Shown piece after piece: positions 1-64,000 of a stretch of DNA of 64,000 nucleotides; position 1 is the stretch's first letter; every line of letters starts with the position of its first letter. Both the position numbers and the translations under genes were made by a program. Below the pieces are notes generated by a model that worked only from the letters and a program-made list of their open reading frames with translations, ran no database searches and had not been told where the DNA came from. This DNA comes from Alphaproteobacteria bacterium (GTDB lineage: Bacteria; Pseudomonadota; Alphaproteobacteria; UBA6615), in assembly GCA_039980135.1 (NCBI GenBank), contig JBDXCV010000003.1, forward strand, positions 1,091,458 through 1,155,457. Reading direction: 5' to 3'.

Positions 1-217
1 TGAGATAACCGAAATACCCGCCGAGCACCGACGCGACGGTACAGATCGCCGCCAGCCGCCATGCCATGTTGCGGGCTGCCAGGATCATCGGGATCAGCAG
101 AATATCGGGCGGGATCGGGAAAAACGAGCTCTCGACGAAGGCGACCGCGGCCAGCCCCCAAACGGCGTGGCGCGACGCGCCGAGGCGCATGGTCCAGTCA
201 TAGAGGCCTTGCAGCAT
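1..217 (-). CDS. DedA/YqaA-type (VTT/SNARE-associated) inner-membrane protein, 3' part cut by window edge
   Basis: Only the N-terminal 72 codons are present and the gene runs off the left edge. The protein begins MLQGLYDWTM, and a hydrophobic stretch follows that contains FVESSFFPIPPD. This E-x-x-FFPIPPD pattern is characteristic of the YqaA branch of DedA-like membrane proteins, which are thought to move lipids or ions across the inner membrane. The start is supported by a GGGAGA ribosome-binding site about six bases upstream on the minus strand. The following small exported-protein gene lies upstream in the same orientation, so the two could be co-transcribed. The family assignment rests on one motif plus hydrophobicity; the C-terminal domain cannot be seen. 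Confidence 0.75.
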   Translation of the reverse strand, partial: MLQGLYDWTMRLGASRHAVWGLAAVAFVESSFFPIPPDILLIPMILAARNMAWRLAAICTVASVLGGYFGYL

Positions 218-322
218 GCCGTCTCCCAACCGCCGGTGCGCGAATGCTCCGGTCATGCTCGGCCTCGTAACAGGCGGACGCGCGCCTGTCCATGTTGCGT
301 GGTTGGTGCCCACAAATTTTGA

Positions 323-577
323 TCAGCGGCGCTTGATCTGGCGCAGATAGATGACCGTGCCGTCGGTTTGTACGTCGGCGACCCACAGCCCGGTGTGGGT
401 GTAGGCCGTATCCTGGCGCGCAGCATGTATCGGCCGGCCCGTTTCGCTGTTCCCCGTGGCGTCGTAGCCCGGGCCTGTCGCCCGCGCGTCGGGCGCGTTC
501 GGCCAGACCGTTAGAATTGCCAGAAAAACGGCCCAGACGGCAATCAGACCGGCGGCTTTCCGGCAGTACTGCAACAT
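323..577 (-). CDS. small exported hypothetical protein (84 aa)
   Basis: The protein starts MLQYCRKAAGLIAVW and has a basic N-region, a hydrophobic core of about 16 residues, and an A-R-A signal-peptidase-I-like site near residue 33. It is therefore predicted to be exported to the periplasm. The mature part is about 50 residues, polar, and ends TDGTVIYLRQIKRR, with no domain I recognise. I chose this start over an upstream in-frame ATG because a GGAG motif sits about nine bases upstream and because the longer version would run through the tRNA gene. It lies on the opposite strand from tRNA-Leu. Function is unknown. Confidence 0.55.
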   Translation of the reverse strand: MLQYCRKAAGLIAVWAVFLAILTVWPNAPDARATGPGYDATGNSETGRPIHAARQDTAYTHTGLWVADVQTDGTVIYLRQIKRR

Positions 578-684
578 CGTCTGTCTCCAGTTTGGTTGTC
601 TGTGCATCTTATGTATGCACCGGCGTGGCGGATTGAAGTGACGCCGGTCACAGCTTCGAGATTTCCGATTTCGGGCGCAGGCGG

Positions 685-714
685 TTGACCCGTTGGGGCC
701 GGTGGACTTATGGA
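685..714 (+). promoter_or_regulatory. candidate sigma70 promoter for tRNA-Leu
   Basis: TTGACC (685-690) matches five of six bases of the -35 consensus. An 18-base spacer leads to TATGGA (709-714), which matches three of six -10 bases. The tRNA 5' end is at 733, leaving a short leader. The -10 is weak and the call depends mainly on position and the good -35. Confidence 0.4.
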
Positions 715-732
715 GAGGGCACACGTCCTGGG

Positions 733-819
733 GCCCCTGTGGCGGAATTGGTAGACGCGCTGGATTCAAAATCCAGTTCTCGCAAGGGAGTGGGAGTTCA
801 AGTCTCCCCGGGGGCACCA
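733..819 (+). tRNA. tRNA-Leu (anticodon CAA)
   Basis: The acceptor stem GCCCCTG (733-739) pairs with CGGGGGC (809-815), with one T-G pair, followed by discriminator A and an encoded CCA (817-819). The D-arm contains the GGTAGACGCGC typical of class II tRNAs. The anticodon stem CTGGA/TCCAG encloses TTCAAAA, giving anticodon CAA, which reads UUG. A long variable arm (TTCTCGCAAGGGAGT region) and the TTCAAGT T-loop confirm a leucine tRNA. No integrase or duplicated 3' end is visible nearby, so there is no sign it serves as an integration site here. Confidence 0.97.
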
Positions 820-969
820 TTTCGCGATTTCGCGATATCACCATGACGCGAATGGACCGAAAGCGGTCGCACTGGTTTCGGTGATCTCGGTCTGGGTTCA
901 GGAGCTGTTTGCGCCCGTCATTGCGCCCGTCCGTAAATGGTCGCGCCGGAACGCGCAGAGGAACGCCGA

Positions 970-2247
970 TTGAATAGCCGTCTGCAGTGGGTTATTTCGC
1001 AATTCACCCGGCGATTGTGGTTTCGGGCGGCGCTGTACGGCGTTGTCGCGCTTGCGACCGCGCTGCTCGCCACGCTGACCGCGGATGTCTTTCCTTCAGA
1101 CATGCAGAGTCTGGTCCGGGCCGACGCCATCGAAGACATTCTCAAGATACTGGCGTCGAGCATGCTGGCCGTGGCGACCTTTTCGCTGGGCACCATGGTT
1201 TCGGCATTCTCGGCAGCGGCAAGCATTGCAACGCCGCGCGCGACTAAACTTCTGATCGAGGATCCGATTTCGCAGAACGCGCTCGCGACGTTCATCGGTG
1301 CGTTCATTTTCAGCCTGATCGGAATCGTGGCGCTGAGCGCCGGTTTCTACGGTCCGGGCGGCAGGGTCGTCCTTTTCGTCGTCACGATCACCGTGATCGC
1401 GATCATCATCGTGACGTTTTTCCGCTGGATCGACTACCTGTCCAACCTGGGCCGCCTCGGCGAAGTTTTGGGAAAGGTGGAACGGGCAACCTCGGAAGCC
1501 TTGCGGCTGCGCCGCCAGTCCCCCTGCCTGGGCTGTAGCCCGGTGCAGGACGTGCCGGAGGACGCGGTGCCTTTGACGTGTGATGAAATCGGATATGTCC
1601 AGCACATCGATATCGCGGCACTCGATGCGATCGCCGAATCCGCCGATGGACAGGTTTATGTGGGGCGAACACCCGGGTCGTTCGCCGACAGTCTGCGGCC
1701 GCTTGCCTGGCTGAGCTGGGAGCCGTCCGATGCGCAACGCGAGGATATTCTGACGGCGTTTGCCGTCGACTCCGAGCGTTCGTTTGATCAGGATCCGCGG
1801 TTCGGACTTATCGTGCTGTCGGAGATCGCATCGCGTGCGCTCTCACCGGGAATCAACGATCCGGGGACGGCCATTGAGGTCATCGGACGCATCGTGAAGG
1901 TACTGACGATCTGGACCGAATCCGTCGAGGAGGACGACGTCCGTTTCCCCAACGTGTTTGTCCCCGAAATCTCCGTTGCGGACCTGTTCGATGACGCATT
2001 CACCCCGATTGCGCGCGAGGCGGCAGGGTTGCTTGAGGTCGGTATCCGTCTCCAGAAGGCGTTCAAGAGCCTGGCCATGCAGCCCAACGAACAGTTCAGC
2101 GAGAATGCACGCCGTCATGCGGCGCTGGCAATCATGCGTTCGGACGCCGCACTGACGCTGGATGAGGAGAAGCGCGTTCTTCGGGAGCTGGCGGGCGAAG
2201 TCGGTGCGCGCGGTGCCGACCGTCGAACGGGTCTTCCGCCGCGCTAG
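970..2247 (+). CDS. DUF2254 family integral membrane protein
   Basis: The N-terminal half has about four membrane segments (around residues 20-45, 65-90, 110-135 and 140-160), separated by the conserved FSLGTMVSAFSAAASIATPRA-type region seen in DUF2254 proteins. A soluble C-terminal domain carries ALSPGINDPGTA, also typical of the family. Function is unknown; these proteins are predicted inner-membrane proteins. I prefer the TTG at 970 as start because AGAGGA lies seven bases upstream (957-962). An in-frame ATG at 937 has no visible ribosome-binding site and would add eleven residues. The stop codon overlaps the stop of the convergent next gene through a shared CTAG. Confidence 0.85.
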   Translation: MNSRLQWVISQFTRRLWFRAALYGVVALATALLATLTADVFPSDMQSLVRADAIEDILKILASSMLAVATFSLGTMVSAFSAAASIATPRATKLLIEDPISQNALATFIGAFIFSLIGIVALSAGFYGPGGRVVLFVVTITVIAIIIVTFFRWIDYLSNLGRLGEVLGKVERATSEALRLRRQSPCLGCSPVQDVPEDAVPLTCDEIGYVQHIDIAALDAIAESADGQVYVGRTPGSFADSLRPLAWLSWEPSDAQREDILTAFAVDSERSFDQDPRFGLIVLSEIASRALSPGINDPGTAIEVIGRIVKVLTIWTESVEEDDVRFPNVFVPEISVADLFDDAFTPIAREAAGLLEVGIRLQKAFKSLAMQPNEQFSENARRHAALAIMRSDAALTLDEEKRVLRELAGEVGARGADRRTGLPPR

Positions 2248-2549
2248 CTTTTACGCGAACTCTCGTCGTCATCGAGGTTCTGGACCAGCGCCCGCACGGC
2301 GTCACCGATGGGAGAACCCGTCGTGTCGTTTTCCTTGTCGCGATAGTCTGCGGCGTGTTCGAAATATTCCGAGATCGCGTCATAGACATGCCGGTGTTGG
2401 CGCATGGTGCGGGCGAGTGCGGCGTCGGCGCGAAACTGGTCGGCGATGGCGCGCACCGTCGCCGTATCGAGATGCTGTGACTTGTCGAGAAGCTGCTGCA
2501 GGTCGCGTACCGCGCGGTCGACCGCATCTTCATTGCTCTGTTTCGCCAT
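2244..2549 (-). CDS. hypothetical protein (101 aa)
   Basis: This is a short, charged, probably helical cytosolic protein (MAKQSNEDAVDRAV...), rich in Asp, Arg and Gln with no membrane segment, signal peptide or Cys motif. An AGAGG motif lies about five bases upstream of the ATG. It sits 33 bases downstream of the AI-2E-type transporter gene on the same strand, so the two are probably co-transcribed. Its last four bases overlap the convergent DUF2254 gene. I do not recognise the family. Confidence 0.6.
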   Translation of the reverse strand: MAKQSNEDAVDRAVRDLQQLLDKSQHLDTATVRAIADQFRADAALARTMRQHRHVYDAISEYFEHAADYRDKENDTTGSPIGDAVRALVQNLDDDESSRKS

Positions 2550-2582
2550 TCTGACCTCTGTGTCGCCGCTTTCGGGGGCCGC

Positions 2583-3638
2583 CTACCGCGTTTCGATTTT
2601 TCCGTTGCCCGACAGCATGATCGCGACGGGCCGGGTTGGCGTGAAGTAGGAGCACACGATCATCACGATCATCGTCAGGGGTACCGACAGGAACATGCCC
2701 GCCAGCCCCCAGATGCTGCCCCACACGGCCAGCGAGATCAGTACGACCAGCGGTGAGATATTGAGCGACGTGCCCATCAGCCGCGGTTCGACCAGGTTAC
2801 CAATCACGAATTGTGTCGCGCCCCCCGCGATCAATACCGTCAGCACCGGGCCGATCGTGGCGAACTGCACCACCGCCAGCAGGGTGGGCAGCAGGATGCC
2901 CAGCATCGAGCCGATGGTCGGGATGTAGTTGAGCAGGAAGATGATGAAGCCCCAGAAGCCGGCGAAGTCGACACCCACGACCAGCAGGATCGCGTAGCTG
3001 ACCAGGCCGGTCATGGCGCTCATCAGGGTCTTGATGGCGACGTAGGTCTGAATCTGCGCCTGCATGCGATGGAGAAGGTCGCGGACGTCCTGGCGGCGTT
3101 CGGAATCGGGGAACAGTGCCGAGAACTTGCTTTCGAAGCTGCCCTGTTCGATGAGCAGGAAAACGACGTAGACGATGACGATGCCGAAGGAACCGGCGAA
3201 GCCCGCCGCTGTGGAAGCGAAGGACCGGATCAGCGCGCGGATATTTATTTCCTGGACCACATGGGCGATGTCGGGGGTCTGCTCGAAGCCGGCAAGTCGC
3301 GAGGCCTGTGCCACGAGGTTATCGAAATTGGCCTGATAGGAGGGTGCCGCGGCGGCGACATCGGCCACGCTGCCGCTGATCAGTTCCGCGACCAGCGCGA
3401 TGGCCAGAGCCACGATGATCACGGCCCCGGTGAGCGCCAGCCAGTTCGGCAACCGCCAGCCCCCCAGCGGGATGCGACGCAGGAATCGCGCCAGCGCATT
3501 GAGCAGGTACCAGATGACGATGGCGACCGCGATCGGGATCAGAAGCTCGCGTCCCTCGATCAGGAAAAAGATCGTTACCGCCGCGATCAACACCGCGCCC
3601 GCGAAGGCGCCAATGCGCGCCGGAGCCGTTTCGGTCAT
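2583..3638 (-). CDS. AI-2E (PerM/UPF0118) family transporter
   Basis: The 351-residue protein has an N-terminal pair of hydrophobic segments, a long soluble middle part, and a C-terminal cluster of about four to five membrane segments. The C-terminal cluster includes FIIFLLNYIPTIGSMLG, the family-defining NYIP-x-IG motif. PerM/YdgG/TqsA-like proteins act in the inner membrane, and members have been linked to export of autoinducer-2 or to ion antiport. Substrate cannot be assigned from sequence. It is divergent from the carboxymuconolactone-decarboxylase-like gene at 3870 and probably heads a two-gene unit with the small gene at 2244-2549. Confidence 0.9.
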   Translation of the reverse strand: MTETAPARIGAFAGAVLIAAVTIFFLIEGRELLIPIAVAIVIWYLLNALARFLRRIPLGGWRLPNWLALTGAVIIVALAIALVAELISGSVADVAAAAPSYQANFDNLVAQASRLAGFEQTPDIAHVVQEINIRALIRSFASTAAGFAGSFGIVIVYVVFLLIEQGSFESKFSALFPDSERRQDVRDLLHRMQAQIQTYVAIKTLMSAMTGLVSYAILLVVGVDFAGFWGFIIFLLNYIPTIGSMLGILLPTLLAVVQFATIGPVLTVLIAGGATQFVIGNLVEPRLMGTSLNISPLVVLISLAVWGSIWGLAGMFLSVPLTMIVMIVCSYFTPTRPVAIMLSGNGKIETR

Positions 3639-3869
3639 GTCGTTCGTCCCGCATTCGTCCTAGATTTGTCATGCGCGTTTAGCACATCCGGGGGCGATTT
3701 GGCCCCCCGGGGTCGGTGTGACAAGCCTGCGATTGACGCGCGGCGTTGACGGCGGTGAGCCGATGGTGGTTTGCTTCGTCCCAGCCAAATGGCCCGGGGC
3801 ATCGACCCGCACCGCGCCGATAATATTTTACCTGATCGTTTACCGACAGATTTACGGGGGAGAGAGTAC

Positions 3870-4442
3870 GTGACCGATGGATTGGAAAATGCACGCCTGT
3901 CGCGCGTCGAGCGCGAGGATTGTCCGGCTGAATATCAGGAAGCCTATGACGAGGTGATCCGCTCGCGCGGGCGCACCAGCATGCCCAACGTGTTTGCGTT
4001 GCTGGCCAACAGCCCGGGTGCGCTTGCGGCGGTCACCCCCGTCGGCGCCCATGTGCGCTATGGCACGAAGTTCGACGACGCGCTGCGCGAATACGTCATC
4101 CTGACGGTCGCTCAGGAGCTGCGTTGTTCTTATGAGTGGGGACATCACTGGGAATTTGCGGTGAAGGTCGGCGCGCCCGAAGAGATGCTCAAGAAAGTCG
4201 GCACGCCGGCGATCGAGGCCGAGCCTGGCCTGGTCGGTACGGCCACCACATATGCCCGGCTCGTTACCCGCAATGAAGAAGTTGCCGACGACATGGTCGC
4301 GGCGCTCAAGGAAGCGCTCGGCAATGACGGCTTCGTCGATCTGACGATCATGATTGGCTACTACGGCATGCTTGCACGGTTCATCAACACGATGCGCCTG
4401 CAGCTCGAGGAGGGCAGCACGGCACCGCCGTTCAACGTCTGA
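3870..4442 (+). CDS. carboxymuconolactone decarboxylase (AhpD-like) family protein 1
   Basis: The 190-residue all-alpha protein fits the CMD/AhpD fold, with a central helical pair around TKFDDALREYVILTVAQEL followed by CSYEWGHHWEFAVKVG. The usual AhpD C-x-x-C is replaced by C-SYE-W followed by HH, as in CMD-family members annotated as decarboxylases rather than peroxidase partners. I chose the GTG at 3870 because GGGGGAGAGAG lies just upstream; the longer in-frame reading from 3771 has no such site and crosses a likely promoter region. The luciferase-like monooxygenase gene follows 47 bases downstream, and a second CMD paralogue lies at 7441. A catabolic role is inferred from context only. 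Confidence 0.82.
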   Translation: MTDGLENARLSRVEREDCPAEYQEAYDEVIRSRGRTSMPNVFALLANSPGALAAVTPVGAHVRYGTKFDDALREYVILTVAQELRCSYEWGHHWEFAVKVGAPEEMLKKVGTPAIEAEPGLVGTATTYARLVTRNEEVADDMVAALKEALGNDGFVDLTIMIGYYGMLARFINTMRLQLEEGSTAPPFNV

Positions 4443-4489
4443 ACCGGGCCGAGCCGGCGCGGAAACCGGAACGCGAGGGAGGAATCGCC

Positions 4490-5731
4490 ATGGTGAAGGT
4501 AATCGTACAGATGTACCCGATGGTTCGTGCCGAGAACCAGACGGAGCGCAAGGAGATGCGCCCGATCGGCCGCAACCGGGAACGCTACCAGGAAGCCATG
4601 GACGGCATGCCTGACCTGATCCGGGCGATGGATGATCTGGGCGTGTGGGGGGTGTCCTCGATCGAACATCACCTCCATTCGGAAGGCTATGAGGTCGGGC
4701 CGAGCATCGGCATCAACACCGGCTACTGGGCCGGCCTGTCCAAGCGGCTCAATATCGGCAGCCTCGGCTACGTGATGAGCGTGGACGACCCGATCCGGGT
4801 GGCCGAGGAAACCGCAACCCTCGACCATATGACCAAGGGCCGTTGCTTCGTGGGTTTCGCGCGGGGCTACCAGTCCCGCTGGACGAATGTGCTGGGCCAG
4901 AAGATCGGCTCGGTCGCGACCATGTCCGACAAGAGCGCGGCGGATGAGCACAACCGCAAGATCTTCGAGGAACAGGTCGACATCGTCATGAAGGCCTGGA
5001 CGGAAGACGCGTTCGACTACAAAAGCGATCTCTGGGAATATCCCTATCCCCATGATGAGGGTCTCGAAGGCTGGTTCATGGGTGACGTGACCCGCCAGAT
5101 GGGTGCGCCGGGAGAGATGGACGAAGACGGCAAGCTGCGGAAGATTTCCGTGGTGCCTGCGCCGTACACACGGCCTCATCCGAAGGTCTTCATCGCGTCC
5201 AACGCGTCGATTGAAACGGTCGAATATGCCGGCGCGCGCGGGTTCATCCCGTCGTATTTTTCGAGCATCGACCGTTGCGCGGATTACGGTCCGCGCTACA
5301 CCGAGGTCGCGAATCAGCATGGCTACAACATCGCCCACGGCCAGAATCAGGCGATCGTGCGCTGGCCCCATGTGGGCGAGGGCCATGACGATGGCGCGCA
5401 GAAGATGCTCGACTGGTCGGGCGATATCTTTCAGAACTTCTACGGCCCGCTGTTCCCGGACTGGACCAGCAAGGCCGTCGGCGCCGACGACAAGAAGCTG
5501 ATCGAGTTGATGGATTCGACGGGTCTGTTTCAGTACGGCTCCGTGTCGGAAGTGCGCGATTCCTATATCAAGCAGTGGACGCAGTTGCCGGCGGAATACA
5601 TCACGCTGATCTATCACTATGCCCAGTGCCCGAAGGACGACATGATCGACCAGCTGCGAATCTTCATGCAGGAGATCAAACCGGCCCTCGACGAGATCGC
5701 CGATTATCCCGACGCGGAAGCTGCCGAATAG
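4490..5731 (+). CDS. LLM-class flavin-dependent oxidoreductase (luciferase-like monooxygenase)
   Basis: The 413-residue protein has the bacterial luciferase-like TIM-barrel layout: an early DDLGVWGVSSIEHH segment, a RVAEETATLDHMTKGRCFVGF segment typical of FMN/F420-binding LLM proteins, and a later KVFIASNASIETVEYAG region. Family members use reduced flavin and oxygen to hydroxylate or cleave organic substrates in the cytosol. A strong GGGAGGAA site lies eight bases before the ATG. It is co-directional with the CMD gene upstream and is followed by an intrinsic terminator at 5755-5788. The substrate is unknown; the CMD pairing suggests a ring or carbonyl compound. Confidence 0.9.
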   Translation: MVKVIVQMYPMVRAENQTERKEMRPIGRNRERYQEAMDGMPDLIRAMDDLGVWGVSSIEHHLHSEGYEVGPSIGINTGYWAGLSKRLNIGSLGYVMSVDDPIRVAEETATLDHMTKGRCFVGFARGYQSRWTNVLGQKIGSVATMSDKSAADEHNRKIFEEQVDIVMKAWTEDAFDYKSDLWEYPYPHDEGLEGWFMGDVTRQMGAPGEMDEDGKLRKISVVPAPYTRPHPKVFIASNASIETVEYAGARGFIPSYFSSIDRCADYGPRYTEVANQHGYNIAHGQNQAIVRWPHVGEGHDDGAQKMLDWSGDIFQNFYGPLFPDWTSKAVGADDKKLIELMDSTGLFQYGSVSEVRDSYIKQWTQLPAEYITLIYHYAQCPKDDMIDQLRIFMQEIKPALDEIADYPDAEAAE

Positions 5732-5754
5732 GCGCAGAAGGGTTTAAAGTTGTG

Positions 5755-5788
5755 CGGGCGGCACCGGTTGTGCCGCCCGATGTTTTTT
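5755..5788 (+). terminator. intrinsic terminator after the LLM oxidoreductase gene
   Basis: A ten-base-pair perfect GC stem (5755-5764 with 5770-5779) closes a CGGTT loop and is followed by ATG and six T residues (5783-5788). It is located 23 bases after the stop codon and 19 bases before the next start, so it separates the CMD-LLM unit from the GGT-like gene. Confidence 0.8.
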
Positions 5789-5807
5789 ACAGGATTGTTG
5801 GTCGCCC

Positions 5808-7397
5808 ATGTTGAACTCAAAATTCGCACCCCACGGAATGGTGGTCGCGCCCCATCATCTCGCCGCCGAGGCCGGCCTGTCCGTCCTGCGTGAGGGCGGC
5901 AACGCGCTCGAGGCGATGATCGCCGCGGCGGCCGCCATCGCGGTCGTCTATCCGCATATGAACTCGATCGGTGGTGACGGCTTCTGGGTGGTATCGCCCG
6001 CCAATGGAGAGCCAGTCGCGATCGATGCGTGCGGGGCGGCGGGGTCTGGCGCGACGATCGAGCGCTATACCGAAGAAGGGCTGGACGCCGTGCCGTCGCG
6101 CGGCCCGCTCGCGGCCGTGACCGTGGCGGGAACCGTCTCCGGCTGGGGTGCCGCGCAGGAGTTGTCGAAAAGCATGGGCGGAAAGTTTCCGCTCTCCCGC
6201 CTGCTGGACGATGCGATCGGCTATGCCCGCGACGGGATGGCCGTCACCGAAGGCCAGGTCCGCAACACGACCGAGAAGCTGCCGGAGATGGGTCCGGCGA
6301 CCGGCTTCGCCGATGTCTACACGCCGGGCGGCGCGGTGCCGTCGCGTGGGGATATCTTCCGCCAGCCGCGTCTCGCCGCGACCCTCCAACGCATTGCCGA
6401 CGCCGGCACCGAGGATTTCTATCGCGGTGATCTCGCCCGGGCGATTGCCGCCGATCTCGCGGCGGTCGGCAGCCCGGTCGAGGGTGGCGATCTCGCGGCC
6501 CATCAGGCCGTCGCCAAGCCGCCGTTGTCGCTCCGGCTCGGCGATGCCACGCTCTACAACATGCCGCCGCCGACCCAGGGCCTGGCCTCGCTGCTCATCC
6601 TCGGGGCCTTCGACCGGCTCGACTGTCCGGATGCCGACGGTTTCGAGTTTGTCCATCTGCTCGTCGAGGCGAGCAAGCAGGCGTTTGCCATTCGCGACCG
6701 GCACATAACCGATCCGGCCCACATGGATCCCGCGCCCGAGACCTTCCTGACAGCCGAGGTCATTGACGGTCTGGCTGGTGCGATTGATCTAAAACGCGCC
6801 GGTGACTGGAAGCGCGGCGGCACCGACAGCGATACGGTCTGGCTGGGTGCGATCGACCGCCACGGCAACGCCGTCAGCTTCATCCAGTCCATCTACTGGG
6901 AGTTCGGCTCCGGCGTGGTGCTGCCGGAGACCGGCATCACCTGGCAGAACCGGGGCGCCAGCTTCGCGCTTGACCCGGGCGCGCTGAACCCGCTGCAGCC
7001 GGGCCGTAAACCGTTCCACACGCTCAACCCGGCGATGGCGCATTTCGACGACGGGCGGGTGATGTCCTACGGCACCATGGGAGGCGAGGGCCAACCCCAG
7101 ACCCAGGCGGCGGTGTTTACCCGTCATGTGCGTTTCGGCATGCCGGTTCAGGCCGCGATCACCGCGCCGCGCTGGCTGCTCGGCCGCACATGGGGCAGCG
7201 ACAGCACCAATCTCAAGATCGAATCCCGTTTCCCCGAGCCGGTCATCGAGGCGTTGCGGGCTGCGGGCCACGATATCGAGGTGGTCGGGCCGTTCAGCGA
7301 CCTGATGGGCCATGCGGGCGCGCTGGTGCGCCGGCCCGACGGCATCATCGAGGCGGGGTCCGATCCGCGCAGCGATGGTGCGGCAGCGGGATATTGA
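5808..7397 (+). CDS. gamma-glutamyltransferase-like Ntn hydrolase 1, cytosolic
   Basis: The 529-residue protein has the GGT superfamily layout: an N-terminal GMVVAPHHLAAEAG segment, GGNALEAMIAAAAA, NSIGGDGFW, and the Pro-rich NMPPPTQG. The autoprocessing site lies in SDTVWLGAID; Thr343 is the predicted new N-terminus and nucleophile. The C-terminus ends EAGSDPRSDGAAAGY, which is typical. There is no signal peptide, whereas classical GGTs are periplasmic, so a cytosolic amidase role is more likely; oxamate amidohydrolase (HpxW) is a known member of similar size. A paralogue lies at 18884-20506. The ribosome-binding site is weak. Substrate unknown. Confidence 0.85.
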   Translation: MLNSKFAPHGMVVAPHHLAAEAGLSVLREGGNALEAMIAAAAAIAVVYPHMNSIGGDGFWVVSPANGEPVAIDACGAAGSGATIERYTEEGLDAVPSRGPLAAVTVAGTVSGWGAAQELSKSMGGKFPLSRLLDDAIGYARDGMAVTEGQVRNTTEKLPEMGPATGFADVYTPGGAVPSRGDIFRQPRLAATLQRIADAGTEDFYRGDLARAIAADLAAVGSPVEGGDLAAHQAVAKPPLSLRLGDATLYNMPPPTQGLASLLILGAFDRLDCPDADGFEFVHLLVEASKQAFAIRDRHITDPAHMDPAPETFLTAEVIDGLAGAIDLKRAGDWKRGGTDSDTVWLGAIDRHGNAVSFIQSIYWEFGSGVVLPETGITWQNRGASFALDPGALNPLQPGRKPFHTLNPAMAHFDDGRVMSYGTMGGEGQPQTQAAVFTRHVRFGMPVQAAITAPRWLLGRTWGSDSTNLKIESRFPEPVIEALRAAGHDIEVVGPFSDLMGHAGALVRRPDGIIEAGSDPRSDGAAAGY

Positions 7398-7440
7398 CGG
7401 GAACCCGGTGTTACGGCCGATCGAAGGGAAATTCAGCACG

Positions 7441-8022
7441 ATGACGCAAGACACATCCGACGACCAGACGGACGGCCGGCTCAAGAAGTTGAGCCACGAA
7501 GACATGGACGACGCCCAGCGCGTGATCGCCGAGCGCATGGTCGCCAGCAAGACCGGGCAGATTATCGGGCCGATGAATGCCTGGCTGCGCAATCCGCCCC
7601 TTGCAGAGCGTGCCTTTGCGCTTGGTGATTTCGCGCGGCACGGAACGAGCCACGAGAAACGCATCTCCGAGCTTGTCATCGTTATGACGGCCCGCCATTG
7701 GGTGGCGCAACTGGAATGGTGCGTCCACAAGGTCGAGGCATTGAAGGCCGGTCTCGACCCGGCGATTATCGATGCCATCGAAGCTCGCACGCGACCCAGC
7801 TTCGAAAAGGCCGATGAGGAACTGGTCTACGACTTGTTCACGGAGCTTTTGGAATCGAAACAGGTCTCGGATGCGGTCTATGACCGGGCCATCGAAATGT
7901 TCGGCGAATCAAGGCTGGTCGAGCTGGTCGCGATCTTCGGCCACTACAATCATGTGGCCGCGGTGTTGAACACGTTCCGGGTGAAGGTGCCGTCGGGCTG
8001 GGCCGAGCCGCTCGAGGACTAA
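7441..8022 (+). CDS. carboxymuconolactone decarboxylase (AhpD-like) family protein 2
   Basis: The 193-residue helical protein belongs to the same family as the product of the gene at 3870. The core HGTSHEKRISELVIVMTARHWVAQLEWCVH matches the CMD helix pair, again with a single Cys and a following His instead of C-x-x-C. It starts 44 bases after the GGT-like gene, with GAAGGGA about ten bases upstream. It converges on the dienelactone-hydrolase-like gene, with one base between the two stop codons. Likely co-transcribed with the GGT-like gene; the reaction is not known. Confidence 0.82.
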   Translation: MTQDTSDDQTDGRLKKLSHEDMDDAQRVIAERMVASKTGQIIGPMNAWLRNPPLAERAFALGDFARHGTSHEKRISELVIVMTARHWVAQLEWCVHKVEALKAGLDPAIIDAIEARTRPSFEKADEELVYDLFTELLESKQVSDAVYDRAIEMFGESRLVELVAIFGHYNHVAAVLNTFRVKVPSGWAEPLED

Positions 8023-8023
8023 G

Positions 8024-9061
8024 CTAGCTGTCGCCGTTGAAGGCGCGCATCAGGAACGCGCCTACGTCCCGGTTGGAGCGATCGCGGACCGCGTCGTCGC
8101 GGCCGATCAGATAGCCGTCGGCATCGGAACACACGCCCAGGATCACCTTGCGCAGGAATGGTCCTGACATGGGCAGCAGGGTCAGGGTGTCGCGCACGAC
8201 GCCCTTTTCATTCACGTTGAGGTCGCAGTCGGCGAGGTTGCGACCGATGGTACGGGGGCCTGCAAACCGGCCGTCCCACTGGTGATAGGCACCCTCGTAG
8301 ACGATGAATTCGGCCTCCGCGCCGCCGTCTCGCAGGTCCTCGACGATCTCGCCGCAGCGCTCCGGGTCGATGATGCCGTCCTCCGACCCGGCGAGCAGTA
8401 ATACGGGCGCGCCGGTCGCGCGGGTGTCGTCGAAGCGGGCGATGCAGGGGCCGTAGAAGGCCACGTGGGCCGCGAACCGTTTGCCGCCGGGGTTGAGGGT
8501 CTCGGCGGTCTGGGCAAACGCCGCGAGCATGGTCGATATGCCGCCATAGGAGAATCCCATCAGCGCGATCCGGTCGCCGTCCACCTCGGGCATCGCATCC
8601 AGATATCGCAGTCCCGCATATGCATCGGCCAGGGTCATGGTCTCGGTGATGTTGAGCAGGCGGTCGATGAACCCCGATGCCTTGTCGCGCCGCGCGCCAA
8701 AGGCATCGACGACCAACGCGGCCACCCCCATCTCGGCGAACTGGGCGCCGTAGGTCAGCTCGCGCGAACCCAGCACCCCGGCGGCGCCATGCAGCAACAC
8801 CACGGCGGGAACGGGTGAGGCGGCGCTGGCGTCCTCGGGCAGAAACAACACCGCGTGCGCATCCGTCGGCGGGTCGAGGCTGTCGCTCTTGCCGACCTCC
8901 CAGAGAGTGAAGGGGCTGTGGCTGGGATAGATCACGCGTTCGCCGCGTTGGCCGTTCATGGTCGCGTGATCGGGCCAGACCGTCAGGTCGACCGCATCCG
9001 CAACGGCTTGTGTCGCCATCGCGAAGAGTGACAGGGCCAGAAGGGTGTGCAGAATGCGCAT
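8024..9061 (-). CDS. exported dienelactone-hydrolase-family alpha/beta hydrolase
   Basis: The 345-residue protein begins with a signal peptide (MRILHTLLALSLFAMATQAVADA, cleavage near A-V-A/D-A). The mature alpha/beta hydrolase has VVLLHGAAG as the oxyanion region, the nucleophile in GFSYGG, an acid in AGSEDGIIDPE and the catalytic His in YEGAYHQWD. Dienelactone hydrolases open enol-lactones in chloroaromatic and related pathways, but this export-directed branch often hydrolyses other esters. It is divergent from the tandem GST genes and convergent with the second CMD gene. The family call is firm; the substrate is not. Confidence 0.85.
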   Translation of the reverse strand: MRILHTLLALSLFAMATQAVADAVDLTVWPDHATMNGQRGERVIYPSHSPFTLWEVGKSDSLDPPTDAHAVLFLPEDASAASPVPAVVLLHGAAGVLGSRELTYGAQFAEMGVAALVVDAFGARRDKASGFIDRLLNITETMTLADAYAGLRYLDAMPEVDGDRIALMGFSYGGISTMLAAFAQTAETLNPGGKRFAAHVAFYGPCIARFDDTRATGAPVLLLAGSEDGIIDPERCGEIVEDLRDGGAEAEFIVYEGAYHQWDGRFAGPRTIGRNLADCDLNVNEKGVVRDTLTLLPMSGPFLRKVILGVCSDADGYLIGRDDAVRDRSNRDVGAFLMRAFNGDS

Positions 9062-9166
9062 GGCGTTCGGTCGTGGGGGCGGGGGAAACGTCTCGAAGCT
9101 GTTGATATATAGGCTTGGTGCTCCGCGTCCAGAGAAGGCGCTTCAAAATATCGGGAGAAGCCGATC

Positions 9167-9940
9167 ATGGCACTTGAACTCTATCATTCCGACCATTCGA
9201 CCTGCAGCCAGAAGGTGCGCATCTGTCTGGCCGAGAAGGGCCTCGACTGGGAGAGCCATGTGATGCATTTCACGTCGGGCGATCATCTGACCGATGCGTA
9301 TCTCAAGCTCAATCCCAACGGTGTCGTCCCGACCCTCATTCACGACGGAGAACCGGTGATCGAATCCTCCGTCATCGTCGAGTATCTCGACGAGATCCAT
9401 CCCGAACCGTCCCTGTCCCCGGCCGACTCGCTGGGGCGTGCGCGCCTGCGGGCCTGGATGCGCTACATGGAGGAGGTGCCGACCCCGGCGGTGCGGGTAC
9501 CGTCCTTCAACAAGGTGTTCCGGCCGCTGCGTTACGAGAATGCTTCGTCGGAAGACTTCGAGGCGCGGATTGAAAAAATGCCGCTCCGCAAGGCATTCTA
9601 CCGGCGCATGGGTCAGGTGGACGGGTTTTCCGAAGACGAAGTCGACAACGCGATCGCGCAAATCCGCCAGACCTGCGAGCGCATCGATGCGGCCATCGCC
9701 GGGAATGGCGGGCCCTGGATACTGGGCGAACAATATTCGCTGATCGACGTGACATTAACGCCCTTGATCCAGCGCATGGCCGACCTGGGCTACGGCCCGA
9801 TCTGGGAAGGCGATCTGCCGGAGATGACGGCCTGGTTCGAACGTATCAAGGCACGGCCTTCATTCGCCACGGCGTTCTATGCCAACACCAATGTGAGCGA
9901 GAAATACGCGCAGTTTTTTGCCGACAGAGAGTCCGAATGA
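9167..9940 (+). CDS. glutathione S-transferase family protein, copy 1
   Basis: The 257-residue protein has an N-terminal thioredoxin-like domain: SDHSTCSQKVRICLAEKGL, with the Ser/Cys at the active helix start, then NPNGVVPTLIHDG and ESSVIVEYLDE, which are the cis-Pro and gamma-glutamyl-binding Glu-Ser motifs. A helical C-terminal domain follows, ending with QYSLIDVTLTPLIQRM. A GGGAGA site lies ten bases upstream. It overlaps the next GST gene by the ATGA of start and stop, so the two are translationally coupled. GSTs of this type often open epoxides or dehalogenate or isomerise aromatic catabolites; which one applies here is unknown. Confidence 0.9.
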   Translation: MALELYHSDHSTCSQKVRICLAEKGLDWESHVMHFTSGDHLTDAYLKLNPNGVVPTLIHDGEPVIESSVIVEYLDEIHPEPSLSPADSLGRARLRAWMRYMEEVPTPAVRVPSFNKVFRPLRYENASSEDFEARIEKMPLRKAFYRRMGQVDGFSEDEVDNAIAQIRQTCERIDAAIAGNGGPWILGEQYSLIDVTLTPLIQRMADLGYGPIWEGDLPEMTAWFERIKARPSFATAFYANTNVSEKYAQFFADRESE

Positions 9941-10740
9941 AGATCGAGATGTATCAGGCGCCGCAATCGACCTGCAGCCAGAAGGTGCGGATCACGCTCG
10001 CCGAAAAGGGCCTGCCGGAGATGAACAAGGACTGGATCGAGCATGATGTCGATCTGGGCACGTTCGAACAGCTCGAGCCGGAGTATCTGAAGCTCAACCC
10101 CAACGGTGTGGTCCCGACCTTCGTGCATGACGGGACGGTCCTGATCGAATCCTCCGCCATCCTCGAATATCTCGAGGAAATCATTCCCGAGCCTGCGCTG
10201 GCGCCGGGCGATGCGGTCGGCCGTGCCCGGATGCGCGCCTGGATGCGCTACATCGACGAGGTGCCCACGGTGGCGGTGCGGGTGCCGACATTCGCCAACA
10301 TGCTGGCGCCGATGCGGTTCGCCAAGGCGAGCAATGTCGAGTTCGCCGCCCATGCGGACCGGCTGCCGCTGCGCAAGCAATTCTACCAGCGCATGTCCCA
10401 GACGGGTTTCGGCAAGGATGAGCTCGAATATGCCGAGTTCCAGATCCGCCAGACCTGCGAGCGGATCGATGCGGCCATCGTCGAACATGGCGGCCCGTGG
10501 ATCATGGGCGCCCAGTACACGATGGTGGATGCGCAGGTCACGCCGCTGATCGACCGCATGGACGACCTCGGCTACGCCTTCCTGTGGGAGGACGACCTGC
10601 CGGAGATGACCGCCTGGTTCGCGCGCATCCGGGCACGCCCGTCATATGCGGCGGCGTTCTATCCCGGCGCGCGCATTTCCCAGCGCTACCCGGACTATTA
10701 CCGGCCTGTATCGGAACTCAAGGCCGAACGCGGCTACTAG
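9937..10740 (+). CDS. glutathione S-transferase family protein, copy 2
   Basis: The 267-residue paralogue of the preceding gene is collinear with it: QSTCSQKVRITLAEKGL, NPNGVVPTFVHDG, ESSAILEYLEE and QYTMVDAQVTPLIDRM all align. Compared with copy 1 it has a small insertion after the first helix (MNKDWIEHDVDL) and a longer C-terminus. It overlaps copy 1 by four bases (ATGA). The pair may form a heterodimer or act on successive intermediates; this is inference. A REP-like hairpin pair follows in the convergent 3' region. Confidence 0.9.
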   Translation: MKIEMYQAPQSTCSQKVRITLAEKGLPEMNKDWIEHDVDLGTFEQLEPEYLKLNPNGVVPTFVHDGTVLIESSAILEYLEEIIPEPALAPGDAVGRARMRAWMRYIDEVPTVAVRVPTFANMLAPMRFAKASNVEFAAHADRLPLRKQFYQRMSQTGFGKDELEYAEFQIRQTCERIDAAIVEHGGPWIMGAQYTMVDAQVTPLIDRMDDLGYAFLWEDDLPEMTAWFARIRARPSYAAAFYPGARISQRYPDYYRPVSELKAERGY

Positions 10741-10765
10741 GCGACTTTTGGTTTCATCCACCGGC

Positions 10766-10837
10766 GTCATGCGCGGACTTGATCCGCGCATCTCGCAAAG
10801 ATCGAGACGGGATGCCCGGGTCGAGCCTGGGCATGAC
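10766..10837. repeat. REP-like hairpin pair, family A (copy 1)
   Basis: Two inverted half-units lie head to head, each a hairpin with stem CGCGGA/TCCGCG or CCCGGG/CCTGGG around TTGA/TCGA. The ends are GTCA and TGAC and the inner junctions ATCTC and GAGAC. It lies between the 3' ends of the convergent GST and muconolactone-isomerase-like genes. The right half is slightly degenerate. Confidence 0.85.
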
Positions 10838-10860
10838 GAATGGAGAGGGGTGTTCGCCCG

Positions 10861-11172
10861 CTAGATCGTCGGGAACGGCCCGATCCGGTCCTCATAGGCC
10901 TGGGTCGCCGGATGCTCGATCATGGGCGTCACCTCGACGGTCATCCACGGGTGCAGCGGCAGCGAGGAGATATCGGCGTGGAAATCCTCCAGGCTGTCGG
11001 CCTCCCAGATCGAGAAGTTCGCCCGCTCGCCGACGATCCGCCAGACCTTGCGCATCCGGCCCGCCTGGATCAGCTCAATGGCCCGGTCGGCCTCCGCATC
11101 GCCCAGCGCCTTGACCTGGGACGGGTCCATCTCGCCCGGCAGTTCCACCTTGATTCGCACCATGAACAGCAT
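10861..11172 (-). CDS. muconolactone delta-isomerase family protein
   Basis: The 103-residue protein matches the small dimeric ferredoxin-like MIase fold. It starts MLFMVRIKVELP, has EADRAIELIQAGRMRKVWRI and ANFSIWEADSLEDFH, and ends with SSLPLHPWMTVEVTPM, where L-P-L-x-x-W/P-M is a hallmark. CatC converts muconolactone to 3-oxoadipate enol-lactone, but no catA or catB is visible here, so a related isomerase role is possible. GGGGAGAG lies four bases before the ATG. It starts 40 bases downstream of the SLC13 transporter gene on the same strand, suggesting transporter plus enzyme in one transcript. Confidence 0.8.
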   Translation of the reverse strand: MLFMVRIKVELPGEMDPSQVKALGDAEADRAIELIQAGRMRKVWRIVGERANFSIWEADSLEDFHADISSLPLHPWMTVEVTPMIEHPATQAYEDRIGPFPTI

Positions 11173-11212
11173 TGGTCTCTCCCCGTTTGTTTGTTTGTTT
11201 TGATTCCGAATT

Positions 11213-12607
11213 TTACAGATAGATCCCGAGCATACTGCCCCACAGATATTGCAGCGGCAGGATGATGAGCACACCGATCACGAAATAGACCGACGTCAGC
11301 CGAAAGGCCTCGCGCATGGGCACACCGCCGACCGCCATGGCCATCGCGACGGGCGGGGCCTCGTGCGGGAAGGGGTAGATCATCCAGCTCGGGACCTGGA
11401 CCAGCAGGACCGATTCCAACGGCCAGCCGGTGGCCTGCGCGATGGCATCTGAGAATGATGTCACGATGGGTGGGGCTGCCGGGAATGTCGTGACCACGCC
11501 CACGGCGGCGCTGATCGCAAAAATCTCATAGAAGGTGACAATCCCGCCATCCTTGGTCAGCGGAATGTTGGCCAGCAGCAACTCGCCCATCGCGCCGCCG
11601 AGCCCGGAATGATTGGCAATCGCGCCGACGCCGATGACCCCGGCGACGAATAGCCAGGCTCCGTAGTTTACTTCGTTCGTGATCACGGATGCCGGCAGCA
11701 TTCCTATGCCCGGGGTCACACAGACCAATGCTGCGGCGAGCGCGATCCAGGCGGGTGAGATTCCGTGCAGCGAATCCGTCATCCAGAGAGCCAGCGCGAC
11801 GAGCATGATCCCCATCAGACGGCGCTCGGCGCTGCTCCAGCCTGTCTGCATTGAGGCTTTGCCCTGAGGCTGCGGTTTCGCGCCAAACAGGATGGTGATC
11901 AGGACGATCACGATCAGCGCACCCAGAAAGCCGACGATGGGGAAGTTCAGGAAGGTGTAGCCGAAATAGGTGAAGCTGATGTTGAAGATGCCCTCGGAGG
12001 CACCAACGAAGGCCATGTTCACGACGTTCGACGGCAAAATCCCGAAGGCGGGAATCGTCGCACCCCAGCCGGCCGCCAACACGAGGCCGTGCCGCGCACG
12101 GGTGTTTTCCGCGAAGCCCAGTTCGGTCGCCAGCGCGACGGCCAGTGGCGCCATCATCACGGCGCGGCCGGATGCGGACGGCATGATGAAACTGAGCATG
12201 ATGCCGGCGAGGGCCAGACCGCCCGCCATGGTCAGGTAGCGGCCGGGCAGATGGGTCATCAGTGCCTGGACGATACGCGCGGCCAGCCCGGATTTGTGGA
12301 CCGCGATCGAGATCACGAACCCGCCGAAGACCAGCCAGGTCGCGCTGGCATGGAAACCGGAGAAGGCGACACTCGGCGGCGCGATCGAGAACACGACCGT
12401 CAGCAGGAACAGCAACAACGCCGTGATGTGGGGCGGAATGGCGCCGGTGGCCCAGAAACTGATGGCGAACAGGATGACGCCCGCCGCCGGCAACACGCCC
12501 GGCGCGTCGGTCCACAGGGGCGCGGCAAGCAGAACCGCGGCGACAATCGTCGTCAGCAGTCCGAATATCTGGGCGGCGTTCAGCCGGGTGTCCATCGGTA
12601 GGCGCAT
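11213..12607 (-). CDS. SLC13/DASS family anion (dicarboxylate or sulfate) transporter
   Basis: The 464-residue polytopic inner-membrane protein has about eleven to twelve hydrophobic segments. Family features include GAIPPHITALLL, SGRAVMMAPLAVALA near the first re-entrant loop, and LPSNVVNMAF and FPAAPPIVTSF in positions of the two SNT-like substrate/Na+ motifs. SLC13 proteins co-transport sodium with di- or tricarboxylates or sulfate. It precedes the muconolactone-isomerase-like gene and is divergent from the multifunctional hydroxyacyl-CoA dehydrogenase. A dicarboxylate such as an aromatic ring-cleavage product is a reasonable guess for the substrate. Confidence 0.85.
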   Translation of the reverse strand: MRLPMDTRLNAAQIFGLLTTIVAAVLLAAPLWTDAPGVLPAAGVILFAISFWATGAIPPHITALLLFLLTVVFSIAPPSVAFSGFHASATWLVFGGFVISIAVHKSGLAARIVQALMTHLPGRYLTMAGGLALAGIMLSFIMPSASGRAVMMAPLAVALATELGFAENTRARHGLVLAAGWGATIPAFGILPSNVVNMAFVGASEGIFNISFTYFGYTFLNFPIVGFLGALIVIVLITILFGAKPQPQGKASMQTGWSSAERRLMGIMLVALALWMTDSLHGISPAWIALAAALVCVTPGIGMLPASVITNEVNYGAWLFVAGVIGVGAIANHSGLGGAMGELLLANIPLTKDGGIVTFYEIFAISAAVGVVTTFPAAPPIVTSFSDAIAQATGWPLESVLLVQVPSWMIYPFPHEAPPVAMAMAVGGVPMREAFRLTSVYFVIGVLIILPLQYLWGSMLGIYL

Positions 12608-12807
12608 GGGAGTCCGATCATCCGGCCTGTTGTGGCCATCGGGTGATGGCGCACTTTAGCAACCGGCGGGCGGTTGCGCGATAGACCCGCTATTGTGCCG
12701 GGGCGTGGCAGGCATTCGCGCGGTGCAATCGCGACCCTTGGAGGATTGTGGATGATTCTCTTAAAGTACAATTCTGCGTTGATCAGCCTGACCGCGTCCG
12801 AGAGACC

Positions 12808-14937
12808 ATGAGCACTGAAACATCGAATGACCCCGTCCTCTACCGGAATGTCGGTACGATCGCGGTGATCACCATCAACAATCCGCCGGTCAACGCGCTG
12901 GCGAAACATGTGCGCATGGCGATTGCGGATTATCTCGAAGCCGCGGCGGATGACCTTTCGACGCGTGCGGTCGTGATTTCCGGCAATGGCCGCAATCTGT
13001 GCGGCGGTGCGGACATACGCGAATTCAACACGCCGGACCGCCAGGTTCGTCCCATGACGCGCGAACTGATGAACCTGATCGAGGCGATGGACAAGCCCGT
13101 GGTCGCGGCGATTCACGGGCCGACCCTGGGCGGCGGGCTGGAACTCGCGCTGGGCTGCCATTACCGGGTGACTCACCGTGATGCCCGACTCGGGCTACCG
13201 GAAGTTTTACGCGGCGTCATACCCGGTGCGGGCGGCACCCAGCGCCTGCCGCGTCTCGTCGGATTCCGGACGGCGGTCGACATGATTACCAGCGGGGCCT
13301 CGGTGGATGGGCGCCGCGCCCTGGAGATCGGACTCGTCGATCGCGTGGCCGAGGGTGACGACGTCTGCGCCGAGGCGATCCGGTTTGCCGATGGACTGGT
13401 TGCATCCGATGCCGCGGGCCGCCGCTTGAGCGAGTTGCCGGTGGATCTGGACCCGGAAGCGGGCGCGGCGCTGGTTGCCGAAACCCGTGCGAAACTCGAA
13501 AAGACCGCGCGCGGCATGCGCGCACCACTGCGCTGTCTGGAAAGCGTCGCCAACACATTGACCATGCCGTTCAAACAGGGATGGGATCGCGAGGCGGAAA
13601 TCAGCGCCGAGGCGGTGGCATCGGCCGAATCCCGTTCGCTGGTGCATGCATTCTTCGCCGAACGGCAGGTGTCGAAAATTCCCGATATCCCGAGCGACAC
13701 GCCGCGGCGGTCCGTCGAACGCACCGCGATCATCGGCGCCGGGACCATGGGCGGCGGCATCGCCATGTCATTTGCCAATGCGGGCATGCCGGTCACCCTG
13801 ATCGAGACCAGCCAGGACGCGCTCACCCGCGGCCTTGCGCGGATCGAGAGCAACTATGCCGCGACCCGCGATCGGGGTCGGCTCAGCGCCGAGGATATGG
13901 ACACGCGCATGGGTCTCATCACGGGTGCGTTGGGGCTCGATGCGGTGGCCGATGCAGACCTGGTGATCGAGGCGGTGTTCGAGGAAATGGACGTCAAGCA
14001 ATCCGTGTTCCGCGATCTCGACCGCCTGGCACGCGACGGCACGATCCTGGCGACCAACACGTCGACGCTGGATGTGGACGCCATCGCCGCGGTTACCGAG
14101 CGGCCGGCGGATGTGCTGGGTCTGCATTTCTTCAGCCCGGCCAATGTCATGACCCTGCTGGAGATCGTGCGGGCGGAAAAGACCGCGAAGGACGTCATCG
14201 CGACGGTGCTGGACCTGTCGGGACGCATCGGCAAAACCGGCGTCGTGGTCGGGGTGTGCGACGGGTTCGTCGGCAACCGGATGCTCGCGCCGTATTTTCG
14301 CCAGTGCGACTTCCTCATCGAAGAAGGCGCGCTGCCCCAGGACGTGGACAGGGTGATCGAGACCTTCGGCTTCCGCATGGGTCCGCTCCGGGTGTCCGAT
14401 CTTGCCGGACTGGACATCAGCTGGGCGATCGAGAAGCGCCGGGCCGACACGCGGCCCGCCGACGAGCGGATCTCGCCGCTGTTGGGCCGGATCTGCGAAC
14501 TGGGCCGGTTCGGCCAGAAAACCGGCGCCGGCTGGTATCGCTACGAAGGCCGCAACGCGCTGCCCGATCCCGGGATCGAAAGCCTGATCGTGGCGCGTTC
14601 GGGCGAGATGGGGATTACCCGACGGGACATCTCCGACGAGGAGATTCTCCAGCGTTGCGTCTACGCACTGATCAACGAGGGCGCGAAAATCCTTGAGGAA
14701 GGCATGGCGATCCGGGCGTCGGACGTCGATGTCGTCTGGCTCCACGGCTATGGGTTCCCGCGCTGGCGCGGCGGCCCTATGTTCTATGCAGATATGGTCG
14801 GATTGCCCGAAATCGTCGCGACCCTCGACCGGTTCCACGGCGAGTGGGGCGACAAGTGGGAACCGGCGGTGCTGTTGCGCGAACTGGCCGACGCCGGATC
14901 CGGCTTCAGGGAATGGGACGCGGGCCGGACGGGTTGA
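12808..14937 (+). CDS. multifunctional enoyl-CoA hydratase / 3-hydroxyacyl-CoA dehydrogenase (copy 1)
   Basis: The 709-residue beta-oxidation enzyme is built as an N-terminal crotonase domain (about residues 10-200), a Rossmann domain starting at TAIIGAGTMGGGIAMSFANA (about 305), and two C-terminal 3HCDH helical domains. Both crotonase Glu residues are present (LGGGLELALG and LGLPEVLRGVIPGAGGTQRL), as is the dehydrogenase His in GLHFFSPANVMTLLE. The layout matches the FadJ/peroxisomal multifunctional type that lacks thiolase. I chose the ATG at 12808, preceded by GAGAGA; an upstream GTG at 12748 with GGAGG is possible and would add twenty residues unlike the family. A paralogue is at 26065. 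Confidence 0.92.
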   Translation: MSTETSNDPVLYRNVGTIAVITINNPPVNALAKHVRMAIADYLEAAADDLSTRAVVISGNGRNLCGGADIREFNTPDRQVRPMTRELMNLIEAMDKPVVAAIHGPTLGGGLELALGCHYRVTHRDARLGLPEVLRGVIPGAGGTQRLPRLVGFRTAVDMITSGASVDGRRALEIGLVDRVAEGDDVCAEAIRFADGLVASDAAGRRLSELPVDLDPEAGAALVAETRAKLEKTARGMRAPLRCLESVANTLTMPFKQGWDREAEISAEAVASAESRSLVHAFFAERQVSKIPDIPSDTPRRSVERTAIIGAGTMGGGIAMSFANAGMPVTLIETSQDALTRGLARIESNYAATRDRGRLSAEDMDTRMGLITGALGLDAVADADLVIEAVFEEMDVKQSVFRDLDRLARDGTILATNTSTLDVDAIAAVTERPADVLGLHFFSPANVMTLLEIVRAEKTAKDVIATVLDLSGRIGKTGVVVGVCDGFVGNRMLAPYFRQCDFLIEEGALPQDVDRVIETFGFRMGPLRVSDLAGLDISWAIEKRRADTRPADERISPLLGRICELGRFGQKTGAGWYRYEGRNALPDPGIESLIVARSGEMGITRRDISDEEILQRCVYALINEGAKILEEGMAIRASDVDVVWLHGYGFPRWRGGPMFYADMVGLPEIVATLDRFHGEWGDKWEPAVLLRELADAGSGFREWDAGRTG

Positions 14938-14973
14938 GCGGTTTTTCGCCCGCGAACCTGTAGATATTACTTC

Positions 14974-15045
14974 GTCATGCCCGCACTTGATGCGGGTATC
15001 TCGTCTCGGTCTATGTGAGATGCGCGGATCAAGTCCGCGCATGAC
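14974..15045. repeat. REP-like hairpin pair, family A (copy 2)
   Basis: The left half stem is CCCGCA/TGCGGG and the right half stem is CGCGGA/TCCGCG, each around CTTGA or TCAAG, with GTCA and TGAC ends. The two halves have different stems, each internally complementary. It lies between the convergent 3' ends of the hydroxyacyl-CoA dehydrogenase and the SDR genes. Confidence 0.9.
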
Positions 15046-15052
15046 GTGGTTT

Positions 15053-15820
15053 TTAAACAGGCACCGTCGCCCCGCCATCGATTACCAGGGTCTGACCGGT
15101 CATCCAGGTCGCCGCGTCGGACGCCAGGTACACGGCTGCGCCCGCGATATCCTCGGGCTCGCCGAGGCGCCGCAGCGGGGTCGCTGCGATCCGCGGATCG
15201 GCGAATGCCGGGTCTTCCCACAGCGCGCGCGCGAAATCCGTCTTCACCAGCCCCGGCGCGATCGCGTTGACCCGGATGTTGTCGGGGCCGAGTTCGACGG
15301 CAAGGTTGCGCGCGAGCTGCATGTCGGCGGCCTTGGAGATGTTGTAGGCGCCGATCACGTCCGAGCCGCGCAGGCCGCCGATGGACGAAACCAGCACGAT
15401 GGCCCCGCCGCCTGCCGCGCGCATATCCGGCACTGCCATCTGCGCGAGCCAGAGCTGGGACTGGATGTTGGTTTGCATGATCTTGGCGAAGACCTCGTCG
15501 GGAATCTCCATCGCCGGACCGTAATAGGGGTTGATGGCCGCGTTGCAGATCAGGATGTCCGCCGGTCCTGCCTGTTTGCGCGATGTGTCTATCAGCGCCT
15601 GGAGTTCGTCCTTGCGGCCCACATTGCAGGGCACGCCCAGGGCCTGGTGTCCGGCGTCGGTGAGAGCCCCGGCGGTTTCCGCGACCCGGTCCGCATCCCG
15701 GCTCGACACGGTCACCTTTGCGCCGGCCTCGGCCAGCGCCACGGCGATGGCGCGGCCGATGCCCTTGGTCGAACCCGTGACGATGGCGACCTTGCCCGAA
15801 AGATCGAACGGCGTGGTCAT
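15053..15820 (-). CDS. SDR family oxidoreductase
   Basis: The 255-residue classical short-chain dehydrogenase has the TGSTKGIGRA cofactor loop near the N-terminus, NAAINPYYGP in place of the usual NNAG, catalytic Ser in VLVSSIGG, and Y-x-x-x-K in AYNISKAADM. The C-terminus has MTGQTLVIDGGATV. Arg-rich S-S-R-D after strand two favours NADP(H). I chose the ATG at 15820 because GGGGGAG precedes it; an in-frame ATG at 15841 would add seven residues. It is divergent from the acyl-CoA dehydrogenase gene and may share its pathway. Substrate unknown. Confidence 0.9.
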   Translation of the reverse strand: MTTPFDLSGKVAIVTGSTKGIGRAIAVALAEAGAKVTVSSRDADRVAETAGALTDAGHQALGVPCNVGRKDELQALIDTSRKQAGPADILICNAAINPYYGPAMEIPDEVFAKIMQTNIQSQLWLAQMAVPDMRAAGGGAIVLVSSIGGLRGSDVIGAYNISKAADMQLARNLAVELGPDNIRVNAIAPGLVKTDFARALWEDPAFADPRIAATPLRRLGEPEDIAGAAVYLASDAATWMTGQTLVIDGGATVPV

Positions 15821-15919
15821 GGCGACTCCCCCAACAGACATGTTGGCGGTATCCTAGGGCAAGTCTTGGCGTTCGGCATCCATCCGGGCGCAGGCAAATA
15901 AGAACCGGGGAACAGGATA

Positions 15920-17152
15920 ATGGATTTCGAACTAACGCCGCGCTGCCTGGAAATGCGCGCAGATCTCATCGCCTTCATGGACGAGTTTGTCTATCCGAAC
16001 GAGGAGACCTTCGACACGCAGCTCGACAACCAGGGAACCCGCTGGCAGACACCGCAGATCGTCGACGATCTCAAGGCAGAGGCAAGGAAGCGCGGTCTGT
16101 GGAACCTGTTCTTGCCCGATGACCATCACGGCGCGGGGCTGACCAATGTCGAATATGCGCCGTTGTGCGAGATCATGGGCCGGGTCGACTGGGCGCCGGA
16201 AGTGTTCAACTGCAGCGCGCCGGACACGGGCAACATGGAGGTGCTGCACATGTACGGCACCCCCGAACAGCAGGCCGAATGGCTGACCCCGCTTCTGAAC
16301 GGCGAGATCCGGTCGGCTTTTGCGATGACGGAACCTGACGTGGCCTCGTCGGACGCGACCAATATCGAATGCTCGATCACCCGCGACGGCGATGAATATG
16401 TGATCAACGGCACCAAGTGGTGGACGTCGAACGCCCCCAACCCGCGCTGCCAGATCATGATCGTGATGGGCAAGACCGACCCAACGGCGGCACGCCATGA
16501 GCAGCAGTCGCAGATTCTGGTGCCGCGCGACATGCCCGGTGTAACAATCGAACGCACCCTGAATGTCATGGGCTATGACGATGCGCCCCACGGTCATGCG
16601 GAGGTAACATTCGACAATGTGCGGGTGCCTGTGGCGAACCTGTTGCTCGGCGAGGGGCGCGGCTTCGAGATCGCCCAGGGCCGGCTGGGTCCGGGCCGCA
16701 TCCACCATTGCATGCGGGTGATCGGCGTCGCCGAGCGGGCGCTGGAGGCGATGTGCAAGCGCGCCACCGAACGCGAGACCTGGGGCAAGCTGCTGGCGGA
16801 GCGCGGCATCACCGAGGAACGTATCGCCCAGTCGCGGATTGAAATTGAAATGTGCCGCCTGCTCGTGATGAAGGCGGCCTGGATGATGGACACCGTCGGC
16901 AACAAGGAGGCGCGCCAGGAGATCGCCATGATCAAGGTGGCGGCCCCGAACATGGCGCTGGGTGTGATCGACCGCGCGCTGCAGCTCCATGGCGGCGGTG
17001 GCATGGCCGACGATTTCCCGCTGGCGTTCATGTATGCCCGGGCCCGCGCGATGCGCCTGTTCGATGGTCCCGACGAGGTCCACCGGCGCCAGATTGCGCG
17101 TATGGAGCTGCGCCGCCAGGTCGATGGTTGGCCGCGTAACCGGGGCGTCTGA
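15920..17152 (+). CDS. acyl-CoA dehydrogenase family protein
   Basis: The 410-residue FAD enzyme of the ACAD10/11-like branch shows the N-terminal helical domain, then [17 protein letters not shown] (flavin-side motif), [11 protein letters not shown], and [21 protein letters not shown] in the C-terminal helical domain. It ends with [43 protein letters not shown]. These match long-known ACAD signatures, and the enzyme would oxidise an acyl-CoA at the alpha-beta position, passing electrons to ETF. It overlaps the next gene by one base. It is divergent from the SDR, consistent with a CoA-thioester degradation unit. Confidence 0.92.
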
Positions 17153-17478
17153 TGATCGCCGTCATCTTCGAGGTCTGGCCGGCCGAGGGACGGCTCGACG
17201 ATTATCTCGGTATCGCCCACGACCTGGCGGCCGAGCTCGAGAAGATCGATGGGTTCGTCTCGGTCGAGCGGTTCGAGAGCATCTACAACCCGGGCAAGTA
17301 TCTGGCCCTGTCGTTTTTCCGCGACGAGGAAGCGGTGCTGGCCTGGCGGAGCCACGCGGAGCATCGTGTCGCCCAGGCCAGGGGCCGGGGCGGCATCTTC
17401 GATAATTACCGCCTGCGAGTCGCCGAGGTGCTGCGGGACTACGGACCCAACGATCGGGCCGAGGCGCCGGCGAAGTAG
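17152..17478 (+). CDS. antibiotic-biosynthesis-monooxygenase (ABM) domain protein
   Basis: The 108-residue ferredoxin-like protein contains FEVWPAEGRLDDYLGIAH, LEKIDGFVSVERFES and FFRDEEAVLAWRSHAEHRVAQARGR, which are typical of ABM dimers. Members include cofactor-free monooxygenases and many proteins of unknown role. Its start overlaps the stop of the acyl-CoA dehydrogenase (TGATG), so the two are translationally coupled. Whether it acts on the same substrate is inference. Confidence 0.8.
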   Translation: MIAVIFEVWPAEGRLDDYLGIAHDLAAELEKIDGFVSVERFESIYNPGKYLALSFFRDEEAVLAWRSHAEHRVAQARGRGGIFDNYRLRVAEVLRDYGPNDRAEAPAK

Positions 17479-17544
17479 TCACGTTGTTTGCGTCGGGTCG
17501 GGAACTGTTCGATGCTGACGTCTGGTATTTAGAGGGGAATTGTC

Positions 17545-18780
17545 ATGAGTCTGGATCTGGTTCTACGCAATGCGCGGGTTGTGGGTGGCGACGCGGGTGC
17601 GGCCATGCAGGACATCGGGATTTCGGATGGGCGCATCGCGGCCATCGAGGCGGCGCTTCCTGAAGGCGGCGAGAGCCTCGACGTCGCGGGTGGGCTGGTG
17701 TCCGGCGGGCTGATCGAGACCCATATCCATCTCGACAAGTCGCGCATCCTCGACCGCTCCGAACCCGCGCCGGACCGTGGCATGGATCACATGAAGCGGG
17801 TCTCGGCCGTGAAGCCGGGGTTCACCGTGGAAGACGTCTATAAACGCGCCGGCGCATCGCTGGAGACTGCGATTGCCCATGGCTGCACCCAGATGCGCAC
17901 CCATGTGGAGGTCGATCCCAATGTCAGGCTGAAGAGCGTCGATGCGCTGGAGCAGCTGGCGAAGGACTATGCCTGGGCGATCGACCTGCAGCTTTGCGTG
18001 TTCCTGCAGGAGGGCTGGACCGGCGTGCCCGAGGGCGACGCCAATCTGGTCGCGACCCTCGAGCGTGGCGCCACGGCCATCGGCGGCGCCCCCAGCTATG
18101 ACGATGACGGCCCGGGACAGATCAACCGCATTTTCGAGCTCGCGAAGGAATACGACGTGGATGTGGACATCCACCTGGATGTCGGCCCCAACCATGATCA
18201 TCTCGACATCTATCAGGTCTGCGAACTGGCCGACAAAATCGGCTGGGGCGGCCGGGTCGCCGTCGGCCACGGCTCGAAATACTCATCCATGCCGCCGGGA
18301 AAACTGGCCGATCTCGGCAAGCTGATGTCCGACAGCGGCGTGACCCTGACGGTGCTGCCGGCGACGGATCTGTTCACCGTCGGGCGGCATCAGGATCACT
18401 CGGTGATGCGCGGCGTGGCCGATGGCAACGCGCTGGCGGCCCACGGCGTGAATTGCTGCCTGTCTACCAACAACATCCTCAATCCGTTTACGCCGTTTGG
18501 CGATGGCTCGCTGATGCGGATCGCCAACATGTACGCCAACGTCGCCCAGCGTGGCACGCGGGACGAGCTGACCGAGTGTTTCGCCATGATGACCGACCGG
18601 CCCGCGAAGTTCCTCGGCCGTGACGATTACGGCGTCGCCGTCGGCAACGCCGCCGATCTGGTGGTCTGGGACGCGGAGACGGCGGCCGATGCGGTGGCCA
18701 TCAACGCCGAGGCGCGGTTCGGTTTCAAGGCAGGCCGGCGGACCTTCACCCGCGCGGCAGTGGAGTTGCACCGGCCGTAG
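17545..18780 (+). CDS. amidohydrolase family protein, CodA-like but with altered catalytic residues
   Basis: The 411-residue protein aligns along its length with cytosine deaminase CodA: THIHLDKSRI (metal ligands His60 and His62), CTQMRTHVEVD, WAIDLQLCVFLQEG, DVDIHLD (His210), GHGS (His241) and GVAVGNAADLVVWD near the end. However, the Glu that shuttles protons in CodA is Val213 here, and the Asp-Asp pair is Asn309-Asn310 (in LSTNNILNPF). So it is not a standard cytosine deaminase; it may hydrolyse another amide, or be catalytically different. GAGGGGAA lies about five bases upstream. It follows the acyl-CoA dehydrogenase-ABM pair. Confidence 0.85.
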   Translation: MSLDLVLRNARVVGGDAGAAMQDIGISDGRIAAIEAALPEGGESLDVAGGLVSGGLIETHIHLDKSRILDRSEPAPDRGMDHMKRVSAVKPGFTVEDVYKRAGASLETAIAHGCTQMRTHVEVDPNVRLKSVDALEQLAKDYAWAIDLQLCVFLQEGWTGVPEGDANLVATLERGATAIGGAPSYDDDGPGQINRIFELAKEYDVDVDIHLDVGPNHDHLDIYQVCELADKIGWGGRVAVGHGSKYSSMPPGKLADLGKLMSDSGVTLTVLPATDLFTVGRHQDHSVMRGVADGNALAAHGVNCCLSTNNILNPFTPFGDGSLMRIANMYANVAQRGTRDELTECFAMMTDRPAKFLGRDDYGVAVGNAADLVVWDAETAADAVAINAEARFGFKAGRRTFTRAAVELHRP

Positions 18781-18790
18781 CACCAAACCT

Positions 18791-18862
18791 GTCATGCCCG
18801 GACTTGATCCGAGCATCTCACAATGACCGCGACGAGATACCCGCATCAAGTGCGGGTATGAC
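18791..18862. repeat. REP-like hairpin pair, family A (copy 3)
   Basis: The left half has stem CCCGGA/TCCGAG (one mismatch) and the right half CCCGCA/TGCGGG, each around TTGA/TCAA, with GTCA and TGAC ends. It lies between the convergent 3' ends of the amidohydrolase and the second GGT-like gene. Confidence 0.88.
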
Positions 18863-18883
18863 GTGCGTGTAAAAGGACGACGG

Positions 18884-20506
18884 TCAGTACCCCACAGCCG
18901 CACCGTCCGAGCGTGGGTCCGAACCGCCGGTATAGAGCCCGGACCCCGGCTCAATAACGATGCCGTGGGCCTGTCCGGCCCGGTTGTTCCAATCCGGCCA
19001 GCGGTTGATCTTGTGGCCGCGCGCCGCCAGCGCGGTGATCGTGGCCTCGGGCATGCGCCCTTCGAGATGCAACGGGTCGCGCGCCTCACCGAGCGAGATA
19101 CGCCCCGACAGGAAACGCGGCATCTCCAGCGCTTCTTGAATGTTCAGGCCGAAATCGATCATGTCCGTCAGCAGTTGCAGTTGGACCTGGGGCTGCCCGT
19201 CCGCGCCCTGGGTGCCGAACACCGACCACAGATCGTCGCCACGTTTCGTCATGGCGGCCATCAGCGTGTGCAGTGGGATCTTGCCCGGTTCGAGCCGGTT
19301 GGGATGCGCGGCGTCAAGCGAGAAATAGCTCGCCCGGTTCTGCAGCATGATGCCGGTGTTGCCAGCGACGACACCCGATCCGAAGGCCGCGAACAGGCTC
19401 TGGATCAGGGAGACCGCGTTGCCCTCGCTGTCGATCGCGGCCATGTAGACCGTGTCGCCGTCGAGGCTGCCATGGGACGGTACCTTGTCCCAGGGCAGGG
19501 CGGTTTGCATGTCGATCAGCCCGCGCCGTTCGTCGGCATAGTCTCTGGAGATCAGCCGGTCGACGGGGACGTCCACGAAGTCGGGGTCGGCCAGCAAAAG
19601 GTCCCGGTCATGGAAGGCGATCTGCTTGGCCTGAACCAGCAGGTGGATGTGATCGGGGCCGAGAAACTCCATCTTGTGCAGGTCCAGCGGCTCGATAAGG
19701 TTGAGCATCTCCAGGACCGTGAAACCTTGCGTCGGTGGTGGGGTGTTGTAGACGGTGACACCGCGATACGAACCGACCAGCGGCTCGCCCCATTGGGCTT
19801 TCTGGCCGGCGAAATCCGCCACCGTGAACACACCGCCATGCGCCGCGGCAAACCGCGCCATCTCCGTTGCGGTCTCGCCATCGTAGAATCCCGCCCAGCC
19901 GGCGTCCGCGAAACGTTCGAGGCTACGCGCGAGATCGCGATTGACCAGTTTCGTTCCCGCCGCCGGCGGCGTGCCGTTGGGCAGAAAGATGCGCGCGGAA
20001 TGCTCATGCTCGCCCAGGTCGTCATGACGCTCGGCGATATGCTCCGCCAGCCGTTCGGTGACCGGGAACCCGTCGCGGGCGTAGCCGATGGCGGATTCGA
20101 GGATGCGCGGCAGGGGCAGCCGGCCATACGCCTTGTGCGCCTCGTCCCAGCTCGCCAGCGCGCCGGGCACCGTCAACGTCGCCGGAATCACCCCACGAAA
20201 CGGAATTTCGGAAAGCCCGCGTTCTTCCATAGCCGCGATCGTGCCGCCCGACGCCGCTTTGCCGCCGCCGTTCAGATATCTGACCCGGCGCGTTTTCGCG
20301 TCATGGATCAGCCAGAAGGCGTCGCCGCCGATGCTGGTCATGTGGGGATAGAGCACCGCCAGCGCGGCGCTGGTGGCCATCGCCGCGTCCACCGCCGACC
20401 CGCCCGCGCGCAGCACGTCCACCCCGGCGGCCGAGGCGAGCGAATGGGGAGAGGTGACGAGCCCGTTGGGTGCCAGGGTGACCGGCCGTCCGGTTTGTGA
20501 GTCCAT
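18884..20506 (-). CDS. gamma-glutamyltransferase-like Ntn hydrolase 2, cytosolic
   Basis: The 540-residue paralogue of the gene at 5808 has PNGLVTSPHSLASAAG, GGSAVDAAMATSAALAVL, MTSIGGDAFW, PPPTQG, and an autoprocessing site LDGDTVYMAAID with predicted nucleophile Thr352. It ends TGGSDPRSDGAAVGY. There is no signal peptide, so it should be cytosolic and more likely an amidase than a periplasmic glutathione hydrolase. The gene head is 88 bases from a divergent M20-type amidohydrolase (20595), and the CodA-like amidohydrolase converges on it. Together these suggest breakdown of an amide or ureide. The upstream ribosome-binding site is weak. Confidence 0.85.
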   Translation of the reverse strand: MDSQTGRPVTLAPNGLVTSPHSLASAAGVDVLRAGGSAVDAAMATSAALAVLYPHMTSIGGDAFWLIHDAKTRRVRYLNGGGKAASGGTIAAMEERGLSEIPFRGVIPATLTVPGALASWDEAHKAYGRLPLPRILESAIGYARDGFPVTERLAEHIAERHDDLGEHEHSARIFLPNGTPPAAGTKLVNRDLARSLERFADAGWAGFYDGETATEMARFAAAHGGVFTVADFAGQKAQWGEPLVGSYRGVTVYNTPPPTQGFTVLEMLNLIEPLDLHKMEFLGPDHIHLLVQAKQIAFHDRDLLLADPDFVDVPVDRLISRDYADERRGLIDMQTALPWDKVPSHGSLDGDTVYMAAIDSEGNAVSLIQSLFAAFGSGVVAGNTGIMLQNRASYFSLDAAHPNRLEPGKIPLHTLMAAMTKRGDDLWSVFGTQGADGQPQVQLQLLTDMIDFGLNIQEALEMPRFLSGRISLGEARDPLHLEGRMPEATITALAARGHKINRWPDWNNRAGQAHGIVIEPGSGLYTGGSDPRSDGAAVGY

Positions 20507-20594
20507 GATTTTGTAACGCGACCTGTGAGGAAATGACGGGAGACGGTATCATGCCCGAAAGCCGTTCTCCCACCCCGTCCCGGAACGCCGCACC

Positions 20595-21842
20595 ATGAAC
20601 GAACCGCGCAATCTTTCCATTGATGGTGATCGCCTGTGGCAGTCGATCATGGACATCGCCGAGATCGGCCCGACCGAGAAGGGCGGCAGCCGGCGCCTCG
20701 CGCTGACCGATCTCGACCGGGAGGCGCGGGACCTGTTCGTGTCCTGGTGCGAGGCCGCGGGCTGCGCGGTGACGGTGGACCAGATGGGCAACATCTTTGC
20801 CCGCCGCGCTGGGCGTGACGACAGCCTGCCGCCGGTCGTCACCGGCAGCCATCTCGACACCCAGCCGACCGGGGGGCGCTTCGATGGCATCTTCGGGGTG
20901 CTGGCCGGGCTCGAGGTGATCCGCAGCCTCAACGATCTGGATTACGAGACCGAGCACCCCATCGAGGTGGTGGTCTGGACCAATGAGGAAGGCAGCCGGT
21001 TCGCCCCGGCGATGATCTCGTCGGGTGTGTTCGGCGGCCAGTTCTCGCTGGAGCACGGCCTGTCCCGCGCCGACGCAGACGGGCTGACCATCGGCGAGGA
21101 ACTGGCGCGTATCGGCTATGCGGGCGAGCTGCCCGTCGGCGGGCGTGACCTGCACGCCTATGTGGAGGCCCATATCGAGCAGGGTCCCATTCTGGAAGAC
21201 GAGGAGATCACCATCGGCGTGGTTACCGGTGCCCAGGGCCAGCGCTGGTACGAGATCACCCTGACGGGCCAGGAATCTCATGCCGGCACCACGCCCATGG
21301 AGCGGCGCAAGGACGCGCTGGTCGGCGCGGCGCGGATCGTCGAGCTGGTCCACCGGGTCGGCATCGACAACGCGCCCGACGGCCGCTCGACCGTGGGGAT
21401 GATCGAATCCTATCCCAATTCACGCAACGTCATCCCCGGGCAGGTCTTCATGACGGCGGAGTTCCGCCATCCCGACGACGATGTCCTGCGCGACATGGAT
21501 GCCAGCCTGCGCGCCGGCATGAAGGATATCGTCGCGGAGATCGGGCTCGAAAGCATGTTCGAGGAGATTTTCTATATCGCACCGATTGTGTTCGATGAAC
21601 GCTGCGTCGCCGCCGTGCGCAACGCAGCCGAAAGCCGCGGTCTCTCCGCCCGTGAGATCATCTCCGGCGCGGGCCATGACGCCTGCAACGTGGCGGCGGT
21701 GGCGCCGACGTCTATGATTTTCATTCCCTGCGTCGACGGGATTAGCCACAACGAGGTCGAGGACGCGAAGCCCGAATGGGTCGCTGCCGGCGGCCAGGTG
21801 CTGCTGGGCGCGATGCTCGAACTGGCGGGCGGGGGTTCCTAG
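20595..21842 (+). CDS. Zn-dependent M20-family amidohydrolase (N-carbamoyl-L-amino-acid hydrolase / allantoate amidohydrolase type)
   Basis: The 415-residue protein shows the HyuC/AllC pattern: VTGSHLDTQPTGGRFDGIFGVL (metal His and Asp), WTNEEGSRFAPAMISSG (catalytic and ligand Glu), EAHIEQGPILE, and QRWYEITLTGQESHAGTTPM in the dimerisation domain. It also has GAGHDA and a final CVDGISHNEVE with the last metal His. Members release ammonia and carbon dioxide from N-carbamoyl compounds or allantoate. It is divergent from a GGT-like hydrolase, which supports an amide/ureide pathway. The exact substrate cannot be read from sequence. Confidence 0.9.
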   Translation: MNEPRNLSIDGDRLWQSIMDIAEIGPTEKGGSRRLALTDLDREARDLFVSWCEAAGCAVTVDQMGNIFARRAGRDDSLPPVVTGSHLDTQPTGGRFDGIFGVLAGLEVIRSLNDLDYETEHPIEVVVWTNEEGSRFAPAMISSGVFGGQFSLEHGLSRADADGLTIGEELARIGYAGELPVGGRDLHAYVEAHIEQGPILEDEEITIGVVTGAQGQRWYEITLTGQESHAGTTPMERRKDALVGAARIVELVHRVGIDNAPDGRSTVGMIESYPNSRNVIPGQVFMTAEFRHPDDDVLRDMDASLRAGMKDIVAEIGLESMFEEIFYIAPIVFDERCVAAVRNAAESRGLSAREIISGAGHDACNVAAVAPTSMIFIPCVDGISHNEVEDAKPEWVAAGGQVLLGAMLELAGGGS

Positions 21843-21865
21843 TACCTGTCATGTCCATCTCTTCT

Positions 21866-21957
21866 CGTCACTCCCGCGAAGGCGGGAGTCCATAAACGCC
21901 GACGCGGGACCGGGCAGGCGCCTGTGACGATGGATGCCCGCCTGCGCGGGCATGACG
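21866..21957. repeat. family B palindromic repeat pair (copy 1)
   Basis: A left hairpin CTCCCGC/GCGGGAG and a right hairpin GCCCGCC...GCGGGC are separated by about 40 bases, with outer ends GTCA and TGAC as in family A. The left flank of the spacer reads TCCATAAACGCCGA, repeated at 45263-45354. It lies downstream of the M20 hydrolase gene. Confidence 0.85.
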
Positions 21958-21985
21958 ATGGAGAGTGATTCACCTACTCTCCGTC

Positions 21986-22056
21986 GTCACGCGGACTTGA
22001 TCCGCGTATCTCAGCGCAAACCGAGACGAGATGCCCGCATCAAGTGCGGGCTTGAC
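21986..22056. repeat. REP-like hairpin pair, family A (copy 4)
   Basis: The left half has stem CGCGGA... with a small deletion at its 5' end (GTCACGCGG), and the right half has CCCGCA/TGCGGG. The inner junctions are TATCTC and GAGATG. Together with the adjacent family B unit it fills nearly all of the 297-base gap between the M20 hydrolase and the acyl-CoA synthetase; the rest holds only a short leader. Confidence 0.85.
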
Positions 22057-22139
22057 GCCGATTGTTGTCACTGGATCCCGTTTGGCGGCGGCGTCCTATC
22101 TGGCTAGAGTCTCCCCAACAATAAACCGGGGGCTGTTCG

Positions 22140-23786
22140 GTGAAAATCTCACAGACATACGATGAAGCTTGGGGCGACTGGCGCTGGGACGTGCCGGACC
22201 GCTTCAATATGGGCGTGTCGGTCTGTGACGCGCAGGATCCGAAGGCCACGGCGTTGATCGTGCCGCAGCCGGACGGCGGGCGGCGTGAATATTCCTTCGG
22301 CGACCTGAAGGCGCTGGCGAGCCGGCTTTCCAACCTGTTCGTGGCGCAGGGCCTGCAACGCGGCGACCGGGTCGCGGTGCTGCTGCCGCAGATGCCCGAG
22401 ACACTGGTCGCCCACATCGCCGCCTACCGCGCCGGCCTCGTGGCGATGCCGCTGGCGCAATTGTTCGGACCCGACGCGCTGGAATACCGGCTGTCGGATT
22501 CGGGCGCGCGGGCGATCATTACCGACCGGGCGAGCTGCGAGAAGATCGCGCAGATCAGGGATTCGCTCCCCGACCTGGAACTCGTCCTGTCGGTCGATGG
22601 GCCGGCGGACGATGGCGCGGGCGGCGCGCTCGATTTCCATGCCGAACTGGCGCGCGCGAAGGACAGCTTCACCCCGGTCGATACGTCGAATGGCGATCCC
22701 GCGCTCCTGATCTACACCTCCGGCACGACGGGCAATCCCAAGGGGGCGCTGCTGCCCCACCGCACCATGATCGGGCATGTGCCGGGGGTGGATTTCATCT
22801 TCGACTTCCTGCCCCGGCCCGGCGACGTCATGTGGACGAATGCGGACTGGGCGTGGATCGGCGCGCTGATGGATTCGGCGATGCCGGCGCTCTATCACGG
22901 CATCCCGCAGGTGGTGAACCCGCCCGGCCGCTTCGACCCCGAGGCCGTGTTCGATCTGCTGGCGCGCTATGGCGTGCGCTGCGCCTTCATTCCGCCCACC
23001 GGGCTCAAGGTGATGCGTCAGGTCGAGAACCCGCGCGCGCGCTACGACTATGATCTGCGCACGATGTTCTCGGGCGGCGAGGCGCTGGGGACGTCGCTCA
23101 TGGACTGGGGTCGCGAACAGCTCGGCGTGACCATCAACGAGGCCTACGGCCAGACCGAGTGCAACGTGATCGTCGGCTGCTGCGCGTCGGTCATGACCCC
23201 GCCCGACGGCTCGATGGGCCGCGCCTCGCCGGGCCACACGCTGCGGATCATGGACGAAGCGGGCGCGGTCCAGGCCCCGGGCGATCTCGGCACCATCTGC
23301 GTCAAGGCGCCCGACCCGGTGATGTTCCTCGAATACTGGAAGAACCCCCGGGCGACCGAGGAGAAGTTCATCACCGACGGGAATGGCGACCGCTGGCTCG
23401 ACACCGGGGACAAGGCGACGATGGACGAGGAGGGCTGGATCTACTTCGTCGGGCGCGCCGACGATGTGATCAACTCCGCCGGCTACCGGATCGGCCCCGC
23501 GGAGGTCGAGAATTCGCTCCTGACCCACCCGGCCGTCCAGACGTCGGCGGTGATCGGCGTGCCGGACGAGGCGCGTGGCGAGCTGGTGAAGGCCTATGTA
23601 ATCCTGAAGGACGGGCAGACCCCGTCGGATGCGCTGGCGGCGGACATCCAGAACCACGTCAAGACACGCCTGGCGGCACATGAATTCCCCCGCGCGGTCG
23701 AGTTCGTCACCGAGTTGCCGATGACGACGACGGGCAAGATCCAGCGCAAGGTCCTGCGCGAGCGCGAAGCGGCGAAGGCGTCCTAG
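22140..23786 (+). CDS. acyl-CoA synthetase (AMP-binding, ACSM/acetyl-CoA-synthetase-like)
   Basis: The 548-residue adenylate-forming enzyme has ALLIYTSGTTGNPKGALL (P-loop-like A3 motif), INEAYGQTECNVIVG (A5), WLDTGDKATMDEEGWIYFVGRADDVINSAGYRIGPAEVE (A7-A8) and MTTTGKIQRKVLRERE with the catalytic Lys in TGKIQRK. The WTNADWAWIGALMDS segment resembles medium-chain and acetyl-CoA-synthetase relatives. It starts at GTG with GGGGG upstream. The MaoC gene follows 35 bases downstream, so both probably act in activation and hydration of a fatty or aromatic-derived acid. Confidence 0.92.
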   Translation: MKISQTYDEAWGDWRWDVPDRFNMGVSVCDAQDPKATALIVPQPDGGRREYSFGDLKALASRLSNLFVAQGLQRGDRVAVLLPQMPETLVAHIAAYRAGLVAMPLAQLFGPDALEYRLSDSGARAIITDRASCEKIAQIRDSLPDLELVLSVDGPADDGAGGALDFHAELARAKDSFTPVDTSNGDPALLIYTSGTTGNPKGALLPHRTMIGHVPGVDFIFDFLPRPGDVMWTNADWAWIGALMDSAMPALYHGIPQVVNPPGRFDPEAVFDLLARYGVRCAFIPPTGLKVMRQVENPRARYDYDLRTMFSGGEALGTSLMDWGREQLGVTINEAYGQTECNVIVGCCASVMTPPDGSMGRASPGHTLRIMDEAGAVQAPGDLGTICVKAPDPVMFLEYWKNPRATEEKFITDGNGDRWLDTGDKATMDEEGWIYFVGRADDVINSAGYRIGPAEVENSLLTHPAVQTSAVIGVPDEARGELVKAYVILKDGQTPSDALAADIQNHVKTRLAAHEFPRAVEFVTELPMTTTGKIQRKVLREREAAKAS

Positions 23787-23821
23787 ACGGGCGTCGACGG
23801 CGCGCGGGGGAGAAGGCAACG

Positions 23822-24289
23822 ATGGCGAAGTTTTCCCATCCGGACGTGTTCCTCGATCTCGTCGGCACCGAGCTCGGCGTCAGCGACTGGGTGCTGATCG
23901 ACCAGCCGATGATCGACGCGTTCGCGGATGCGACCAACGACCATCAATGGGTGCATGTGGACCCCGCGCGCGCCGCGCGCGAACTGCCGACCGGTACGAC
24001 CATCGCCCACGGGTTCCTGGTGCTGTCTTTGCTGGCGCCGCTCAGCTACGAGATTTTCGACGTGGGTCACGTCGCCCACGAGCTCAATTACGGGCTCAAC
24101 AAGGTCCGCTTCACGGCGATGGTGCCGGCGAATTCGCGGGTGCGCCTGCGCCAGGTGCTGGCCAGCGCGGAGAAGCGCGAGGATGGCGGTGTGTCGCTTG
24201 TCCTCGACGCGACGATCGAGCTGGAGGGCAGCGAACGTCCCGCCGCCGTGGTGCAGAATCTGCGCCTGATTTATCCCGAGGATGATTGA
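23822..24289 (+). CDS. MaoC family (R)-specific enoyl-CoA dehydratase, copy 1
   Basis: The 155-residue single hot-dog-fold protein has the hydratase-2 motif ATNDHQWVHVDPARA, with catalytic Asp and His, followed by TTIAHGFLVLSLL and the NYGLNKVRFTAMVPANSRVRLR strand region. It would hydrate trans-2-enoyl-CoAs to (R)-3-hydroxyacyl-CoAs. GGAGAAGG lies upstream of the ATG. It is co-transcribed with the acyl-CoA synthetase. A close paralogue lies in inverted orientation at 25474-25947. Confidence 0.9.
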   Translation: MAKFSHPDVFLDLVGTELGVSDWVLIDQPMIDAFADATNDHQWVHVDPARAARELPTGTTIAHGFLVLSLLAPLSYEIFDVGHVAHELNYGLNKVRFTAMVPANSRVRLRQVLASAEKREDGGVSLVLDATIELEGSERPAAVVQNLRLIYPEDD

Positions 24290-24306
24290 GTTCCTACAGA
24301 ACCTTC

Positions 24307-24379
24307 GTCATGCCCGGACTTGATCCGGGCATCTTGTCTCGGTCCGCGTAGAGATACGCGGATCAAGTCCGCGTATGAC
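24307..24379. repeat. REP-like hairpin pair, family A (copy 5)
   Basis: The left half has stem GCCCGGA/TCCGGGC and the right half ACGCGGA/TCCGCGT, around CTTGA or TCAAG. The ends are GTCA and TGAC. It lies between the convergent 3' ends of the MaoC and phosphotransferase genes. Confidence 0.9.
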
Positions 24380-24392
24380 TGTTTTTGGTGGG

Positions 24393-25466
24393 TCAGCCCG
24401 CACCCTCCACCAAACCCCATGCCCGGATCGACAGCTGCCGGGTCAGGTCGCGGCGCAGCAGCGCCTCGGGGGACGAGGCGTTGCCCTGCAGCCCGCGGTA
24501 GTAGACGCCCTGGATGATCGCCGCGAGGCGGAACAGGGACAGCACCAGATAGAAGTTCCAGTTCTCGATCTCGTCGCGCCCGGTGTGTTTGCAATAGGCG
24601 GCGACGTAATCGGCTTCGGAAGGAATGCCGGGAACAGAAGTGTCGAGCCCGCGCATGTCGCCGAAGCTTTCCTCCGGCCAGTGATAGGGCAGGCAGTTGT
24701 AGGCGAGGTCCGACAGGGGATGGCCCAGGGTCGAGAGCTCCCAGTCCAGCACCGCGATCACCCGGGGTTCGTCATGGGCGATGATCAGGTTTTCCAGCCG
24801 GAAGTCGCCGTGCACGATTGTCGTCTCGCTGTCGTCGGGCATGTTGTCGGGCAGCCAGGCCATGAGATGGTCCATCTCGGCCAGCTCGTCGGTCTTCGAC
24901 GCCTCATACTGCTTCGACCAGCGGACGACCTGCCGACCCATATAGCCACCCACGCGGCCATAATCGCCGAGGCCGACCGCGTCGAAATCCACCTGGTGCA
25001 GGGCGGCCAGGGTCTCGATCATCGAGGCGGAGATCGCCGCGCGCTCTTCGGGCGAAAGATCCGGCAACGAAGGGTCGTGGAACACCCGCCCGTCGGCATG
25101 GTCCATGAGGAAGAACTCGGTGCCGACGATGGACACGTCTTCACACAACGCCAGCGTCCGCACCACGGGGACCGGCGTGTCGGCCAGCGCCGAAGTGATC
25201 CGGTGCTCCCGGTCAACCGCATGGGCTGACGGCAGCAGCTCGCCCGGCGGCTTCTTGCGCAACACGTAGCGCCGGCCGTTCGCGTCGGTCAGCAGGAAGG
25301 TGGGGTTCGACATGCCGCCCTGGAACTGGGCCAGCTCGATCGGGCCTTCGAAGCCCTCGATGTTGGCGGTCATCCACGCCACCAGGGCCGTGTCGTCGAA
25401 CCGGTGCTGGTCCAGCACGGGCACGACCTGGTCGGTGCGCGAGTATGTGCGGTCGGCGGTGCTCAT
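24393..25466 (-). CDS. phosphotransferase family protein (ACAD10-type aminoglycoside-phosphotransferase fold)
   Basis: The 357-residue kinase-fold protein has an N-lobe with FQGGMSNPTFLLTD and RYVLRKKPPGELLPSAHAVDREH, a catalytic loop IVHGDFRLENLI and the metal-binding VIAVLDWELSTLG. It ends with the LPYHW and RLAAIIQGVYYR segments typical of the ACAD10/11 N-terminal-kinase family. Relatives phosphorylate 4-hydroxyacyl-CoAs before elimination, which suits the CoA-thioester neighbourhood. GAGAGGAGA precedes the ATG. It starts seven bases after the second MaoC gene's stop codon, so they form an operon. The hydroxyacyl-CoA substrate is inference. Confidence 0.9.
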   Translation of the reverse strand: MSTADRTYSRTDQVVPVLDQHRFDDTALVAWMTANIEGFEGPIELAQFQGGMSNPTFLLTDANGRRYVLRKKPPGELLPSAHAVDREHRITSALADTPVPVVRTLALCEDVSIVGTEFFLMDHADGRVFHDPSLPDLSPEERAAISASMIETLAALHQVDFDAVGLGDYGRVGGYMGRQVVRWSKQYEASKTDELAEMDHLMAWLPDNMPDDSETTIVHGDFRLENLIIAHDEPRVIAVLDWELSTLGHPLSDLAYNCLPYHWPEESFGDMRGLDTSVPGIPSEADYVAAYCKHTGRDEIENWNFYLVLSLFRLAAIIQGVYYRGLQGNASSPEALLRRDLTRQLSIRAWGLVEGAG

Positions 25467-25473
25467 TCTCCTC

Positions 25474-25947
25474 TCAGCTCCCGATCGCTTCGGGAAACAA
25501 AAGCCGGACGGTCTGGGCGACGGCGGCGGGGCGCTCGCTGCCCTCCAGCTCGATGACGCTGTCGAGCACCAGATGCACGCTGCCGTCGGGGCGTTTTTCC
25601 GCGCTGGCCAGCGACTGGCGCAGCCGGACGCGGGAATTCACCGGCACCATGGCCGTGAAGCGCACCTTGTTGAGCCCGTAGTTGATCGTGTGGGCGAGGT
25701 TGTCGATCCGGAAGAACGGATAGCTCAGCCCCGGGATCAGCGACAGCACGAGGAACCCGTGCGCGATGGTCTTGCCGCCGGGCATCTCTTCGGCGGCGCG
25801 CGACGGGTCGACGTGCAGCCACTGATGATCGTTCGTCACGTCCGCGAATGCGTCGATCCGGGCCTGGTCGATCTCGACCCAGTCGCTGAGACCGAGCTCC
25901 TGGCCGACCTTGTCGAGGAATTCGTCGGGGTGCCCATAGTGAGACAA
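25474..25947 (-). CDS. MaoC family (R)-specific enoyl-CoA dehydratase, copy 2
   Basis: The 157-residue paralogue of the gene at 23822 is alignable along its full length, and the two share NYGLNKVRFTAMVP, NSRVRLRQ and ELEGSERPAA exactly. The hydratase-2 motif VTNDHQWLHVDPSRA is intact. It forms an operon with the phosphotransferase gene downstream and is divergent from the second multifunctional dehydrogenase. The two MaoC genes form an inverted pair about 1.2 kb apart, suggesting duplication followed by divergence. Confidence 0.9.
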   Translation of the reverse strand: MSHYGHPDEFLDKVGQELGLSDWVEIDQARIDAFADVTNDHQWLHVDPSRAAEEMPGGKTIAHGFLVLSLIPGLSYPFFRIDNLAHTINYGLNKVRFTAMVPVNSRVRLRQSLASAEKRPDGSVHLVLDSVIELEGSERPAAVAQTVRLLFPEAIGS

Positions 25948-26064
25948 ATCGGTGGCTCCGTTTGACCGGCCGGAACGCCCTGCGCATCATGGCCGCTGTT
26001 GCCGCATATAGTAGAACGGCGCGCCAGAATTAGCACAGGGCGAAGCGGGAATCAGGGGACGAAA

Positions 26065-28158
26065 ATGAGTGAAGTCGTCGGATACGACATCGAAGGGCGG
26101 ATCGCGGTCCTGACCATCGACAACCCGCCGGTCAACGCGCTGGGCCACGCCGTGCGCGAAGGCATCGTCGCCGGGGTGGAACGCGCCGTGGCCGACGACA
26201 GGGCCGACGCCATCGTGCTGATCGGCGCGGGCCGGACCTTTCCCGCCGGGGCCGACATCCGCGAGTTCGACCAGCCCGCGCGCGCGCCCCATCTGGTGGC
26301 GGTGATCGACCGGCTCGACGACATCGAAAAACCCGTCGTCGCCGCGATCCACGGCACGGCTCTGGGCGGCGGGCTCGAACTGACCCTGGGCTGCCATTTC
26401 CGTGTCGCGGCACCCACGGCAAGGCTCGGCACGCCCGAGGTCAATCTGGGCATCTTCCCGGGTGCCGCCGGGACCCAGCGTCTGCCGCGCGTGGCCGGGC
26501 TCGACCACGCGCTGGAGCTGATTGTCCTGGGCAAGCCTGTCAACGCGGCCACGGCGCACGAATACGGGATCGTCGACGAGATCGTCGAGGGCGATCTGCG
26601 GGCCGGCGCGGTCGCCTTCGCGGAAAAAGTTCTGTCCGATGGCACCCCGCGCCGGATCTCCAGCGAACCGCGCGAGGGGATCGGTGCGCCCGAGGAACAT
26701 GCCGAGACCATCGGGAAGTATCGCGACCTCGCAAACCGGCGCTTTCGCGGTCAGGATTCCCCCCATCAGGCCATCGAGAGCGTCACCGACGGGCTGCGCA
26801 TGCCCTATGACGAGGCGGTTGCGGCGGATCGTGCCCGCTTCGAGGCCTGCAAGAACAGCGGCCAGTCGGCGGCGTTGCGCTATGCCTTTTTCGCCGAGCG
26901 CGAGGCAGCGAAGATTCCCGATATCGGCAAGGACGTGGTCCCGCGCGAGATCAACACGACCGGCGTGATCGGCGCGGGCACCATGGGGCGCGGCATTGCC
27001 ATCAGCCTGGTGGATGCGGGCCTGCCCGTGACCATCGTCGAGACCGGGCAGGAAGCCCTCGACGCGGGCCTGGCCGAGATCGCGAAGCTCTACGCGGCCA
27101 TGGTCGCGCGGGGGCGGATCGATGAGGCGGCGAAAACCGAACGGCTCGGCCGGATCACCGGCGCGGTCGGCTACGATGCCCTGGCAGACGCGGATCTGGT
27201 GATCGAAGCCGCGTTCGAGGATCTGGACGTGAAGAAGGAAATCTTCGCAGCGTTGGAAAAAGCCGTGAAGCCGGGTGCCATTCTGGCCACCAACACCTCC
27301 TACATGGACATCGATGCCATCGCGGCGGCCACGTCCCGGCCCCAGGACATCATCGGCCTGCATTACTTCGTGCCGGCCAACGTCATGCGGCTGCTCGAGG
27401 TGGTCCGGGGTGCGGAGAGCGCACCCGACGCTATCGCCACCGGCATGGCGCTGGCCAAGCGCACCGGCAAGGTCGGCGTGCTCGCCGGCGTGTGCCACGG
27501 CTTCATCGCCAACCGGTCGCGTTTGCCGCTCGTGCGGGAGGCGACGTTCCTCGTCGAGGAGGGGGCGTCTCCGGCCCAGGTGGACAAGGTTCTGACCGAT
27601 CTGGGGATGCCGCTCGGCCCGCTGGCCGTCAGCGATCTGTCGGGTCTGGATGTGAGCTGGCGGATGCGCCAGTCCTTGTCCGGCGAACGCGATCCCGACG
27701 CGCGTTACATGCATCTGGCCGACCGGATGTGCGAACGCGGCCGGTTCGGAATCAAGGCCGGGCAGGGCTGGTACGCCTATGAAGACGGTGGGCGACGGCC
27801 GCAACCGGACCCGGAGGTGGAGGCCATCGCCGCTGCCGTCGCGAAGGCGCAGGGCATCGCGCGCCGGGATATCTCCGACGATGAAATCAGGGCGCGTTGT
27901 CTCTATGCGGCGATCAACGAGGGGGCCAAGATTCTCGACGAGGGCATCGCCGCCCGCGCGTCGGACATCGACGTGATGTGGCTTTACGGCTTTGCGTTCC
28001 CGCGCTGGCGCGGCGGCATCATGCACATGGCCGACGAGATCGGGCTCGGCGAAATTCTCGACCGGGTCCGGGCCTTCGAGGCCGCCCACGGCAAGCTCTG
28101 GGCCCCGTCGCCGCTACTCGAACGGCTGGTGGCGGAAGGCGGCAGCTTCACCGGTTAG
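26065..28158 (+). CDS. multifunctional enoyl-CoA hydratase / 3-hydroxyacyl-CoA dehydrogenase (copy 2)
   Basis: The 697-residue paralogue of the gene at 12808 has a crotonase domain with both Glu positions (LGGGLELTLG; LGTPEVNLGIFPGAAGTQRL), a Rossmann start at TGVIGAGTMGRGIAISLVDAG, a dehydrogenase His in GLHYFVPANVMRLLE, and two C-terminal helical domains ending near WLYGFAFPRWRGG. I chose the ATG at 26065, with CAGGGGAC upstream; the longer reading from 25999 has no such site. Its stop codon overlaps the stop of the convergent Old Yellow Enzyme gene through a shared TTAG. It is expected to act in beta-oxidation of acyl-CoAs from the neighbouring pathways. Confidence 0.92.
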   Translation: MSEVVGYDIEGRIAVLTIDNPPVNALGHAVREGIVAGVERAVADDRADAIVLIGAGRTFPAGADIREFDQPARAPHLVAVIDRLDDIEKPVVAAIHGTALGGGLELTLGCHFRVAAPTARLGTPEVNLGIFPGAAGTQRLPRVAGLDHALELIVLGKPVNAATAHEYGIVDEIVEGDLRAGAVAFAEKVLSDGTPRRISSEPREGIGAPEEHAETIGKYRDLANRRFRGQDSPHQAIESVTDGLRMPYDEAVAADRARFEACKNSGQSAALRYAFFAEREAAKIPDIGKDVVPREINTTGVIGAGTMGRGIAISLVDAGLPVTIVETGQEALDAGLAEIAKLYAAMVARGRIDEAAKTERLGRITGAVGYDALADADLVIEAAFEDLDVKKEIFAALEKAVKPGAILATNTSYMDIDAIAAATSRPQDIIGLHYFVPANVMRLLEVVRGAESAPDAIATGMALAKRTGKVGVLAGVCHGFIANRSRLPLVREATFLVEEGASPAQVDKVLTDLGMPLGPLAVSDLSGLDVSWRMRQSLSGERDPDARYMHLADRMCERGRFGIKAGQGWYAYEDGGRRPQPDPEVEAIAAAVAKAQGIARRDISDDEIRARCLYAAINEGAKILDEGIAARASDIDVMWLYGFAFPRWRGGIMHMADEIGLGEILDRVRAFEAAHGKLWAPSPLLERLVAEGGSFTG

Positions 28159-29612
28159 GTATCAGGCTCCCATTCCGGCGCGACCAGCCGCCGCTTGCCG
28201 TCTTGCGTCTTGGCGATCCCGGGTTCGTCCAGATTTTTCCGGTCCCAGAGCTGACAGGTCACCGGCACATGCTTCTGGTCCAGCGCCTCGCAGTAATTCG
28301 TGTACTCGCAGACCCGCACCGCCTTCCCGTGTCCGGAGCGCACCTTCCGGAACCAGTCGGGGTCGGCGAGGCTCTGGCGGGCGAAGCCGATGATGTCGGC
28401 CTTGTCGGCCTGAAGAATATCCTCGGCCTGCCGGAACCCGTGGATGCCGCCGGTCAGGACCACGGGCGTTTCGCACCCCGCCGCGCGCACCGCGTCGCGG
28501 ATCGCCGCCACCGGTTCCACGTTCCGCCCGAACGGCCCGCGCGCATCGGAGATATACTGCGGCATGCATTCGTAGCCGCTCGGGCCGGTATAGGGATAGG
28601 CCGCCTGGCCGACCGCCGGGCGTTTGGCGTCCTCGAACTTGCCGCCGCGGGACAGGGACAGCACGTCAAACCCGGCCCGGGCGAACGCCGCTCCGAAATA
28701 CGCCGCATCCTCGACGGTATTGCCGCCGTCGATGCAATCCTCCGACAGGAACCGCGTGCCGACCACGAAGTCGTCGCCCACGGCGGCGCGGACAGCCGCA
28801 TAGACCTCCAGCGGCAGTCGCGCGCGGTCCTCGCGCGACCCGCCGTAGCCGTCGCCCCGGTTGTTCAGGGCCGAGAGGAACGAGGCCATCGTGTAGGCAT
28901 GGGCGTAGTGCAGCTCGACCCCGTCGAACCCGGCGTCCCTCGCGCGTCGCGCGGCGTCGGCGAACAGGCCCGGCAGGACGGCGGGCAGTTCGGCGATCTG
29001 GGGCAGTTCGGTGTCCGTGACCCGTTCGCGATAGCCCTGATGCAGTGATTCCAGTTCCCGCGGCGTCAGCACATCGGCCAGTTCGTCCTCGGGCAGGCCT
29101 GCCAGATGGGCGCGGAGCTGATCCTCGGGCCAGTCGCTGGCATTGAGCGCGTCGCGGTGCCGGTCGGTGACCCCGAGGAACCGCTCGAAATACTTCGCCG
29201 GATCGGGCCGCCGCCGGACGGCGAGGAAATCGATCAGCTGGATGAAAAGCCGGGTGTGGCCGCCGCTCTCCCGGCGCACGGTCTCTGTGAGTTCTTTCAG
29301 CCCGGGAATGAACCGGTCGTTGCCGATCCGGAGCAAAGGCCCGGATGGAATATCCCGGATGCCGGTCGCCTCGACCACGATCGCGCCCGGCCGCCCGCGC
29401 GCGAACCGCCCGTACCAGTCCAGCACATTGTCGGTGACCTCGCCGTCGCCGGTCGCCCGCCAGGGCACCATGGCGGGCACCCATGTGCGGGCCTCAAGTT
29501 CGGTCTGGCCGATATCGACCGGCTGGAACAGCTTCGCGCCGGCGGCCTCGTCCGCGTCCGGCCAGGTGCCGGGGTCGGGTTCCCATCGAATACGCTCGGG
29601 CGGGCGCCACAT
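28155..29612 (-). CDS. Old Yellow Enzyme family NADH:flavin oxidoreductase
   Basis: The 485-residue TIM-barrel flavoprotein has FQPVDIGQTELEARTWVPAM at the N-terminus, the substrate-binding GFDGVELHYAHAYTMASFLS (His-x-x-His-like pair replaced by HYAHA), NNRGDGYGGSREDRARLPLE, and phosphate-binding VVLTGGIHGF with IGFARQSLADPDW. There is no C-terminal Fe-S/FAD extension as in 2,4-dienoyl-CoA reductase FadH, though a Cys-containing tail (VCEYTNYCEALDQKHVPVTCQLW) is present. It is the last gene of the SDR-MarR-OYE operon, one base after the MarR stop. Members reduce activated C=C bonds; the substrate is unknown. Confidence 0.88.
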   Translation of the reverse strand: MWRPPERIRWEPDPGTWPDADEAAGAKLFQPVDIGQTELEARTWVPAMVPWRATGDGEVTDNVLDWYGRFARGRPGAIVVEATGIRDIPSGPLLRIGNDRFIPGLKELTETVRRESGGHTRLFIQLIDFLAVRRRPDPAKYFERFLGVTDRHRDALNASDWPEDQLRAHLAGLPEDELADVLTPRELESLHQGYRERVTDTELPQIAELPAVLPGLFADAARRARDAGFDGVELHYAHAYTMASFLSALNNRGDGYGGSREDRARLPLEVYAAVRAAVGDDFVVGTRFLSEDCIDGGNTVEDAAYFGAAFARAGFDVLSLSRGGKFEDAKRPAVGQAAYPYTGPSGYECMPQYISDARGPFGRNVEPVAAIRDAVRAAGCETPVVLTGGIHGFRQAEDILQADKADIIGFARQSLADPDWFRKVRSGHGKAVRVCEYTNYCEALDQKHVPVTCQLWDRKNLDEPGIAKTQDGKRRLVAPEWEPDT

Positions 29613-29613
29613 T

Positions 29614-30114
29614 TCAGCGGTCTCCCTTGTCGGCGATCAGCGCGCCCTTCAGGCGGGCGAGATTTTCATGCAGCGCCGCGAGCTGTTTTCGGTCGACCCC
29701 CTCGAACATGCTGGCGATCCAGCCCGCATGGGCCGCGGACATCTTCGTGAAGGCGCGTTGGCCCTCGGATGTAAGTTCGATGATCTGGGCGCGCCGGTCG
29801 TTTGGGGCGGGCCGTCGGGCGACCAGATTTTCACCGACCAGCCGGTCGATGAGCGACGTGACATTGCCGTTGGTGACCATCAGGCGGCGTGACAGTTCAC
29901 CCATGGTGAGACCGGCATCTGCACGGTCGAGCTGGGCCAGCAGGTCGAACCGCGCGATGGTGATGTCGAAGTCGGCGCGCAATCGTTCGCGAACTTCGCC
30001 CTCGATCATGTTCGTGCAGGTCAGGAGCCGCAGCCAGGTTCGCAGGTCGAGCCGGTCATCCGGCGTGAGACCGGTCTCGAAATCGCCGCGGGTACTGTTC
30101 GATCCGTCCGGCAT
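29614..30114 (-). CDS. MarR family transcriptional regulator
   Basis: The 166-residue winged-helix protein has FDITIARFDLLAQLDRAD, then the recognition-helix region LTMGELSRRLMVTNGNVTSLIDRL and the wing ENLVARRPAPNDRRAQIIELT, both typical of MarR dimers. I chose the ATG at 30114, which overlaps the SDR stop (TGATG) and is therefore translationally coupled. It sits in the middle of the SDR-MarR-OYE operon, and a perfect AT-rich palindrome at 30930-30945 in front of that operon is a plausible operator. MarR proteins are usually released by phenolic or aromatic ligands. Autoregulation of the operon and of ridA is inference. Confidence 0.92.
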   Translation of the reverse strand: MPDGSNSTRGDFETGLTPDDRLDLRTWLRLLTCTNMIEGEVRERLRADFDITIARFDLLAQLDRADAGLTMGELSRRLMVTNGNVTSLIDRLVGENLVARRPAPNDRRAQIIELTSEGQRAFTKMSAAHAGWIASMFEGVDRKQLAALHENLARLKGALIADKGDR

Positions 30115-30902
30115 CAGCCGTCCTCCGCGCCGGTAATCTCGATCGCCTGGCCCGTCACGGCGTTTGCGGCGGGGCCGCACAGCGCGGCGACCATCTCGCC
30201 GACTTCTTCCGGTTGGACCAGCCGGCCGCCGGCATTGGCGCCCGCCAGTTCGTCGCGGGCTTCGGCCTCCGACCGGCCGGTCTTCGCGGCAATGTTGCGT
30301 ATGGCTTCCTGCAGCATCCCGGTATCAGTGTAGCCGGGGCAGACCGCGTTGACGTTTATGCCCTTGGCCTCGACCTCGAGCGCAAGCGCCCGGGTCAGGC
30401 CGACCACGCCATGCTTGGCCGCGCAATAGGCGGTCACGTAGGGAAAGCCTTCCAGCCCGGCGGTCGATGCGATGTTGACGATCCGCCCGTAGCCGGCCGC
30501 GATCATCGCGGGCAGGGCGGCGTGGATGCAGGCGTAGACGCTCGTCAGGTTCAGGGCCAGGGCGTCCTCCCATCGGCTGCGGTCCAGGCCTGTGAAGGGC
30601 ACACTCTCCGCGCCGCCCGCGTTGTTGACCAGGATGGATGGTGGGCCCAGCGCGGCGACAAGTTCCGCGAATGCCGCGTCCACGGCGGCCCCGTCCGTGA
30701 CGTCGAGGGTGCGGACGTGGACGGTTGCGTCATGCTGGTTGCGGAGTTCGACCGCGGTCGTCTTGAGATCGCGCTCGGTCCGCCCCAGCAGGACGAGGCC
30801 GGCGCCGCGCGCGGCGAGCGCCATCGCGACGGCGCGGCCAATCCCCCGCCCGCCGCCGGTGACAATCGCCAGTTTTCCGTCCAGTGGGGCAGGTTTGGTC
30901 AT
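30114..30902 (-). CDS. SDR family oxidoreductase (3-hydroxyacyl-CoA dehydrogenase / FabG-like)
   Basis: The 262-residue short-chain dehydrogenase has VTGGGRGIGRAVA, LVNNAGGAESVPF, IVNIASTAG with catalytic Ser, and YVTAYCAAKHGVVGLTRALA with the Tyr-x-x-x-Lys motif. NVNAVCPGYTDTGML and VTGQAIEITGAEDG complete the pattern. It is the first gene of the SDR-MarR-OYE operon, 66 bases from the divergent RidA start with the palindromic operator between them. A role in oxidation of hydroxy-intermediates upstream or downstream of the ene-reductase is inferred. Confidence 0.9.
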   Translation of the reverse strand: MTKPAPLDGKLAIVTGGGRGIGRAVAMALAARGAGLVLLGRTERDLKTTAVELRNQHDATVHVRTLDVTDGAAVDAAFAELVAALGPPSILVNNAGGAESVPFTGLDRSRWEDALALNLTSVYACIHAALPAMIAAGYGRIVNIASTAGLEGFPYVTAYCAAKHGVVGLTRALALEVEAKGINVNAVCPGYTDTGMLQEAIRNIAAKTGRSEAEARDELAGANAGGRLVQPEEVGEMVAALCGPAANAVTGQAIEITGAEDG

Positions 30903-30929
30903 CTCGGCCTTGTGCGTGTTGCCATTATT

Positions 30930-30945
30930 ATTTTATGATTAAAAT
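30930..30945. promoter_or_regulatory. AT-rich palindromic operator between SDR-MarR-OYE operon and ridA
   Basis: The perfect inverted repeat ATTTTA-TGAT-TAAAAT stands in a 25-base run of nearly pure A/T within otherwise GC-rich DNA. The arms extend one further matching base on each side. A TATGAT (30934-30939) inside it could serve as a -10 toward ridA, so a bound dimer would block it. Size and position fit a MarR-type operator for the regulator encoded in the divergent operon. Binding is inference. Confidence 0.65.
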
Positions 30946-30968
30946 ATATAGAGGTGAAACATAAAGCG

Positions 30969-31364
30969 ATGATCGAGATACTGCAACCGGAAGGCTGGGC
31001 GCGGCCCAGGGGATATTCCAACGGCATGGCCGCGTCGGGCCGTCTGGTGTTCGTGGGCGGCCAGATTGGCTGGAACCCGGAAACGGGCATGTTCGAGACA
31101 GATGATTTCGCCCCCCAGGTCGGCCAGGCGCTGGAGAATATCCGCGCGGTGCTGGCGGAGGCGGGCGCACGGCCCGAACACATCACCCGGCTCACCTGGT
31201 TCGTCACCGACAAGCGCGCCTATCTGGAAAATCCCAGGGGCGTGGGCGGTTTCTACCGGTCCGTCATGGGATCCCATTTTCCGGCCATGTCGGTGGTCGA
31301 GGTCTCGGCGCTGGTCGAGGATCGGGCGCGGGTCGAGATCGAGGCAACGGCGGTTTTGCCTTGA
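30969..31364 (+). CDS. RidA family (YjgF/YER057c/UK114) protein
   Basis: The 131-residue trimeric-fold protein contains VFVGGQIGWNPETG, QVGQALENIRAVLAEAGARPEHITRLTWFVTD, and PAMSVVEVSALVEDRARVEIEATA; the conserved Arg is within this last part. Family members deaminate reactive enamine/imine intermediates or have related hydrolytic roles. I prefer the ATG at 30969; an upstream GTG at 30954 is possible, but its ribosome-binding site would be in direct contact with it. It is divergent from the SDR-MarR-OYE operon and 94 bases before the substrate-binding protein gene, so it may be co-regulated with either. Confidence 0.85.
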   Translation: MIEILQPEGWARPRGYSNGMAASGRLVFVGGQIGWNPETGMFETDDFAPQVGQALENIRAVLAEAGARPEHITRLTWFVTDKRAYLENPRGVGGFYRSVMGSHFPAMSVVEVSALVEDRARVEIEATAVLP

Positions 31365-31458
31365 ATTTGCGGTTCAGCCGAAAGACTTACGCGTTCGGTG
31401 CTTTCCATCGGTCGGGCGATATGGTCCGATAGGGAAAATCTCTAGGGAGGAGTTGAAA

Positions 31459-32634
31459 ATGCTCAAGAAAATGCTTGGAACGGCTGCGGCCCTGACGCTT
31501 CTGGCGTCGCCGGCCGCCGCGGACATCAAGATCGGTTTCGTGACCACCCTGACGACCCCCGTGGCGGTCATCGGCAAGGACATGCGCGACGCCGTCGAAC
31601 TGGCCGTGGAACATCTCGGCGGCAAGATCGGCGACGACGATATCGAAATCGTCTATGCCGATGACGAGTTCAATTCGCAGAAGGGCAAGCAGGCCACCGA
31701 ACGCCTGGTGCTCCGCGACAATGTGGATATTGTCACGGGCTACATCTGGTCAAACGTGCTGTTGGCCTCGGCACCGGTTGTGCTCAACGCGGACAAGATT
31801 CTGATCAGCGCCAACGCCGGCCCGTCGCCGCTGGCCGGCGCGCAGTGCAACGCCAACTTCTTCAATATCGCCTGGCAGAACGACCAGACCCCGATGGCGC
31901 TCGGCGAGCTGCTCAACCAGCAGGGGGTCAAGTCGCTCTATCTGGTGGCGCCGAACTATGCCGCCGGCCAGAACATGGTTGCGGGCGTGGAACGCACCTT
32001 CAAGGGCAAGGTCGTCGGCAAGGACATGACCGTCTGGCCGTCCCAGCGGGACTGGTCGGCCGAGCTGTCCAAGGTCAAGGCGGCGAAGCCCGACGGGGTC
32101 TTCACCTTCTACCCGGGACCGGCCGGACCGGCCTTCATCAAGCAGTATCAGCAGGCCGGGCTCGAGGGCCAGGTGCCGCTCTATTCGGTCTACACGCTGG
32201 ACTCGATCAGCCTGCCGCTGTTCCAGAAGGCGGGCATGGAGACCGTGCTGGGCACCAAGATGACCCAGTTCTGGGCGCCGGATCTCGACAATGCGGCGAA
32301 CAAGAAGTTCGTCGGCGACTTCCGCAAGAAATACGGGCGTTACCCGTCCTTCTATGCCGCGCAGAGTTATGACGCGATCAACTACATCGCGTCTGCGGTC
32401 GCGGCCGTCGATGGCGACATGAACGACACGGACGGGCTGCGCGCCGCGCTCAAGAAGGCGGACTTCGATTCCGTGCGTGGCAAGTTCACGATGGGTAACA
32501 ATCATTTCCCCATCCAGAACTTCTACGAGCGCACGGTCGTCAAGGATGCCGACGGCAACTGGACGACGGCGGTCGGCAAGGCCGTCCTGACCAACCATCA
32601 GGACCCCTATGCCAGCCAGTGCAAGATGAAATAG
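31459..32634 (+). CDS. ABC transporter periplasmic substrate-binding protein (branched-chain amino acid / aromatic acid type)
   Basis: The 391-residue protein begins with a signal peptide (MLKKMLGTAAALTLLASPAAADI, A-A-A/D cleavage). The mature protein has the type I periplasmic-binding fold of the LivJ family: IKIGFVTTLTTPVAVIGKDMRDAVELAVE, VDIVTGYIWSNVLLASAPV, FNIAWQNDQTPMALGEL and SFYAAQSYDAINYIASAV. AGGGAGGAG lies six bases before the ATG. It heads a five-gene transporter cluster and is followed by a stable stem-loop (32659-32682). This branch of the LivJ family includes binding proteins for aromatic acids, which fits the nearby benzoyl-CoA genes; the ligand is not provable here. Confidence 0.92.
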   Translation: MLKKMLGTAAALTLLASPAAADIKIGFVTTLTTPVAVIGKDMRDAVELAVEHLGGKIGDDDIEIVYADDEFNSQKGKQATERLVLRDNVDIVTGYIWSNVLLASAPVVLNADKILISANAGPSPLAGAQCNANFFNIAWQNDQTPMALGELLNQQGVKSLYLVAPNYAAGQNMVAGVERTFKGKVVGKDMTVWPSQRDWSAELSKVKAAKPDGVFTFYPGPAGPAFIKQYQQAGLEGQVPLYSVYTLDSISLPLFQKAGMETVLGTKMTQFWAPDLDNAANKKFVGDFRKKYGRYPSFYAAQSYDAINYIASAVAAVDGDMNDTDGLRAALKKADFDSVRGKFTMGNNHFPIQNFYERTVVKDADGNWTTAVGKAVLTNHQDPYASQCKMK

Positions 32635-32658
32635 GCTTTCGTGAATTCGATCGTGTGG

Positions 32659-32682
32659 GCGGGGATGCGCAGGCATCCCCGC
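32659..32682 (+). other. stable mRNA stem-loop between substrate-binding protein and permease genes
   Basis: A ten-base-pair perfect stem (GCGGGGATGC with GCATCCCCGC) closes the four-base loop GCAG, without a following T-run. In binding-protein operons such structures commonly protect the upstream message and give the binding protein higher expression than the membrane parts. That role here is inferred from position. Confidence 0.6.
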
Positions 32683-32716
32683 TTGCATATCTGAAGCCAA
32701 TCACCGCCAGGGCGCG

Positions 32717-33640
32717 ATGGACTACGTCCTCCTCACCGAACAATTCCTGAACGGGTTTCAGCTCGGCATCATCCTGTTCCTGATGGCCGCCGGGCTGACC
32801 CTGGTGTTCGGCATCATGGATCTGGTGAACCTTGCCCACGGGTCGATGTTTATGATCGGCGCGTTCGTCGGCGGCACCATCACCCTGGTGACGGGGTCCT
32901 TCATCGTCGGCGTGGTGCTGATGATCCCGGCCATGCTGATCATCGGCATCATCGTCGAGATGACGACCCTGCGGACGCTCTATCCGCGCGATCACCTCGA
33001 TCATGTGCTGGCCACCTTCGGGCTAATTCTGTTCTTCAATGAGGCGACGCGCCTTGTCTGGGGGCCTGAGGGCCTCGTCGTTCCCCTGCCGGACTTCCTC
33101 GACGGCACGGTGGCGCTGGGTGCCATCACCTACCCGGTCTACCGGATCGTCATCATCGCGGTCGGCCTGCTGGTCGCGCTGGGGCTCTACATCCTCGTCT
33201 CGCGCACCCGCATCGGCATGTTGATCCGTGCCGGCGCGTCCAACCGCACCATGGCCGGGGCGCTGGGCGTCAACATCCCGCTGCTGTTCTCCATCGTCTT
33301 CGGGATCGGTGCGGTGCTCGCCGGGCTCGCGGGGCTGATCATCACGCCCATCACCGCGGCCCAGATCGGCATGGGCGAGGATGTGCTCATTCTCGCCTTC
33401 GTGGTGATCGTCATCGGCGGCATCGGCTCGATCAGGGGCGCCTTTATCGCCTCCATCGTCACCGGCGTGATCGACACCATGGGGCGGTCCTTCCTCGATG
33501 TCTTCCTGCTGTTGTTCCTGCCGGAGAACGCGGCCGAGTCCGCCGGGCCCGCCCTGTCGTCGATGATGATCTACATCCTGATGGCCGCGATCCTGTTCTT
33601 CCGGCCCCAGGGGCTGTTCCCGCCCAAGGGCGCGGGGTAG
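32717..33640 (+). CDS. branched-chain-type ABC transporter permease (LivH family)
   Basis: The 307-residue inner-membrane protein has about eight hydrophobic segments. It shows the LivH start QLGIILFLMAAGLTLVFGIMDLVNLAHGSMFMIGAF and the ATP-binding-protein-contact EAA-like loop ASNRTMAGALGVNIPLLFSIVFGIGAVLAGLAGLI. The ending GIGSIRGAFIASIVTGVIDTM and PQGLFPPKG are also typical. It lies 82 bases after the binding-protein gene and six bases before the second permease gene. Confidence 0.92.
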   Translation: MDYVLLTEQFLNGFQLGIILFLMAAGLTLVFGIMDLVNLAHGSMFMIGAFVGGTITLVTGSFIVGVVLMIPAMLIIGIIVEMTTLRTLYPRDHLDHVLATFGLILFFNEATRLVWGPEGLVVPLPDFLDGTVALGAITYPVYRIVIIAVGLLVALGLYILVSRTRIGMLIRAGASNRTMAGALGVNIPLLFSIVFGIGAVLAGLAGLIITPITAAQIGMGEDVLILAFVVIVIGGIGSIRGAFIASIVTGVIDTMGRSFLDVFLLLFLPENAAESAGPALSSMMIYILMAAILFFRPQGLFPPKGAG

Positions 33641-33645
33641 CGGCG

Positions 33646-34611
33646 ATGATGGAGCATCTCAGAAGCCCGGCGAATATCCTGACCCTCATCGTGGTCGGCC
33701 TGTGCGCGGTCGTGCCTTTCTTGGCACCCGCGCTGGGCGAGCCCTTCTACGTGATCGTCTTCGCGCGGATCATGATCTGGGCGATCGCCGCGGTCAGCCT
33801 CAACCTGATCATGGGCTATGGCGGCATGATCAGCTTCGGCCACGCGGTCTATCTGGGGATCGGCGGCTACACGATCGGCATCCTCGCCTTCCACGGCATC
33901 ACCAGCGCCTGGATCCAGTGGCCGGCGGCGATCGGCGCCTGCGCGCTCATCTCGCTGATCTTCGGCGCGATCAGCCTGCGCACCAAAGGCGTGTATTTCA
34001 TCATGATCACGCTGGCGCTGGCCCAGATGATCTTCTTCCTGTCCGTCAGCGCCGAGCGCTACGGCAGCGACGACGGGCTCAACATCCTCTCGCGCAGCGA
34101 TTTCGGCGTGAGCTTCTTCGACCTGAACGACAAGCTGACCATGTACTACACGATCTTCGCGGTCCTGCTGGCGAGCGTGTTCATCAGCTGGAAGCTCGTC
34201 CATTCCCGCTTCGGCGTGGTGATGCGGGCGGCGAAATCCAACGACACGCGGGTCCAGGCGGTCGGCGTCTCGACCTACAGATACCGGCTGATCGCCTTCG
34301 TCATCGCCGGCGTGATGTGCGGGATCGCCGGGCTGCTCCAGGCCAATTTCGAGCGGTTCGTCTCGCCCGACATGATGAACTGGCCGCGCTCGGGTGAGCT
34401 GATCTTCATGGTGGTGCTCGGCGGCATGTCCACATTGTTCGGCCCGGTCACGGGCGCGTTCGTCTTCCTCATGCTGTCGGAGATCCTGTCGACCTGGACG
34501 ATCCACTGGCACATCATCTTCGGGCCGTTCCTGGTGCTGGTCGTGCTGTTCGCGCGCGGCGGCATCCACGGGCTCCTGACGCGGCGTTCTGACAAGGGGG
34601 TCGGACCGTGA
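33646..34611 (+). CDS. branched-chain-type ABC transporter permease (LivM family)
   Basis: The 321-residue inner-membrane protein has about nine to ten hydrophobic segments. It shows the LivM signature AAVSLNLIMGYGGMISFGHAVYLGIGGYTIG, then LRTKGVYFIMITLALAQMIFF, and the coupling loop MRAAKSNDTRVQAVGVSTYRYRLIAFVIAGVM. It overlaps the first ATPase gene by GTGA. Forms the transmembrane heterodimer with the LivH-type permease. Confidence 0.92.
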   Translation: MMEHLRSPANILTLIVVGLCAVVPFLAPALGEPFYVIVFARIMIWAIAAVSLNLIMGYGGMISFGHAVYLGIGGYTIGILAFHGITSAWIQWPAAIGACALISLIFGAISLRTKGVYFIMITLALAQMIFFLSVSAERYGSDDGLNILSRSDFGVSFFDLNDKLTMYYTIFAVLLASVFISWKLVHSRFGVVMRAAKSNDTRVQAVGVSTYRYRLIAFVIAGVMCGIAGLLQANFERFVSPDMMNWPRSGELIFMVVLGGMSTLFGPVTGAFVFLMLSEILSTWTIHWHIIFGPFLVLVVLFARGGIHGLLTRRSDKGVGP

Positions 34612-35384
34612 ATAGCGTCACGCCGGAAATAAGCCTGGAAGCCCGCGCGCTGCAAAAGAGCTTCGGCGGCCTGACGGCGACCGACAATCTCTCCCTCGAG
34701 GCCGCGCGCGGTGAGATCCACGCGGTCATCGGCCCCAACGGTGCGGGCAAGACCACGCTGGTGCATCTCCTGTCGGGCCTGCTCAAGCCCGACGGCGGTG
34801 AGATCCTGTTCGAAGGGCGCGACATCACCCGCCTGTCGGCCCCCGCGCGGGTCAAGCAGGGGCTGGCGCGGTCGTTCCAGATCACCAGTATCTTCCGGGA
34901 CTTCACGGTGCTGGAGAATGTCATGCTGTCGGTCCAGGCCGGGCAGGGCCACAGCTTCCGCTTCTGGAAACCCGCCGCGCGCGACGAGAGCTTGCGCGAA
35001 CCGGCCCGCGCGCTGCTGGAAAAGGTCGGCCTCGGAGAGCGGACCGACGTGAAGGCCGGCAACCTCGCCCATGGCGAGCAGCGCCAGCTCGAGATCGCGA
35101 TCTCGCTGGCCACGAACCCGACCTTCCTGCTCCTCGACGAGCCGATGGCCGGCATGGGGCCCGAGGAAAGCCAAGGGATGATCGACTTCCTCAAGGCGCT
35201 CAAGGGCGACTACACCATGCTGCTGATCGAGCACGACATGGACGCGGTGTTTGCGCTGGCCGACCGGATCACGGTGCTGGTCTACGGCCGGGCGATCGCC
35301 ACGGGCACGCCCGACGAAATCCGCAACGACGCGTCGGTGCGCGCGGCCTATCTCGGTGATGATGCAAGCGAGGAGACGGCCTGA
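34608..35384 (+). CDS. branched-chain-type ABC transporter ATP-binding protein (LivG family)
   Basis: The 258-residue cytosolic ATPase has Walker A GPNGAGKTT, a Q-loop in SFQITSIFRDFTVLENV, the ABC signature replaced by LAHGEQRQLEIA (as is usual in LivG, where S is often degenerate), Walker B LLLDEPMAGMGPEE and H-loop LLIEHDMDAVF. It starts at GTG overlapping the LivM stop, and its own stop overlaps the LivF start (TGATG), so translation of the three genes is coupled. Confidence 0.93.
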   Translation: MNSVTPEISLEARALQKSFGGLTATDNLSLEAARGEIHAVIGPNGAGKTTLVHLLSGLLKPDGGEILFEGRDITRLSAPARVKQGLARSFQITSIFRDFTVLENVMLSVQAGQGHSFRFWKPAARDESLREPARALLEKVGLGERTDVKAGNLAHGEQRQLEIAISLATNPTFLLLDEPMAGMGPEESQGMIDFLKALKGDYTMLLIEHDMDAVFALADRITVLVYGRAIATGTPDEIRNDASVRAAYLGDDASEETA

Positions 35385-36085
35385 TGCTCGAGGTGCGCGC
35401 CATCGAGGCCTCCTACGGCGACAGCCAGGTTCTGTTCGGCATGGACCTCACGGTCGGCACCGGTGAGGTCGCGACGTTGCTCGGCCGCAACGGCATGGGC
35501 AAGACCACGACCGTGCGCACGATCATGGGGATCATGCGCCCCCATGGCGGCAGGATCATGTTCGAGGGCGTGGGCATCCAGGGCCTGCCGTCCTACCGGG
35601 TGGCCCAGGCGGGCATCGGGCTGGTGCCCGAAGGGCGGCAGATCTTCCCCAATCTCTCCGTGCGCGAAAACCTGATCGCCACCGCGCGCAAGCGCCGCGG
35701 GGAGGGCGAGAGCTGGAATTTCGACAAGGTGATCGACCTGTTCCCCGGGCTGGCGCCGCGGCTGGAGAGTGCGGGTAATCAGTTGTCGGGCGGTGAACAG
35801 CAGATGCTGGCGGTCGGCCGCGCCCTGATGACCAACCCGCAACTGCTCATCCTCGACGAAGCCACGGAGGGGCTGGCGCCGCTCATCCGGACGGAAATCT
35901 GGAATTGCCTCGCCGACCTCAAGACCGCCCGCCAGTCGATCCTGGTGATCGACAAGAATGTGGACGCGCTGACCCGCATCGCCGACCGACACCACATCGT
36001 CGAGAAGGGCCGGGTGGTCTGGACCGGCACGTCGGACGAGTTGCGCGCCGACGCGGCGCTTCAGGCGCGGTATTTGGGGGTTTGA
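35384..36085 (+). CDS. branched-chain-type ABC transporter ATP-binding protein (LivF family)
   Basis: The 233-residue cytosolic ATPase has Walker A GRNGMGKTT, LVPEGRQIFPNLSVRENL, signature LSGGEQQMLAVGRAL, Walker B LLILDEATEGLAP and an H-loop where the usual His is replaced (LVIDKNVDAL). The Asp-Lys-Asn in place of the switch His is common in LivF partners that form a heterodimer with LivG. It is the last gene of the transporter operon; the AT-rich island begins about 40 bases downstream. Confidence 0.92.
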   Translation: MLEVRAIEASYGDSQVLFGMDLTVGTGEVATLLGRNGMGKTTTVRTIMGIMRPHGGRIMFEGVGIQGLPSYRVAQAGIGLVPEGRQIFPNLSVRENLIATARKRRGEGESWNFDKVIDLFPGLAPRLESAGNQLSGGEQQMLAVGRALMTNPQLLILDEATEGLAPLIRTEIWNCLADLKTARQSILVIDKNVDALTRIADRHHIVEKGRVVWTGTSDELRADAALQARYLGV

Positions 36086-36172
36086 TAAGCACTCCTTCTG
36101 ATTCTACTCCCAATCCATTGGACTAACTTGATACTTTGCTATGTCTGCGAGCTAGCAAGTGGGAGATGCGAA

Positions 36173-36895
36173 GTGGCAAAGCACGACTTGAAAAGCGCTG
36201 CAGAGATTAGAAAGAGGTTTATTGACGCTGGTTCCAATAACCAGATCGTAGCGGCGCGTTGGAAAGTGCTTGATGAGGCACTAGCCACCTATGTGGCTGT
36301 CGGCACCTACTTGGCAGTCGATTCAGTAGTCAATGATGAGAAGCAAGATTGCTCAAGAGCGTTGGTTTTGTTGTGTCGTATATGCTCCGAGTTGTTCGGA
36401 ACTGTGGCTAACGAAATACGTTCGGACCGCTTTTACTCTGCTTCTGTGGTTCTCCGACAAATTGTCGAGGTCGAGTACCTGATGTTTATGGGGTACTTGG
36501 ATATTAAGAATCTGGAGATGTGGCTGCATGCAGACGGGGAAACACTACGTAAAGAGTTCACTCCACAAAGGATGCGGAAGCGTTCTGATGGACTTTTCAG
36601 CGATCGAGAGTATTGGACACACTGTGACATTGGAGGGCATCCAAACCCGAAGGCCCGTCTGATGCTCGCTGGCTACAGTCATGTCATGCCACCAGTTGCA
36701 TCGCTGCTTCCTGACTCGATACACCACGTGGTGCGTTTGTGGACTTCAACCAGATTTGTCTTGGAGGATCTCCTTGGGGACCGCATCAACAGTATAAGTT
36801 CATGTGAAACGTTTGATGTTGCGATTGAAGAATGGAGATCGAGAGAGGATGGCCTAGTACTTTCATATGACGGAATATCGCAAAATCAGAACTAA
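36173..36895 (+). CDS. AT-rich island protein A, hypothetical (homologous to island protein B)
   Basis: The 240-residue protein appears to be soluble and mostly helical, with no motif I can name. Its core (SASVVLRQIVEVEYLMFMG ... LEMWLHADGETLRKEFTPQRMRKR ... GHPNPKARLML) aligns with that of the gene at 37246: R-[QD]-x-x-E, E-x-W-x-x-A-D, T-R-x-KEF-x-P, RK-x-x-D and HPN-x-K recur in order. GTG at 36173 is supported by GGGAGA six bases upstream; an upstream TTG at 36128 lacks one. Codon use is AT-rich and unlike the neighbours, suggesting recent transfer. Helical HEPN-like or DUF5677-like membership is conceivable but unproven. Confidence 0.7.
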   Translation: MAKHDLKSAAEIRKRFIDAGSNNQIVAARWKVLDEALATYVAVGTYLAVDSVVNDEKQDCSRALVLLCRICSELFGTVANEIRSDRFYSASVVLRQIVEVEYLMFMGYLDIKNLEMWLHADGETLRKEFTPQRMRKRSDGLFSDREYWTHCDIGGHPNPKARLMLAGYSHVMPPVASLLPDSIHHVVRLWTSTRFVLEDLLGDRINSISSCETFDVAIEEWRSREDGLVLSYDGISQNQN

Positions 36896-36916
36896 GTCGG
36901 TCATGGAAAAAATCAC

Positions 36917-37000
36917 GTCATGCGCAGACTTGATCCGCGCATCTCGAATCTCGGTGCGAGCGGGTTTGGCGAGATGCCTGGGCCAGGCCCTGAGCTAACA
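36917..37000. repeat. REP-like hairpin pair, family A, degenerate (copy 6)
   Basis: A clear left half (GTCATGCGCAGACTTGATCC... at 36917-36946) is followed by a decayed right half (GAGATGCC...CCTGAGCT, about 36971-37000). It lies between the convergent 3' ends of the AT-rich island genes A and the Cys4 gene. Unlike the island genes it has host-type GC content. Confidence 0.65.
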
Positions 37001-37003
37001 TTT

Positions 37004-37240
37004 CTAGTTTGGGATCCTCAGACGCCCCTTTTGATCGAGTTCTAGTTGGAGACCTAAGGATCTGATTTTCGCTTCGAGATTGGGATGATGCTCAATGACA
37101 ATTCCATCCCAGTTAGATTGTTTGCAGATTCGACAGATCGTCACGTCCCATTGCCTCACATACTTCCAATGGTGTTCGTGAGGTTTATCGTCAATGGATG
37201 TCTCACAGAGAGCACAGTTCGCAATGATGGTCACTGTCAT
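37004..37240 (-). CDS. small Cys4 (zinc-ribbon- or HNH-like) protein
   Basis: The 78-residue protein has C-x-x-C at residues 9-12, an HEHH cluster at 21-24 and a second C-x-x-C at 36-39, followed by NWDG and a second HH. This spacing suggests a zinc-bound treble-clef or HNH-like fold, though the canonical HNH residues are not clearly placed. It begins six bases after the stop of island gene B in the same orientation, with AGGAG very close upstream (a GTG two codons later is better spaced). Likely co-transcribed with gene B. Codon use is AT-rich. Function unknown. Confidence 0.55.
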   Translation of the reverse strand: MTVTIIANCALCETSIDDKPHEHHWKYVRQWDVTICRICKQSNWDGIVIEHHPNLEAKIRSLGLQLELDQKGRLRIPN

Positions 37241-37245
37241 GTCTC

Positions 37246-37962
37246 CTAGTCTGTATAGAAGGTTTGTAGCCACTCAGTTTTGACGCGATGGAACTCGACG
37301 CGAGCGTATTTTGCTCCCTCCCATGAGATGGGAAGAAAAGAATCGATCATTTCGCCGACTTGGACCGCTAACTTCCCCATTTCGGAGAGAACCGCAGTCA
37401 ATATCTCTTTCTCGATAAAGGGCCCGATGACCGCGTCTCCGTTCTTTTGAGGTCGCATCATCCATGACGATTTCATATTTGGGTGCGCTGCAAGCTCTGA
37501 AAATAGATCGTAAACTTCGCCTCGTTTCTTAGTCGTGAAACCGTCACGCTTATCCAGTTTTTTTCTGATTTTTGCCGGAGAGAACTCTTTCATACGAGTT
37601 ATCCTGTCGGCAAATCTCCATGTCTCGATCTGCGCTCGGTCTCCACGAAACAAGTCCAATAGAAAAACTGTCTCCAAAATGTCGCGCATGATGATTGCGC
37701 TATTCTGTGAATAGCCGGAAAGAGCCAATTTCAGACTTGCGCCTAGAGCGTTGAAAATTCGCATTCCGAGTATTTGGGTTACTTTCAAATCCTCGTCTTC
37801 CGTTTCAAACTGTCGATGCAAGTCAGCAAGGTTCATTGCTGATTCTACAACTTGGAGATGCAGTCGGAGCTTCTTATCAGCTTCCAAAAGCTCCAGAGCC
37901 TTTGTTCGAAATGTTTCTTCCTGCTGGTGCAAGCTGTCTAAGTTTGTAGGAACTATGCTCAT
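37246..37962 (-). CDS. AT-rich island protein B, hypothetical (homologous to island protein A)
   Basis: The 238-residue protein is predicted to be soluble and helical, with a charged N-terminus (residues 10-45 may be coiled coil). The central region (NSAIIMRDILETVFLLDLF ... IETWRFADRITRMKEFSPAKIRKKLDKRDG ... AHPNMKSSWMM) parallels island protein A, so both belong to one family despite low overall identity. The ATG at 37962 has AGAGAACG upstream; an earlier GTG at 37989 is possible. The gene converges on gene A and forms a unit with the small Cys4 gene. AT-rich composition points to acquisition. No function can be assigned. Confidence 0.7.
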   Translation of the reverse strand: MSIVPTNLDSLHQQEETFRTKALELLEADKKLRLHLQVVESAMNLADLHRQFETEDEDLKVTQILGMRIFNALGASLKLALSGYSQNSAIIMRDILETVFLLDLFRGDRAQIETWRFADRITRMKEFSPAKIRKKLDKRDGFTTKKRGEVYDLFSELAAHPNMKSSWMMRPQKNGDAVIGPFIEKEILTAVLSEMGKLAVQVGEMIDSFLPISWEGAKYARVEFHRVKTEWLQTFYTD

Positions 37963-38041
37963 CGTTCTCTGTATTGGGTGTTGGTCCACGCCGCGTTGTG
38001 GCGATAAAACTTCAATGCAACAGTCAAGCAGGGACGAAATT

Positions 38042-39625
38042 TTAACCCCTTAACTTGAACCGTTGAATCTTCCCCGTCGCCGTCTTCGGCAGTTCGTCCA
38101 CGAAATGCACCCAGCGGGGATATTTGTACCGCGCGAGTTCTTCCTGGCAGAAGGTCTTGAGCGCTTCGGCCAGCTCACCGGACGCGTCGCCGGGGTTCTT
38201 CAGGATCACATAGGCCTCGGGCTTGATCAGCTCTTCGTCGTCCGGGCGGCCGATGACCGCCGCCTCGAGCACCGCGTCATGGGCCACGAGCCGGGCCTCG
38301 ATCTCCACCGGCGAGACCCAGATGCCGCCGACCTTGAGCATGTCGTCGCTGCGCCCCTGGCAGGTGAAGTAGCCCTCGGCGTCGACCGAATAGGAATCCC
38401 CCGTGCGGATCCAGCCGTCGGCGATGGCCGCGGCCGTGCGTTCGGGCTGGTTCCAGTAGCGCGAGGTGACGGAATCGCCCTTGATCAATAAATGGCCGAT
38501 CTCGCCGATGGCGACGGGGTTCTCGTCGTCATCGACGATCCGCGCCTCGTAGCCCGGCACCAGCTTCCCCGTGGCGCCGGGCCGGGCGTCGCCGGGACGG
38601 TTGGAGATGAAGATGTGCAGGATTTCCGTCGTGCCGATCCCGTCGAGAATGGTCAGGCCGGTGCGTTCGCGCCAGCGCGCGAACAGGCTGGCGGGGAGCG
38701 GCTCGCCCGCCGACACGCACATCCGCAGGCTCGACAAATCCGCATCGCCGCCCTCCAGCGCGTGGAGCTGGGCCGCGAGCAGGGTGGGCACGGCGTAGTA
38801 GATCGTCGGGCGGTAGCGTTCGATATGGTCGGCCATGATATCCGGTGTCGGCCGCCCGGCGAACAGCACCGCCTGGCCGCCGGTCCACAACGGAAACGTC
38901 ATCGCGTTGCCGAGCCCGTAGGCGAAGAACAGCTTGGCGGCGGAGAAGTGGACGTCGTCCGCGGTCACCCCCAGCGTCTCGACCCCGTAATACTGGCTGG
39001 TCACCACCATGTCCCGGTGGGCATGCACCGCGCCTTTCGGTGTCCCGGTAGAACCCGACGTGTAGAGCCAGAAACAGTCGGCGTCGGCCGTCGCGGGCGA
39101 TGCTTCGAGGTCGGGCGCGGCGTTGGCCATCCGCGCGGCGAGGCTGCTGTCGTCCGCGCCGGTACCGCCCTCCGTGGGAAAATCATGCGCCGGGGCGGCC
39201 GCGGCGATGGCCGGTTCCAAGGCCGCGGCGAATTCCGGCGACCAGACGACGCAGGCGGCGCCCGAATCCTCGATGATGAACTGCAGATCCCCCGCCCGGA
39301 GCAAGGTGTTCACCGGTACGGGCACGAAGCCCGCCTTGATCGCGCCCCAGAAGGCGAAGAAGAAGGCCGGGCAGTCCTTGATGGCGAGGATCACGCGGTC
39401 GCCATGTTCCAGCCCCAGCGCCGCCAGCGCGTTGCCCGCCCGGTTCACGCCTTCGGCCAGCTGGGCGTAGGCCGTGTCGCCATCGTCGCTGCGGATCGCG
39501 ATCCGGTCGCCCCGGCCTTCCGTGACGTGCTGGTCGATGAAGGCCACGGCCACGTTGAACTGCGCGGCGAAGTCGAGTTTCGCGGGGCTGGTCGATGTAT
39601 CGACGGTGACGGTGTTGGGAGTCAT
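38042..39625 (-). CDS. benzoate-CoA ligase family protein
   Basis: The 527-residue adenylate-forming enzyme has FWLYTSGSTGTPKGAVHAH (A3), ILDGIGTTEILHIFISNRPGDARPGATGKLVPGYEARIVD (A5, close to benzoate-CoA ligases), WIRTGDSYSVDAEGYFTCQGRSDDMLKVGGIWVSPVEIE (A7-A8) and the catalytic Lys in KTATGKIQRFKLR. It would convert benzoate, ATP and CoA to benzoyl-CoA. It is the third gene of the boxC-boxB-ligase operon, 11 bases after boxB, which strongly supports benzoate as the substrate. It converges on the AT-rich island. Confidence 0.9.
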   Translation of the reverse strand: MTPNTVTVDTSTSPAKLDFAAQFNVAVAFIDQHVTEGRGDRIAIRSDDGDTAYAQLAEGVNRAGNALAALGLEHGDRVILAIKDCPAFFFAFWGAIKAGFVPVPVNTLLRAGDLQFIIEDSGAACVVWSPEFAAALEPAIAAAAPAHDFPTEGGTGADDSSLAARMANAAPDLEASPATADADCFWLYTSGSTGTPKGAVHAHRDMVVTSQYYGVETLGVTADDVHFSAAKLFFAYGLGNAMTFPLWTGGQAVLFAGRPTPDIMADHIERYRPTIYYAVPTLLAAQLHALEGGDADLSSLRMCVSAGEPLPASLFARWRERTGLTILDGIGTTEILHIFISNRPGDARPGATGKLVPGYEARIVDDDENPVAIGEIGHLLIKGDSVTSRYWNQPERTAAAIADGWIRTGDSYSVDAEGYFTCQGRSDDMLKVGGIWVSPVEIEARLVAHDAVLEAAVIGRPDDEELIKPEAYVILKNPGDASGELAEALKTFCQEELARYKYPRWVHFVDELPKTATGKIQRFKLRG

Positions 39626-39636
39626 GGCATCACCGC

Positions 39637-41055
39637 TCAGTGAAACAGCACATATTCGTAGTCGATGGGCTGGCCGTGGATGCCGCGCCTGGGCGGGGCG
39701 ATCCAGCTGGCCATCTTGCCCGGCTCGGTGACCGGCACCATCAGGGAGTTCACATAGGCCTGGTCCTCGTCGGTCGGCAGCCATTCAGCCTTGCGCCTGG
39801 CCCATTCCTCGGCCGAGATCAGTTCGTCCTCCGGCGTCGCCTCGATGCCGGAATAGATGCCGATCGAGCGGTTGAACTTCTCGTCGGGCAGGGTGAGTTC
39901 GACGTCGATGTCATGCGCCGCAATCATCTTGTTGAAGCGGTTCAGGCCCCGCTGGCTGTCGGCGGTGTAGTCCTGGCGCAGTTTCAGGTTCATCGCCGTC
40001 AGCGCCGCGATGGTCTCGGTGTCGATGCCGCCGTCGTCGGTCACCCTGGCGATCTCCAGCTGCTCCCCGTCGAGTTTGTGGTCGTCGTCCAGCTTGGTCT
40101 CCTGATAGCGCCCCTTGAGCCCCATGGAGAAATAGTTGGCGGCGTTGGTGGAGCGCTCCGACCCGAACAGGTCGAGGCAGATCGAATAGTGGAAGTTGAT
40201 CCATTTCTGGATCGTCTCCAGGTTGATCCCGCCGAACGGCCGCACGTCCGTGCTGTCATGCTCGCGCATCAATTCGCACGTCCGCTGCAAGATCCGCATG
40301 ACCCCGGTCTCGCCCACGAACATATGATGGGCCTCTTCCGTCAGCATGAAGCGGCAGGTGCGCGACAGCGGGTCGAAGCCGGATTCCGCCAGTGCCGCCA
40401 GCTGGAACTTGCCGTCCCGGTCCTGGAAATAGGTGAACATGAAGAAGGACAGCCAGTCGTCGGTCTGTTCGTTGAAGGCCTTGAGGATGCGCGGGCGGTC
40501 CGGGTCGCCGGCATGGCGTTCGAGCATCTCGTCGGCCTCCTCGCGCCCGTCGCGCCCGAAATAGGCGTGCAGCAGATAGACCATCGCCCAGAGATGGCGG
40601 CCTTCCTCGACATTCACCTGATACAGGTTCCGCAGATCGTAGAGCGAGGGCGCGGTGCGGCCCAGCTGGCGCTGCTGCTCCACCGAGGCGGGCTCGGTGT
40701 CCCCCTGGGTCACGATCAGGCGGCGCAGCTCGGACCGGTACTCGCCCGGTACGTCCGCCCAGACCGGCTCGTCCTTATGGGCGCCGAAGGCGATCTTCCG
40801 GTCCGGGTCCGGCTCGGCGAGGAAAATTCCCCAGCGATAGTCGGGCATCTTCACATGGTCGAAATGGGCCCAGCCGTCGGTGTCGACGCTGATCGCCGTG
40901 CGCAGATAGACCTCGATCTCGTTGGAGTCGACCGGCCCCATATCCTTCCACCACTGGATATAGGCCGGGTGCCAGCGCTCCAGCGCGCGCAGCAGGCGCC
41001 GGTCGTCGCCCAGATGGACGTTGTTGGGGATTATCTCGTTGTAATCGGCTTTCAT
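39637..41055 (-). CDS. boxB: benzoyl-CoA 2,3-epoxidase subunit BoxB (diiron oxygenase)
   Basis: The 472-residue diiron enzyme keeps every ligand of the characterised BoxB at an offset of one residue as I recall that structure: Glu121, Glu151, His154 (in VEEGRHLW), Asp212, Glu241 and His244 (in TEEAHHMF). The rest (NIHLGDD-like start, FNRSIGIYSGIEATPEDELI and the C-terminal RGIHGQPIDYEYVLFH) is also BoxB-like. It inserts one oxygen atom to give 2,3-epoxybenzoyl-CoA, using electrons from BoxA, which is not encoded in this window. It starts four bases after boxC. Confidence 0.96.
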   Translation of the reverse strand: MKADYNEIIPNNVHLGDDRRLLRALERWHPAYIQWWKDMGPVDSNEIEVYLRTAISVDTDGWAHFDHVKMPDYRWGIFLAEPDPDRKIAFGAHKDEPVWADVPGEYRSELRRLIVTQGDTEPASVEQQRQLGRTAPSLYDLRNLYQVNVEEGRHLWAMVYLLHAYFGRDGREEADEMLERHAGDPDRPRILKAFNEQTDDWLSFFMFTYFQDRDGKFQLAALAESGFDPLSRTCRFMLTEEAHHMFVGETGVMRILQRTCELMREHDSTDVRPFGGINLETIQKWINFHYSICLDLFGSERSTNAANYFSMGLKGRYQETKLDDDHKLDGEQLEIARVTDDGGIDTETIAALTAMNLKLRQDYTADSQRGLNRFNKMIAAHDIDVELTLPDEKFNRSIGIYSGIEATPEDELISAEEWARRKAEWLPTDEDQAYVNSLMVPVTEPGKMASWIAPPRRGIHGQPIDYEYVLFH

Positions 41056-41059
41056 GATC

Positions 41060-42715
41060 TCAGACCCGCCTGCGGTCGAACTCGGGTTGTTTGCCGGTGC
41101 CGAACAGCTCCAGCGCGCCGTCGTCGCCCACGGCGTTGGGGCGTTGGAAAATCCAGTTCTGCCACGCGCTCAGCCGCGCGAAAATCTTGCTCTCGATGGT
41201 CTCGGGGCCGGGGAAGCGCAAACTCGCCTCCATGCCCGTCAGCGCGTCGGGCGAGAACGCCGCGCGCGCCTCGATGGCCAGCCGGACTTCATCCTCCCAG
41301 TCGATGTCGTCTGGCGCGAAGGTGACCAGACCCAGCTCCTCGGCGTCGATGGCCTCTAGGTCATTGCCGGTCTCGGCCTCGACCGCGGCCAGCGCGTCGT
41401 CGTCGCCATAAAAACGCGTCTGCAGCCGGGTCAGCCCGGTGCACATCGCAAGCGGGCCGGTATTCATCGCGGTCAGGTGGATGGTCGCGGGCGGCAGGTT
41501 GCTGCCGTCTTCCTCGAACTGCCCGTCGAGCATGTAGGAGCGGTCGGCGGCCAGCGCCAGTTCCAGCAGGGTGCCGGTGAAGCAGGAGCCGGGTTCGATC
41601 AGGGCCAGCAGGGAGCGCGCGGACACGTCAATGCGTTTCAGCGTGCGGCGCAGATAGAGCGTGATTTCGCGCACCAGCCAGTCGTCGCCATGTTCCAGCA
41701 ATGCCGCGTCATGGGCCGCGACCATCTCGCTGTCGCCCTCGGTGCGGAATACCCAGCTGCCGATCTCGGTCTCGTTGAAGCGCAGATGCAGGATCGCATC
41801 GTCGAGTTCCCGCGCGACCGCAAGCGGCCAGAAGTCTGCCCCCGCCGCATGTATGCCGTCCGTGTCTTCGGGCGGCGCTTCGGCGGGCCCGCGCACGGTA
41901 AACGTCGCGGTGCGCGCGTCACGGTCGAGGGCGACCGTGACGTTGGGATAGGTGAGAGCCGTGTCGCTGATCTCGCGCACGAGCGGCGTCAGTTCGATGC
42001 CGTTTCCATCTGCCGGGCGGTCGCTTTCCGCGACCCGCGCGGCGGTGCGGTCTCCGACCGTCTCGTCGAGTTTCGATCGCGGCACCAGCGCGTCCACCAG
42101 CTTCCATTCGAGCGCGCGTTTTCCGCGCAGACCTTCACCTGTCGTGCAGAAGAAATCCGCCCGGTCGCGGCGCACATGGCGCTTGTCCACCACCCGGGTC
42201 AGCCCGCCCGTGCCCGGCAGCACCGCAAGCAGCGGCACCTCCGGCAGGGACACCGCGCTCGACCCGTCGTCGATCAGCAATATCTCGTCGCAGGCGAGTG
42301 CGAGTTCGTAACCGCCGCCCGCCGCCGTGCCGTTCACCATGGCGATATAGGCCTGGCCGGAGTTCGCGCTGGCATCCTCGATGGCGTTGCGGGTCTCGTT
42401 GGTGAACTTGCAGAAATTCACCTTGTGATCGTGGCTCGAGCCCTTGAGCATGGGGATGTTCGCCCCGGCGCAGAACACCCGGTCCATCGCCGAGGTGATG
42501 ACCACGACCGCGACCTGGGGATGCTCGAACCGCAGCCGCTGGATCGCGTCATACAGCTCGATATCCACGCCGAGATCGTAGGAATTGAGCTTGAGTTCGT
42601 AGCCCGGGGCCAGCCCGCCGGCCTCGTCCACGTCGAGGGTCAGCGTGGCGACCCGCCCGTCGACGGCGACCCGCCAGTGGCGGTAGCGATCCGGATGTGT
42701 TTCGAAGGCGATCAT
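41060..42715 (-). CDS. boxC: 2,3-epoxybenzoyl-CoA dihydrolase BoxC
   Basis: The 551-residue protein of the crotonase superfamily has an N-terminal half with YRHWRVAVDGRVATLTLDVDE, VVITSAMDRVFCAGANIPML, AMVNGTAAGGGYELALACDEI and LPEVPLLAVLPGTGGLTRVVDKRHVRRD. The long C-terminal half includes LALAADRSYMLDG and FYGDD, as in BoxC. It opens the epoxide ring hydrolytically to 3,4-dehydroadipyl-CoA semialdehyde and formate. GGGAGGAG lies upstream of the ATG. It is the first gene of the boxC-boxB-ligase operon and is divergent from the alpha/beta hydrolase with two palindromes in between. Confidence 0.94.
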   Translation of the reverse strand: MIAFETHPDRYRHWRVAVDGRVATLTLDVDEAGGLAPGYELKLNSYDLGVDIELYDAIQRLRFEHPQVAVVVITSAMDRVFCAGANIPMLKGSSHDHKVNFCKFTNETRNAIEDASANSGQAYIAMVNGTAAGGGYELALACDEILLIDDGSSAVSLPEVPLLAVLPGTGGLTRVVDKRHVRRDRADFFCTTGEGLRGKRALEWKLVDALVPRSKLDETVGDRTAARVAESDRPADGNGIELTPLVREISDTALTYPNVTVALDRDARTATFTVRGPAEAPPEDTDGIHAAGADFWPLAVARELDDAILHLRFNETEIGSWVFRTEGDSEMVAAHDAALLEHGDDWLVREITLYLRRTLKRIDVSARSLLALIEPGSCFTGTLLELALAADRSYMLDGQFEEDGSNLPPATIHLTAMNTGPLAMCTGLTRLQTRFYGDDDALAAVEAETGNDLEAIDAEELGLVTFAPDDIDWEDEVRLAIEARAAFSPDALTGMEASLRFPGPETIESKIFARLSAWQNWIFQRPNAVGDDGALELFGTGKQPEFDRRRV

Positions 42716-42769
42716 GGGATCGCATTCTCCTCCCTTTTCCCGCTAGAACAGTAGTCGAAGCCCGACACA

Positions 42770-42784
42770 TTGTTGACTCAACAA
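42770..42784. promoter_or_regulatory. palindromic operator 1 between boxC and the alpha/beta hydrolase
   Basis: The perfect palindrome TTGTTGA-C-TCAACAA sits 55 bases upstream of boxC and 55 bases upstream of the hydrolase start. TTGA...TCAA palindromes are commonly bound by MarR-type regulators of aromatic catabolism. No regulator gene lies next to it, so the protein that binds is unknown. Confidence 0.65.
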
Positions 42785-42804
42785 TTGGTCGTTCCGACCA
42801 ATTG
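42782..42804. promoter_or_regulatory. palindromic operator 2 between boxC and the alpha/beta hydrolase
   Basis: Ten-base perfect arms (CAATTGGTCG and CGACCAATTG) surround TTC, overlapping the end of operator 1 by three bases. The size and symmetry fit a TetR- or GntR-type dimer site. Two adjoining perfect palindromes in a 123-base divergent promoter make dual control likely, though binding is inference. Confidence 0.7.
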
Positions 42805-42838
42805 GCGACACCCGCCCGCTCACCGAGGTAATTATTCG

Positions 42839-43642
42839 ATGGCACCCGCTTCCAAGCCCGAGATGCAGCACCTGACTGCCGCCGGTCGCCGCCTCGAATA
42901 TTACTGGACGGCCGCGCATGACGGCGAGGGTCCGGCGCTGATCTTTCTCCATGAAGGGCTCGGATCGGCCGGCCTTTGGCGGGATTTCCCCGCGCTGCTC
43001 ACCGAAGCAACCGGGCTGCCGGCGCTTGTCTATTCCCGCTACGGCTATGGCGGTTCCGACGTGCTGGAAGCGTCCCGCGCCGTTGACTACATGCACACCG
43101 AAGCACTGGAGGTGTTGCCGGTTGTCCGCGACGCCCTCGATCTCGATGATGTGATCCTCGTCGGCCATAGCGACGGCGCGTCCATCGCCGCCATCCACGC
43201 CGGCGCCGGTGAATGGCCGGTCCGCGGCCTGATCCTCGAGGCGCCGCATTTCTTCGTCGAGGATGCGAGTATCGCCGGGATCGAGGCCGCGAAGACCGCC
43301 TATGAGACCACCGATCTCCCGGCACGCATTGCGCGCCGCCACACGGACGGGGACAAGACGTTTTGGGGCTGGAACGATATCTGGCTCAGCCCCGCGTTTC
43401 GGGACTGGAACATCGAGGAATACCTGCCCGCGATCACCTGCCCGACGCTTGTGATCCAGGGCGTGGACGATGAATACGGCACCGAGGCGCAGCCCGCGGC
43501 CATCGGAAGACAATCCGCGGGCCCGGTCGACGCCGTGATGGTGCCCGATTGCGGCCACACCCCCCATCGCGAGGCGACCGGGGGGGTGCTGGAGGTGATG
43601 GCCGATTTCGCCGTCGAGCTGACCGATGAAGGCACCGAATGA
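42839..43642 (+). CDS. alpha/beta hydrolase linked to the Box cluster
   Basis: The 267-residue protein has LIFLHEGLGSAGLWRDFP (oxyanion HE-G), nucleophile in VGHSDGASIA, catalytic Asp in QGVDDEYG and His in VPDCGHTPHREA. This branch is commonly found beside box genes and has been proposed to act as a benzoyl-CoA thioesterase or detoxifying hydrolase. The ATG at 42839 has GAGGT nine bases upstream, and the region before it contains the palindromes, which excludes a longer start. It is divergent from boxC, which supports co-regulation. Confidence 0.85.
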   Translation: MAPASKPEMQHLTAAGRRLEYYWTAAHDGEGPALIFLHEGLGSAGLWRDFPALLTEATGLPALVYSRYGYGGSDVLEASRAVDYMHTEALEVLPVVRDALDLDDVILVGHSDGASIAAIHAGAGEWPVRGLILEAPHFFVEDASIAGIEAAKTAYETTDLPARIARRHTDGDKTFWGWNDIWLSPAFRDWNIEEYLPAITCPTLVIQGVDDEYGTEAQPAAIGRQSAGPVDAVMVPDCGHTPHREATGGVLEVMADFAVELTDEGTE

Positions 43643-43701
43643 CACCGCCTGTGGATGACCTCCTCTGTTCAGTGAAGGCCGTCGAATGATACGAATACGC
43701 C

Positions 43702-45030
43702 ATGACTGAAACTTACGATCTGATCATCAGGGGTGGCGATGTCTGGGCCACCGGCGGACTGGCCCGAACCGACGTCGGCGTGCGCGACGGGCGCATCGCC
43801 CAAGTCGGCGACCTGGGCACAGCCGATGCCGGCGAAATCGTCGATGCCGCAGGCCTGACCGTCCTGCCCGGCATGATCGACAGCCAGGTGCATTTCCGCG
43901 AGCCCGGCAACGAGCAGAAGGAAGACCTCGAATCCGGCACGCGTTCCGCAGCACTCGGTGGCATCACGGCCGTCTTCGAGATGCCCAACACCAATCCGCT
44001 CACCACCAGCGCGGAAGCGCTCGCCGACAAGATTTCCCGCGCCGCGGGCCGGTCCTGGACCGATCATGCCTTCTTCATGGGGGCGGCGGCGGACAATGCC
44101 GACGATCTGGCCGAGCTCGAGCGCGTGCCCGGCTGCTGCGGGGTGAAGATGTTCATGGGCAGCTCGACGGGGGACCTGCTGGTGCCCGACGACGAGACGG
44201 TCAGGCGGGTGCTCGCCAACGGCACCCGGCGGATGTCGGTGCATTCGGAAGACGAGTACCGGCTGAACGAACGCAAGGGTGAACGGGTCGAGGGTGACCC
44301 GTCGTCCCATCCGGTCTGGCGCGACGAGGAAACCGCGATCCGTTCGACCAGGCGCCTGCTGTCCATCGCGCGGGAGACCGGGCGCCGCGTGCATGTGCTC
44401 CACATCACGACGGCCGACGAGGTGGAGATTCTCGCGCAATACAAGGACGTGGCGACATGCGAGGTCACGCCCCAGCATCTGACCCTGGCCGCGCCCGACT
44501 GCTACGACCGGCTCGGCAGCTATGCCCAGATGAACCCGCCGATCCGCGGCGAGGCCCACCGCGCCGGGCTGTGGCGCGGGATCGAACAGGGCGTGTTCGA
44601 TGTCATCGGTTCGGATCACGCGCCCCACACGAAAGAGGAAAAGGCCCAGCCCTATCCCGCCAGTCCGTCCGGTATGCCCGGCGCGCAGACGACCGTGGCC
44701 GTGATGCTCGATCATGTGGCGAACGGGCGGCTCAGCCTCGCGCGACTGGTCGATCTCCTGTGTTCCGGCCCGCAACGCATCTTCAACATCGCCGGCAAGG
44801 GCCGCATCGCCCAGGGCTACGACGCCGATTTCACCTTGGTCGACCTGAAGGCGAAGCGCGAGATCACCGCCGACTGGCTGGCCTATAAATGTGGCTGGTC
44901 GCCCTATGAGGGCATGAACATCACCGGCTGGCCCGTGTGCACCATCATCCGCGGCAACGTGGTGATGCGCGACGGCGAACTGGCGGATGCGCCCGTGGGC
45001 GTGCCGGTGCGGTTCCTGGAGACGCTGTAG
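43702..45030 (+). CDS. dihydroorotase-like cyclic amidohydrolase (PyrC class I / PyrC2-like)
   Basis: The 442-residue amidohydrolase shows MIDSQVHFREPG, AALGGITAVFEMPNTNPLTT, VKMFMGSSTGDLLV (the Lys that is carboxylated), VHSEDEYRL, VHVLHITTADEV, EVTPQHLTL and IGSDHAPHTKEEK. The first of the two His metal ligands is Gln62 here (Q-V-H instead of H-x-H), a variant I also associate with alphaproteobacterial paralogues. It closes or opens the dihydroorotate ring in pyrimidine synthesis, or acts on a related ureide. It converges on hisI, which is divergent from a CobW gene; that set recalls zinc-limitation paralogues. Confidence 0.85.
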   Translation: MTETYDLIIRGGDVWATGGLARTDVGVRDGRIAQVGDLGTADAGEIVDAAGLTVLPGMIDSQVHFREPGNEQKEDLESGTRSAALGGITAVFEMPNTNPLTTSAEALADKISRAAGRSWTDHAFFMGAAADNADDLAELERVPGCCGVKMFMGSSTGDLLVPDDETVRRVLANGTRRMSVHSEDEYRLNERKGERVEGDPSSHPVWRDEETAIRSTRRLLSIARETGRRVHVLHITTADEVEILAQYKDVATCEVTPQHLTLAAPDCYDRLGSYAQMNPPIRGEAHRAGLWRGIEQGVFDVIGSDHAPHTKEEKAQPYPASPSGMPGAQTTVAVMLDHVANGRLSLARLVDLLCSGPQRIFNIAGKGRIAQGYDADFTLVDLKAKREITADWLAYKCGWSPYEGMNITGWPVCTIIRGNVVMRDGELADAPVGVPVRFLETL

Positions 45031-45048
45031 GCGCCTGGAACGGCGAGG

Positions 45049-45112
45049 GTGGGTCGCAGACCCGCCCCTACATTCGGTCAGCGGTTCGGTAGGGGCGGGT
45101 TTCAAACCCGTC
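45049..45112. repeat. family C palindromic repeat (GTAGGGGCGGGT type)
   Basis: The left arm GGGTCGCAGACCCGCCCCTAC (45051-45071) is complementary, apart from a few bases, to the right arm starting GTAGGGGCGGGTTTCAAACC (45089-45108), separated by 17 bases. It is unlike families A and B and lacks the GTCA/TGAC ends. This and the next two repeats fill the 330-base convergent gap between the dihydroorotase and hisI genes, where I see no gene. Confidence 0.75.
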
Positions 45113-45134
45113 CGGTCCCCATGACCTCGTCTCC

Positions 45135-45231
45135 GTCATGCCCGGACTCTAATAGATCGTCATACGCGGACTTGATCCGCGTATCTCGGCACAGACCCGG
45201 ACGAGATGCCCGGATCAAGTCCGGGCATGAC
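45135..45231. repeat. REP-like hairpin pair, family A (copy 7) with a truncated half-unit in front
   Basis: A truncated GTCATGCCCGGACT fragment (45135-45148) is followed by a full pair at 45159-45231: left stem ACGCGGA/TCCGCGT, right stem GCCCGGA/TCCGGGC, with GTCA and TGAC ends. This suggests repeated insertion or recombination at the same site. Confidence 0.85.
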
Positions 45232-45262
45232 GAATTTGGCGGTGCTCTCAAACCACCCCTCT

Positions 45263-45354
45263 CGTCACTCCCGCGAAGGCGGGAGTCCATAAACACCGAT
45301 GCATGATCGGGTTAGCGCTCGAGTGTATGGATGCCCGCCTGCGCGGGCATGACG
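45263..45354. repeat. family B palindromic repeat pair (copy 2)
   Basis: It is the same structure as the copy at 21866: CTCCCGC/GCGGGAG left hairpin, TCCATAAACACCGA spacer start, GCCCGCC...GCGGGC right hairpin, and GTCA/TGAC ends. It lies directly before the hisI stop codon. Confidence 0.85.
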
Positions 45355-45360
45355 ATGTTT

Positions 45361-45840
45361 TTAGAGCTTCGTCGGGTTCGGCGCGTCGCCATAGACCTCG
45401 ACCGGGTCGAAGACCTTTTCCGTTTCCTCGAAATTCAGCGCGACGGTTGCGTCGTCCGCGGCACCGACCGGCACCGAGCGGAAGAAGCAGGACCGGTAGC
45501 CGACATGGCAGCTCGCACCGCCCTGCACGTCGACCCGCAGCCACACCGCGTCCTGATCGTCGTCGATGCGGATCTCCTTGACCTTCTGCACCAGCCCGGA
45601 CGTCGCACCCTTGTGCCAAAGGACCTTGCGCGAGCGGGACCAGTAATGGGCCTCGCCGGTCTGAATCGTCTTGGTCAGGGCTTCCGCGTTCATGTAGCCA
45701 TGCATCAGCACCTCGCCGCTCTCGGCGTCGGTGGTCACGACCGGCAGCAGGCCGTCGGCATCGAATTTCGGGGCCAGCTCATGGCCTTCCTCGACCTGCT
45801 CGATGGTCTGGCGCGCGGCAAACATGGGACTATCTGACAT
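45361..45840 (-). CDS. hisI: phosphoribosyl-AMP cyclohydrolase HisI (variant lacking one zinc Cys)
   Basis: The 159-residue protein matches His[60 protein letters not shown] and [17 protein letters not shown]. It catalyses the third step of histidine synthesis, opening the ring of phosphoribosyl-AMP. In typical HisI the Asp-rich segment is D-C-D-x-D and its Cys is a zinc ligand shared across the dimer. Here that residue is Asp94, while Cys111 and Cys118 are kept. The gene is not with other his genes but next to CobW. ATG at 45840 fits the family; the ribosome-binding site is weak. Confidence 0.9.
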
Positions 45841-45890
45841 CGGACGGCTTTCTGTATGGGGTGCGCATTGCGGCACCCGGTTTCGCGCGT

Positions 45891-45898
45891 GTTATAAC
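45891..45898. promoter_or_regulatory. GTTATAAC palindrome, candidate core of a metalloregulator (Zur-like) site
   Basis: The eight-base perfect palindrome GTTATAAC is the only A/T-rich spot in the 108-base divergent region between hisI and the CobW gene. The GTTATA/TATAAC pattern recalls proteobacterial Zur boxes, but the symmetry does not extend further, so this is a weak candidate. Confidence 0.3.
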
Positions 45899-45948
45899 GG
45901 TTTCCGCCCGGCGAATGTCAAGCGGGCGACGAGATTTGAGAGACGAGA

Positions 45949-47094
<1,146 letters not shown>

Positions 47095-47110
47095 CCCATT
47101 AAAAATTCCC

Positions 47111-47257
47111 GTCATGCCCGAACTCCACCTGCGTCATGCCCGGACCTGATCCGGGCATCTCGTCTCTCAACCCGCCTGCGTCATGCCCGGACTTGATCCG
47201 GGCATCTCGTCTCTCAACCCCACCTGCGTCATGCCCGGACTTGATCCGGGCATCTCG
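47111..47257. repeat. tandem array of family A half-units (about 48-base period)
   Basis: A truncated unit at 47111 is followed by three nearly identical half-units starting at 47133, 47180 and 47228, each GTCATGCCCGGA...TCCGGGCATCTCG, joined by TCTCTCAACCCxxCCTGC. The direct repetition at 47-48 bases is distinct from the inverted pairs elsewhere. The last unit lies 30 bases before the GIY-YIG start codon. Confidence 0.9.
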
Positions 47258-47286
47258 GCTAAAATCTCGCCGAGGGAGAAACGGCC

Positions 47287-47574
47287 ATGCCCGGCGGCTG
47301 GGTCTACATCGTCACGAACCGGCACGGAGGTACGCTTTACGTCGGCGTAACCTCAGACATTGCGCGTCGTGCATGGGAGCATCGTGAGGGTTTTGTCGAA
47401 GGTTTCTCCAGCCGCTACCGGCTGAAGCGGCTGGTTCATGCCGAACGCTTTGACGACATGCGAGACGCAATCCAGCGTGAGAAGACAATAAAACATTGGT
47501 CTCGCGCGTGGAAAATCGACCTGATAGAGGCGGCAAATCCTGATTGGGATGATCTCTATGGCGTTTTGATCTGA
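47287..47574 (+). CDS. GIY-YIG nuclease family protein (solitary domain)
   Basis: The 95-residue single-domain protein has the GIY element as VYIVTN, the YIG element as LYVGVTSDIARRAWEHREG with the catalytic Arg in the helix, and the metal-binding Glu in the AIQREKTIKHWSR helix. The C-terminal WKIDLIEAANPDWDDLY is typical of this small UvrC-N-like, UPF0213-related group that often occurs in many copies in alphaproteobacteria. GAGGGAGA lies about eight bases upstream of the ATG. It is framed by two inverted REP-like half-units. It probably nicks DNA; the host target is unknown. Confidence 0.92.
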   Translation: MPGGWVYIVTNRHGGTLYVGVTSDIARRAWEHREGFVEGFSSRYRLKRLVHAERFDDMRDAIQREKTIKHWSRAWKIDLIEAANPDWDDLYGVLI

Positions 47575-47578
47575 GCAA

Positions 47579-47607
47579 GAGATACGCGGATCAAGTCCGC
47601 GTATGAC
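47579..47607. repeat. family A inverted half-unit downstream of the GIY-YIG gene
   Basis: It reads GAGATACGCGGA-TCAAG-TCCGCGTATGAC in the opposite orientation to the upstream copies and begins five bases after the GIY-YIG stop codon. The stem ACGCGGA/TCCGCGT is perfect. Confidence 0.9.
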
Positions 47608-47703
47608 GACTGGAGTTTAGTGCCCGCACACCTCGCCACCCAACCCGATTTGCGCGATACTGCGTGACCCATCGTTAGGCCGTTCCCACAAAGCGAGAAC
47701 CCC

Positions 47704-48483
47704 ATGTCCGACACCGTTCAGGTCGAGCGCCGCGACGACATCGCCATCGTGTCCCTGCACCGCACGGAGAAGCGCAATGCGCTGCGCCAGGAAGACTGGG
47801 TCGCCGTCGGCGACACCATCGATGCCCTGGGCGAGGACGACGATCTGCGCTGCATCGTGCTGCGCGGCGCGGGCGACGAGGCCTTCTGCGCCGGGGCGGA
47901 CATCACCAATTTCGAGGCCGAGCGGTCCGACCGCCGGAAGGTGAAGGCCTATGAAGCGGCCACCGACCGCGCGTTTCTCGGCGTGCGCAATTCGCGCCAT
48001 CCGGTCATCGCCATGATCCACGGCTTCTGCATCGGCGGCGGGTTCGAGCTGGCGCTGGCGGCGGATCTGCGCATCTCGGGCGAGTCCGGCCGCTTCGGCG
48101 TCCCGGCGAAGAATATCGGCCTCTTCCTCGGCTACCATCTGGTCGAGTATCTGGTCGAGGCCGGCGGCCGCGCCGTCGCCGCCGAGATCCTGCTCGAAGG
48201 CCGGGCGATCTCGGCCGACGAGGCGCTGGCGAAGAACCTGCTCACCCGGGTCGTGCCCGATGCCGAGCTTGAAGAAGACGTCATGAAGGCCGCGCGGCGG
48301 ATCGCCGACGGCGCGCCGCTGTCGCACCGCTATCACCGGGCCGCGCTCAAGCGGCTCGCCGATCCGCGCCCGTTGAGCCGGGCGGAGCTCGAGGCGCAGT
48401 TCGACTATGCGGACAGCGAGGATTACATGGCCGGTTACAACGCGTTCAAGGCGCGCGAGAAGCCGAAATTCCGCGGCCGCTAG
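47704..48483 (+). CDS. enoyl-CoA hydratase/isomerase (crotonase) family protein
   Basis: The 259-residue crotonase has EKRNALRQEDW, RGAGDEAFCAGADITNFEA (oxyanion hole) and IHGFCIGGGFELALAADLRI with the first catalytic Glu. The second catalytic position (usually F-G-x-P-E) reads FGVPAKNIGLFLG, so that Glu is missing. The protein may therefore be an isomerase, decarboxylase or thioesterase-like member instead of a hydratase. The MFS gene starts at the base after its stop, so they are co-transcribed. The GIY-YIG unit is directly upstream. Confidence 0.85.
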   Translation: MSDTVQVERRDDIAIVSLHRTEKRNALRQEDWVAVGDTIDALGEDDDLRCIVLRGAGDEAFCAGADITNFEAERSDRRKVKAYEAATDRAFLGVRNSRHPVIAMIHGFCIGGGFELALAADLRISGESGRFGVPAKNIGLFLGYHLVEYLVEAGGRAVAAEILLEGRAISADEALAKNLLTRVVPDAELEEDVMKAARRIADGAPLSHRYHRAALKRLADPRPLSRAELEAQFDYADSEDYMAGYNAFKAREKPKFRGR

Positions 48484-49740
48484 ATGGCGGATATTCACGC
48501 CCCGCCGGGAGACCGGCCGCCGACGATACGTCTGTTCGCGCTGATCTTCCTGCCCTTCGCGCTCGGCTACTTCTTCTCCTATCTGTACCGCACCGTGAAC
48601 GCGGTGATCGGCCCCGATCTCGCGCTGGAGATGTCGCTCTCGCCGGGCCAGCTGGGCCTGCTGACCAGCGCCTATTTCATCGCCTTCGCCTCGGCCCAGA
48701 TTCCCGTCGGCATCTTTCTGGACAGCCACGGCCCGCGCCGGGTGGTGACCGGCCTGCTGCTGGTCGCGGCCATCGGCGCGTTCCTGTTCTCCATCGGCGA
48801 GGGGCTGTGGAGTCTCCTGATCGGCCGGGCGCTGATCGGGCTCGGCGTGGCCGCCTGCCTGATGGGGGCCTTCAAGGCGATGAGCGAATGGTATCCGGGG
48901 GACAAGCTGCCCCTGATGAACGGGCTGATCGTCGCCTTCGGCGGGCTGGGCGCGATGGTCGCGACCGCGCCGACCGAAGCGCTGGTGAGCATCGTCGGCT
49001 GGCGCTACGGCTTCGTCGCGCTGGCGATCGCGACCTTTGTTGTCGCCGTGATGATCTGGTTCGTCGCACCCGAACGCGTCCGTGCGGGCGCGGGCGAGCC
49101 GATTGCGGGGCGCATTCGCGGCATGTTCTCGATCTATCGCAGCGGCGTGTTCTGGCGCGTCGCACCACTGGCGGCGCTGTCCCAGGGTGGATTCCTCGCC
49201 ATCCAGACCCTGTGGGCCGGGCCGTGGCTGCGGGACATCGCCGGACTCGATTCCCGGACCGTCAGCTTCACCCTTCTGGCGGGTGCGGCCGGGTTCGTGA
49301 TCGGCAACCTCGTGGTCGGTTTCGCCGCCGAGCGGCTCGCGCGGCGCAACATCCAGCCCCTCGTCACGGCGGCGGTGGGCATGGGCCTGTTCATCCTCGT
49401 CCAGGCGCTGGTGCTGCTCGAATGGACATCCGCACCGGCACTGCTCTGGTTCGCCTTCGGCGCCACCGGCACGGCGGGCGTGGTGGTCTTCTCGGTCCTT
49501 GCGCTTGCCTTTCCGCCGGAGCTGGCCGGGCGGGCGAGCACGGCGCAGAATTTGCTGATCTTCGCGGCGGCCTTCGCCCTGCAATGGGGCATGGGGGAGA
49601 TCATCAACCTCTGGCCGGTCGGTGCCGACGGGGCCTATTCGGTGATGGGCTACCGCGCGGCGTTCGGTATCGCGCTGGCTCTGCAGGTCGCCGCATTCGT
49701 CTGGATGCTTCTGCGCCGCCCGGGAATGGTTGCGCGATAG
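48484..49740 (+). CDS. MFS transporter
   Basis: The 418-residue protein has twelve likely membrane segments and the major-facilitator pattern: FALGYFFSYLYRTVNAVIGPDLA, GLLTSAYFIAFASAQIPVGIFLDSHGPRRVV (motif A in loop 2-3), GRALIGLGVAACLMGAFKAMSEW and LAFPPELAGRASTAQNLLIF. The YRTVNAVIGPDL start is shared by a proteobacterial subgroup of unknown substrate. It begins immediately after the crotonase gene stop, suggesting they are functionally linked. No substrate can be read. Confidence 0.9.
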   Translation: MADIHAPPGDRPPTIRLFALIFLPFALGYFFSYLYRTVNAVIGPDLALEMSLSPGQLGLLTSAYFIAFASAQIPVGIFLDSHGPRRVVTGLLLVAAIGAFLFSIGEGLWSLLIGRALIGLGVAACLMGAFKAMSEWYPGDKLPLMNGLIVAFGGLGAMVATAPTEALVSIVGWRYGFVALAIATFVVAVMIWFVAPERVRAGAGEPIAGRIRGMFSIYRSGVFWRVAPLAALSQGGFLAIQTLWAGPWLRDIAGLDSRTVSFTLLAGAAGFVIGNLVVGFAAERLARRNIQPLVTAAVGMGLFILVQALVLLEWTSAPALLWFAFGATGTAGVVVFSVLALAFPPELAGRASTAQNLLIFAAAFALQWGMGEIINLWPVGADGAYSVMGYRAAFGIALALQVAAFVWMLLRRPGMVAR

Positions 49741-49812
49741 CGCAAGAAGCGGGTGGCGCGCCGCGCCGTGACCCGACAGGCTGTCCCGGTCGGTGAATGC
49801 GGGGACTTTTGG

Positions 49813-50523
49813 ATGCCGAAACTGAACACGCGGCTTGCGGCAGTGGATGCGGACGAACTGGCGGCCGCGCTCGACGCGCAGGGCTTTGCGATCATCCCGA
49901 AATTGCTGGATGCCCGGGAATGTGTGGCCATGGCGAAGCGCTATGACGCCGATGACGGTTTCCGCAGCCGGGTGATCATGGCCCGGCATGGTTTCGGTCA
50001 GGGCGAGTACAAATACTTCGATGCGCCGTTGCCGACATTGGTGCAGGCCTTGCGCGAGGGCCTCTATCCCCCGCTCGCGGTTATCGCCAACCGCTGGAAC
50101 GCTCTGCTGGGCACGGACGAATATTTCCCGGCCGATCACGCCGCCTATCTCGACCTTTGTCATGCGGTGGGGCAGACAAAGCCCACGCCGTTGTTGCTGC
50201 GCTACGGGCCGGGGGATCACAACCGGCTGCATCAGGATCTGTATGGCGACGCGGTCTTCCCGCTGCAGGCGACGATTCTGCTGTCCGATCCGGCGCGCGA
50301 CTTTACCGGCGGCGAGCTCGCCCTGACAGAGCAGCGCCCGCGCCAGCAGTCACGGGTCGAGGTGGTCCCGCTTGCGCGCGGCGATGCCGTGATCTTTCCG
50401 GTACGCTACCGGCCGGTAGAGGGCGCGCGGGGATTCTATCGGGCGAACATGCGCCACGGGGTGAGCCGGTTGCACACGGGCACGCGCACAACGTTGGGCG
50501 TCATTTTTCACGATGCGCAGTAG
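49813..50523 (+). CDS. 2OG-Fe(II) oxygenase (PF09859-like, COG3826)
   Basis: The 236-residue protein has the H-x-D facial pair in NRLHQDLYGDAVFPLQATILLS and the distal His followed by the 2-oxoglutarate-binding Arg in MRHGVSRLHTGTRTTLGVIFHDA. LLLRYGPGDHN and DFTGGELALTEQRPR mark a group annotated as oxygenase acting on damaged DNA by comparison with AlkB. I prefer the ATG at 49813 with GGGGA upstream; a GTG at 49753 would add 20 basic residues unlike the family. It may be in the MFS transcript. Convergent with the sterol-desaturase gene. Substrate is unproven. Confidence 0.85.
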   Translation: MPKLNTRLAAVDADELAAALDAQGFAIIPKLLDARECVAMAKRYDADDGFRSRVIMARHGFGQGEYKYFDAPLPTLVQALREGLYPPLAVIANRWNALLGTDEYFPADHAAYLDLCHAVGQTKPTPLLLRYGPGDHNRLHQDLYGDAVFPLQATILLSDPARDFTGGELALTEQRPRQQSRVEVVPLARGDAVIFPVRYRPVEGARGFYRANMRHGVSRLHTGTRTTLGVIFHDAQ

Positions 50524-50535
50524 ATACCGGTGGGC

Positions 50536-51477
50536 CTAGTCGTCGCCGCCCGTTGAGACCGGCAGGGCCGCCTGATTGCGCCGGAAGGGCTGGGCGACCT
50601 GGCCCGCGAAGCTCGCCGGCATCGGCCCGTCGATCCCGATATCGGCCGGCGGGCGGCGTTTCGGGCAGTAGAAGGTCCGGAACAGGACATCGTACAGCAT
50701 CAGGTTCTCACCATAGTTGCTGTTGCCTTCCGCCGGGTTGCGCGAATGGTGCCAGCGATGCACCGCGGGCGTGTTGAATATGTAATTCAGCGGCCCGAAC
50801 CGCATCTCGATGTTGCAATGGGTCAGCATGCCGATGAAGGCCGTGATTGAATTTACCCAGATGAACACCTCCGACGGCGCGCCGGCGAGGAACAGCAGCG
50901 GCTGGCTGAGCAGGATGCTGGCGACCGTATCGACCACGTGGAAGCGCCCGGTGTTGAAGAACCAGAGGCGCGGCGCGCTGTGGTGCACGGCGTGGAAGCG
51001 CCAGAGCGCCGACCACTCATGGGCAACCCGGTGGGCGATATACATGCCGGCCTCCGCGATCACCATGCCGAGGATGATCTGCAGGGCCAGCGGCCAGTCG
51101 CCGGGCCAGTAGCCGCCGCCCTTGCTGGCCGCGACCTCGGCGACGCCGATGGTCACGCCGACCACGACCAGCACCTGGGCGAAGCCCTTGTTCAGCAGTG
51201 TGTGGGCGAGATCGGGGCCGATCTGGCCGTCATTGGCGAGCCAGTTGCGCTCGTGGGGCAGCACGCGCTCAAGCGTGAACAGGCTCAGCGCGAGCAGCAG
51301 ATAGGTGATGTTGAAGTAGATTGCGGAATGGCCAGCCTCGAAGCCCAGCCAGGTGCCGTAAAGACAGGCAGCGAGAATGCCCGGCCAAAGCAGGAATGTC
51401 AGCGCATAGCCGACAATATTCCGTTGTCTGCCGTCGCCCGTGATGGCGTCCGGCCCCCCTTCGAAAACGATACTCAA
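50536..51477 (-). CDS. sterol desaturase / fatty acid hydroxylase family membrane protein
   Basis: The 313-residue protein has about four to five membrane segments and the three His clusters of the diiron superfamily: HRVAHE, FHAVHHS and VHRWHHSRN, with an additional TH in the preceding helix. It inserts oxygen into or desaturates a lipid acyl or sterol chain. I chose the TTG at 51477, since GGAGG lies six bases upstream (51484-51488); the reading from 51492 has no such support. The product is bounded by a DUF2238-type membrane protein upstream on the same strand. The substrate lipid is unknown. Confidence 0.88.
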   Translation of the reverse strand: MSIVFEGGPDAITGDGRQRNIVGYALTFLLWPGILAACLYGTWLGFEAGHSAIYFNITYLLLALSLFTLERVLPHERNWLANDGQIGPDLAHTLLNKGFAQVLVVVGVTIGVAEVAASKGGGYWPGDWPLALQIILGMVIAEAGMYIAHRVAHEWSALWRFHAVHHSAPRLWFFNTGRFHVVDTVASILLSQPLLFLAGAPSEVFIWVNSITAFIGMLTHCNIEMRFGPLNYIFNTPAVHRWHHSRNPAEGNSNYGENLMLYDVLFRTFYCPKRRPPADIGIDGPMPASFAGQVAQPFRRNQAALPVSTGGDD

Positions 51478-51575
51478 CTGAAACCTCCGCAAGGGATGCG
51501 GCCGCCATGCGCGCCCGGAATTTCGAAACTCCCCACCGGGTTCTTTATGTCACAAAACCGTGACTGTTTGGCAAT

Positions 51576-52211
51576 CTATCCCGCGCCGCCAGCCCCGGAT
51601 TTATTTTTGCGTTCGGCGCGGGTGACGATCTTCGCGATGATCATGGCGGTGGCGGCGCCGGCGGCATTGAAGACGAGATCAAGGGCCGTGTTCACGTAGC
51701 CGCCGACATTGGTCTGCGGAAACATGACGACCGCTGCGAACTCTATGATCTCGTTCACGGCCCCGAGCCCCATGCTGCCCAGGACGGCGAACACATAGGT
51801 GCTCAAGCTGCCGTCCATGGCCGGGAAATGTCGCCGCAAAAGATGCCACAGCAACCATGCGGTGATGGCGAAACCGTAGAAATGAACCAGCTGGTCATAG
51901 CGCAGAAGCACGAAGTCACCGGACCCGGCGATTGGCACGATGATCTGGGCATAGAGCACGGTATCGCCGACCGGCACACCGCCGCCGGCCATATGCACAA
52001 ACCCCCATAGCGAAAGTGCCCAGAGGATCGCGGGCGGAAAGGCCGCCTTGCGCTGGCCCGCGCCGACCATGGCAACAAGGATCAGCAGCGTGATGACGTA
52101 CCAGAGGAACTCGCGGTTTCCCGTCGACATGAAGACCGCGCCGAACCCCGCGATATAGGCCAGTGTCGTGGCGAGTACCGCCCATTCGGTGCGCGTGATC
52201 CTCATCGGCAT
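51576..52211 (-). CDS. DUF2238 (YjdF-like) integral membrane protein
   Basis: The roughly 211-residue protein has six hydrophobic segments, with conserved FVHMAGG, RYDQLVHFYGFAI and GAVNEIIEFAAVVMFPQTNVGGYVNTALDLVFNAAGA, features of the DUF2238 family. Function is unknown. GGGAGAGGAC lies directly upstream; either the ATG at 52211 or the in-frame ATG at 52205 could be used. It lies on the same strand as the sterol desaturase and the quinone oxidoreductase. Confidence 0.8.
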   Translation of the reverse strand: MPMRITRTEWAVLATTLAYIAGFGAVFMSTGNREFLWYVITLLILVAMVGAGQRKAAFPPAILWALSLWGFVHMAGGGVPVGDTVLYAQIIVPIAGSGDFVLLRYDQLVHFYGFAITAWLLWHLLRRHFPAMDGSLSTYVFAVLGSMGLGAVNEIIEFAAVVMFPQTNVGGYVNTALDLVFNAAGAATAMIIAKIVTRAERKNKSGAGGAG

Positions 52212-52236
52212 GTCCTCTCCCTGTACCAGATCTGCG

Positions 52237-53220
52237 CTATTCCGCCGGCCGGACAATCACGGTGCCCAGCTTGTCGCCCGTCTCGACGAACTCATGGGCC
52301 TCGATGCATTGATCCAGCGGAAACGTTCCCGCGACGGTATGCAGCCCGTGGCCTTCGGCAAGCCATGCCGTGATGTCGTTACGCGCGGCGTCGATCGCGG
52401 CGCGGGGTACGCTGTGCAGGACCATGAACCGCACGATCGCGTTGCGCAGCGCCATCCGCAGCATGAGGTTTTCCGGGTCGCCGGTGGTCGCGTAGACCGA
52501 GATCGTGCCGCCGGTCGCGAGGACTTTGGATGTCAGGGAGAGATTGGCGGCCAGGTCGACCTCGACGACGCGGTCGACGCCGCGCCCGTCTGTCAGTCCG
52601 AGGATCTGGTCCACGGCGTCCGGGTCGCGGTAATTGATCGTGTGATGGCCGCCGCCGGTCGTCGCGTGGGCGGCTTTCGCCTCGGAGCTGACCGTCGCGA
52701 TCACCGTGGCGCCACCCCAGCGCGCCCACTGCACCGCGTAATGGCCGACCGCCCCGGCACCGCCGGTGACGAGGATGGTCTTGCCGGTGACGGGACCGTC
52801 GGAGAACACGTTGTGGTGGCCGGTCATGCAGGGGATGCCCAGGCAGGCGCCCGCGTCGAAGCCGAGCGCATCGGGCAGAGGCGCCACCAGCCAGGCATCC
52901 AGCGTGATGTACTCCGCTGCCGTGCCGAGCGCGCGGCCCTGACGCTGGCCGTTGAACAGCCAGACCCTTTGACCTTTTTCGAGGCCCGACACATCACCAC
53001 CGACGGCGTCGACGATCCCCGCGCCGTCACTGTTGGGGATGATGCGCGGATGCTCCATGCCGTAGGTGCCAAGCCCCCGCCGCTTCACATCCGCCGGGTT
53101 CACCCCCGATGCGTACAGCTTCACGCGGACCTCGCCGGGCGCTGGGTCGGTGGCGTCCATCTCGCCATATGTCAGCACCTCGCGGGCGGGGCCGAGTTCC
53201 TCGTACCAGACGGCTTTCAT
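52237..53220 (-). CDS. NADPH:quinone reductase / zeta-crystallin-like MDR oxidoreductase
   Basis: The 327-residue medium-chain dehydrogenase begins MKAVWYEELGPAREVL and has an N-terminal GroES-like domain with VNPADVKRRG. It also has GIPCMTGHHNVF and the cofactor loop VTGGAGAVGHYAVQWA. The zinc-binding Cys residues are absent, as in quinone reductases. The family uses NADPH to reduce quinones or enones. The ATG at 53220 has GAGG upstream; a longer in-frame reading is composed of unlike residues. It is divergent from the HIT-protein gene. Confidence 0.9.
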   Translation of the reverse strand: MKAVWYEELGPAREVLTYGEMDATDPAPGEVRVKLYASGVNPADVKRRGLGTYGMEHPRIIPNSDGAGIVDAVGGDVSGLEKGQRVWLFNGQRQGRALGTAAEYITLDAWLVAPLPDALGFDAGACLGIPCMTGHHNVFSDGPVTGKTILVTGGAGAVGHYAVQWARWGGATVIATVSSEAKAAHATTGGGHHTINYRDPDAVDQILGLTDGRGVDRVVEVDLAANLSLTSKVLATGGTISVYATTGDPENLMLRMALRNAIVRFMVLHSVPRAAIDAARNDITAWLAEGHGLHTVAGTFPLDQCIEAHEFVETGDKLGTVIVRPAE

Positions 53221-53347
53221 GGCGTTCCTCGTTTTCGTGTCCGTGGTTCGAGTGTGCATCAGGCGGGCCGTCTGCACTAGCCGGATGAGGTCTCGCCCCC
53301 TTCGCGCTAGACTGTCCGCCCCGCAACCCGAAAATGACCCGGATGCC

Positions 53348-53755
53348 GTGCCCGAATTCGAACTCCATCCCCAGCTTGCCGCCGACACGGTGTCCGTCTG
53401 CGCCTGGCCGCTGTGCGAGGTGTTGTTGCTGACCGACGCCAATTATCCGTGGCTGGTGCTGGTGCCCGTACGCCCGGATTTGCGGGACTTCCACGACCTT
53501 TCGCCCGACGACATGGTGACCGCGGGGCGCGAGATCGCCCGCGCGAGTGAGGCGCTGGTGGAGCTGTTCGCGCCCGACAAGGTCAACGTCGCCGCGCTCG
53601 GCAATATGGTCCCGCAGCTGCACATTCACGTCGTCGCGCGCCACACCCATGATGCGGCCTGGCCGAAACCGATATGGGGCGTGGTGCCGCCGCTCGCCTA
53701 TGCGCCCGATGCGCTCGACGCGCGCCTCGCGGATCTGCGCCGGGTGTTCGGATGA
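53348..53755 (+). CDS. HIT family protein
   Basis: The 135-residue HIT-domain protein has LTDANYPWLVLVPVRP, LFAPDKVNVAALGNMVPQLHIHVVARHTHDAAWPKPIWG. The H-x-H motif is present with the second His as nucleophile, while the third His of the classic motif is Val, as is usual for this proteobacterial branch. HIT proteins hydrolyse nucleotide phosphoramides or dinucleotides. I chose the GTG at 53348 by comparison with family starts; the ATG at 53285 is an alternative. It lies 30 bases before the helicase gene, and an eight-T run separates them. Confidence 0.82.
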   Translation: MPEFELHPQLAADTVSVCAWPLCEVLLLTDANYPWLVLVPVRPDLRDFHDLSPDDMVTAGREIARASEALVELFAPDKVNVAALGNMVPQLHIHVVARHTHDAAWPKPIWGVVPPLAYAPDALDARLADLRRVFG

Positions 53756-53785
53756 AAGTTTTTTTTAAGGGCTCCCGGGTAACAG

Positions 53786-56257
53786 ATGCATAACATCCTG
53801 CCGCCGGCACTCACCGACTGGTTCACGACCCGCAACTGGACGCCGCACCCCCACCAGCTGGCGATGCTCGACGCCGCGGCGGCGGGCCGCTCCGCACTTC
53901 TGATTGCGCCCACCGGCGGCGGCAAGACGCTGGCCGGATTCCTGCCCAGTCTGGTGGAACTCACCGCGGGCGAAACGGCGTTCGAAGGGCTGCATACCCT
54001 GTATATTTCGCCGCTGAAGGCGCTCGCGGTGGACATACACCGCAATCTCGAAATTCCCATCGCCGAGATGGGCCTGCCGATCCGGGCCGAGACGCGGACC
54101 GGCGATACGCCACAATCGAAGCGCCAGCGCCAGCGGCGCAGCCCGCCCCAGATGCTGATGACGACACCGGAGAGCCTGGCGCTGCTTTTGTCCTACGAGG
54201 ACGCGCCGGGAATTTTCGGCCGGCTGCGTTGCGTGATCGTCGATGAACTGCATGCGCTGGAGGACAACAAGCGCGGCGACCTGCTGTCACTCGGCCTGTC
54301 CCGCGTGACCGCGCTGGCGCCCGGTGCACGGCGCGCGGGCCTGAGCGCGACCGTCGCCGAGCCCGAGCGGCTGCGGCGCTGGCTGTCGCCGACGCGCAAT
54401 CCGGAAGACGTGGCACTTGTGCTCGGGGAGGCCGGCGCGGCACCGCGCATCGACGTACTGGAGAGCGCGGTGGAGATGCCCTGGTCGGGCCATATGGGCA
54501 CGCACGCGATCCCCGAGATCTACGACCTGCTGCTCGGCCGCGACACTGCGGACGCGGGGTCCGCGATCGTATTTGTGAACACCCGTGCCCAGGCCGAGAT
54601 CATCTTCCAGGAATTGTGGCGGATGAACGAGGACGGGCTGCGGATCGCGCTCCACCATGGCAGCCTGGCGCCCGAGCAGCGCCGCAAGGTCGAGGCCGCG
54701 ATGGCGCGCGGCGATCTGGACGCGGTGGTGGCGACGTCGTCGCTGGATCTGGGGGTGGACTGGGCGGCGGTGGACCTGGTGCTGCAGGTGGGCGCGCCCA
54801 AGGGCTCGACCCGGCTGCTGCAGCGGGTCGGGCGCTCCAATCACCGGCTGGACAGCCCAAGCCGGGCGGTTTTGGTGCCGGCCAACCGGTTTGAGGTCCT
54901 CGAATGCCGGGCCGCCGTCGACGCCATCCGCGCCCATACGCTCGACGGCCTGCCCGCGCGGCCGGGCGGGCTCGACGTGCTGGCCCAGCATATCCTCGGC
55001 ACGGCCTGTTCCGGTCCGGTCGATCGGGATGCGTTGTTCGAGGAGGTGCGAAACGCCGGGCCGTATACGGACCTGTCGCGCGAGGATTTCGACGACGTGT
55101 TCGAATTCGTCGCCACGGGCGGCTATGCGCTGGGCGGCTACAAGAAATTCCAGCGCTTGTTCCACACCTCCAACGGAACATACGAGGTTGCGACCAAGGC
55201 AGCGGTGCGCGACTACCGGATGAATGTGGGCACCATCGTCGAGGCGCCGACCCTGAAAGTGCGGCTGGGCCGGGGGCGGGTGCTGGGTGAGGTGGAGGAG
55301 AGCTTCGTCAATCATCTGACATCGGGCGACACATTCGTGTTCGCCGGTCGCCTGCTTGAGTTTGTGGAGGTGCGCGAGACCAGCGTCATCACCCGGCCGG
55401 GCAAGGGCGGCGCCCCGTCGGTGCCGGCCTATGTGGGCGGGCGGTTCCCGCTGTCCACCCATCTGGCCGACCGGGTGCGGATGATCCTGTCGGACCCGAA
55501 GGCCTGGGCGGACTTGCCGGCCCAGGTCTCCAACTGGCTCGACGTGCAGCGCTGGCGCTCGGTGCTGCCGCCGCCCGACGGGCTTTTGATCGAGACGTTT
55601 CCCCGCGCCAACAAGCATTACCTCGTCGCCTACTGCTTCGAGGGCCGCAACGCCCACCAGACCCTGGGCATGCTGCTCACCCGGCGCATGGAGCGGGCGG
55701 GGTTGGGCCCGCTGGGGTTCGTGGCGACGGACTATGTGATCGGCGTGTGGTGTACGAAGTCGTGTGAAGCCGCCGACCTCGACGCGCTGTTCGACGAGGA
55801 TATGCTCGGAGACGACCTGGAGGCGTGGATGGCGGAATCCTCCTTGCTGAAGCGCACCTTCCGCAACGTCGCGGTGATCGCCGGGCTGATCCAGCGCCGC
55901 CACCCGGGCGAGGAGAAGACCCGCCGCCAGGTGACCTTCAACTCCGACCTGATCTATGACGTGCTCCGGTCCCACGAACCCAACCACATCCTGTTGCGGG
56001 CGACCCGCGCCGATGCGGGTTCGGGCCTGACCGATGTGCGCCGCCTGTCGGACATGCTGGCGCGTGTGCGCGGACGGATCACCCACCGCCATCTCGACCG
56101 GGTCTCGCCGCTGGCCGTGCCGATCCTGCTGGAGATCGGCCGCGAGAGCGTCTACGGCGCGGCGATCGACGAGCTGCTCGGCGAACAGGCCGAGGACCTT
56201 ATTTCGGAGGCCATGGACAATGTGGACACAAAGGAACTGGGCTTCGATGCCGCCTGA
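53786..56257 (+). CDS. Lhr-type (ligase-associated DNA-damage-response) DEXH-box helicase
   Basis: The 823-residue superfamily 2 helicase has Walker A APTGGGKTLAGFLPSL, motif II VDELHALEDNKRGDLL, SATVAEP, the second RecA domain with IVFVNTRAQAEIIF and TSSLDLGVDWAAVDLVLQVGAPKGSTRLLQRVGRSNHR, and an Lhr winged-helix/C-terminal domain. The length and shape match the helicase of the bacterial ligase-associated operon. It overlaps PdeM by 11 bases. The exonuclease and ATP-dependent ligase that usually join this set are not adjacent. It unwinds DNA or RNA-DNA hybrids in repair. Confidence 0.92.
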   Translation: MHNILPPALTDWFTTRNWTPHPHQLAMLDAAAAGRSALLIAPTGGGKTLAGFLPSLVELTAGETAFEGLHTLYISPLKALAVDIHRNLEIPIAEMGLPIRAETRTGDTPQSKRQRQRRSPPQMLMTTPESLALLLSYEDAPGIFGRLRCVIVDELHALEDNKRGDLLSLGLSRVTALAPGARRAGLSATVAEPERLRRWLSPTRNPEDVALVLGEAGAAPRIDVLESAVEMPWSGHMGTHAIPEIYDLLLGRDTADAGSAIVFVNTRAQAEIIFQELWRMNEDGLRIALHHGSLAPEQRRKVEAAMARGDLDAVVATSSLDLGVDWAAVDLVLQVGAPKGSTRLLQRVGRSNHRLDSPSRAVLVPANRFEVLECRAAVDAIRAHTLDGLPARPGGLDVLAQHILGTACSGPVDRDALFEEVRNAGPYTDLSREDFDDVFEFVATGGYALGGYKKFQRLFHTSNGTYEVATKAAVRDYRMNVGTIVEAPTLKVRLGRGRVLGEVEESFVNHLTSGDTFVFAGRLLEFVEVRETSVITRPGKGGAPSVPAYVGGRFPLSTHLADRVRMILSDPKAWADLPAQVSNWLDVQRWRSVLPPPDGLLIETFPRANKHYLVAYCFEGRNAHQTLGMLLTRRMERAGLGPLGFVATDYVIGVWCTKSCEAADLDALFDEDMLGDDLEAWMAESSLLKRTFRNVAVIAGLIQRRHPGEEKTRRQVTFNSDLIYDVLRSHEPNHILLRATRADAGSGLTDVRRLSDMLARVRGRITHRHLDRVSPLAVPILLEIGRESVYGAAIDELLGEQAEDLISEAMDNVDTKELGFDAA

Positions 56258-56996
56258 CGGAACGCTGAAACCGGCCGCCAATCGCACGACCGCCGCCATT
56301 AACCTCGGCGGGCAGCGGGTCGTCCTCGACCACTCGGGCGCGGCGTGGCTGCCCGATAGCGGAGATCTTCTGGTGGCGGATCTGCATTTCGAGAAGGGCT
56401 CGGCGTTTGCCGCGCGGGGGCAGGCACTGCTGCCGCCCTATGACACCGCCGAGACGCTGCGGCGGCTGGATCGGGTCTGCGCGCGGGTGAGGCCGAAGCG
56501 GGTGATCTGTCTCGGCGACACGCTGCACGACTTGGCAGGCGAAGCACGGATGGCCGAGACCGACCGGCAGCGTCTGGTGCGGCTGGTGGCGAAGCAGGAC
56601 TGGGTCTGGATCGCGGGAAACCACGACCCCGACCCCCCGGCAGACTTTGGTGGTTCGGCGGTCGGCGAGTTGCGGATTCGCGACCTCGTCCTGCGCCATG
56701 ACGTGGCGGAGGCACCGGCAGATGCGGCGATTCAGGTTGGCGAGATTTGCGGCCACTACCACCCCAAGGCGGCGGTGCGGGTGCGCGGACGGCGGATTTC
56801 GGGGCGCTGCTTTGCGACTGACGGTTGCCGCCTGATCATGCCGGCGTTTGGTGCTTATGCGGGCGGGCTGAATGCATGCGAACCTGCGATTGCCGATCTC
56901 CTGTCGGGCCGGTTTCACGTGTATCTGATTGGACGGGCGGGATTGTTTGCCTTCCGCCGAGATCAGTTACTGCCCGATCCAAAACGCGCGGCATGA
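56247..56996 (+). CDS. pdeM: PdeM (ligase-associated DNA-damage-response metallophosphoesterase)
   Basis: The 249-residue calcineurin-like phosphoesterase has LLVADLHFEKGSAFAARGQALLPPYDT, CLGDTLHDL, WIAGNHDPDPP and CGHYHPK, the metal-binding blocks of the PdeM family. It is encoded with an 11-base overlap after the Lhr-type helicase. The family is a manganese-dependent phosphodiesterase and is presumed to process DNA ends. The photolyase gene starts 15 bases after its stop, so the three genes likely form one repair transcript. Confidence 0.93.
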   Translation: MPPDGTLKPAANRTTAAINLGGQRVVLDHSGAAWLPDSGDLLVADLHFEKGSAFAARGQALLPPYDTAETLRRLDRVCARVRPKRVICLGDTLHDLAGEARMAETDRQRLVRLVAKQDWVWIAGNHDPDPPADFGGSAVGELRIRDLVLRHDVAEAPADAAIQVGEICGHYHPKAAVRVRGRRISGRCFATDGCRLIMPAFGAYAGGLNACEPAIADLLSGRFHVYLIGRAGLFAFRRDQLLPDPKRAA

Positions 56997-57011
56997 CGTA
57001 TCGAGTTCGTT

Positions 57012-58463
57012 ATGTCGTCTGAATCTCCGGTCATCGTCTGGTTTCGCCAGGATCTGCGCCTCGCCGATAATCCCGCGCTCGCCGCGGCGGTCGCGACTGG
57101 TCGGCCGATCCAGCCGCTTTTCGTTCTGGACGAGGCGAGCGCGGATATCCGTGCGCTTGGCGGCGCGTCACGCTGGTGGCTGCACCACAGCCTCGAGTCT
57201 CTGGCCGGGGACCTGCGCGGCCATGGTTTGCAACTGGTGCGGCGCCGGGGCGCGGCGCTCGACGTGCTGAAGACGCTGGTCGAAGAGACCGGTGCGGAGC
57301 GTATCTTCTGGAACCGCTGCTATGAACCGGGTGCGATCGCGCGGGACACGGCGGTCAAAGCGATGCTCAAGAATGCCGGTGTCGATGCCGAGAGTTTCAA
57401 CGGGTCGCTGCTGATCGAACCCTGGAAGATCGAAACCCAGCAGGGCGAGCCCTACAAGGTGTTCACCCCCTTCTGGAAGCGCTTGCGCGAGCTCTATCAG
57501 GCGCCCGTGGTCGCCGGCGTGCCGGCGCGGTTGCCTGGCCTGGAGGATGTTGCGGGCGACACGCTGGCGGACTGGAGGCTGCTGCCGACGAAACCGGACT
57601 GGGCCGGCGGGCTGCGTGAAAGCTGGGAGGCCGGCGAGGGCGCGGCGCGGGCCCGGCTTACGGATTTTCTGGATGAGGCGGTCGCGGATTATCCGGTCGA
57701 TCGGGACCGGCCCGACCGGGCGGGCACGTCGCGGCTCTCGCCCCATCTGCATTGGGGGGAGGTCGGCCCGTATCAGGTGTGGCGGGCGGCCTCGGCCTGT
57801 CTGGCGGCGGGCGGGGCAAAAGCGGCGGGTGCCGAGGCGCTGCTGCGGGAACTCGCCTGGCGGGACTTCAATCACCATCTGCTGTTTCATTTCCCCCGGA
57901 TTGCGACCGCCAATTGGCGCGAACAGTTCGATGGATTTCCCTGGCGCGATGACCCGGACGGGTTGGCCGCCTGGCAGCGCGGCGAGACCGGCTACCCGCT
58001 GGTCGATGCGGGTATGCGTGAACTCTGGCACACGGGCTTCATGCACAACCGGGTGCGCATGATCGCCGGATCGTTCCTGATCAAGGATCTGATGGTCGAC
58101 TGGCGCGACGGCGAGGCCTGGTTCTGGGACACGCTGGTTGATGCCGATCTGGCCAACAACGCCGGCAACTGGCAGTGGGTCGCGGGGTCGGGGGCGGATG
58201 CTTCACCGTTCTTCCGGATCTTCAATCCGGTGACCCAGGGCGAGAAGTTCGACCCGGCGGGCGACTATGTGCGCCGCTGGGTGCCCGCGCTCGCCGACAT
58301 GCCGGACAGGTGGGTGCACAAGCCCTGGGATGCGCCGGCGGACGTACTGGCCGAGGTGGGTGTGGTGCTGGGGGATACCTATCCGGCCCCGATTGTCGAT
58401 CATGGCGTGGCACGGAACCGCGCGCTGGACGCCTACAAAACGATGCGCAACGACGCCGCCTGA
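57012..58463 (+). CDS. phrB: deoxyribodipyrimidine photo-lyase (class I CPD photolyase)
   Basis: The 483-residue protein has an N-terminal photoantenna domain (VIVWFRQDLRLADNPALAAA) and a C-terminal FAD domain with GTSRLSPHLHWGEVGPYQVW, LLRELAWRDFNHHLLFHFP, GYPLVDAGMRELWHTGFMHNRVRMI and DLANNAGNWQWVAGSGADASPFFRIFNP. These are the class I signatures. It uses blue light to split cyclobutane pyrimidine dimers. The repair-gene context (helicase and PdeM) supports a DNA-repair role rather than cryptochrome signalling. Confidence 0.95.
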   Translation: MSSESPVIVWFRQDLRLADNPALAAAVATGRPIQPLFVLDEASADIRALGGASRWWLHHSLESLAGDLRGHGLQLVRRRGAALDVLKTLVEETGAERIFWNRCYEPGAIARDTAVKAMLKNAGVDAESFNGSLLIEPWKIETQQGEPYKVFTPFWKRLRELYQAPVVAGVPARLPGLEDVAGDTLADWRLLPTKPDWAGGLRESWEAGEGAARARLTDFLDEAVADYPVDRDRPDRAGTSRLSPHLHWGEVGPYQVWRAASACLAAGGAKAAGAEALLRELAWRDFNHHLLFHFPRIATANWREQFDGFPWRDDPDGLAAWQRGETGYPLVDAGMRELWHTGFMHNRVRMIAGSFLIKDLMVDWRDGEAWFWDTLVDADLANNAGNWQWVAGSGADASPFFRIFNPVTQGEKFDPAGDYVRRWVPALADMPDRWVHKPWDAPADVLAEVGVVLGDTYPAPIVDHGVARNRALDAYKTMRNDAA

Positions 58464-58580
58464 ACGTCATTGCGTCCGATTTCATCAATCTGAAACACCG
58501 CCGTCACACAAGGCTCTGTCGCGCCCGCGTAAGCAGGGAGAGTTGCTATTTGATACTCTTTCGATCCCGGAGTGGAACCG

Positions 58581-60578
58581 ATGAACAAAGACCTGACCGA
58601 ATATCCGACGCGCGCCGAAGCCTTCGAAGCATCCGAAGACATGCCCACGAACGCCTCGCCCACAGACACATTCGGAAATGTGTTGCACAACCGCTATCTC
58701 GGCCGACGCAGCGTGCTGAAGGGCATGACCGCCGTCGCCGCGCTGACCACCGTGGCAACGCCGATGAGCAGCCTGATCTCCCGCGCCGCGCATGCGGCGG
58801 CCAAGCCATTTGCTTTCACGGAGATCGAGCATGGGGTGGATGAGACCCACCATGTCGCGCCGGGCTATAGCGCCGATGTGCTGATCCGGTGGGGCGATCC
58901 GATTCTGGCCGGCGCGCCGGACTTCGATCCCGCCAAACAGAGCGCGGCGGCCCAGGTTGGCCAGTTCGGCTACAACAACGACTTCGTCGGCTATGCCTCG
59001 CTGCCCTTGGGCGCAGACAATCCCGAGCGCGCCCTGCTTTGCGTCAATCACGAATACACCAACGAAGAGGTGATGTTCCCGGGCATCGGCCGGCAGGACA
59101 GGACCGGCTTTTCGGAAATGACCCGGGCGCTGGTCGACATCGAGATCGCCGCCCATGGCGGCTCTGTGGTCCAGGTGGAAAAGGTGGACGGGAAGTGGCG
59201 CCCCTCCGCCGATCGCTCGCTCAACCGGCGGATCACGGCGGACACGCCGATGCGCCTGTCGGGTCCGGCGGCTGGGCATGGTCGCCTGAAAACCAGCGCC
59301 GACCAGACCGGCACCAGCGTGCGCGGCACGATCAACAACTGCGCGGGCGGCATGACCCCCTGGGGCACCTACCTGATGGCCGAAGAGAATTTCAACGGCT
59401 ACTTTTGGGGTAAGGTCGCCGAGGATCATCCCGAAGCCCGGAACTACAAGCGCTATGGCCTGCCGGGCAACTGGTACGCCTGGGGCAGGTATTACGACCG
59501 GTTCGACGTGACCAAGGAACCGAACGAGGGCAACCGGTTCGGCTGGGTGGTCGAGGTCGACCCCTACAATCCCGCGTCGGTCCCGGTGAAGCGCACCGCG
59601 ATGGGCCGCTTCAAGCATGAGGGTGCCGAGACGATCGTCAACAAGGACGGCCGCCTGGTGGTCTATCAGGGCGACGATCAGCGTTTCGACTATCTGTACA
59701 AGTTCGTTACTCACGGTCGCTACAATCCGAACTACCGGGCGGCCAACAGCGACTTGCTGGACAGCGGTACGCTGTTCGTGGCGCGGTTCGACGCGAATGG
59801 CGGCCTGACCTGGCTGCCGCTTGTGTTCGGCGTGGGCCCGCTGACCCCGGCCAATGGCTTCAACAGCCAGGCCGACGTGCTGATCGAGACCCGCAGAGCG
59901 GCGGACCTTCTTGAGGCGACCCCGATGGACCGGCCGGAAGATGTCGACCCCAACCCGGTGACCAACAAGGTCTATGTGATGCTAACCAACAACTCCAAGC
60001 GCAAGGCCGGCGACGAAGATGCCGCAAACCCTCGCGGGCCCAACCCGTTCGGCCACATTGTCGAGCTGAGTCCGCCAGACGGGGACCATGGCGCGCTGGA
60101 CTTCACCTGGGACATTCTGGTGCTGGCCGGCGATCCGGCGGATCCGGAATCCGGTTCCAAATGGGGGCCCGAGACCTCGGGCAATGGCTGGTTCGGGTCA
60201 CCGGACAATTGCACGGTAGACGGGCAGGGCCGGCTGTGGATTTCCACCGACCAGGGCTCGAACTGGCCGAAGACCGGCACGGCGGACGGTATCTGGGCGA
60301 TGGAAACCGAGGGTCCGGCACGCGGTAGCGGGCGGATGTTCTTCCGCGTGCCCGTGGGCGCGGAGATGTGCGGGCCCCAGTTCGCGCCCGACGACAGGAC
60401 ATTGTTCGTGGCCGTTCAGCATGTCGCCGTGGACGGAGCGAAGGCGTGGGCGCCGTTCGGCCGGAACTCGACCTATGAGGACCCGGCAACCCGCTGGCCG
60501 GATTTCGACGCCAGGGTACCGCCGCGCCCGTCGGTCGTGGCGATCACCAAGGAAGATGGCGGCGTGATCGGCGGCTAA
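58581..60578 (+). CDS. PhoX family (DUF839) TAT-exported alkaline phosphatase
   Basis: The 665-residue protein starts with a long N-terminus, then a twin-arginine signal GRRSVLKGMTAVAALTTVA around residue 40. The mature PhoX part includes CVNHEYTNEEVMFPG, TINNCAGGMTPWGTYLMAEENFNGYFWG (with the conserved Cys and Glu that hold the iron-calcium centre), RFKHEGAETIV and a six-bladed propeller end with FGSPDNCTVDGQGRLWISTDQG. PhoX is a periplasmic phosphomonoesterase used under phosphate limitation. GGAG lies eight bases before the ATG; a weak Pho-box-like sequence lies further upstream. It is not in an operon with neighbours. Confidence 0.92.
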   Translation: MNKDLTEYPTRAEAFEASEDMPTNASPTDTFGNVLHNRYLGRRSVLKGMTAVAALTTVATPMSSLISRAAHAAAKPFAFTEIEHGVDETHHVAPGYSADVLIRWGDPILAGAPDFDPAKQSAAAQVGQFGYNNDFVGYASLPLGADNPERALLCVNHEYTNEEVMFPGIGRQDRTGFSEMTRALVDIEIAAHGGSVVQVEKVDGKWRPSADRSLNRRITADTPMRLSGPAAGHGRLKTSADQTGTSVRGTINNCAGGMTPWGTYLMAEENFNGYFWGKVAEDHPEARNYKRYGLPGNWYAWGRYYDRFDVTKEPNEGNRFGWVVEVDPYNPASVPVKRTAMGRFKHEGAETIVNKDGRLVVYQGDDQRFDYLYKFVTHGRYNPNYRAANSDLLDSGTLFVARFDANGGLTWLPLVFGVGPLTPANGFNSQADVLIETRRAADLLEATPMDRPEDVDPNPVTNKVYVMLTNNSKRKAGDEDAANPRGPNPFGHIVELSPPDGDHGALDFTWDILVLAGDPADPESGSKWGPETSGNGWFGSPDNCTVDGQGRLWISTDQGSNWPKTGTADGIWAMETEGPARGSGRMFFRVPVGAEMCGPQFAPDDRTLFVAVQHVAVDGAKAWAPFGRNSTYEDPATRWPDFDARVPPRPSVVAITKEDGGVIGG

Positions 60579-60610
60579 CCCGAAGGCATCGATGGCGGCG
60601 CCGTTGGGAT

Positions 60611-61195
60611 TCAGGCGGCCTCGGCGCGCAGGGATTTGAGCAATTGCTCCGCGTCATCGAGATAGCGGTCATAGTAGTAAAGCGAGACCGCCTCGTAATC
60701 GAACAGGTAGAGACGATCGTTGCGGGTCGTCGCGAGCACGAAGCCGCGTTTGTCGACGCCGTTCTTGTCCGTGTAACTGTATTCGAACCGGGCCCCGCTC
60801 CCGTCGGCCACGGTTTCGGGGCGCAATTCGCCCGTCTCCAAGTTGAACTGGTCGATGCGCGCGATCGTGGCCACGAACATGTCGCGGATCTCGATCGGCG
60901 TCATGCTGGCCTCGAAGACTGGTGGCTTCTTGTCCTTGTCGGCCGACAGGGCCTCGAAAAGGGGTTTGCCGTCCTCGATGCCGTTGAAGACCCGCATCCG
61001 CTGGAGGATCGGGCCGTCGATGGTCCAGATCTGGACCTTCCCGTTTTCCAGCAGGTTCCAGTCCCGCGCGGGCGTGATGCTGTACGCATTCGCGAGTTGG
61101 ACGGATTTTCCGGACTCGGCGAGGTTAAAGGTCTGGCACGCCGTGAGGGCGAGGAGGGCCGTTGCGGCCAGGCCGAGGGAGCGAATGGGTCTCAT
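60611..61195 (-). CDS. lipoprotein of unknown function, third gene of lipoprotein operon
   Basis: The 194-residue protein has a lipoprotein signal peptide ending in LALTAC (Cys20), and the mature chain is predicted to be beta-rich, with LANAYSITPARDWN, KVQIWTIDGPILQRM and FEYSYTDKNGVDKRGFVLATT. I do not recognise the domain. The gene overlaps the upstream M48 protease gene by four bases, indicating that they are co-translated. An outer-membrane-associated partner of the protease is inferred from context. Confidence 0.75.
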   Translation of the reverse strand: MRPIRSLGLAATALLALTACQTFNLAESGKSVQLANAYSITPARDWNLLENGKVQIWTIDGPILQRMRVFNGIEDGKPLFEALSADKDKKPPVFEASMTPIEIRDMFVATIARIDQFNLETGELRPETVADGSGARFEYSYTDKNGVDKRGFVLATTRNDRLYLFDYEAVSLYYYDRYLDDAEQLLKSLRAEAA

Positions 61196-62490
61196 GATGT
61201 TGCCAATCTTCTGATCATGTCTTCGACGATGAGGCGGTCCGATGCGTTCGGACTGGCTTCGAGATAGGCCTCGAAGGATTGTCTGGCGGCGGCGGCTTCG
61301 CCCCGGCGGTTGTGGACGAGGCCCCGGGAACGATGCAAATCCGACGGCGGTGTGCCAGCCGCTTCGAGAGATTGTGTGTAGAAGTCGAGAGCCATCTGTT
61401 CGTCGCCCTCGTCGCCGCGCAGGCGGTGTAGCTCGCCCTTGAAGAACAGGATCTCGGCCGGGTTCGGGTCGTCTTCCAGCAGGATGTCGAACAATTCGCT
61501 CGACGTCTCGAAACTGCGCTGGTTGAGCTCGTCGCGCAGCCAGGCGGCGCGGCGCGGGAGCATGATTTCGAGGAACCTGTCACGCCCGGCTTCGGTCTTG
61601 TCCATTTTCGTCGCGACGGCGCCGCCGAGTTCGTTGAGGATCTCGCTGCGTTCCTCCGGGGCGGGATGGGTCGCCAGGAAGGGGTCGCGGTCGTCCTTCT
61701 CGGGATTGGCGTCGCGCTCGCGGATCAGGTTCTTCCAGACCCGGGAAGCCTCGCGCGGGTCATAGCCCGAACGGTTCATCAGGAGGAGGCCGTAGCCGTC
61801 AGCCTCGCGTTCATGATCGCGGCTGTAGGCCAGGATCCGGCCCTGGGCGAACAATCCGGCGATACCGCCCCAGCCGCCCGTCGCCACTGTGAAGAATGCC
61901 AGAAAATTCGTTGCCTCGATGGCGGACTTCATACGCTGGGCGGAATGCTGGCGCAGGAAATGCCCCACTTCGTGCCCGAGCACGGATGCGAGCTGGGCCT
62001 CGTTGCGGGTACGCAGGAGGAGGCCGGTCCAGACCTGCATCATTCCGTTGGGTGCCATCGAGGCGTTGAAGGCGGGTACGCGCATCACATACACGCGCAC
62101 GTCGCCGCAATGGGGTCCGGCCACGCGACAGGTGACCTCGGTCAGATATTCGTTGAGTTCGCCATTCTCGACCCGGTTGCCCGAGGTGCGGATTCTCTGC
62201 TCCGCGCGATCCATGGATTGCCAGAGCCCCGCTTCCAGGGTCTCGGGCGAGGGTCGCTCGCCCGGGCTCAGGTCGGCGAATCGGAAATACTGCCCGTCAT
62301 GGGCGATGGTGTCGGCGTTCACGAGCCCGAAGTCGGGTCCGGCATCCGTCGGTTTTTCGGCCGCCGCCGGCGGGTCGAGCACCTGGCCCTGACGCAAGGG
62401 GGCCTCATAGGAGGCCCGCTCGGTCGTCTGGCAGGCGGCGAGGACGAACGCCGATGCGACCAGTCCGATTGACGCCCGCGTACGGATCAT
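61192..62490 (-). CDS. M48-family metalloprotease lipoprotein with C-terminal repeats
   Basis: The 432-residue protein has a lipoprotein signal peptide ending LAAC (Cys20) and the M48 zinc motif HEVGH in ASVLGHEVGHFLRQHS, with the third ligand Glu in SRDHEREADGYGLLL. A C-terminal part (about residues 330-430) has TPR-like helical pairs. The arrangement resembles BepA/LoiP-type periplasmic proteases that assist outer-membrane assembly. It overlaps the gene before and after by four bases each. Confidence 0.92.
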   Translation of the reverse strand: MIRTRASIGLVASAFVLAACQTTERASYEAPLRQGQVLDPPAAAEKPTDAGPDFGLVNADTIAHDGQYFRFADLSPGERPSPETLEAGLWQSMDRAEQRIRTSGNRVENGELNEYLTEVTCRVAGPHCGDVRVYVMRVPAFNASMAPNGMMQVWTGLLLRTRNEAQLASVLGHEVGHFLRQHSAQRMKSAIEATNFLAFFTVATGGWGGIAGLFAQGRILAYSRDHEREADGYGLLLMNRSGYDPREASRVWKNLIRERDANPEKDDRDPFLATHPAPEERSEILNELGGAVATKMDKTEAGRDRFLEIMLPRRAAWLRDELNQRSFETSSELFDILLEDDPNPAEILFFKGELHRLRGDEGDEQMALDFYTQSLEAAGTPPSDLHRSRGLVHNRRGEAAAARQSFEAYLEASPNASDRLIVEDMIRRLATS

Positions 62491-63215
62491 GTCGGGAATT
62501 CGGTCAGCAGGAGCTTGATTGTTTCTACCGCGGCGTCGGCGTTCCGCAAGTCACCCGACGCGCGGGCGAGGCGATTGAACCAGACGACCTGCCCGGTTTC
62601 CAGATCGACCAATGTGGCTGTCCCCGCCTGAACGCCGCCTTGTAGGCCGACCCCGAAAATGGCGCCGATGATGATCACCGCGACCCGCCCGGAGCTTGCA
62701 TAGCTGTCACGCAGGAAAACGAACAGCGCGTAGTCGGCGTCGTATTTCTCCTTCAGCAGCTTGGCGTCGGGGCCGATTGTCCAGTCGAACTGGTCATTCT
62801 TGGTCGGCAGCTTCATCTGCGGCAGATACTCGTGCAGCAGGATCGAGCTGCCCACGGCGTTGGCCAGTTTGACGATCTGCAGCTGGTCCTCGTCGAGGTC
62901 GTCGAGGATGTCGTTGTTCTCGGGCAACACGATTTCGGCCTCGAATGCCGACGTATGGGCCGCCAGCGCCGTGCGGACATGGCCGCGGCCCGCGGTTGTC
63001 CAGTCGGCGCGAGGCTCGGTGACCCCGCCCGCATTCAACACGCTGAGTTCGATGTCGACCGGCATTAGCACGATCCGCCGGTTTTCCGTGCCGGCTTTCA
63101 GGGTGCCGGTCGTCTTGTGGGCGGTCTGCACACAGGCCGTCAGCGCGAAGACCGCGAGCGTGGCCATCACAAGCGAACGGAACGCGCGGCGATGATTCTT
63201 GATTGTGCTGAACAT
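62487..63215 (-). CDS. lipoprotein of unknown function, first gene of lipoprotein operon
   Basis: The 242-residue protein has a signal peptide with the lipobox LTAC (Cys28). The mature domain begins NRRIVLMPVDIELSVL and includes YDADYALFVFLRDSYAS and GTATLVDLETGQVVWFNRL, which recall the CsgG/curli-export or DUF799-like lipoproteins, but I cannot assign it firmly. The ATG at 63215 has GGGGGAA upstream. It heads a three-gene operon in which all products are predicted lipoproteins and the genes overlap by four bases. Confidence 0.75.
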   Translation of the reverse strand: MFSTIKNHRRAFRSLVMATLAVFALTACVQTAHKTTGTLKAGTENRRIVLMPVDIELSVLNAGGVTEPRADWTTAGRGHVRTALAAHTSAFEAEIVLPENNDILDDLDEDQLQIVKLANAVGSSILLHEYLPQMKLPTKNDQFDWTIGPDAKLLKEKYDADYALFVFLRDSYASSGRVAVIIIGAIFGVGLQGGVQAGTATLVDLETGQVVWFNRLARASGDLRNADAAVETIKLLLTEFPT

Positions 63216-63360
63216 GATTCCCCCAAAACACGCGGCTACGGCGCCCGAAGGCACCCGGAAATCATACGGGGCGCGATGTTCGGGAGTCTAGCGCGGCCAC
63301 GAAAATACTGACGGTGGGACACGTCTGGATTGCAGAAAATGCATGTGCGCCGGCGCGGAA

Positions 63361-64000
63361 CTAAGGCGCCGAGCGCAGCTCATGAACGAACGTTAGAATC
63401 ATCGTGAACAGGACGACCGCGCCAGCCTGGTGTGTCGCCGCAGCATGGACGGGGACGATGAGTAGCAGGGTGGTGATGCCCAGCACCACCTGGAATACGG
63501 CCATGATCATCAGGCCGTTGGCGATCATGCGCGCCCGGGGTGCCAGCGCCAGCCAGCGGCTGCGCCACCACAGGTCTGACACCGCGGCGAGGCTGACGAG
63601 CGCCAGTACCCTGTGATGGAACTGGATCGTGCCATGGTCCTCGAAGGGGGCGGCCACATGGTCGAAATAACCCGGCGGCAGGATCGCGCCGTCCATCAGC
63701 GGGAACGAGTTGAAGATCAGGCCGGCGTCGGTGCCGGCGACAAACGCGCCCGAAACGATGGTGATCGCGATCAGGCCGAGCGCGGCCAGGGCCAGGCGCC
63801 TGACGCGTGTCGCGTGCCCGTCCGCGATCATGGCCGGGCGGGGAAAGATCAGCGATAGGCCGGACCAGACCAGCGCCGCGTAGATCAGGAAGGCGAGCGA
63901 CAGGTGGGCGACGAGCCGGTACTGGCTGACCTCGGGGATGTCGACCAGCCCGCTGCGCACCATGTACCAGCCGAGCGCGCCCTGGGCCCCGCCGAGTACG
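63361..64000 (-). CDS. ctaA: heme A synthase (CtaA/Cox15), 5' end cut by window edge
   Basis: The visible part is the C-terminal 212 codons and the gene continues beyond the right edge. It contains GGAQGALGWYMVRSGL, SQYRLVAHLSLAFLIYAALVWSG (heme His), GAFVAGTDAGLIFNSFPLMDG, GTIQFHHRVLALVSL (second heme His) and THQAGAVVLFTMILTFVHEL (third His), spread over about five membrane segments. Cox15 converts heme O to heme A for cytochrome c oxidase in the inner membrane. Its 3' end is followed by a 145-base gap to the lipoprotein operon, in which I see no gene. Confidence 0.93.
   Translation of the reverse strand, partial: VLGGAQGALGWYMVRSGLVDIPEVSQYRLVAHLSLAFLIYAALVWSGLSLIFPRPAMIADGHATRVRRLALAALGLIAITIVSGAFVAGTDAGLIFNSFPLMDGAILPPGYFDHVAAPFEDHGTIQFHHRVLALVSLAAVSDLWWRSRWLALAPRARMIANGLMIMAVFQVVLGITTLLLIVPVHAAATHQAGAVVLFTMILTFVHELRSAP

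Follow-up and report, generated by a model that had tools for sequence, protein, structure and literature searches.

A small GIY-YIG nuclease gene between inverted CGTC-tagged REPs: a candidate nuclease-REP system in Alphaproteobacteria

The GIY-YIG gene, its hairpins and their repeat classes

The 64,000-nucleotide stretch of DNA analysed here (the window) carries a gene for a small GIY-YIG nuclease between inverted copies of a hairpin-forming repeat, class A. Further copies of the repeat occur in the window without a gene, and a second repeat family, class B, is also present. The features are as follows.

47132..47162, + strand: class A CGTC REP, tandem unit 1, tag outward (away from the gene)
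47179..47209, + strand: class A CGTC REP, tandem unit 2
47227..47257, + strand: class A CGTC REP, tandem unit 3, 29 nt before the start codon
47287..47574, + strand: single-domain GIY-YIG nuclease gene (Pfam PF01541), 95 aa
47579..47608, - strand: class A CGTC REP in inverted orientation, GAGAT...GACG, starting 4 nt past the stop codon and with its tag outward
10766..10838, 14974..15046, 18791..18863, 24307..24380 and 45157..45233: inverted class A REP pairs that enclose no gene
21984..22057: a further inverted class A REP pair without a gene, its right unit imperfect
36917..36945, + strand: class A REP, left unit, with a degenerate right partner
21863..21960: class B REP pair (ACTCCCGCGAAGGCGGGAGT...ATGCCCGCCTGCGCGGGCAT), the second repeat family
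45260..45357: class B REP pair

Upstream of the gene, three tandem hairpin units with a period of 47-48 occupy positions 47121-47257, and a degenerate half-copy of the unit lies near 47110. The initial annotation had placed the gene inside a hairpin pair. It does lie between inverted hairpins, but its upstream side is a three-copy tandem array and not a single half-unit. In reverse complement, the downstream unit at 47579-47608 is identical to the left unit of a gene-free pair (45157-45187; 31/31). Gene-free inverted pairs had been named at six places, and all six were recovered within 2 bases, the right unit of the pair near 21986 being imperfect. The window also contains long direct (~76%) and inverted (~75%) repeats at 9357-10665 and 23837-25932, which are apparently paralogous genes.

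The window protein matches the Pfam GIY-YIG family with an E value of 1.1e-13 (51.7 bits, the cut-off being 22.6). PF01541 is its sole Pfam match, leaving it without an HUH/Y1 tyrosine transposase domain at this level, and no NCBIfam model matched it. An AlphaFold2 model based on a 13-sequence alignment had a mean pLDDT of 91.2, and in structure comparisons UPF0213 protein 1zg2 was the only solved fold with E <0.001 (2.3e-4), followed by weaker matches to UPF0213 protein 1ywl, Slx1 and the nuclease (N-) domain of UvrC. A profile search agreed with this ranking (1zg2, 3e-8; 1ywl, 3e-4). In an alignment of 13 type I proteins, the family of the window enzyme, R28, E65 and N84 are invariant and V6, Y7, L17 and G20 are present at ≥90%; going by I-TevI and UvrC, we take these positions to be catalytic. 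By Pfam score, model fold and conserved residues alike, the protein has the fold and motif of the GIY-YIG superfamily, and type I members also share an NPxWxDLY motif near the C-terminus. Among six relatives, dS was usable in 11 of 15 pairs, and in these dN/dS was 0.05-0.20, although dS was <1 only in the pair L006-L009 (0.11). The conserved motif residues of the type I enzyme are under purifying selection. Slx1 acts on branched DNA, and the likeness to Slx1 therefore suggests a cruciform or hairpin base as the predicted substrate.

Class A repeats are spread through the genome. A 28-mer pattern of the family (≤3 mismatches) occurred 109 times in 3.76 Mb, against 0 occurrences of the reversed pattern, and the family is therefore not a product of chance. 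A set of 106 units was drawn from 52 genome site clusters, the window and loci L002 and L003. The unit consists of CGTC, a 9-bp stem starting with AT, closed by a 5-nt loop, and a short tail, and reads CGTC-ATGCCCGGA-CTTGA-TCCGGGCAT-CTC. The search for units imposed TCAT on the tag side, and those letters are conserved by construction; at the tag positions that were not imposed, C and G carry 1.65 and 1.86 bits across the 106 units, and the adjacent outer base carries 0.33. The unit thus has a sharp boundary at the CGTC tag. At the other end, the tail positions C, T and C carry 2.0, 1.49 and 0.98 bits, values that are biased since the pattern used to fetch units included the tail, and beyond the tail conservation drops to 0.1-0.4 bits. 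Perfect hairpins in 1.37 Mb of other loci together with the window were tagged with GTC in 247 cases and with the reversed tag in 1.

As described in PMC3733652, CGTC REPs have a CGTC tag, a stem of 8-9 bp starting from AT, a loop of 4-5 nt and a short tail (usually CCA), and occur mostly as dimers; Neisseria dRS3 and two Rickettsia RPE families are counted among them. The stem, loop and tail of class A fall within these limits. When 45 adjacent class A pairs within 120 nt were sorted by orientation, 36 were (+,-), 6 (-,+), 2 (+,+) and 1 (-,-), so that the predominant arrangement, in 36/45 pairs, is the inverted dimer of the superfamily with its tags outward. Since tag, stem, loop, tail and inverted dimers all agree, we assign class A to this superfamily, and its hairpins fit the description of CGTC-tagged REPs.

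Spacer sequences within class A pairs vary, and spacer lengths peak at 20-22 and 31-34 nt, approximately one helix turn apart. Treating spacers as independent, the phasing in this genome has a Rayleigh p of ~6e-6 at 10.5 and lower still at 11-11.5. Helical phasing was rejected as a general feature, as it was absent in 40 pairs from 80 loci and the window. Class B is represented in the genome by 36 units, of which 34 make up 17 inverted pairs; unlike class A, these 17 pairs have a near-constant distance of 61-63 nt from start to start. Among the first 100 pattern matches listed, a region of contig C9 at ~181-214 kb is seemingly dense in class A REPs.

Four PF01541 matches were found in this genome: the window gene, a gene on contig C7, a frameshifted copy on C9, and UvrC. 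The C7 gene directly follows a slyX-like gene (an identity we assume), with REPs directly 3' of it and, on the 5' side, only beyond slyX. The C9 copy (C9:200631; L003/L026) is apparently a frameshifted type I gene with a class B REP pair at once 3' of it; another class B pair lies ~1.2 kb upstream. The expectation that the GIY-YIG genes of this genome would each sit between class A hairpins was not borne out, since only one of the four does so directly.

Flanks of homologous genes and their repeat classes

Homologues are held by 16 of 24 genomes of the family. As the flanks of 31 family loci show, most type I genes are bracketed by hairpins, and the class of hairpin differs by gene. A flank-to-flank match with a score of ≥18 was found in 15 of the 16 type I family loci that were scored, window included (19 fetched loci look type I). 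For a broader sample we took the best 80 of at least 576 relatives with ≤10 kb on each side, of which 78 were scored; the two sets overlap in the apparently identical contigs L115/L009, L117/L021, L122/L012 and L180/L034. Flanks of 250 nt gave an inverted match (≥18) at 62/78 genes versus 2/827 other genes of the same loci. When matches in either orientation were counted, the figure was 70/78, versus 2/121 for control genes isolated by ≥80 nt on both sides; the remaining 8/78 genes had no matching flanks. The nearest tagged hairpins had both tags outward in 43/78 cases (0/851 controls), and a tagged hairpin stood on both sides, in any orientation, in 58/78 (5/851 controls). The type I gene is thus an enzyme gene flanked by inverted cognate REPs, as in REP/RAYT systems. 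The initial annotation had staked its proposal on homologues in relatives being flanked by hairpins, and with 15/16 family loci and 70/78 broader loci the proposal withstood this test.

The association extends to other enzymes. In a phylum sample of 299 genomes, 27 genomes outside the class had matches, and 9 of the 12 loci scored passed the flank test, 6 by an inverted match and 3 by a direct match only. Type II is a divergent GIY-YIG subfamily with a GYTKSRRP motif, found in 11 of 114 class genomes searched. Thirteen type II loci were fetched and 12 scored, of which 10 passed; one of these, L400 of G078, coincides with the place of a type I match and was dropped, leaving 9/11, with repeats of TCATCCTGAG...CTCAGGATGA or related kinds. 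The slyX-linked GIY-YIG genes serve as a natural negative control: their flanks matched in 0/4 cases and, within the flanks viewed, had hairpins on the 3' side only. Two loci, L021 and L027, seemingly occupy the same intergenic spot in two family genomes, with GIY-YIG genes of two subfamilies and two repeat classes. The neighbours there are presumably gatB and an AEC-transporter gene, as named from their reading frames, and the spot may be a landing place.

Genomes with several genes allowed gene and repeat class to be compared within one genome. Sixty loci were fetched from such genomes, some copies being omitted, and 59 loci in 18 genomes were used. When each upstream flank was compared with every downstream flank fetched from that genome, the best match was the gene's own downstream flank in 49/59 cases, where 18 were expected. 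Scores of ≥18 were reached by 45/59 own pairs and 17/194 other pairs, and the observed sum exceeded that of every one of 10,000 permutations (p ~1e-4). In G127, flanks matched in 6 of 10 fetched genes, and only 2/90 cross pairs reached 18. In multi-gene genomes, each type I gene tends toward its own repeat class. Between genomes, enzyme similarity and flank similarity were correlated across 78 loci (Mantel r 0.48, p 0.0005, with genome kinship ignored; the maximum of 2,000 null permutations was 0.17). Within genomes, gene similarity and flank similarity showed no significant correlation (Spearman 0.09, 97 pairs).

REP abundance follows the presence of the gene. The same 289 class genomes were searched for the enzyme (scoring ≤18 candidates in each) and for a single REP pattern; type I matches at E ≤1e-25 were found in 92/289. 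Of the genomes holding a type I gene, 32/92 had ten or more REP copies, versus 15/197 of those without one (OR 6.5, p 2.5e-8), and at ≥4 copies the OR was 7.8. With one genome per family (118 genomes), ≥4 REPs were found in 18/36 versus 5/82 (OR 15, p 1.5e-7). No type I gene was found in 15 of the 47 genomes with ≥10 copies of one REP class. In eight of these 15, all GIY-YIG frames found are long (609-696 aa, with one of 329 aa); the other 7 hold some small GIY-YIG gene, with matching flanks in 3 of the 8 scored (of 11). REP-rich genomes that lack a small GIY-YIG partner indicate that REPs can persist in the absence of a present-day partner; E. coli genomes without a RAYT gene can likewise still hold REPINs (PMC8049555). 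A separate observation concerns G246, a 1.7 Mb genome with 129 matches to a REP pattern in which no small GIY-YIG gene was found.

Variation of gene and repeats at shared sites

The window gene sits between what we take to be a cobW-like gene and an enoyl-CoA hydratase gene. At this site, 12 other genomes of the family comprise 9 without a class A hairpin, 1 with degenerate repeats and 2 with a REP pair. The last two, the congeners G022 and G023, carry the same right-hand REP and flank as the window, and no gene. Hairpins and gene therefore vary in presence between relatives, as had been predicted: the site holds the gene, a bare pair or no REP. Despite having no gene, G022 has an extra tandem unit, giving a two-unit version of the array. 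The array is consequently not tied to the gene, and the earlier idea that it was a product of nuclease activity is not sustained. At a second site (L006), the gene is present in congeners G021-G023 and in G006, a relative from another genus whose copy has one in-frame stop; the window's genome has only a class B pair there. A gene tree of 19 proteins places the window gene near the congeners' copies with weak forks, from which we infer, and because of those forks only infer, that the window gene moved from this second site.

Similar variation was seen elsewhere. In Azospirillum lipoferum 4B, a REP pair, the gene and a second REP pair lie between sufB and sufC, and neither the gene nor such REPs were found at that site in the four Azospirillum relatives read. 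A Shinella site holds the gene in two plasmids, and in the two other plasmids that were read no REP is present there. The gltA/lpxB interval contains the gene in S. meliloti Ak57, and a single palindrome with a tag at either end in Sinorhizobium C101; the left tag there reads CCTC, and the aligned parts are 96% identical to Ak57. The fnrL/response regulator interval of Sphingobium has the gene in 3 records, one double-tagged palindrome in 2 and neither in 2; the double-tagged alleles are those of two plasmids, and the palindrome is imperfect in L292. The Rhizobium 330-kb plasmids L285, L297 and L298 all contain the gene and offered no contrast of occupied and empty sites. Double-tagged palindromes were also considered as scars, and this was rejected as 4 in 1.37 Mb, against 0, 0 and 2 in tag-swapped controls, are too few.

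Copies of the gene within a genome are not alike. In 97 within-genome pairs of fetched copies from 18 multi-copy genomes, none exceeded 71% identity, and near-identical copies of the kind left by a multiplying element were absent from this set. The copies therefore look like parallel single-copy lineages and not like an expanding element, and an autonomous multiplying transposon is unsupported by the 97 pairs. Site flanks, compared by eye, had diverged too far for a short target-site duplication to be recognised. The proposal of an autonomous element accordingly stands in part: the REP/RAYT-like layout and the site variation agree with it, and the identity values do not. Pieces of a locus's own gene were found elsewhere in the same locus in 3/80 loci (L168, L175 and L191); in L175, a Bacteroidetes MAG, a 222-nt piece with 93% identity lies ~2.4 kb downstream of the full gene, a rare and recent partial duplicate and the one exception seen to the low identity between copies. 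Three Sinorhizobium records contain remnants of the gene: in L288 these are flanked by REPs, and in L299 and L301 they adjoin a REP. These bear on the suggestion that shorter pairs derive from gene-containing ones. Remnants beside REPs in Rhizobiaceae speak for it, whereas inspection by eye of the spacers of the 36 gene-free class A pairs in this genome revealed no recognisable gene remnant or shared gene-end sequence, and deletion of the gene was rejected as the origin of these pairs.

A candidate enzyme for CGTC REPs

The gene and its hairpins, associated on both sides, with outward tags, matched classes within and between genomes and variation by site, probably constitute one system, in which a type I GIY-YIG nuclease disperses CGTC-tagged REPs of a class specific to it. 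The gene for this nuclease is enclosed by an inverted REP pair with tags outward. Its product would recognise the cognate tagged palindrome, as a cruciform or as a single-strand hairpin exposed during replication, and would cut near the tagged base of the palindrome. Repair of the break against other copies could then place single REPs and REP pairs, and rarely the gene as well, at new intergenic sites; it could also carry REPs, or rarely the gene, into standing REP pairs. We infer from the associations described above that the enzyme recognises and cleaves REPs and that cleavage drives their dispersal.

The best reading of these data is that the nuclease and its REPs would work like REP/RAYT with an unrelated enzyme, with presumed cleavage and mobilisation. 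The parallel drawn in the initial annotation is supported in architecture and in its generality across homologues: a nuclease gene lies between inverted tagged REPs, many REPs and pairs are gene-free (here >100 class A units), the enzyme forms single-copy lineages, and REPs are commoner where the enzyme is present, as in E. coli (PMC8049555). There are also differences. The enzyme is GIY-YIG and not an HUH/Y1 tyrosine transposase, and the tag is CGTC and not GTAG, for which reasons we do not file the system as a member of REP/RAYT. RAYTs are described as vertically inherited and not observed on plasmids (PMC8049555), whereas the GIY-YIG gene is found in records of plasmids and does not occupy the same site in all congeners. 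A 2013 survey (Di Nocera et al.), in the passages drawn on here, presents CGTC REPs as apparently without a dedicated transposase and leaves the question open (PMC3733652); unlike those REPs, with which no transposase gene was associated, the REPs described here have a GIY-YIG partner. The small GIY-YIG gene is a strong candidate for the putative missing enzyme behind CGTC REPs. Among the matches listed in a search of open full text, with few subscription papers and no bioRxiv preprints, we recognised no paper linking GIY-YIG genes with REPs, and in the part of a 2025 REP survey that was consulted (PMC12306157) there were 0 mentions of nuclease, RAYT or transposase.

An unlikely alternative is that REPs spread by other means, and that a free-standing homing-type gene, with REP pairs as its cutting sites, is copied between the two REPs, which act as homology arms. 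GIY-YIG homing endonucleases such as I-TevI and the Seg proteins are well known as selfish genes whose presence varies at orthologous sites, and the gene described here varies in the same way; it differs from them in having no intron and no second domain, and in its link to a dispersed hairpin family. The gene-free pair with the same right-hand REP in G022 and G023, together with the gene elsewhere in three congeners, suggests that the gene entered or left a standing pair, and the unoccupied C101 allele and two Sphingobium plasmid alleles consist of one double-tagged palindrome, as if interrupted by the gene. Both enzyme-driven dispersal and homing are compatible with the window site and with the single-palindrome alleles. 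Homing would, however, leave unexplained why REP class matches gene clade and why REP abundance tracks gene presence, and the unoccupied Azospirillum and Shinella sites that were read lack such a REP. Because of the class matching and the co-occurrence, we favour dispersal of the REPs by the enzyme.

It is less likely again that a structure-specific nuclease serves the host, trimming or resolving REP cruciforms or using REPs as regulatory sites, with no dispersal. The enzyme is under purifying selection, its gene forms single-copy lineages, and it belongs to the same fold family as UPF0213 (1zg2, 1ywl), Slx1 and the UvrC N-domain, with Slx1 and UvrC among the nearest folds after UPF0213, though only 1zg2 has E <0.001. 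The genes for UPF0213, Slx1 and UvrC are, as we take it, stable host genes, unlike the one described here, and its presence and absence at the same site, its occurrence in plasmid records and its remnants beside REPs look mobile and not like housekeeping. Finally, REPs are common between genes, and the slyX-linked GIY-YIG genes have hairpins on the 3' side only in the flanks viewed, but mere proximity of an ordinary small nuclease gene to REP-rich intergenic DNA, with hairpins as terminators, is very unlikely given the control genes (isolated controls 2/121 versus 70/78; outward tags 0/851 versus 43/78), barring bias in the controls, and given the tendency of genes of one genome toward their own repeat class.

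If the nuclease does disperse its REPs, the principle may reach beyond type I. We give even weight to the broader proposal that small GIY-YIG nucleases are dedicated mobilisers both of CGTC REPs and of repeats of the TCATCCTGAG...CTCAGGATGA type (the latter by type II enzymes), each lineage having its own repeats. Such mobilisation would be convergent with REP/RAYT from an unrelated nuclease fold, and would possibly proceed by structure-specific cruciform cutting and subsequent repair. These systems would then form a class of mobile system, widespread in bacteria, that has so far gone unrecognised.

GTAG-tagged REPs have a known partner enzyme, RAYT, and CGTC-tagged REPs now have a small candidate enzyme. 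As the candidate is small and comes with matched substrates, the question of the CGTC REP partner is directly testable. If our reading is correct, it would add a REP-type system of independent origin, and would point to a role for the many genes whose sole label is 'GIY-YIG nuclease family protein'. Part of the intergenic variation among related Alphaproteobacteria would also be explained.
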